A stretch of DNA of 21,624 nt from a virus: IMG/VR virus record IMGVR_UViG_3300009181_000406, positions 1 through 21,624 of that record; one strand, written 5' to 3'. A program made the translations under genes and the position numbers. Numbering within the stretch: position 1 is the stretch's first letter; every line of letters begins with the position of its first letter. Positions 1-21,624 of the stretch are shown here, piece after piece. The notes beneath the pieces are model-generated. The model was given only the letters and a program-made list of their open reading frames with translations, ran no database searches and was not told the DNA's origin.

Positions 1-357
1 AGAATAGAGCGCAGCCAGACCATTGTGGCCAATAGGGAAGCTGTTGCGTATAGCTTACTGACAATGGCTAATACCAAGATTACAGATATCTTTGAGTGGG
101 ACTCGATGGGTAACGTCACAGTTAAAGCATCGAAAGATATCCCAGAACACGCACTGCAAAGCATTAAGAAGATCAGCCAAAAGGTTGATCGAGATGGGAA
201 CTCTACAATTGAGCTAGAGTTGTTTGATAAGGTAGCAGTATTGCGGATATTGGCCAAGGCCAGTGGGCTACTGGATACCCCCGATGATGGACAAAAGCCA
301 AGTGTTATTGGTGTCAATATTCATGGCCCTGATATACAAGATGTGGAGACTCATTGA
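1..357 (+). CDS. terS: Terminase small subunit, C-terminal part (5'-truncated by window)
   Basis: The frame is open from the first base, so this is the C-terminal 118 codons of a longer gene. The GTG at 25 is only an internal codon. The pattern of an alpha-helical start followed by TKITDIFEWDSMGNVTVKAS and a 'IPEHALQSIKKIS' segment is typical of the C-terminal half of Terminase_2-type small subunits, where the DNA-binding HTH (here outside the window) is followed by an oligomerisation helix and a short beta hairpin. The role is to recognise phage DNA and recruit or regulate the large subunit. It lies directly upstream of, and overlaps by 4 nt (TTGA), the large terminase gene, which supports the call. 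The assignment rests on sequence pattern and position only. Confidence 0.75.
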   Translation, partial: RIERSQTIVANREAVAYSLLTMANTKITDIFEWDSMGNVTVKASKDIPEHALQSIKKISQKVDRDGNSTIELELFDKVAVLRILAKASGLLDTPDDGQKPSVIGVNIHGPDIQDVETH

Positions 358-1892
358 GCAATCCTGATCAACTCACAGGCATCAACATAGATCTTAGATC
401 TAGCCCCACAGCATTTAAATTCTTGCAAGACAAAAACTTTGTCTCTGGCCTCATGGGTCCAGTCGGTAGTGGCAAGTCCTATGTCTGCGCTGCCAAAATT
501 ATGATCAAGGCTGTCCAGCAAAAAGCTTCTCCTGTGGATGGCATTCGGTATAGCAGATTTGTAATTGTCAGAAATAGTTATCCAGAACTCAAGACCACAA
601 CCTTAAAGACCTGGGCAGATCTCTTTCCTGAGAATGTCTATGGTCCTATTTTGCACACTCCACCTATCACGCATCACATTAAGCTGCCACCCAGAGGAGA
701 CGCTGCAGGCATTGACTGCGAAGTGATTTTCTTGGCGCTTGACCAACCTAAAGATGTCAGAAAGTTGTTGTCTCTAGAGTTGACTGGCGCCTGGGTGAAC
801 GAGGCTAAAGAATTGCCCAAAGCTGTGATTGATGGTCTGACTCATAGGGTTGGCAGATATCCAACCAAACGAGATGGCGGTGCAACATGGCATGGTATCT
901 GGATGGATACCAACCCAATGGATGATGACCATTGGTGGCACAAGATTGCCGAGAAAGAACCCATCATTGGTAAGTATGCTTGGAAGTTTTACAAGCAGCC
1001 AGGCGGTGTAATTGAAGTGCCATCAGATTTGCTACCTGAGAACCCAGAAGCTAATGATCATATCTTTGCATCTGCTAAGTGGTGGAAGATTAACCCCAAG
1101 GCTGAGAATTTAAAGAACCTACCGCCTGGTTACTATCTCCAACAGCTACCAGGCAAAACACTAGATTGGATCAGATGCTATGCCGAGGGCAAATATACCT
1201 TTGTGCAAGATGGTAAATCTGTTTGGCCTGAGTACGATGACAACATAATGAGCGCAGATCTTGAGCCTGATCCTAATCTACCTATACAGATAGGGCTAGA
1301 CTTTGGTTTGACACCAGCTGCAGTCTTTGGCCAACGCCATCCTAGTGGCCAGTGGCGTGTCTTGCATGAGATTGTTACCTTTGACATGGGGCTAGAGCGC
1401 TTTGGCACTGCACTATTGGCTGAGTTACAGAGTAAGTTTCCCAAGTATGAAGTGCGGATATGGGGCGATCCTGCTGGTTTACAGCGAGATGCAATCTATG
1501 AAACTACAGCATTCGAGTATTTGCAAAGTTTAGGACTCAGAGCAGAGCCAACAGCTACCAATGACTTTAAGGCCAGACGAGAAGCAGCCTCCGCACCCAT
1601 GAATAGACTGGTTATGGGTAAGCCTGGGCTACTGATCAACAAGAATTGCAAGTTATTGCGTAAGAGTTTGTCAGGTGGCTACCACTTTAAAAGGATTGCA
1701 GTGGGTGCTGGACAAGAAAGGTTCAGAGATACACCTAATAAGAATGAACACTCACACGTTGGTGACGCATTTGGGTACTTGCTTACAGGTGGTGGTGAGT
1801 ATCGTCAGCTTACAAGGGGTACAAACCGCACCAGTAGCAAGACATTTGTTGCACCAACCATAGCAACTGACGATTTTGATGTCTTTGCCTAG
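354..1892 (+). CDS. terL: Terminase large subunit (ATPase and nuclease)
   Basis: Motor and nuclease that pumps DNA into the procapsid through the portal and cuts the concatemer. Of 512 aa, the N-terminal ATPase shows Walker A GPVGSGKS (35-42), a Walker B-like segment with acidic end TGAWVNEAKEL (144-154, catalytic-type E150) and a coupling-motif-like MDTNP (184-188). The C-terminal RNase H-like nuclease has the usual three acidic clusters: GLDFG (D316), WGDPAG (D372) and HVGDAFGY (D471). Length and domain order fit a Terminase_6/6C protein. The start is TTG at 354 in a TTGA overlap with terS; GGAG at 345-348 lies 5 nt upstream, and the first in-frame ATG (453) would remove residues just before Walker A. 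All catalytic residues appear intact. Confidence 0.95.
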   Translation: MSNPDQLTGINIDLRSSPTAFKFLQDKNFVSGLMGPVGSGKSYVCAAKIMIKAVQQKASPVDGIRYSRFVIVRNSYPELKTTTLKTWADLFPENVYGPILHTPPITHHIKLPPRGDAAGIDCEVIFLALDQPKDVRKLLSLELTGAWVNEAKELPKAVIDGLTHRVGRYPTKRDGGATWHGIWMDTNPMDDDHWWHKIAEKEPIIGKYAWKFYKQPGGVIEVPSDLLPENPEANDHIFASAKWWKINPKAENLKNLPPGYYLQQLPGKTLDWIRCYAEGKYTFVQDGKSVWPEYDDNIMSADLEPDPNLPIQIGLDFGLTPAAVFGQRHPSGQWRVLHEIVTFDMGLERFGTALLAELQSKFPKYEVRIWGDPAGLQRDAIYETTAFEYLQSLGLRAEPTATNDFKARREAASAPMNRLVMGKPGLLINKNCKLLRKSLSGGYHFKRIAVGAGQERFRDTPNKNEHSHVGDAFGYLLTGGGEYRQLTRGTNRTSSKTFVAPTIATDDFDVFA

Positions 1893-2361
1893 CGTATTTG
1901 ACTCTTTACCCGAAATGCCTGGTTTGTCATGGGTTCCATTCCATGCAGGCCATGTTGCCGTGATGAATGTCAAAGCTCAGAACTTTCAAGCAGTCTCTAA
2001 AGCGGTAGATATTGGTGCAATGATGGAAATGCAGTCCAGACTTGGTAATGCTATCACTGCGATCCTCCACGGCAGACCCGTTGCCTGCTTTGGCTCAGTC
2101 CCACTGTGGGTGGGGGTTGAGGAGATGTGGTGTTTTATAGAGGAGCGAGGGCGAAAATACCCAAAGACTTTGACAAGAGCTGCCATTTGCTATCGTGATT
2201 ACAGAGTGATAGCTAAAAACTTGCACAGGATGCAAATTACTGTACGATGCGAAGACTTGAGAGCTGTGAGGTGGGGTACTGGCATTGGCTTTGAGATAGA
2301 AGGTCTGATGAAAAAGTATGGCCCTGATCAAGCAGATTTTTTTATGATGTCAAGGAGTTAA
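1879..2361 (+). CDS. GNAT-fold phage protein, T7 gp13-like (internal virion protein A family)
   Basis: A 160-aa protein with the hallmarks of the phage GNAT-like family that includes T7 gp13. A central segment (about residues 65-80) reads GRPVACFGSVPLWVGVEEMW, followed by a helix with LTRAA. The C-terminal half has the acetyltransferase-like ending LHRMQITV, then AVRWGTGIGFEIEGLMKKYGPD, typical of GNAT motifs A/B. In T7, gp13 is needed for virion morphogenesis; catalytic acetyltransferase activity is not established for the family. ATG 1879 is preferred over the adjacent TTG at 1876. The gene overlaps terL by 14 nt in another frame. Its position beside terL, instead of after the tail tube as in T7, is notable. 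It could alternatively modify a host protein. Confidence 0.8.
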   Translation: MSLPSVFDSLPEMPGLSWVPFHAGHVAVMNVKAQNFQAVSKAVDIGAMMEMQSRLGNAITAILHGRPVACFGSVPLWVGVEEMWCFIEERGRKYPKTLTRAAICYRDYRVIAKNLHRMQITVRCEDLRAVRWGTGIGFEIEGLMKKYGPDQADFFMMSRS

Positions 2362-2363
2362 AC

Positions 2364-2597
2364 ATGAGTTTTTTATTGCCTAGTAGTGGATCTTCAGCAG
2401 CAGCCGAGAAACAAATCGAGTTGCAAAAAGAGCAGATTACTAAACAAGATACACAACTTGCTGCACAAGAAACTAATCTTGCACAAAAGACTCAAGCTGG
2501 CATGAAGGCTAGACGAGGTGGCGGTTTACGCTCATTGCTCTCATCTGAACGCACAGATAGTGAACTTGGAGTTACTTCTAAACTGGGTGGAATGTAA
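2364..2597 (+). CDS. Small coiled-coil hypothetical protein
   Basis: A 77-aa protein that I do not recognise as a named family. Residues about 12-45 are a Gln/Lys/Glu/Ala-rich amphipathic helix (KQIELQKEQITKQDTQLAAQ) that should form a coiled coil. The C-terminal third is basic and glycine-rich (KARRGGGLRSLLSSE). A good Shine-Dalgarno AAGGAG sits at 2354-2359 ahead of ATG 2364, just downstream of the gp13-like stop codon, and its own stop overlaps the next ATG (TAATG). The spacing and RBS make it a real gene. Small proteins of this shape are common next to gp13-like genes in environmental podoviruses, but no function can be given. Confidence 0.75.
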   Translation: MSFLLPSSGSSAAAEKQIELQKEQITKQDTQLAAQETNLAQKTQAGMKARRGGGLRSLLSSERTDSELGVTSKLGGM

Positions 2598-2761
2598 TGC
2601 CAGACCACATGAAATCCAAGATGCAAGACAAAGTGCATAAGGTGATGAAAGAGTATTCCACTGGAAAACTCAAATCTTCTAGCGGTCAAAAGGTCAAGTC
2701 TCGCCAACAAGCAATTGCTATTGGTATGAGCGAGGCCGAGGCTCTCAAGAAGAAAAAATAA
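2597..2761 (+). CDS. 54-aa basic protein resembling DUF6496
   Basis: A short gene starting at ATG 2597 (sharing one base with the upstream TAA) and ending TAA 2759-2761, immediately followed by the next ATG. The 54-aa product is very lysine-rich. It contains HKVMKEYSTGKLKSSSGQKV, then KSRQQAIAIGMSEAEALKKK. The pattern 'M-x-E-[FY]-x-x-G-x-L-x-S...G-x-x-V-K-[SN]-R-x-Q-A-I-A-I-[AG]-[LM]-S-E-A' is the one I associate with DUF6496-type small proteins found in phages and bacteria. The high positive charge suggests nucleic acid binding, which is inference. The perfect head-to-tail packing between two genes and the family-like sequence make it coding despite its size. Confidence 0.8.
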   Translation: MPDHMKSKMQDKVHKVMKEYSTGKLKSSSGQKVKSRQQAIAIGMSEAEALKKKK

Positions 2762-3355
2762 ATGGCAGTGATTTACGTCACCAGAGAGTCTGAGAATCAG
2801 AGCGCACAACTTATTGCTCTGACTCATAAGAACAATGCTGGCGTACAAGTAGTAGGTGGGGCTGATGCTCCAACCATTACTATTGATGTAAACCACCAAC
2901 GCAACCATGATGGCCGAGCGTTTTATGCGTACAAGATTGCATCTGATACTGTTCCACTTGCAGCTGGCGCCAGCATTGATATCGTGTTGGCATCTCCATC
3001 TGGTGTATATCCACACGTAACGCTAGATGCAATGTCTCTTGGTGATGCAGAAATGTACATCTATGAAGGCACATCTACAACTGGTGGCACAGCGTTTACT
3101 GCAGTTAACCGAAACAGAAACTATACAGTGAGTAATCCTAGCCAAGTGGCTATGGTAATCAACCCAACAGTAACGTCTGTTGGCACTGAAATAAACGCAT
3201 TGATTATTCCTGGTGGATCTGGCAAAAAAGCTAGTGGTGGATCTGGCGGTTTATTAGAATTTGTTTTAAAACCATTGACCAACTATCTGTTTAGATTAAC
3301 CAATGTAAACGGCACTGCACACGCTGCTTACCTAACCCTAGAGTGGTACGAATAA
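2762..3355 (+). CDS. Hypothetical beta-rich protein, probable virion component
   Basis: A 197-aa protein with ATG directly abutting the preceding TAA and stop codon overlapping the next start by 1 nt. The sequence is dominated by alternating hydrophobic and polar beta strands and has a short glycine/serine linker (about residues 155-167, GGSGKKASGGSGG). It closes with a strand pair around LTNYLFRLTN and AYLTLEWYE. This looks like a jelly-roll or beta-sandwich virion protein such as a head or neck fibre or decoration protein, but no catalytic motif or named family is recognisable. Its position before the portal fits a structural role. Function is inferred from fold-like composition and context only. 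Confidence 0.7.
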   Translation: MAVIYVTRESENQSAQLIALTHKNNAGVQVVGGADAPTITIDVNHQRNHDGRAFYAYKIASDTVPLAAGASIDIVLASPSGVYPHVTLDAMSLGDAEMYIYEGTSTTGGTAFTAVNRNRNYTVSNPSQVAMVINPTVTSVGTEINALIIPGGSGKKASGGSGGLLEFVLKPLTNYLFRLTNVNGTAHAAYLTLEWYE

Positions 3356-3822
3356 TGGCAACAAACATGATGATGCAAGCTGAAGATGAAGCTGCAGGCG
3401 AAGGTGAATACCAATGCCCACTGGCTACCAGTGATGTTAAAACTAATTTGAAAAACAGAAACTGGGCATTTGAGAATGTCGGCTATGGGCCAGCTAACCC
3501 TCTTGATGAAAAAAACAACGAAGTATTTTGGTTGCGTAAAGCGGTTATCTGGGCTACTGTGCTTGATGAGGCAAGAGGTATGCGTTGCGGTAACTGCGCT
3601 GCATTTATTGAAACGTCATTCATGCTCGACTGCATCAAGAACGGCATTGAAGCTAAGAACCCTGCAGAGGAGTCTGGCTATGACGAGGATGTTATGCAAG
3701 CTGCACAACTAGGATTTTGCGAGTTGTTTCACTTTAAATGTGCGGGTACACGTGTATGCGATGCGTGGCTAGTTGGTGGGCCAATCAATGATGAATTACA
3801 AGCAGATGATATGAAAGACTAA
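3355..3822 (+). CDS. Cysteine-rich protein with HiPIP-like Fe-S signature
   Basis: 155 aa from ATG 3355 (TAATG overlap with the upstream gene); the upstream GTG at 3343 is less likely because it would run into the preceding coding region. Cysteines fall at residues 21, 78, 81, 93, 122, 129 and 135. The block CGNC (78-81), then CELF (122-125), then CDAW (135-138) mirrors the C-x2-C ... C-x-L-F ... C-x-x-W signature of high-potential iron-sulfur proteins. The 12-residue gap between the last two blocks is close to the 13 of classical HiPIPs, but there is a larger insert after the CxxC. The N-terminal half carries several Trp residues. A cluster-binding or zinc-binding structural role in the head or portal region is inference. 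The redox state and metal are unknown. Confidence 0.75.
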   Translation: MATNMMMQAEDEAAGEGEYQCPLATSDVKTNLKNRNWAFENVGYGPANPLDEKNNEVFWLRKAVIWATVLDEARGMRCGNCAAFIETSFMLDCIKNGIEAKNPAEESGYDEDVMQAAQLGFCELFHFKCAGTRVCDAWLVGGPINDELQADDMKD

Positions 3823-3823
3823 T

Positions 3824-5392
3824 ATGGCTAAGATGAGTGTTGAGCAAATACTGCAAAGGCACAAGCTGGCGCAGAACAAGAAGGATGACTTTCGCAGTCT
3901 CTATGAGGATGCAATGGAGTTTGCTCTACCTCAACGCAATCTATATGGTGGTGAATACGAGGGCAAAGTAAGTGGTAAAAAGAAAATGAGTCGAGTATTT
4001 GACTCTACGGCCATCAACTCTACCCAGCGTTTTTCCAATCGTTTGCAGTCTGGCATATTCCCACCACAAAGAAAATGGTGCAGACTTGAACCTGGCACTG
4101 ATATACCAAGGCAGCGCAAATCTGAGGCACAACGTGCATTAGATCTTTACGCAGACAAGATGTTTGCTGTACTCAAGCAGTCTAATTTTGATATTGCAAT
4201 GGGTGAGTTCTTGCTCGATCTGTCTGTGGGTACTGCAGTAATGCTTGTGCAGCCAGGCGATGCGGTAAACCCCATCAACTTTATTCCTGTTCCACAATAC
4301 TTGGTCAGCTTTGAAGAAGGCGTTAATGGCCAAGTAGACAACGTGTATCGCAAGATGCGTATTAAGGGCGAGTCTATCCAGATGCAATGGAAAGATGCCA
4401 ACATACCACAAGACTTGCAACAACGTATTAGCGAAAAGCCTACAGAGGATATTGATCTCATCGAGGCTACAGTGCTTGACATAGCAAAGGGTGATTTTAA
4501 TTATTATGTTATCCACGAAAAGAGCAAGACTGAAATTGTTTATCGCAAATTAAAGTCTAGTCCTTGGGTGGTATCACGATATATGAAAGTGGCAGGGGAA
4601 ATATATGGGCGTGGACCTGTATTGACTGCATTGCCAGACATCAAGACTCTTAACAAGGTCAAAGAGTTATTGCTCAAGAATGCAAGCCTGGCCATCACTG
4701 GTGTCTACACGGCAGCTGATGATGGTGTGCTAAACCCAGCCAATGTGAAGATCACGCCTGGGGCGATCATTCCAGTGGCCAGGAATGGTGGACCACAGGG
4801 TGAGGCGCTTAAACCGCTGCCACGTGCTGGTGACTTCAACGTCTCCCAGCTGGTGATCAATGACCTGGTGCAATCCATCAAGCGCACACTGCTCGATGAG
4901 AGCCTGCCACCAGACAATATGTCGGCCAGATCTGCCACTGAGGTGGTAGAGCGCATGAAGGAGCTGGCTCAAAACCTTGGCTCTGCATTTGGACGATTGA
5001 TAAACGAAACAATGATTCCATTGGTAACCAAGATATTGGAAGTCATGGATCAAAATGGCATGATTGATTTGCCATTGCGTGTAAATGGGTTGGAGGTCAA
5101 GGTGTCTCCCGTTAGCCCATTGGCAATGGCTCAGAACATGGATGAGATTAACAACATATTGCAGTTCATGCAAATAGCACAAGGCATGGGTCCAGAGGCT
5201 CAGTTGGCTATTAAGGCAGGCGCTGCGGTGGATTACATTGCTGACAAACTAGGTGTTCCTCAGATTGTGAGAGCCACTGCCGAGGAACGTGCAGCTCTCA
5301 TGCAACAGATGGCACAGGCTGCAGCCATGGCACAACAGCAGCAGCAGACCTTACCAGCGCCAGCAGCTGCAGCACCAGCGGGAGGTATGTAA
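3824..5392 (+). CDS. Portal (head-to-tail connector) protein
   Basis: A 522-aa protein of the podovirus head-tail connecting family (T7 gp8-like). It would form the dodecameric ring at one vertex through which terminase packages DNA and onto which the tail tube assembles. Diagnostic features are an N-terminal LYEDAMEFALPQ segment, the FDSTAINSTQRFSNRLQSGI block, a central RYMKVAGEIYGRGPVLTALP block and a later PPDNMSARSATEVVERM block, in the order usual for this family. Length matches T7 gp8 (about 536 aa). The C-terminus (about 490-522) is a low-complexity Gln/Ala/Pro tail. A stretch within the gene (about 4690-4975) is clearly more GC-rich than its surroundings. The ATG lies 1 nt after the upstream stop. 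Confidence 0.95.
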   Translation: MAKMSVEQILQRHKLAQNKKDDFRSLYEDAMEFALPQRNLYGGEYEGKVSGKKKMSRVFDSTAINSTQRFSNRLQSGIFPPQRKWCRLEPGTDIPRQRKSEAQRALDLYADKMFAVLKQSNFDIAMGEFLLDLSVGTAVMLVQPGDAVNPINFIPVPQYLVSFEEGVNGQVDNVYRKMRIKGESIQMQWKDANIPQDLQQRISEKPTEDIDLIEATVLDIAKGDFNYYVIHEKSKTEIVYRKLKSSPWVVSRYMKVAGEIYGRGPVLTALPDIKTLNKVKELLLKNASLAITGVYTAADDGVLNPANVKITPGAIIPVARNGGPQGEALKPLPRAGDFNVSQLVINDLVQSIKRTLLDESLPPDNMSARSATEVVERMKELAQNLGSAFGRLINETMIPLVTKILEVMDQNGMIDLPLRVNGLEVKVSPVSPLAMAQNMDEINNILQFMQIAQGMGPEAQLAIKAGAAVDYIADKLGVPQIVRATAEERAALMQQMAQAAAMAQQQQQTLPAPAAAAPAGGM

Positions 5393-5715
5393 TGGACTAT
5401 GGTCAAAGAGCAGACAAAACTCAAAAAGGCATGGGGTTCTTTGGTGAATTAAAGCGCCCTGGTGGTGGTGTATCTACTGAGATATCGATAGGCGTAGGCA
5501 TCTATGGCAAAGAGATGGAGATTCCACTAATAGTCCCATCTTTGTCTAAGCAAGAGTTGGATTACTTACTAAAGACGCCAGTTAAATCATCTAAATTTTT
5601 TGACAATATGCCACCGTCCATATTGCAAAAAGCTATGGATCACGCAAAGGTGCGAGTTGACCAGGAGAAGTCTCCATTTGCTGGACCTGACGAAATCATG
5701 GAGCCACCTAAGTGA
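5392..5715 (+). CDS. Conserved small phage protein between portal and scaffold
   Basis: A 107-aa product starting with ATG in a TAATG overlap with the portal. The family pattern is familiar from many phage genomes: KGMGFFGELKRPGGGVSTEI, then ISIGVGIYGKEMEIPLIVPS, a helix SKQELDYLLK, and a closing helix with MDHAKVRVDQEKSPFAG. I know such proteins only as uncharacterised phage proteins in the head gene cluster. No catalytic motif, signal peptide or membrane segment is visible. Its tight coupling to the portal gene and the Bbp19-like gene suggests a morphogenesis role, which is inference. Confidence 0.8.
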   Translation: MDYGQRADKTQKGMGFFGELKRPGGGVSTEISIGVGIYGKEMEIPLIVPSLSKQELDYLLKTPVKSSKFFDNMPPSILQKAMDHAKVRVDQEKSPFAGPDEIMEPPK

Positions 5716-5969
5716 GCGGGTGGGATGACCTAGAGGCAGAGCCTGCTGCCTATGAACCTGATCAAGACAGGGTAGATCTGAACCTCCAGGTGGCAAAAAC
5801 CTTTGCCAGCGCTGAAGGTCAAAAAGTGTTGGCGTGGCTGCGAGAGTTTTATCTTGAGCAACCATGTTGGCAACCAGGCTCGGAGTCTTCACTAGGAATG
5901 TTCAGAGAAGGACAAAACAGTGTGATCCGAGATATTGAAAACCGCATTAGAAAGGCGAAACAACGATGA
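5712..5969 (+). CDS. Bbp19-like phage protein
   Basis: 85 aa, starting at GTG 5712 in a GTGA overlap with the preceding stop; GGAG at 5700-5703 provides an RBS 8 nt upstream. The core FASAEGQKVLAWLREFYLEQ, followed by PCWQPGSESSLGMFREGQNS and a terminal basic helix IRDIENRIRKAK, matches the small Bbp19-like domain named after the Bordetella phage BPP-1 protein. These proteins sit in portal/scaffold neighbourhoods of podoviruses; biochemical function is not established to my knowledge. The stop overlaps the scaffold start (ATGA). Confidence 0.85.
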   Translation: MSGWDDLEAEPAAYEPDQDRVDLNLQVAKTFASAEGQKVLAWLREFYLEQPCWQPGSESSLGMFREGQNSVIRDIENRIRKAKQR

Positions 5970-6733
5970 GCGAAGCAAATGACAACCCTGGCCTGCTTGA
6001 ATCTGCAGCATCTGAGGATGCACCAGAGGCGCAGATAACCGAGGGCCAAGAGCAATCGATCAGTCACGTACAAGGTGACCCACAAGCAGACGATACACCA
6101 CTTGAAAGACCAGACTTTTGGCCTGAGAAGTTTTGGAACAAAGACGAAGCAGCTCCCGATTTAGAAGGAATTAGCAAGTCTTATGTAGAGTTGGAAAAGA
6201 AGTTTCGAGCTGGTGGCCACAAACCCCCAGAGAATGGCGAGTACGACATTGAGACATTGGGACTCAAAGGGGATGACCCAGTAGTGAAGTCTTATGTTGG
6301 ATGGGCGCAAAAGTATGGCATCAGCCAACAAGCTTTTGAAGACCTGGCACGGGAAGTTACAGGCATTGGCAACGACAATGTTGCACAAACGAAACAATCT
6401 ATTCAACAAGAGTTGGAAGATCTTGGACCTAATGCCAAAGCTATTGTTACCAATATGGCTCAGTGGGGTAGGGGCATGGTTAGCAAAGGTATTTGGAGCC
6501 AAGATGAGTTTACCGAGTTTACCCGCTGGGGAGACACGGCAAAGGGCATTAGAACGCTCCAAAAGTTAAGAGAGACGTATGAGGGCAGAGTGCCAACAGA
6601 GACGCTTAAAAACGATTCTGGTGGCTCTGTGTCTAAAGATGAGCTAGAGCAAATGGTAGGAAACCCTGAGTACAAGACCAATCCTGCCTATCGTGCTAAA
6701 GTTGAAAAGCTGTTCGATAAGATGTATGGTTGA
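5966..6733 (+). CDS. Capsid assembly scaffolding protein
   Basis: A 255-aa acidic protein with a disordered Glu/Asp/Gln-rich N-terminus (about 1-45), then RPDFWPEKFWNKDEAAPDLE and a helix KSYVELEKKFRA. This 'P-x-K-F-W ... LAKSYxELEKK' pattern is the usual start of the T7 gp9-type scaffold family. The remainder is mostly helical and charged, ending in a helix-turn-helix-like NPAYRAKVEKLFDKMYG, where scaffold proteins commonly contact the capsid protein. It directs procapsid assembly and leaves before DNA fills the head. It is the last gene of the upstream operon (ATGA overlap with the Bbp19-like gene) and is followed 27 nt later by a strong intrinsic terminator. Confidence 0.9.
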   Translation: MSEANDNPGLLESAASEDAPEAQITEGQEQSISHVQGDPQADDTPLERPDFWPEKFWNKDEAAPDLEGISKSYVELEKKFRAGGHKPPENGEYDIETLGLKGDDPVVKSYVGWAQKYGISQQAFEDLAREVTGIGNDNVAQTKQSIQQELEDLGPNAKAIVTNMAQWGRGMVSKGIWSQDEFTEFTRWGDTAKGIRTLQKLRETYEGRVPTETLKNDSGGSVSKDELEQMVGNPEYKTNPAYRAKVEKLFDKMYG

Positions 6734-6760
6734 GTTGGCATGATCTCCTGTTGGAGTTTG

Positions 6761-6785
6761 ACCCCTTGACAGGGGTTTTTTTTTT
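6761..6785 (+). terminator. Rho-independent terminator after the scaffold gene
   Basis: A 6-bp stem ACCCCT (6761-6766) / AGGGGT (6771-6776) with a TGAC loop is followed by an unbroken run of 10 T (6776-6785). A small CTCC/GGAG hairpin (6745-6756) precedes it. It closes the terS-to-scaffold operon and carries part of a promoter inside it (see promoter at 6766-6793). Confidence 0.88.
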
Positions 6786-6793
6786 GGCATAAT
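6766..6793 (+). promoter_or_regulatory. Sigma70 promoter P1 nested in the terminator
   Basis: A perfect -35 TTGACA (6766-6771) lies across the loop and stem of the terminator hairpin. A -10 CATAAT (6788-6793, 5 of 6 consensus) follows after 16 nt that include the terminator T-run. The predicted start is about 6799-6801. It faces the structured RNA at 6800-6901. The context flanking the -10 (GGC before, AG after) is shared with the capsid promoter at 7277-7303. Confidence 0.7.
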
Positions 6794-6799
6794 AGATTC

Positions 6800-6901
6800 T
6801 GTCAAGCATAGCAGTTAGACAACCCAAAGCCTTCAAGCTCTGGCTTTCTATCCCGAAAGGGACACGCTGCTATGTGGAAAGCTAGAACTTGAGGGTTTTT
6901 T
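6800..6901 (+). ncRNA. Candidate structured small RNA or attenuator leader
   Basis: This roughly 100-nt unit sits between promoter P1 and a second intrinsic terminator and has no plausible ORF. Two alternative folds can be drawn. Fold A is a 19-nt arm 6830-6848 pairing with 6877-6895 (one C-A mismatch, two G-U), ending in six T, which is a terminator. Fold B is a three-way junction: P1 helix CATAGCAG (6807-6814) / CTGCTATG (6867-6874), P2 AAAGCC (6826-6831) / GGCTTT (6842-6847), and P3 TCCC-GAAA-GGGA (6851-6862) with a GNRA tetraloop. P2 uses bases needed by the terminator arm, so folds A and B compete; the P1 helix alone could coexist with A as a pseudoknot. No Rfam family is recognised. Helices are read by hand. 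Confidence 0.6.
6830..6901 (+). terminator. Second intrinsic terminator, long stem
   Basis: Arms 6830-6848 and 6877-6895 form about 18 pairs including two G-U and one internal C-A mismatch, followed by TTTTTT (6896-6901). The apical part contains the TCCC-GAAA-GGGA hairpin. The stem is far longer than usual for a simple terminator, which supports a regulated or structured RNA. Confidence 0.75.
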
Positions 6902-7151
6902 CGTTTTCCTGACTCGCAGGCTATGCGGTACGTCAGTGGTAGTCTGTTAAATAAACCTGTTACACGGCAAGCCAAAGCAGGAATGGTGGGCTAAGAATAG
7001 AGCCAGGTGGTAGGTCAGCAATGACTGCAAGTCTGTTCAGTGTGATGCGATGGCATGGCTCCGTAGGGCATACCTCAAAGCATAAGCGAACTGTTGGTCT
7101 TTACCACGGTAAGGCTGTGCTTTGCTCCAACATTCACCATAGGGCAGTTAT
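6902..7151 (+). other. Non-coding stretch rich in potential hairpins
   Basis: I see no convincing gene in this 250-nt stretch. Potential helices are: CTGAC/GTCAG enclosing CGCA/TGCG (6909-6936); GAGCCA (7000-7005) / TGGCTC (7056-7061) enclosing GTCA-GCAA-TGAC (7014-7025) and ATGC/GCAT (7045-7056); and TGTTGG (7092-7097) / CCAACA (7127-7132), extendable past a bulged C to GAA/TTC, enclosing CTTTAC-CACG-GTAAGG (7099-7114). Short ORFs here (for example 6923-6994, 7021-7215) lack a ribosome binding site and have unlikely composition. It may be 5' leader of the 33-aa gene at 7166 or part of a larger structured RNA. Short helices of this length also arise by chance. Confidence 0.4.
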
Positions 7152-7165
7152 AGGAGATAGCAGCA

Positions 7166-7267
7166 ATGAGGATATGTGCTTGTGGTGGAAGTATAGAAGT
7201 AGCAGAGTTGACTAGTGGCAAGGTGTGGATGTATTGCTCTTGTTGTAAAAGATATGAAATATTTTAA
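7166..7267 (+). CDS. 33-aa zinc-ribbon-like mini protein
   Basis: A short ORF from ATG 7166 to TAA 7265-7267. AGGAG at 7152-7156 is a strong Shine-Dalgarno 9 nt before the start, unlike any other small ORF in this region. The product begins MRICACGGSIEVAEL and ends KVWMYCSCCKRYEIF. The pairs CACGG and CSCC, 18 residues apart with an aromatic residue before the second pair, and the tail 'C-K-R-Y-E' resemble minimal zinc-ribbon knuckles (CxCG ... WxCxxC-x-x-Y). It would be one treble-clef or ribbon unit binding a single Zn ion, possibly contacting nucleic acid or RNA polymerase; that role is inference. It ends 9 nt before the capsid promoter. Confidence 0.6.
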   Translation: MRICACGGSIEVAELTSGKVWMYCSCCKRYEIF

Positions 7268-7276
7268 AATAGGGTA

Positions 7277-7303
7277 TTGACAAATTCTGAATATGGCTAT
7301 AAT
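7277..7303 (+). promoter_or_regulatory. Consensus sigma70 promoter P2 for the capsid gene
   Basis: Perfect -35 TTGACA (7277-7282) and perfect -10 TATAAT (7298-7303), separated by 15 nt, shorter than the optimal 17. An AT-rich segment lies just upstream. The predicted start is about 7309-7311, giving a leader of about 130 nt before the capsid start codon. Confidence 0.75.
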
Positions 7304-7309
7304 AGTGTT

Positions 7310-7442
7310 ACTGATAACCGCAAGGCCAGTGACGATAGTAGTCTATCCAGGGGTGCGCTGTAAGGCACAAGTCTTGGCCCAGAGTATTCTGGACAACCGT
7401 TGGCGATAAACATTTCATCAACCGTTTTCTAGGAGAAAACAA
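7310..7442 (+). promoter_or_regulatory. Structured 5' leader of the capsid mRNA
   Basis: A three-way junction can be drawn. The closing stem is GGCCA (7324-7328) plus GAC (7331-7333) with GTC (7371-7373) plus TGGCC (7375-7379). Arm 1 is GATAG-TAGT-CTATC (7334-7347) and arm 2 is GTGC/GCAC (7353-7368). An adjoining hairpin CCAGA-GTAT-TCTGG (7379-7392) follows. A competing upstream hairpin ACTG/CAGT with inner CC-GCAA-GG (about 7310-7330) overlaps the closing stem. The leader ends with TAGGAG (7430-7435) 7 nt before ATG 7443. It may stabilise the very abundant capsid mRNA or regulate its translation. No known riboswitch class is recognised. Confidence 0.5.
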
Positions 7443-8285
7443 ATGGCGATTGGCATTTCCACCGCATTTGTAACCCTGTTCGACACGGAAGTTAAACAAG
7501 CGTATCAAGCTGATGCTGTCTTGCGTAATGCTGTCCGTTTGCGTACTGGAGTTACAGCAAGCACACACAAGTTCCCCAAAATTGGATCTGGCGTTGCACA
7601 AGTTCGTGTACCCCAAACTGATGTGGTTCCTCTTAACGTCACTTATTCACAAGCAACTGTTACATTGACAGACTATATTGCTGCTGAATACTCTGACATA
7701 TTTAACCAGGCTAAAGTTAACTTTGATGAGCGTCAAGAACTCGTACAAGTTGTTGCTAAAGCTATTGGCCGTAGATCTGACCAGATGATCATTGACGCAT
7801 TGGCAGCATCAAGCACCAGCTTGACTGTTGCTACTAGCATCGGTGGCGCTGGTACAAACTTGAACATGGCTAAATTGCGTGAAGCTGCACGTTTATTGAA
7901 TACAAACAATGTGCCTGCAGAAGATCGCACAATGTTGATTCATGCATCACAGTTGTCTAGCTTGTTGTCTGAGACTGCTGTCACAAGTTCTGACTTCAAC
8001 AGCGTCAAAGCATTGGTGCAAGGTGATATTAGTAGCTTCATGGGATTTAACTTCATCACTATTGGTGACCGTTCTGAAACTGGTTTAACTGGTGGTGGTT
8101 CTGGTCAAACCCGTAAGGTGTACGCTTTCCACAAGATGGCAGTTGGCATGGCTGAGAGCATGGCAATCCGCAGTGAGATCAACTACATTCCTGAGAAAAC
8201 CTCATGGCTTGTTAGCTCGATGTTCTCTGCTGGCGCTATTGCTATCGATGCTGGTGGCTGTGTTGACATCACCTGTACAGAATAA
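7443..8285 (+). CDS. Major capsid protein
   Basis: A 280-aa protein of the HK97-fold phage capsid type that forms the icosahedral shell. Supporting features are a position right after the scaffold and before the tail tubular genes, an N-arm followed by a beta-rich E-loop-like stretch (about 40-75, VPQTDVVPLNVTYSQATVTL), and a long spine-helix region with ERQELVQVVAKAIGRRSDQM followed by IIDALAA. An A-domain-like second half includes MLIHASQLSSLL and a final MAVGMAESMAIRSEINYIPE strand/helix typical of capsid proteins. It is shorter than T7 gp10A (345 aa). It has its own consensus promoter, structured leader and strong RBS (TAGGAG), consistent with very high expression. No 10A/10B-type frameshift extension is seen. 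Confidence 0.93.
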   Translation: MAIGISTAFVTLFDTEVKQAYQADAVLRNAVRLRTGVTASTHKFPKIGSGVAQVRVPQTDVVPLNVTYSQATVTLTDYIAAEYSDIFNQAKVNFDERQELVQVVAKAIGRRSDQMIIDALAASSTSLTVATSIGGAGTNLNMAKLREAARLLNTNNVPAEDRTMLIHASQLSSLLSETAVTSSDFNSVKALVQGDISSFMGFNFITIGDRSETGLTGGGSGQTRKVYAFHKMAVGMAESMAIRSEINYIPEKTSWLVSSMFSAGAIAIDAGGCVDITCTE

Positions 8286-8297
8286 GGAGTACACATC

Positions 8298-8579
8298 ATG
8301 GCTTTTTCTTCAACGGGTTTAAACCCTATCGGTGGTCAATCAAAGGCTGGTAATGCTCCACAAATTTGGACATACACCAGCACTGATGCTCAATCGGTAA
8401 TTCGTGCCTCTGGCTACTTCAACTCTGTTGCAGCTTTAATTAAGGTAAACGACATTATCTTTTGCATCTCTGCTTCTGGTGGTACACCAGTATTGTCTAC
8501 TGCTTATGTAAATTCAAACACAGGTACTGTGGTTGATATTACTGACGGTGTGACAATTACTGCAACTGATACTGACTAA
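8298..8579 (+). CDS. Small protein downstream of capsid, probable decoration or head protein
   Basis: 93 aa with a strong AAGGAG (8284-8289), overlapping the capsid stop, 8 nt before ATG 8298, so it is cotranscribed and probably abundant. The sequence begins MAFSSTGLNPIGGQSKAGNA, then PQIWTYTSTD, a helix with GYFNSVAALIKVNDII and a beta-rich C-terminus with TGTVVDITDGVTI. The pattern 'APxxWxYxSxDxxxxIxxxGYFNxxxxxLxVxDxI' is common in small proteins directly after capsid genes of environmental podoviruses, which are usually annotated only as hypothetical or structural. A decoration or head-stabilising role is inferred. Confidence 0.75.
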   Translation: MAFSSTGLNPIGGQSKAGNAPQIWTYTSTDAQSVIRASGYFNSVAALIKVNDIIFCISASGGTPVLSTAYVNSNTGTVVDITDGVTITATDTD

Positions 8580-8598
8580 CCTTAGTGTCTATTGAGCA

Positions 8599-8628
8599 GG
8601 CCAACTACTGAGCAATCGGTGGTTGGCC
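8599..8628 (+). terminator. 13-bp hairpin with GCAA tetraloop, partial terminator or mRNA stabiliser
   Basis: GGCCAAC at 8599-8605 pairs with GTTGGCC at 8622-8628 and the helix continues inward through TAC/GTG and TGA/TCG to a GCAA loop (8612-8615). There are 13 pairs, two of them G-U, and no mismatch. The downstream tract ATTCTTAC has few T, so full termination is doubtful; attenuation or 3'-end protection of capsid mRNA is more likely. It lies between the decoration-type gene and tail tubular A. Confidence 0.7.
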
Positions 8629-8650
8629 ATTCTTACATCTGAGGTGATTT

Positions 8651-9265
8651 ATGGCGAGTGGCGATACAGATTTAAAAGTATGTTCCGATGCCCTGCTGAT
8701 GCTTGGGGCTAAATCTATATCTTCATTTAATGAAGGCACAGACTCATCTAACCTGTGTGATCGTATTTATCCTGACGTTAAAAAGTCTACATTGCAATCT
8801 TATCCTTGGAGTTTTACATTCAAGAAGGTGCAATTAGCACAGACAACCAACACCCCTGTTAACCAATACAAATACGAGTATCAGCTACCAAGTGACAGAC
8901 TTGGGACTATTCGTAGAGCTTACAACTCTGACCAAGTTGGCGCCAGAACATTTAGCGATTGGGTTATCCAAGGCGATAAATTGTTGACTAATGAAGAGAC
9001 TGTGGTCATTGATTACCAGTATTTGCCTACTGAGTCTGAGATGCCTAGTTACTTTATTCAATTGCTTAAATACATGATGACTTGGCATTTAGCTGATCCT
9101 ATTACTGATCAGATTACCAAGACACAGTATTGGCAGGGCATTGCTACTGGTGGTCCTAGCGAGAATAATAGAGGTGGTTTTTTAAGAACTGCTATGGTCA
9201 TTGATGGCCAAGGCAACACCTCGCAATCCTTTGAAGACTTTAGCCTCATTGCTGTGAGGAACTAA
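8651..9265 (+). CDS. Tail tubular protein A (T7 gp11-like gatekeeper)
   Basis: 204 aa, close to T7 gp11 (196 aa). The N-terminus has the family pattern VCSDALLMLGAKSISSFNEG, then a helix with NLCDRIYPDVKKSTLQSYPW followed by SFTFKKVQLA. The middle has the strand KYEYQLPSDRLGTIRRAYNS and the C-terminal half contains DYQYLPTESEMPSYF and a helix LLKYMMTWHLADPIT. It attaches below the portal and forms the upper ring of the tail tube. GAGGTGA upstream of ATG 8651 is a good RBS. It overlaps the next gene by 1 nt (TAATG). Confidence 0.92.
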   Translation: MASGDTDLKVCSDALLMLGAKSISSFNEGTDSSNLCDRIYPDVKKSTLQSYPWSFTFKKVQLAQTTNTPVNQYKYEYQLPSDRLGTIRRAYNSDQVGARTFSDWVIQGDKLLTNEETVVIDYQYLPTESEMPSYFIQLLKYMMTWHLADPITDQITKTQYWQGIATGGPSENNRGGFLRTAMVIDGQGNTSQSFEDFSLIAVRN

Positions 9266-11247
9266 TGTCTAGACTTGTTTCATTTCAAACTAACTTTAGC
9301 AGTGGTGAATTAGACCCATTGCTACGGGCAAGAGTTGATTTAAATCAGTATCAGAATGGCGCTGAGACATTAACTAACGTGGTTGTTCAACCACAAGGCG
9401 GTGTACGTAGGCGTGGTGGATTAAAGTATTTATTTGAGATACCCAGTGCTGCATCTCCATCAAGTGGCACTAGATCTGTTCCATTTGAGTTTTCGGTGGA
9501 TGACAGTTATATGTTGATATTTGCTAATCAGCGTATGTATATCTTTAAAGACAAAGTACAGATTACCAATATCAATGGCGGTGGATTAGATTATTTGGCG
9601 GTTACTGCGGTGACCAGCTCTATTTTGGCTAATATGTGTTGGACTCAAAGTGCTGATACTTTGATCATTACACACAAAGACATTAACCCAATTAAGATTG
9701 TGCGTGGGGCTACTGATGCTGATTGGACTGTCAGCAATGTAACTTTTATTGGCATACCAAAATATGCTTTTACATTGACTCTATCCAACCCAGCAGGCAC
9801 ATTGACACCAAGCGCTAAGTCTGGTGAGGTGACTCTTACTGCTAGTTCTGCTGTGTTTAGCTCTGGCTCTGTTGGCCAATACGTTAATGCCAACCCACAG
9901 GGACGGGCAAGGATTGTGGCTTACACAAGTACAACTGTAGTGAGTGCAGTGACCGAAATTCCATTTTTTGATATAACTGCTATTGCTAATGGATCATGGG
10001 AGTATGAGTCAGGATATGAATCAGTATGGTCAAGCACTAAGGGATGGCCAAGGACTGCTACATTCCATGAAGGTAGACTTTACTTTGGTGGATCTAAGAC
10101 ACGTCCATCAACTATTTGGGGTAGCAAGGTAGCTCAGTTCTTTGATTTCCTGCCTGACCAGGCTTACGATGATGATGCGGTTGAGGCCACATTAGATACC
10201 AATAGCTTGAACATCATTACTGACATTATTAGTGGGCGAGACTTGCAAGTGTTTACCACTGGTGGCGAGTTCTATGTTCCACAAAATGGACTTGATCCTA
10301 TTACACCTACCAACTTCTTTGTGAAGGCGGTGAGTCGCAATGGATCTAGAGAAGGTATCAGGGTTCAGATTCTGCAGTCTGGCACGTTGTATGTGCAGCG
10401 CCAAGGTAAAGCACTTAATGAGTTTCAATTCAGCGATACAACTTTGTCCTATGTCAGCCAGTCTATTAGCTTATTGTCTGGTCACTTGATTAACACGCCT
10501 GCTGAGTTGGCATTGCGTAAAGCTACAAGCACCGAGGAAACAGACACGCTGTTTATGTTGAATGGAGATGGCACAATTGCCAACTATTCAATTCTGCGCC
10601 AGCAAAATGTGGTTGCTCCAAGCAGGCTTAATACGGATGGATTGTTTAAGGATATTGGCGTAGATGTTGAAGATATCTATGTGGTGGTCAAGCGCACATT
10701 TAACTCTGTGGACAAGTATTATGTTGAAGTATTTGATACCACCATATTTACAGATTGTGCATTTACTGGTGGTGTGGCTACTACAATATCTAGCCTGCCA
10801 CACATTGGCGAGACATTGAATGTTAAGGCTGATGGCGCTGTGTTATCAGATGAGGTGGTGAGTGGCGGTGGATCAATCACGATGGACAGAGCCAGCGTTA
10901 CTAGTTATGAGGTTGGCCTGCCATTTACTATAAGCATTATTACTTTGCCAATTGAACCAAGATTGCAAGCAGGAGCCAGGACAGGATTTGTTAAACGTAT
11001 TGTTGAGGTCAATGCCATTCTGTATCAGACTCAGCACATTATTGTGAATGACAACCTAGTGCCAATTAGAACCTTGGATACAGTTGGAATATTGGATACT
11101 GATGTGCCTGAGTTTACTGGCACTAAGTTAATTTCTGGCATTAGCGGATATGACCAAGATGCACAAATTACAATCACACAAACTTTGCCACTCAAGCTTA
11201 ATTTGCTTGGGATGGAATATAAGCTTAGTGTGTATGGAGGCACATAA
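9265..11247 (+). CDS. Tail tubular protein B (T7 gp12-like nozzle)
   Basis: A 660-aa beta-rich protein. The start LVSFQTNFSSGELDPLLRAR, then VDLNQYQNGAETLTNVVVQP and GGVRRRGGLKYL, is the unmistakable opening of the tail nozzle family. Further family features are the SWTKGWP-type segment VWSSTKGWPRTATFHEGRLY, then FGGSKTRPSTIWGSKV, and the later SGTLYVQRQGKALNEF strand. It forms the hexameric tail tip through which DNA is ejected and onto which fibres bind. It is somewhat shorter than T7 gp12 (794 aa). It sits directly after tail tubular A, as in T7, and abuts the next ATG. Confidence 0.93.
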   Translation: MSRLVSFQTNFSSGELDPLLRARVDLNQYQNGAETLTNVVVQPQGGVRRRGGLKYLFEIPSAASPSSGTRSVPFEFSVDDSYMLIFANQRMYIFKDKVQITNINGGGLDYLAVTAVTSSILANMCWTQSADTLIITHKDINPIKIVRGATDADWTVSNVTFIGIPKYAFTLTLSNPAGTLTPSAKSGEVTLTASSAVFSSGSVGQYVNANPQGRARIVAYTSTTVVSAVTEIPFFDITAIANGSWEYESGYESVWSSTKGWPRTATFHEGRLYFGGSKTRPSTIWGSKVAQFFDFLPDQAYDDDAVEATLDTNSLNIITDIISGRDLQVFTTGGEFYVPQNGLDPITPTNFFVKAVSRNGSREGIRVQILQSGTLYVQRQGKALNEFQFSDTTLSYVSQSISLLSGHLINTPAELALRKATSTEETDTLFMLNGDGTIANYSILRQQNVVAPSRLNTDGLFKDIGVDVEDIYVVVKRTFNSVDKYYVEVFDTTIFTDCAFTGGVATTISSLPHIGETLNVKADGAVLSDEVVSGGGSITMDRASVTSYEVGLPFTISIITLPIEPRLQAGARTGFVKRIVEVNAILYQTQHIIVNDNLVPIRTLDTVGILDTDVPEFTGTKLISGISGYDQDAQITITQTLPLKLNLLGMEYKLSVYGGT

Positions 11248-11835
11248 ATGGAAGCAATAGCACTTTACTTTGCCGAAGCAGGAACAGCAGCAACAGTTGC
11301 AGAAGGAGCATCTTTTGCAGAAGCATTAGCACCAGCAACAGCTGCTGAAGTTGCTTCATATAATGCCCCATCTTTTTTTAGTGCAGCTAATATGCAAATT
11401 GCTGGCAGTGCTTTGGGTGCTGTATCTAGCGTTGCATCTTCTCAACAGCAAGCTGATGCCTACCGATTACAAGCTTCACAGGCAGAGCTACAAGGCCGCC
11501 AAGGAGCTTTAAATTACAATAGGCAGGCATTCCAACTGTTTGAGCGCCAGCAACGTCTGGCAGGCACTATAAGGGCTAGAGCAGTAGCTGGTGGTGTAGA
11601 CCCATTGACGGGTAGCCCATTGAGTGTTGAGCAGTCTAATGCTTACAGAGCAGGAAACGAAATGCAGATTCTTAGCGAAAATGCAGGCTTGGCATTGTCT
11701 GGTGGATTGGCTGTATCTCAAAGTTTGAGAGAAGCTGCAAACACCACAGAAAACATTGGATTACTTAAAGGTGCTGGAATGGCTGCATTGGGTTATGGCA
11801 CTTATGGCACAACAAAGTTACCAAAGACTGCATAA
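11248..11835 (+). CDS. Internal virion protein, T7 gp14-like
   Basis: 195 aa, nearly identical in length to T7 gp14 (196 aa). The N-terminal 60 residues are Ala/Ser/Gly-rich and weakly hydrophobic, as in ejection proteins that enter the host outer membrane. The middle is a helix rich in Gln/Ala/Arg: QQQADAYRLQASQAELQGRQ, then LNYNRQAFQLFERQQRLAGT. Next comes the block AVAGGVDPLTGSPLSVEQ, which is typical of gp14-like core proteins, and a hydrophobic Gly/Ala C-terminus. In T7 this protein leaves the head at ejection and makes a channel in the outer membrane. Position after the nozzle gene supports the call. Start ATG directly abuts the upstream TAA. Confidence 0.8.
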   Translation: MEAIALYFAEAGTAATVAEGASFAEALAPATAAEVASYNAPSFFSAANMQIAGSALGAVSSVASSQQQADAYRLQASQAELQGRQGALNYNRQAFQLFERQQRLAGTIRARAVAGGVDPLTGSPLSVEQSNAYRAGNEMQILSENAGLALSGGLAVSQSLREAANTTENIGLLKGAGMAALGYGTYGTTKLPKTA

Positions 11836-11838
11836 GAG

Positions 11839-13539
11839 ATGGCAACATTACCTACCTACGAATACGCTGGCGCTCAGTACGCAGATTTGCCAAGGATAAG
11901 CACTGCTCCACAGCAGGCTGCTGCCCAAGGCTTTAATGTGCTGAGTCAGCAACTTGATAGGATGAGTGCATTCTTTACTGATCAAGCAACCAAAGACGCT
12001 CAGACTGCTGCTCTTAAATATGCGGTAGAGTTTCCACCAAGCAAAGAACAATTAGAAACAGCAAAACGAACTGGCACACCACCAGTAGTGCAAGGATCTG
12101 GGCGAGTATTCCAAGAAACGTACAACAAGGCATCTGCCCATTTACTTGGATCAGATATTCTTTCTAACTTTCAAAATCGTCAATCAGACAGATTATCTAG
12201 GATTGAATCAGGTGCGCCAGTAGACCCAGTTAGATTACAAAAAGAATTGCGTGATGATATTGATGGTTCGGTTTCTTTATTGACAAATTTAGATCCTGAG
12301 ACATCTATTAGGTTCAGAGCGCAGATGACTACTGTTGGCCATACTGTTTATGCACAGGCTTTAAAGTTTGATGAGAAAGCAAGACAAGCAGCATATCAAG
12401 TTCAAATGAAGCAAAGTATTGATAAGTTACCAAAGATGTTGGAAACAATGATTGATACATATTCCAAAGTTCCATTAGGTTGGGAAGAAGGAACAGCATC
12501 AGCGCAAGATATTGATGGTATATTGCAAACTACCATTGCACCATTTCTAAGTAAGCAATCAATTGTATTGGCTGGTGGAAATCAGCTTGCAATGGAAGCT
12601 ATTAAAGCGGTTGAAAATGCCAAATCAAATGCTATTGTTGGTAAGTTAAATGATAGAGATTTTGCTCCAACTGCTGGAATGGCATTTAAAAAGTTTATGG
12701 CTGGTGATGTTGGCGAGTTAACAAGTTTGTATAAGTCAATGTCTAAAGATCAACAAGTTGCTATCAGAACAGATATGATTAAATCTTATGCTGACCAAGA
12801 GCAGACTCGCAAAATTGACGAGGCTATTATTAAAAGCGAAAATAATGATAAAGGTAATGTCTTAAAGTTGGAGTTTCTTTCTGCGGGAGGTGGTAGAAAG
12901 AAAGAGATTATTAGTTCACTTGTAACTATGGGTGAGTTAACTATTCAGTCTGCTCAAGAATTACTTAAACCTAAAGACCCAGTGGCAAACCCAATGTTGG
13001 CCATGTCTTTGTATGACCAAATAAAACGTGGTGTGATTAACAGTTGGGATCAGATTGCTCCTTATTCAAATAGTATGAGTAGATCAGAATTTGAGTCTAT
13101 TAGCCGAGCTGTTGTAGATGATCAAGGACGTAAAGCACATGAGCGAATTGATCGAGAGGCTGGCATTACTAGCCCTTATATTGATCCTGGCAAAGCCAAA
13201 GCAGAATTAAAGATTGAAGTAACTAAGTTATATCTTGAGGAGCTTCAAAAGAAAGAACCTAATTCAGAGGGTGTGCCTGTCTACAAAAGTCCTGATAAAG
13301 CTGTTGAAGATGCCATTAGGCGATATAACGGGGATAAACAAGTTATTGATAAAAAAAAGAAACGTGATGAAGCTGAAGCACAAGTTGATGCTGTTATGAA
13401 GACTGTGCCTAATTCCAAATTGCCTGATATGCCTATTGACCAGATTGACTTTGATAAAGTTAAGGGTTTAAGTAAAGGTGAAGTTGATCTCTTGAAGAAA
13501 GCTCAAAAAAAATACACGGATAATATACAAAAACAATAA
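11839..13539 (+). CDS. Internal virion (ejection) protein, T7 gp15-like
   Basis: 566 aa, mostly alpha-helical, charged, with a proline-poor helical body, no signal peptide and no membrane segment. The opening PTYEYAGAQYADLPRISTAP, followed by helices with QGFNVLSQQLDRMSAFF, is the pattern seen in gp15-like internal core proteins of environmental podoviruses. T7 gp15 is 747 aa, so this is a shorter version. It lies in the T7 order (gp14-like, gp15-like, large core protein), which strongly supports the role of a core protein ejected to build the periplasmic conduit for DNA. The start ATG lies 3 nt after the previous stop. A8 runs at 13351-13358 and 13505-13512 remain in frame. Confidence 0.75.
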   Translation: MATLPTYEYAGAQYADLPRISTAPQQAAAQGFNVLSQQLDRMSAFFTDQATKDAQTAALKYAVEFPPSKEQLETAKRTGTPPVVQGSGRVFQETYNKASAHLLGSDILSNFQNRQSDRLSRIESGAPVDPVRLQKELRDDIDGSVSLLTNLDPETSIRFRAQMTTVGHTVYAQALKFDEKARQAAYQVQMKQSIDKLPKMLETMIDTYSKVPLGWEEGTASAQDIDGILQTTIAPFLSKQSIVLAGGNQLAMEAIKAVENAKSNAIVGKLNDRDFAPTAGMAFKKFMAGDVGELTSLYKSMSKDQQVAIRTDMIKSYADQEQTRKIDEAIIKSENNDKGNVLKLEFLSAGGGRKKEIISSLVTMGELTIQSAQELLKPKDPVANPMLAMSLYDQIKRGVINSWDQIAPYSNSMSRSEFESISRAVVDDQGRKAHERIDREAGITSPYIDPGKAKAELKIEVTKLYLEELQKKEPNSEGVPVYKSPDKAVEDAIRRYNGDKQVIDKKKKRDEAEAQVDAVMKTVPNSKLPDMPIDQIDFDKVKGLSKGEVDLLKKAQKKYTDNIQKQ

Positions 13540-13550
13540 ATGGATAATAT

Positions 13551-16500
13551 ATGAGCCTAGAACGAGAACTCCGCACCAACTGGGATAATGTCTATTATCC
13601 AGAGCCTGATGTTGTTGAGCCACAGATGCCTGCTGGTCAACAGCCTGGTGATGTGTTGATGGCTGAAGTGGGTGCTAGTAAATTGCCACCTAGCTCATAC
13701 AGTGGTGTAATGCCTCAAGGCACAACGATGACAGATACGGGTGGCGGTGCTGCTGTTGGATTTAGACCAGCTGCTCCAAAGCGTTCTACTGGCGGTGCGC
13801 TTGAAGTGCCAATAAACCCAATAGCTAGAGTTGTCTCACAAGCTGCAAATTGGTTTGGCGATTTGGTTGATAAAGGTGCATCTTTGTATGACACCATGAA
13901 TTTAATTGTGCCAGGCGGTATTGATCCAAACGCTACAGTTAGTTTACCGACTGGATTTTCTCCAAGACCTGGACAGATAAACCCAGCTACAGGCGAGATG
14001 ATGCCAGCTACTTTGGGTATGAATCCGCAAGAAGTTAACGTCAAAGCGTTATTAGAATCTATGCCCGTATCAGAGACAATAGGTGTGCGTGGTTTGTCTC
14101 GATTAGCCGAGTCATTGGGTACAGGTGAAATGCCTAAGTTCTTTGATGTACTTGATAGTCTTGGTTTAATCCCTGCGGGTACTGGTACAGCTGGAGTGTT
14201 AAGGGCTACTGCTGGTACTGCTGGCAAGGTTGCTAAAGAATTAGCGCCTACAGCTGGTGAGATGGTCAGCAAAGGTATGTCTAAGCTTGGCACACCACTA
14301 CAGACAAACATAATCCCTGATGGGCCATCATTATCTGGCCCAATAGAAATAAGTAGACAAGAAAAATCTGTAATAACTACGGCTACTAAACGCAATCCAG
14401 TATTAAATCAGTCTGCAACAAAAGCAGTTGAAAATTTACATAATAACTACCCTGTATCTGATGGATGGACACCAGTAGAAGTTAACAAAATTACATTTAA
14501 AAAAGGTAAATCTGGTGAAAAAATACCAGAGATTGAAACAAATCAAATACCTTATGATTTCCACACGCCACCAGAAGGTGTGCCGAAAGAAGCATGGCAA
14601 GCAACTTTATCAAGCCGTATTGTTGATGAGGTTCAGACTGTTGTTGATAGAGCAAAATCTGGCGATCAATCTGCTAAAAACATTATTGCTGAAGCTGGTT
14701 GGTACAGGGCTATGCGTGATCAATTGAGATCAGAGTTTGGTGGTATTGGGGATGTCTTTGCTGACGTACTTGGGACAACATCTGCACAAACTGATGTGCG
14801 TCAAAACTTTAAAAATGCAGTTGCAATATTAAATAAATTTAGTCGTGGTGATTATGATAATGCCTTGGCTGCATATGAAAAACGAGTTAGCTCTGGTCAA
14901 AGTGTTGATCCTAAAACATTGAATGAGCTTTATAAAGCAGGAGAATTTGATTTAATTAGAAGTGATGCTGGTGCATTATTTAATACAAATAGCCCAGCAA
15001 GTATGGGGGCTTTACTTGATATGTTTAGATCAGTTAAAGCTGGTGATTCTCCAAAGACACCTAACTTTACAGGCAATTTGATTGGTCTTACTAATGAAGC
15101 AACTATAGATGTATGGGCTGCTAGGATGTTAAGACGTATGGCAGATTTACCAAGAATACCTCCACCAGCAGAAAAAGGTGTTGCTGGAAAACATTTGGCA
15201 GGCTCTACTCTTTATGAACCAAATGTTGGAAGTGAGTTTGGTTTTGGTCAAGATGTATTTAAAGAGGCAGCAGCAGAAATAAACAGCAATGGAATGATTA
15301 AAGGTGTTGATCCACAAATTGGAAATTTAGGCCCTGATGATTTACAAGCTGTTGCATGGTTTATTGAAAAAGAAAAATGGTCTACTAATGGGTGGACTAC
15401 TAAGGCTGGCGAAGGTGGATCTCTTGATTATGAAATGTCATTAGCTGGATCTCCAGAGCAAGCTAGGATTGCAGAATTACGCAAAGGTCTTAATGCTGGA
15501 TTTCAACCACCACCAATGCGTGTTGGTGAAAAGCGTGAGATGCGTGATACTTTGCCAATAGATCCAAATACAGTTGGCCCACCTTTACCGCCAATGGTTG
15601 GGCCATCTATTTACCCAAGCAGAGCCGATCAAGCAAGACAAACTGATATAGCTAATAAGATAGCAATGCGTCAGGAGCTTCAATCTATGAAGACTCCACT
15701 TGAAAGATATCAGCTCGGTGTATCTGGTGAGCGTCCTAATAAGCCAATGAGTAATTATGGCCAAGCAGAACTGGCTGCAGAATTTGATGATGTTGTACGC
15801 AATGACAAATCTGTTGTGACATACAACCTTGCAAATACTTACGGTTCATTCATGGGATCTACAGAACGTGCATTAAATGCAGAATTTGTTGTACGTCAAG
15901 ATTTTTCCCCAACTACTCTTGAAAGACGTTTGATTGAGCAAGGTAAAGCATATGACCAAGATGCGGTCTTTATGTCTAAGGTTGTCAAAGATGGCACTGC
16001 GCCAAATGCAAGACCTGGTGTAGAAATCTATTTCAAAGAAAAGATTACTCCAGATCAGATGGCTAAAGTCACTGAGCGTCTACGTCAATATGGCGTTGAT
16101 GGTTTTACGTATGTCACTGATATGCGTTTTTCTGATAAGGTCAATGTGCAAGTAAAAGCTGGTGCAGCTGAAACAGCAGGCTTAAATGGAATACGTTTTC
16201 AATACATACCAGAGTTTGATGACTCCTATAACGCTGCCAATAAAACGCAAATAATGGTTGAAAAACAAAGATTGTTTAATAAAATTGTTAGTGATACAAT
16301 TCAAGATGGAAATGTATCAGATGCCAGAGTGGTGTACTACGATACTAAAGTCCATTTTAGGAGTGACTACGATGCTTACCTTGGAAGAAATGCTGAAGGA
16401 GGAAATCCAACGTCTGGGACAGGATCATCCAGCGGTGCAAATGCTACGCAATCAAATAACAGCGGAAAAGTCGGGCAAGACTTTGCAAGAGGTGTATCTG

Positions 16501-16574
16501 ACAGGCTCCGTAAAAAAGCAATCAAGTCAAGCGCCAGCATAGGCAAGGGTCAACCAAGTGGGGGTACTGAGTAA
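13551..16574 (+). CDS. Large internal virion protein with a DUF7178-like central domain
   Basis: 1007 aa. The N-terminal 250 residues are Pro/Gly-rich and low in predicted structure. A conserved domain lies at about 340-615: GWYRAMRDQLRSEFGGIGDV, then FADVLGTTSAQTDVRQNF, PNFTGNLIGL, EATIDVWAARM (517-527) and QAVAWFIEKEKW (599-610). The pattern 'S-x-x-T-x-V-x-x-N-F-x-x-A ... F-x-x-N-L-x-G ... T-x-D-x-W-A-x-R' resembles phage DUF7178-type domains and, more distantly, the helical core of base-excision glycosylases; any enzymatic role is speculation. The C-terminal part has IYFKEKITPDQM and a GVDGFTYVTDMRF segment, then a Ser/Gly/Asn-rich basic tail. Position among ejection proteins suggests it is packaged and injected. 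It overlaps the next gene by 1 nt. Confidence 0.75.
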   Translation: MSLERELRTNWDNVYYPEPDVVEPQMPAGQQPGDVLMAEVGASKLPPSSYSGVMPQGTTMTDTGGGAAVGFRPAAPKRSTGGALEVPINPIARVVSQAANWFGDLVDKGASLYDTMNLIVPGGIDPNATVSLPTGFSPRPGQINPATGEMMPATLGMNPQEVNVKALLESMPVSETIGVRGLSRLAESLGTGEMPKFFDVLDSLGLIPAGTGTAGVLRATAGTAGKVAKELAPTAGEMVSKGMSKLGTPLQTNIIPDGPSLSGPIEISRQEKSVITTATKRNPVLNQSATKAVENLHNNYPVSDGWTPVEVNKITFKKGKSGEKIPEIETNQIPYDFHTPPEGVPKEAWQATLSSRIVDEVQTVVDRAKSGDQSAKNIIAEAGWYRAMRDQLRSEFGGIGDVFADVLGTTSAQTDVRQNFKNAVAILNKFSRGDYDNALAAYEKRVSSGQSVDPKTLNELYKAGEFDLIRSDAGALFNTNSPASMGALLDMFRSVKAGDSPKTPNFTGNLIGLTNEATIDVWAARMLRRMADLPRIPPPAEKGVAGKHLAGSTLYEPNVGSEFGFGQDVFKEAAAEINSNGMIKGVDPQIGNLGPDDLQAVAWFIEKEKWSTNGWTTKAGEGGSLDYEMSLAGSPEQARIAELRKGLNAGFQPPPMRVGEKREMRDTLPIDPNTVGPPLPPMVGPSIYPSRADQARQTDIANKIAMRQELQSMKTPLERYQLGVSGERPNKPMSNYGQAELAAEFDDVVRNDKSVVTYNLANTYGSFMGSTERALNAEFVVRQDFSPTTLERRLIEQGKAYDQDAVFMSKVVKDGTAPNARPGVEIYFKEKITPDQMAKVTERLRQYGVDGFTYVTDMRFSDKVNVQVKAGAAETAGLNGIRFQYIPEFDDSYNAANKTQIMVEKQRLFNKIVSDTIQDGNVSDARVVYYDTKVHFRSDYDAYLGRNAEGGNPTSGTGSSSGANATQSNNSGKVGQDFARGVSDRLRKKAIKSSASIGKGQPSGGTE

Positions 16575-19525
16575 TGGCTATTCAACCACTTGACTTACGA
16601 CTTGACAAACTTAATCAGCAAATAGCTGATACTGATCAACGCATTGATTTAGCTACTCAGCCAAAGGTTGACCCTAACATTGATGCTACTGTGCCTACTG
16701 TGCCAGAAGACATTAGGCAAGATGATGTACAAGTAGCAGGGTTGTTCTCTGTGCCTGGCATGATTGCCAAGGCTATTAAGAATGTAGACATACGCAAGCC
16801 TCCTACTCCACCAGTAACACCAGAGGCAATTGCTGCTGCAGCCATTGAAGATACAACCAAAGCTGCCGTTGCTATTGGGGTCAGCACTCCTATCCCTGCT
16901 AAAGTTGTTACCAAGGTTGAGCTTGCTAAACAAGGGCGCCCTGGCATGACTCCAGAGGCTTTCCTAAGTCAGCGTCAAGAAGTTAAAGACTTAAGACTGA
17001 CCACAGATCCTGCGCTTGAGAAACCACCAGAGTTGGAATTCAATCTGCCATTGATGGCTACAGAAGAAGATGTTAAATCTACTGTTGAAACCATTAACAA
17101 AATGGCAGGCATTGAGACTAAGCGCATTACCTTTGATGATGTAAAGACTGCAGCAGAAGGTGCTGGCATTGGTCCTAAGTTTATTGATGAGATTACATCA
17201 GGAAAACTAAAGGTTAATCCTGATAACACATACAAAGCATTAAATGCAATGGTAGCCAGTGCCAAGAATTTGGATGGACTTGCCAATAAAGTAGCTAATG
17301 GAACAGCCACTCCAACTGAAATAGCAGAGATGGCGCAGACTGTCCACTTTCATAGTGTCTTACAGCAAGGGGTCAAAGGCTACCAAACTAATATTGCTCA
17401 GTCATTGGCTGTCATGCGGATACCTAGAGATGGATCTGTAGACATCACAAGCATCATTGAGAACTTTGGCACTGAGACAGACATGGTTAAGTTTGCTCAA
17501 GCCTATTTGGATTTAAAGACTCCAGAAGGAAAAGCCAACCTTATCAAAGAAGCTGCTCAAGGTAATGTTTGGGAGAAGCTGTTTACTGTTTACATTAACG
17601 GTATCTTGTCTCGCCCTGGCACACACATTAAGAATGCACTAAGTAACACGGTATTTTTACCTTATCGTATGGCTGAACGTGCTGGCGCTGCGGTGCTAGG
17701 TGATCTACGTGCTGGTATTGGTTTGGGTGGTGATACATCTTATGAGCTAATGGAAGTACCTACCATGTTGGCATCTAGTCCTACTGCTATCAAAAATGGT
17801 TTGCAGTTAATGTCTCATGCTTTTGCTAATGGTGTACCAAAGGGTTGGACAGATCCTGTCAAGATTGCAAGACAGCAATCCCGCATGGAGTTGTTTAACT
17901 ATAGGGCTGATGGATCATTGTTGTCATCTGGACTCAAGGCAATCAACTATGTAACTACTTTGCCTGGCAGAAGTCTGATGGCTTCAGATGAGTTTTTTAA
18001 AGGTGTTAACTACACATATGAGTTGGCTGCTGAAACTGCAAGACTTGGAATACAAACCTATGACGATGCGCTCAAAGGTGGTTCTAACATTGCTGATGCA
18101 CTCAAAGCCAAAGATGATGCAATCAATCAATTCTTGCTTGAGCCACCAGACTACGTAGCTAACCTTGCAGAGATTGGTACTTTCACACAGAAACTAGAAG
18201 GTACAGCTGGCAAACTGCAAGCAAGTCTAACACCCAATACGGCAACTGGCTTTGCTTTGCGTACCCAGATGCCATTCATTGCAACCCCTGTAAACATTAT
18301 GGGTGAGGTTGTCTCTCGCACACCATTGGCGCCATTCACTAAGTCTTATTATGCAGCCATGAAAGCAGGCGGCAAAGAGGCAGACATGGCCAACGTAAAG
18401 TTAGGTCTTAGTTCTGCTGTTCTTTATGTATATAGCCAGGCTGCTGTCAATGGTGAAATTACAGGCTCAGGACCAGGTGACAAGGGTACACGACAGGCTA
18501 TGGAGCGCCAAGGGTGGCAAGCGTATAGCGATGTTTATGATATCTCTAAAATTAAAGAAGATGTACGAGATGTATTTTCTCCATTCCCTGGCACTCGATT
18601 TGGATCAGGAGATTATGCAGGCAAGGTCTTTGTGTCTTACCAAGGCACAGAGCCAATAGGCGCTTTTAAAGGTGTAGGTGCAGATTATGCAGACTATGTA
18701 CGGTATGAGCAAGATGACAGTCGAGTCAACGCATACGTTGGTGGCATAGTCTTTGGTATTGCTAACTATATGTTGGAGCATCCATTCCTGACAGGCGTAT
18801 CTAACATTGCTACTTTGATGGGTGGAAACATACCCAATACAAGAGAGCATCTGGTTACTATGGTTAACGGCATAGCCAAGATTGGCGCAACCACAATGTT
18901 CAAAGCTGTTGAGCCATTGAGTGGTATGGTGACTAGCGCTAAAGAAAAAATAGATCCTATGCGTAGAGACTACCAAGCAGATCCTAATTTACCTGCTGGC
19001 CTCAAAGGTTTGATGGATGGGTTAAACAAATGGAAGTCTGAAACACCAGGGCTTTCCGAGTCATTGCCACCAATGCTTAATATTTGGAGTGAGCCTGTAT
19101 ACCATGAGTTTGCATGGTCACCAATCCGCATGAAGGAAGGTTCACAGCGCCCTGTTGATCAGGCACTTATTCAGCTTAATGCTAATGTGGCTATGCCTGC
19201 TAGAACTGTGAGTAGACGAGATGAGACAACTGGCATATTAACTCCTACCAAATTAAAGACTGAAGAATATAATGAGATGCTGAGAATAGCCAATCAAGAA
19301 ATGAATCTTGAGTCTGAGGTTATGGCTGCAGTTAATGTGGTGAAAGAAGATAAGAATCCTGATAACTTAATCTTTCATCAGAATGTAGTTAAGAAAGTAT
19401 TTGGCGATGTGTTTGAAGGTGCAAAAAAGAAACTGATGGAAGATAGTATGTACTCAGATGACATCAAGAAACGTATTGCTGATAAGGCACAGCGCCTTAA
19501 ACAATTTGGACAAGGAGCGAAATAA
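16574..19525 (+). CDS. Large internal virion (ejection) protein, gp16-like position
   Basis: 983 aa. After a disordered, Pro-rich N-terminus (about 1-140) come long helices including FTVYINGILSRPGTHIKNAL, followed by SNTVFLPYRMAERAGAAVLG. A later region carries RQAMERQGWQAYSDVYDISK, GTRFGSGDYAGKVFVSYQGT and a YEQDDSRVNAYVGGIVFGIA stretch with moderately hydrophobic helices. The same succession (IN.ILSG..TH..N..SN, then MERQGW.P.S) occurs in very large ejection or polyvalent proteins of environmental podoviruses. No lytic transglycosylase (SLT) motif is visible, unlike T7 gp16. It is the last gene before the fibres. Likely injected to span the periplasm or inner membrane; role inferred from position and composition. 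Confidence 0.75.
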   Translation: MAIQPLDLRLDKLNQQIADTDQRIDLATQPKVDPNIDATVPTVPEDIRQDDVQVAGLFSVPGMIAKAIKNVDIRKPPTPPVTPEAIAAAAIEDTTKAAVAIGVSTPIPAKVVTKVELAKQGRPGMTPEAFLSQRQEVKDLRLTTDPALEKPPELEFNLPLMATEEDVKSTVETINKMAGIETKRITFDDVKTAAEGAGIGPKFIDEITSGKLKVNPDNTYKALNAMVASAKNLDGLANKVANGTATPTEIAEMAQTVHFHSVLQQGVKGYQTNIAQSLAVMRIPRDGSVDITSIIENFGTETDMVKFAQAYLDLKTPEGKANLIKEAAQGNVWEKLFTVYINGILSRPGTHIKNALSNTVFLPYRMAERAGAAVLGDLRAGIGLGGDTSYELMEVPTMLASSPTAIKNGLQLMSHAFANGVPKGWTDPVKIARQQSRMELFNYRADGSLLSSGLKAINYVTTLPGRSLMASDEFFKGVNYTYELAAETARLGIQTYDDALKGGSNIADALKAKDDAINQFLLEPPDYVANLAEIGTFTQKLEGTAGKLQASLTPNTATGFALRTQMPFIATPVNIMGEVVSRTPLAPFTKSYYAAMKAGGKEADMANVKLGLSSAVLYVYSQAAVNGEITGSGPGDKGTRQAMERQGWQAYSDVYDISKIKEDVRDVFSPFPGTRFGSGDYAGKVFVSYQGTEPIGAFKGVGADYADYVRYEQDDSRVNAYVGGIVFGIANYMLEHPFLTGVSNIATLMGGNIPNTREHLVTMVNGIAKIGATTMFKAVEPLSGMVTSAKEKIDPMRRDYQADPNLPAGLKGLMDGLNKWKSETPGLSESLPPMLNIWSEPVYHEFAWSPIRMKEGSQRPVDQALIQLNANVAMPARTVSRRDETTGILTPTKLKTEEYNEMLRIANQEMNLESEVMAAVNVVKEDKNPDNLIFHQNVVKKVFGDVFEGAKKKLMEDSMYSDDIKKRIADKAQRLKQFGQGAK

Positions 19526-20469
19526 TGGCGTATCCAATTAGTGACGTACTACGCAGGGTTGTCTACACAGGCAGCGCTGGTGTAGGACCGTATTCTTTTA
19601 GCTTTGAGATATTGGCCAACACCGATATCTTGGTTTACAAGAATACAACTCTGTTGACACTGACAACTAACTACACAGTTACCATCAATGCCAATGGCAC
19701 AGGCTCGGTTACCTTGGTTGTTGCTGCTACAAATGCAGACACCATCACGATTGCTGGAGACAGGGCTATTCAAAGGGCTACAGATTTTGTGACTGGTGGA
19801 GATCTTTTTGCCAATACTCTTAATGATGAGTTTGATAGCCTTGTAATTTTTAGCCAGCAAATTGATGAGAAGGCTGATCGTGCGCTTAAAGCACCAGTAA
19901 CAGATCCAACATCCATTGACATGACATTGCCTGTTAAAGCTAGTCGGGCTGGCTATGTGCTGTCATTTAACTCAACCACTGGTAACCCAGAAGTTACTAC
20001 CACAGTAGGGGCAATTAACTCTGCAGCTACTGATGCTGCTAATGCAGCTGCTAGTGCTAGTGCTGCATCTACATCTGCTAGTGCTGCGTCTGCTAGTGCA
20101 TCTGCTGCAAGTTCTAGCGCAAGCTCTGCTTCTGCTTCTGCTGCTTCTGCTTTGTACAGAACGTCTGCAACAGGATCTTTAAACACACCAGTAGGTACAA
20201 CTGCACAAAGAGATAGTCCTGCGTCTACTGGTTTTTTTAGATTCAATACAACCAATACACAGTTTGAGGGATACAACGGAACGGCATGGGCTGGTGTAGG
20301 TGGTGCTAGTGGTGGTGGTGGCAATCCAATTGTTTACGAAAACGACATCACGATTAGTGTGAACTACACAATCACAACAAACAAGAACGCAATGAGCGCA
20401 GGGCCATTGACGCTCAATTCGGGAATAACCGTGACCGTTCCAAGTGGTAGCACTTGGGTGGTTCTATAA
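19525..20469 (+). CDS. Tail fibre, T7 gp17-like N-terminal domain with Ala/Ser shaft
   Basis: 314 aa. Residues about 1-140 match the tail-attachment domain of T7-type fibres: LRRVVYTGSAGVGPYSFSFE, then ANTDILVYKNTTLLTLTTNY, a glycine/valine strand pair, and a helix with FANTLNDEFDSLVIFSQQID. Residues about 166-209 are almost only Ala and Ser, a probable trimeric coiled-coil shaft. The C-terminal part has the fibre motif GTTAQRDSPASTGFFRFNTT, then FEGYNGTAWAGVGG, and ends with ISVNYTITTNKNAMSAGP and a VTVPSGSTWVVL strand, a common closing segment. It is anchored to the tail nozzle and carries receptor-binding partners. It is far shorter than T7 gp17 (553 aa), so receptor binding probably lies in the following genes. 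Confidence 0.88.
   Translation: MAYPISDVLRRVVYTGSAGVGPYSFSFEILANTDILVYKNTTLLTLTTNYTVTINANGTGSVTLVVAATNADTITIAGDRAIQRATDFVTGGDLFANTLNDEFDSLVIFSQQIDEKADRALKAPVTDPTSIDMTLPVKASRAGYVLSFNSTTGNPEVTTTVGAINSAATDAANAAASASAASTSASAASASASAASSSASSASASAASALYRTSATGSLNTPVGTTAQRDSPASTGFFRFNTTNTQFEGYNGTAWAGVGGASGGGGNPIVYENDITISVNYTITTNKNAMSAGPLTLNSGITVTVPSGSTWVVL
20020..20151 (+). repeat. Ala/Ser-coding degenerate triplet tract in the tail fibre
   Basis: About 130 nt built mainly from GCT, GCA, TCT and AGT codons (alternating Ala and Ser), encoding fibre residues about 166-209. Many near-identical 6-9 nt units (for example GCTAGT, TCTGCT) make it prone to slippage or recombination that would change shaft length in steps of whole codons. 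The opposite-strand frame is open only because of this composition. Confidence 0.8.
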
Positions 20470-20478
20470 GGAGTATCT

Positions 20479-21330
20479 ATGGGAGTTAAACTCGTCTCAG
20501 CAAGTGCAGGGTCTGTCGAGATTGTTGCACCTACAACTGCGTCAAATTACACCGCTACGATGCCTGCGGTTACAGGTAATGTTGTAATTGATTCAGCAAC
20601 ACAAACATTAACAAATAAAACGCTGACCAGCCCAACAATAGGCGGCACACCTGTAATGGGCGCAAGTGTTATTACTTCGGGTACATCAGTATCTACTGCA
20701 ACTTGTTCGTTTACTGGCGTAATTTCTACAACAACTTTAACTGCGTCTGCCGTAACGGGAACTATTGCGGTGGGTCAGTTAATTACAGGTACGGGCGTAA
20801 CGGCTGGAACTGTTATCACGGCTCTTGGCACAGGCACAGGCGGTGCAGGAACATATACAGTTAGCGCATCACAAACAGTTTCCTCTACAACGATTACAGT
20901 AGTTGGATTGGATTTTTTAAGCATCCCGTCTTGGGTTAAGCGGATTACTGTGATGTTTAATGGTGTCAGTACAAATGGAACTTCTGACCCTTTAGTTCAA
21001 ATAGGTGCTGGAAGCATTACAACAACAGGCTATTCAAGTGTTGGGTCTTATATTGCAACTGGCAACGTAACATCTACAAATACAGTAACTAACGGTTTTA
21101 ATATTCGTGATGCCGCCGCTAACGCTGTTAGGAATGGGCATATGGTAATTACAAACGTATCAGGATACATTTGGGTATCGAGCCATACATTGTGCGATTT
21201 ACCAAACGGAACATCAAATGTTGGTGGTGGTGGTTTAACTCTTTCTGGTGTTTTTGACAGAGTTCGTATCACCACTACCAACGGCACAGATACTTTTGAC
21301 GCTGGCTCAATTAACATTCTTTACGAATAA
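20479..21330 (+). CDS. Fibre or receptor-binding protein with inserted Gly/Thr-rich module
   Basis: 283 aa with AAGGAG (20468-20473) upstream of ATG 20479. The N-terminus has the common fibre motif [20 protein letters not shown] (39-58). Residues about 76-141 are a Gly/Thr/Val-rich beta module ([20 protein letters not shown], then [20 protein letters not shown]) that recurs in many phage tail and surface genes. The C-terminal part starts at [20 protein letters not shown] and continues to [20 protein letters not shown], ending in NILYE. That C-terminal pattern is familiar from fibre tips of environmental phages. Probably trimeric and receptor-facing. CpG dinucleotides are clearly more frequent here than in the tail tube genes. 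Confidence 0.8.
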
Positions 21331-21339
21331 GGACAAGAT

Positions 21340-21624
21340 ATGAGTGTATCAATCAACGGCACAACGGGCATCACCCTAGCTGGGCAGTTTGACTCTGCCA
21401 GCACCTTTGGGTTCAAGAATAGAATTCTAAACGGCTCAATGATTGTTGACCAAAGAAATGCGGCGGCATCACAAACATTTACTGCGGCGGGGGCTTTAGC
21501 TTATTCTGTTGATAGATGGTATGGGTACTGTACAGGTGCTAACGTCACGGGTCAGCAAGTTGCGGGTTCAGGAGCAGTTCAAAACAGATACAGGTTTACA
21601 GGTGCGGCATCGGTTACCGCCGTA
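21340..21624 (+). CDS. Fibre or receptor-binding protein, N-terminal part (cut by window end)
   Basis: An open frame of 95 codons from ATG 21340 runs off the window. It begins SVSINGTTGITLAGQFDSAS and continues FGFKNRILNGSMIVDQRNAA, then AYSVDRWYGYCTGA. The block 'FKNRIINGxMxIDQRNAG ... YxxDRWxxxxxG' is a frequent opening of phage tail or fibre proteins whose following domain resembles carbohydrate-binding beta sandwiches. A modest AAGGA (21329-21333) lies 6 nt upstream. It follows the second fibre gene by 9 nt and continues the host-recognition module. The full length and C-terminal receptor domain lie outside the window. Confidence 0.8.
   Translation, partial: MSVSINGTTGITLAGQFDSASTFGFKNRILNGSMIVDQRNAAASQTFTAAGALAYSVDRWYGYCTGANVTGQQVAGSGAVQNRYRFTGAASVTAV

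What the first reader, a model, noticed from the sequence alone, without database searches (positions are those of the whole stretch)
6800..6901. Phage RNA with competing three-way-junction and terminator folds
A promoter is followed within 10 nt by a compact segment that can fold as a GNRA-capped three-way junction closed by an 8-bp helix (6807-6814/6867-6874), or as a 19-nt-arm terminator (6830-6848/6877-6895, T6). Bases 6842-6847 are claimed by both, which is the layout of a riboswitch or attenuator, or of a stand-alone sRNA with a pseudoknot. It is not a known riboswitch to my eye. Such an element between scaffold and capsid genes would be a new control point for virion assembly.
Basis: partly seen in the sequence, partly recalled or inferred. 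Interest (0 to 1): 0.72.

Follow-up and report, generated by a model that had tools for sequence, protein, structure and literature searches.

The report
Kissing-loop terminator RNA of freshwater phages
A previously uncatalogued ~100-letter phage RNA, which starts with a small hairpin whose loop docks into its own transcription-stop hairpin, turns out to be a widespread module in freshwater phages that sits directly in front of larger folded RNAs and probably meters how much of them is made.

Summary
The RNA is real, but its architecture differs from the one proposed. A promoter (TTGACA 6766, CATAAT 6793) lies next to a ~100-nt RNA that begins at a 5' hairpin (6800-6803/6818-6821) and ends at an intrinsic terminator (6828-6848/6877-6897, T6). 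The 8-bp helix 6807-6814/6867-6874 covaries strongly. It pairs the 5' hairpin loop with the terminator's apical region, so it is a kissing pseudoknot that can coexist with the terminator. Nothing matches Rfam. It sits at several genomic sites and is essentially always followed by a large conserved RNA; 84 of 84 type-A RNAs have one, two of them recognised by eye. It is absent from phages whose capsid protein is 94-95% identical, so it is an accessory cassette, not a core virion-assembly switch. Best reading: a kissing-locked terminator/attenuator that releases a short RNA and meters read-through into the downstream RNA or gene cassette. No transcript data were available.

The parts
6760..6786 (+). 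intrinsic terminator of the upstream (scaffold-side) transcript; its loop supplies the -35 of the next promoter
   Evidence: promoter-in-terminator layout in 32 of 39 MCP loci with the module and 0 of 36 without
6766..6793 (+). sigma70-type promoter TTGACA-16-CATAAT (TG before -10)
   Evidence: 11 of 12 matches; conserved spacing to the 5' hairpin
6800..6821 (+). P1: 5' hairpin, stem 6800-6803/6818-6821, 14-nt loop holding the pseudoknot strand
   Evidence: three core pairs invariant in 13 homologs; P1 varies but stays paired in subfamily alpha
6807..6814 (+). L: 5' strand of the kissing/pseudoknot helix, CATAGCAG
6867..6874 (+). L': 3' strand of the kissing/pseudoknot helix, CTGCTATG
6828..6897 (+). 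T: terminator helix 6828-6837/6888-6897 and 6839-6848/6877-6886 with one conserved C.A mismatch (6838.6887)
   Evidence: 100% paired in 13 homologs, 3 pairs with two-sided change; MFE
6851..6862 (+). P3: apical hairpin TCCC-GAAA-GGGA
   Evidence: 4 of 4 pairs with two-sided changes
6896..6901 (+). U-run of the terminator, predicted 3' end of the ~100-nt RNA
6909..7139 (+). type-A large non-coding RNA immediately downstream; no promoter seen in between
   Evidence: 87-94% nucleotide identity in close relatives; alignment; element upstream of 82 of 84 type-A RNAs by descriptor and the other two by eye
7064..7070 (+). X1: internal copy of the covarying direct repeat (TAGGGCA) in the type-A RNA
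7140..7146 (+). X2: second copy of the direct repeat, just 3' of the conserved CACCA boundary

Best explanation
The segment is the promoter-proximal module of a phage RNA cassette: a kissing-loop-locked intrinsic terminator acting as an attenuator. Transcription starts at the 5' hairpin P1. P1 forms first and presents a 7-9 nt loop. P3 and the matching strand L' appear next, and L pairs with L'. Finally the 3' arm of the long terminator hairpin emerges, the terminator forms, and most transcripts end at about 6901 as a compact ~100-nt RNA in which P1, the kissing helix and the terminator coexist. The fraction that escapes continues into the large structured RNA starting 10-30 nt later (type A here) and whatever gene follows. 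Because L:L' forms before the terminator is complete, and a ~20-bp stem cannot easily wind while L:L' is closed, the strength or timing of the kissing contact plausibly sets the termination/read-through ratio. Shown: promoter, helices, covariation, order of elements, lack of an intervening promoter, co-occurrence with large RNAs. Inferred: actual termination and read-through, the regulatory role of L:L', any ligand or protein. The terminated RNA may also act by itself.
For: Covariation in the window's subfamily: 99.8% of cells paired, 11 pairs with two-sided change, 0/500 shuffles, and it collapses when slid by one column. In the main subfamily there are 25 distinct loop 7-mers; 65 of 66 elements are 7/7 paired, and the exception (L043) is a misparse that pairs fully by eye; swapped partners average 4.9/7. 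All four Watson-Crick pair types occur at one kissing position. Promoter at fixed spacing. Every downstream sequence cluster with several members is a conserved, apparently non-coding segment; element upstream of 82 of 84 type-A RNAs by descriptor against 1 of 252 shuffles, the other two by eye. Alpha, beta and gamma elements all precede the same type-A RNA, as expected of an exchangeable control module. Folding series gives the L:L' fold before, and the terminator after, the 3' arm emerges. 7-9 bp kissing helices fit closed-loop topology.
Against: No transcript, termination or probing data. No conserved anti-terminator helix other than L:L' was found, and no ligand-like conserved pocket. A constitutive terminator with an independently acting sRNA would show the same covariation. 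The downstream RNA could also be reached from upstream transcription. Energies ignore pseudoknots, and the topological argument is qualitative.
Confidence: 0.48

Rival explanations
1. A stand-alone trans-acting phage sRNA: the ~100-nt kissing-loop RNA is the functional product (for instance binding a host protein or RNA), and the terminator simply ends it.
For: Own promoter starting at P1 and own terminator, all sequence between them structured; strong covariation including the apical hairpin; a dispensable cassette like a moron.
Against: Does not explain why the element is always followed by a large structured RNA, nor why three sequence-divergent versions precede the same RNA.
Confidence: 0.3
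2. Riboswitch or attenuator with two mutually exclusive folds as the first reader drew them: three-way junction against terminator sharing 6842-6847.
For: Intermediate transcripts of the window itself are predicted to fold as the junction.
Against: Inner hairpin broken in 11 of 13 homologs without compensation; GNRA loop not conserved; full-length terminator favoured by 13.7 kcal/mol.
Confidence: 0.07
3. A processive antitermination RNA like HK022 put or B. subtilis EAR: the nascent structure modifies RNA polymerase so that later terminators are ignored.
For: Promoter-proximal structured phage RNA upstream of long leaders and early genes.
Against: The structure is itself built into a strong intrinsic terminator, unlike put; no sequence or model match.
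Confidence: 0.08
4. Ordinary insulated promoter plus terminator with no regulatory role; the pseudoknot only protects the RNA from exonucleases.
For: All parts are common; the U-run and stem are strong.
Against: A plain terminator needs no perfectly covarying 5' kissing partner, and three subfamilies keep one.
Confidence: 0.07

Closest known systems
Transcription attenuators and terminator-type riboswitch leaders
   Same: Promoter-proximal structured RNA ending in an intrinsic terminator upstream of the controlled sequence
   Different: No conserved separate aptamer or classical anti-terminator helix; the 5' hairpin loop pairs into the terminator's own apical region; what follows is another structured RNA more often than a gene start
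HK022 put RNA (PMC9378689) and B. subtilis EAR
   Same: Nascent phage or bacterial RNA elements near promoters that affect termination (from the cited abstract; EAR from general knowledge)
   Different: put suppresses pausing and termination and does not end in a terminator; no sequence or model match here
Type III antitoxin RNAs (ToxI class)
   Same: Promoter, pseudoknotted RNA, terminator, then another element (general knowledge)
   Different: Not tandem repeats, and no toxin-like gene follows in the window; downstream is a large RNA, sometimes with a small or HNH ORF
Kissing-loop RNAs such as ColE1 RNAI/RNAII
   Same: 7-8 nt hairpin loop pairing fully with another loop (general knowledge)
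   Different: Here intramolecular, joining the 5' hairpin to the transcript's own terminator

Membership tests
Any curated RNA family (Rfam 15) | Covariance-model score at or above gathering threshold | tested here: not met
   Window and 18 relatives none; permissive searches give no meaningful hit on the element
Intrinsic-terminator small RNA | Promoter at the 5' end of the RNA | tested here: met
   (sequence evidence only)
Intrinsic-terminator small RNA | GC-containing hairpin followed by U-run, conserved | tested here: met
Intrinsic-terminator small RNA | Discrete transcript detected | not testable with these tools
   no RNA data held
Riboswitch/attenuator | Two mutually exclusive conserved folds, one containing the terminator | tested here: inconclusive
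Riboswitch/attenuator | Controls a downstream sequence in cis | tested here: inconclusive
   Consistent co-occurrence with a downstream large RNA and no promoter seen between; no expression data
HK022 put-type antitermination RNA | Two adjacent stem-loops without terminator, promoting read-through | tested here: not met
   Element contains its own terminator
Type III antitoxin RNA | Tandem pseudoknot repeats plus endoribonuclease toxin gene downstream | tested here: not met
   One copy in the window; downstream is type-A RNA and a 33-aa ORF

The most novel reading that the evidence does not exclude
The element is the expression and control module of a new kind of mobile phage RNA cassette: the downstream type-A RNA carries an internal ~8-nt guide (X1) identical to the DNA or RNA just beyond its 3' boundary (X2), changing together between loci without any complement in cis, as expected of an RNA-guided element that recognises its insertion site, sometimes paired with a small HNH nuclease.
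Probability: 0.1. Interest if true: 0.93.

Novelty: new variant of a known kind. Interest (0 to 1): 0.7.

Why it matters
It defines a widespread structured RNA family of freshwater (apparently betaproteobacterial) phages that is in no RNA database and is overlaid by a hypothetical-protein annotation in the one deposited genome found to carry it. The fold, a 5' hairpin loop docked into the transcript's own terminator, is an unusual and easily testable way to set termination efficiency. Its consistent coupling to large, diverse structured RNAs points to an unrecognised RNA cassette that moves between phage genomic sites.

Tried and rejected
Known riboswitch, sRNA or ribozyme: no Rfam hit at gathering or permissive thresholds. 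tRNA/tmRNA: none in the window or nine loci. Three-way junction as conserved fold: rejected. Virion-assembly control: rejected as a general role, since the element is absent from close relatives and present at other sites. Named phages: nucleotide search with the window region and three other module types found nothing; one deposited genome matched a type-B module. The capsid relative MEP301 has only a 184-nt intergenic region. Bacterial genomes: only two betaproteobacterial MAG contigs. X repeat as base-pairing partner in cis: complement no commoner than with swapped X, inside or outside the module. Type-B RNA: no X-like direct repeat found, but that alignment was polluted. MAFFT alignment A2 of subfamily alpha misregisters L' by one base between classes, so alpha pairs were counted by script instead. 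A Pfam search of the small ORFs failed on a coordinate error and was not repeated.

Full report
WHAT IS THERE. The window is a virus contig with podovirus-like structural genes: TerL, head-tail adaptor, a scaffold-like ORF at 5966-6733, major head protein at 7443-8285, tail genes. The 709 nt between scaffold and head gene are mostly non-coding. They hold, in order: a terminator; an overlapping promoter whose -35 lies in that terminator's loop; the finding; a ~230-nt conserved segment (type-A RNA); a 33-codon Cys-rich ORF (7166-7267); a second promoter; and a conserved structured 5' UTR of the head gene.

CHECK OF THE OBSERVATION. Promoter, 8-bp helix and terminator are as described. The region folds far better than shuffles (z -5.4). 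An 8-bp perfect helix alone occurs in 5% of shuffles, so relatives were needed.

HOMOLOGS AND COVARIATION. Eighty loci with related head proteins and later pattern scans gave 13 distinct sequences of the window's own subfamily (beta). On their alignment the structure P1 + L:L' + terminator + apical hairpin is 99.8% paired, with 11 pairs showing two-sided changes and none of 500 shuffles reaching it; slid controls fall to about 50% paired or less. L:L' alone is 100% paired with two-sided changes at 4 of 9 pairs. L sits in the loop of a 5' hairpin and L' in the apical region of the terminator, so the helix is a kissing pseudoknot.

A LARGER FAMILY. By eye many other loci share this layout with different sequence. 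Among 66 de-duplicated alpha elements there are 25 distinct loop 7-mers; 65 pair 7/7, and the exception, L043, is a misparse that pairs fully when read by eye. Swapped partners average 4.9. A third subfamily (gamma) has an unrelated sequence but the same 5'-hairpin-to-terminator linkage, judged by eye only. The alpha pattern occurs in only two of the held bacterial genomes, both betaproteobacterial MAG contigs. One deposited phage genome, MW202484, carries it, with an annotated hypothetical protein overlapping the RNA segments.

BOUNDARIES OF THE RNA. The -10 box ends 6-7 nt before P1 in 84 of 114 elements, and 75% have a promoter score of 8 or more against 8% of shuffles. At the scaffold/head site the terminator-embedded promoter is present in 32 of 39 loci with the module and 0 of 36 without. 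The RNA thus starts at P1 and ends at the U-run; everything between is structured.

WHAT IT IS COUPLED TO. The element is followed within 10-30 nt by one of about ten unrelated conserved, apparently non-coding segments. Starting from the other side, 82 of 84 type-A RNAs have the element upstream by an automatic descriptor, against 1 of 252 shuffles, and the two misses show it by eye. Alpha, beta and gamma elements all precede the same type-A RNA, so element and downstream RNA are exchangeable parts. Modules sit between scaffold and head genes, 26 nt after terminase genes, and before RepO-like genes. Phages with 94-95% identical head protein lack the module (230-nt intergenic). Type-A RNAs end 8-60 nt before diverse small ORFs: HNH nucleases, Zn-ribbon mini-proteins, RepO-like and others (assignments are by sequence motif and eye, not by a family search).

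HOW IT MOST LIKELY WORKS. In a folding series without pseudoknots, transcripts up to about 6889 favour the L:L' fold (-26.8 kcal/mol), and the finished transcript the terminator (-42.3, against -28.6 with L:L' forced). L:L' can therefore form before the terminator. A ~20-bp stem is hard to wind while L:L' is closed (inference). Afterwards both can coexist as a kissing complex, which fits the 7-9 bp length. With no promoter visible between the terminator and the large RNA, the downstream RNA would be reached by read-through. I therefore read the element as an attenuator whose kissing contact sets the share of terminated and read-through transcripts, at 0.48. A stand-alone sRNA is the main rival, at 0.30.

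COMPARISON AND NOVELTY. No Rfam family matches. It works like a promoter-proximal attenuator but lacks a known aptamer or a conserved classical anti-terminator. It is not put-like (PMC9378689), because it contains its own terminator. I found no published description in the literature searched, which is not proof of absence. It is a new RNA family and a new variant of a known kind.

A SURPRISE NEXT DOOR. Type-A RNAs contain an 8-nt direct repeat, one copy inside the RNA (window 7064-7070) and one just past its 3' boundary (7140-7146). In 90 loci the two copies match over 7.2 nt on average against 3.1 nt for swapped copies. This is the strongest covariation in the alignment, with 26 different repeat sequences in the 68 best cases, and no complement nearby. 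I cannot explain it; an RNA-guided element is the boldest reading not excluded.

LIMITS. No expression, probing or infection data; contigs are metagenomic; hosts are inferred from two MAG contigs and are uncertain; related sequences are not independent, so shuffle counts are not probabilities.

Noticed in passing
window 7064-7070 and 7140-7146; 90 type-A loci: An ~8-nt direct repeat, internal and 3'-flanking, changes in concert between loci (mean match 7.2 against 3.1 nt for swapped copies) and has no complement in cis.
   Followed up: partly
window 7309-7441: Conserved structured 5' UTR directly upstream of the major head protein, with compensatory changes in 8 of 25 predicted pairs; similar sequence upstream of the head gene in 67 loci.
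   Followed up: partly
window 7166-7267: 33-codon Cys-rich (zinc-ribbon-like) ORF MRICACGGSIEVAELTSGKVWMYCSCCKRYEIF with homologs after many type-A RNAs.
   Followed up: partly
L006, L054, L156, L347 and others: A second large RNA type (type B, ~250 nt) follows the element in many loci (one downstream cluster of 76) and often ends close to an ATG; internally deleted remnants exist (L070, L156).
   Followed up: partly
L021 about 2680-2900; L018, L019: Another apparently structured non-coding segment (GGGGAAAGCGGATGCTGG...) at the same intergenic site, full length or truncated.
   Followed up: no
MW202484.1 33533-33892 (L347 1147-1506): Annotated hypothetical protein UOF77725.1 overlaps the kissing-terminator element and the type-B RNA; probably not a real gene.
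   Followed up: partly
L300, L291, L205 and other gamma-type elements: In the gamma subfamily the 3' strand of the 5' hairpin can also extend the L:L' helix, a possible real strand-exchange switch.
   Followed up: no
L024, L151: Element truncated in its 3' half while the downstream type-B RNA is intact.
   Followed up: no
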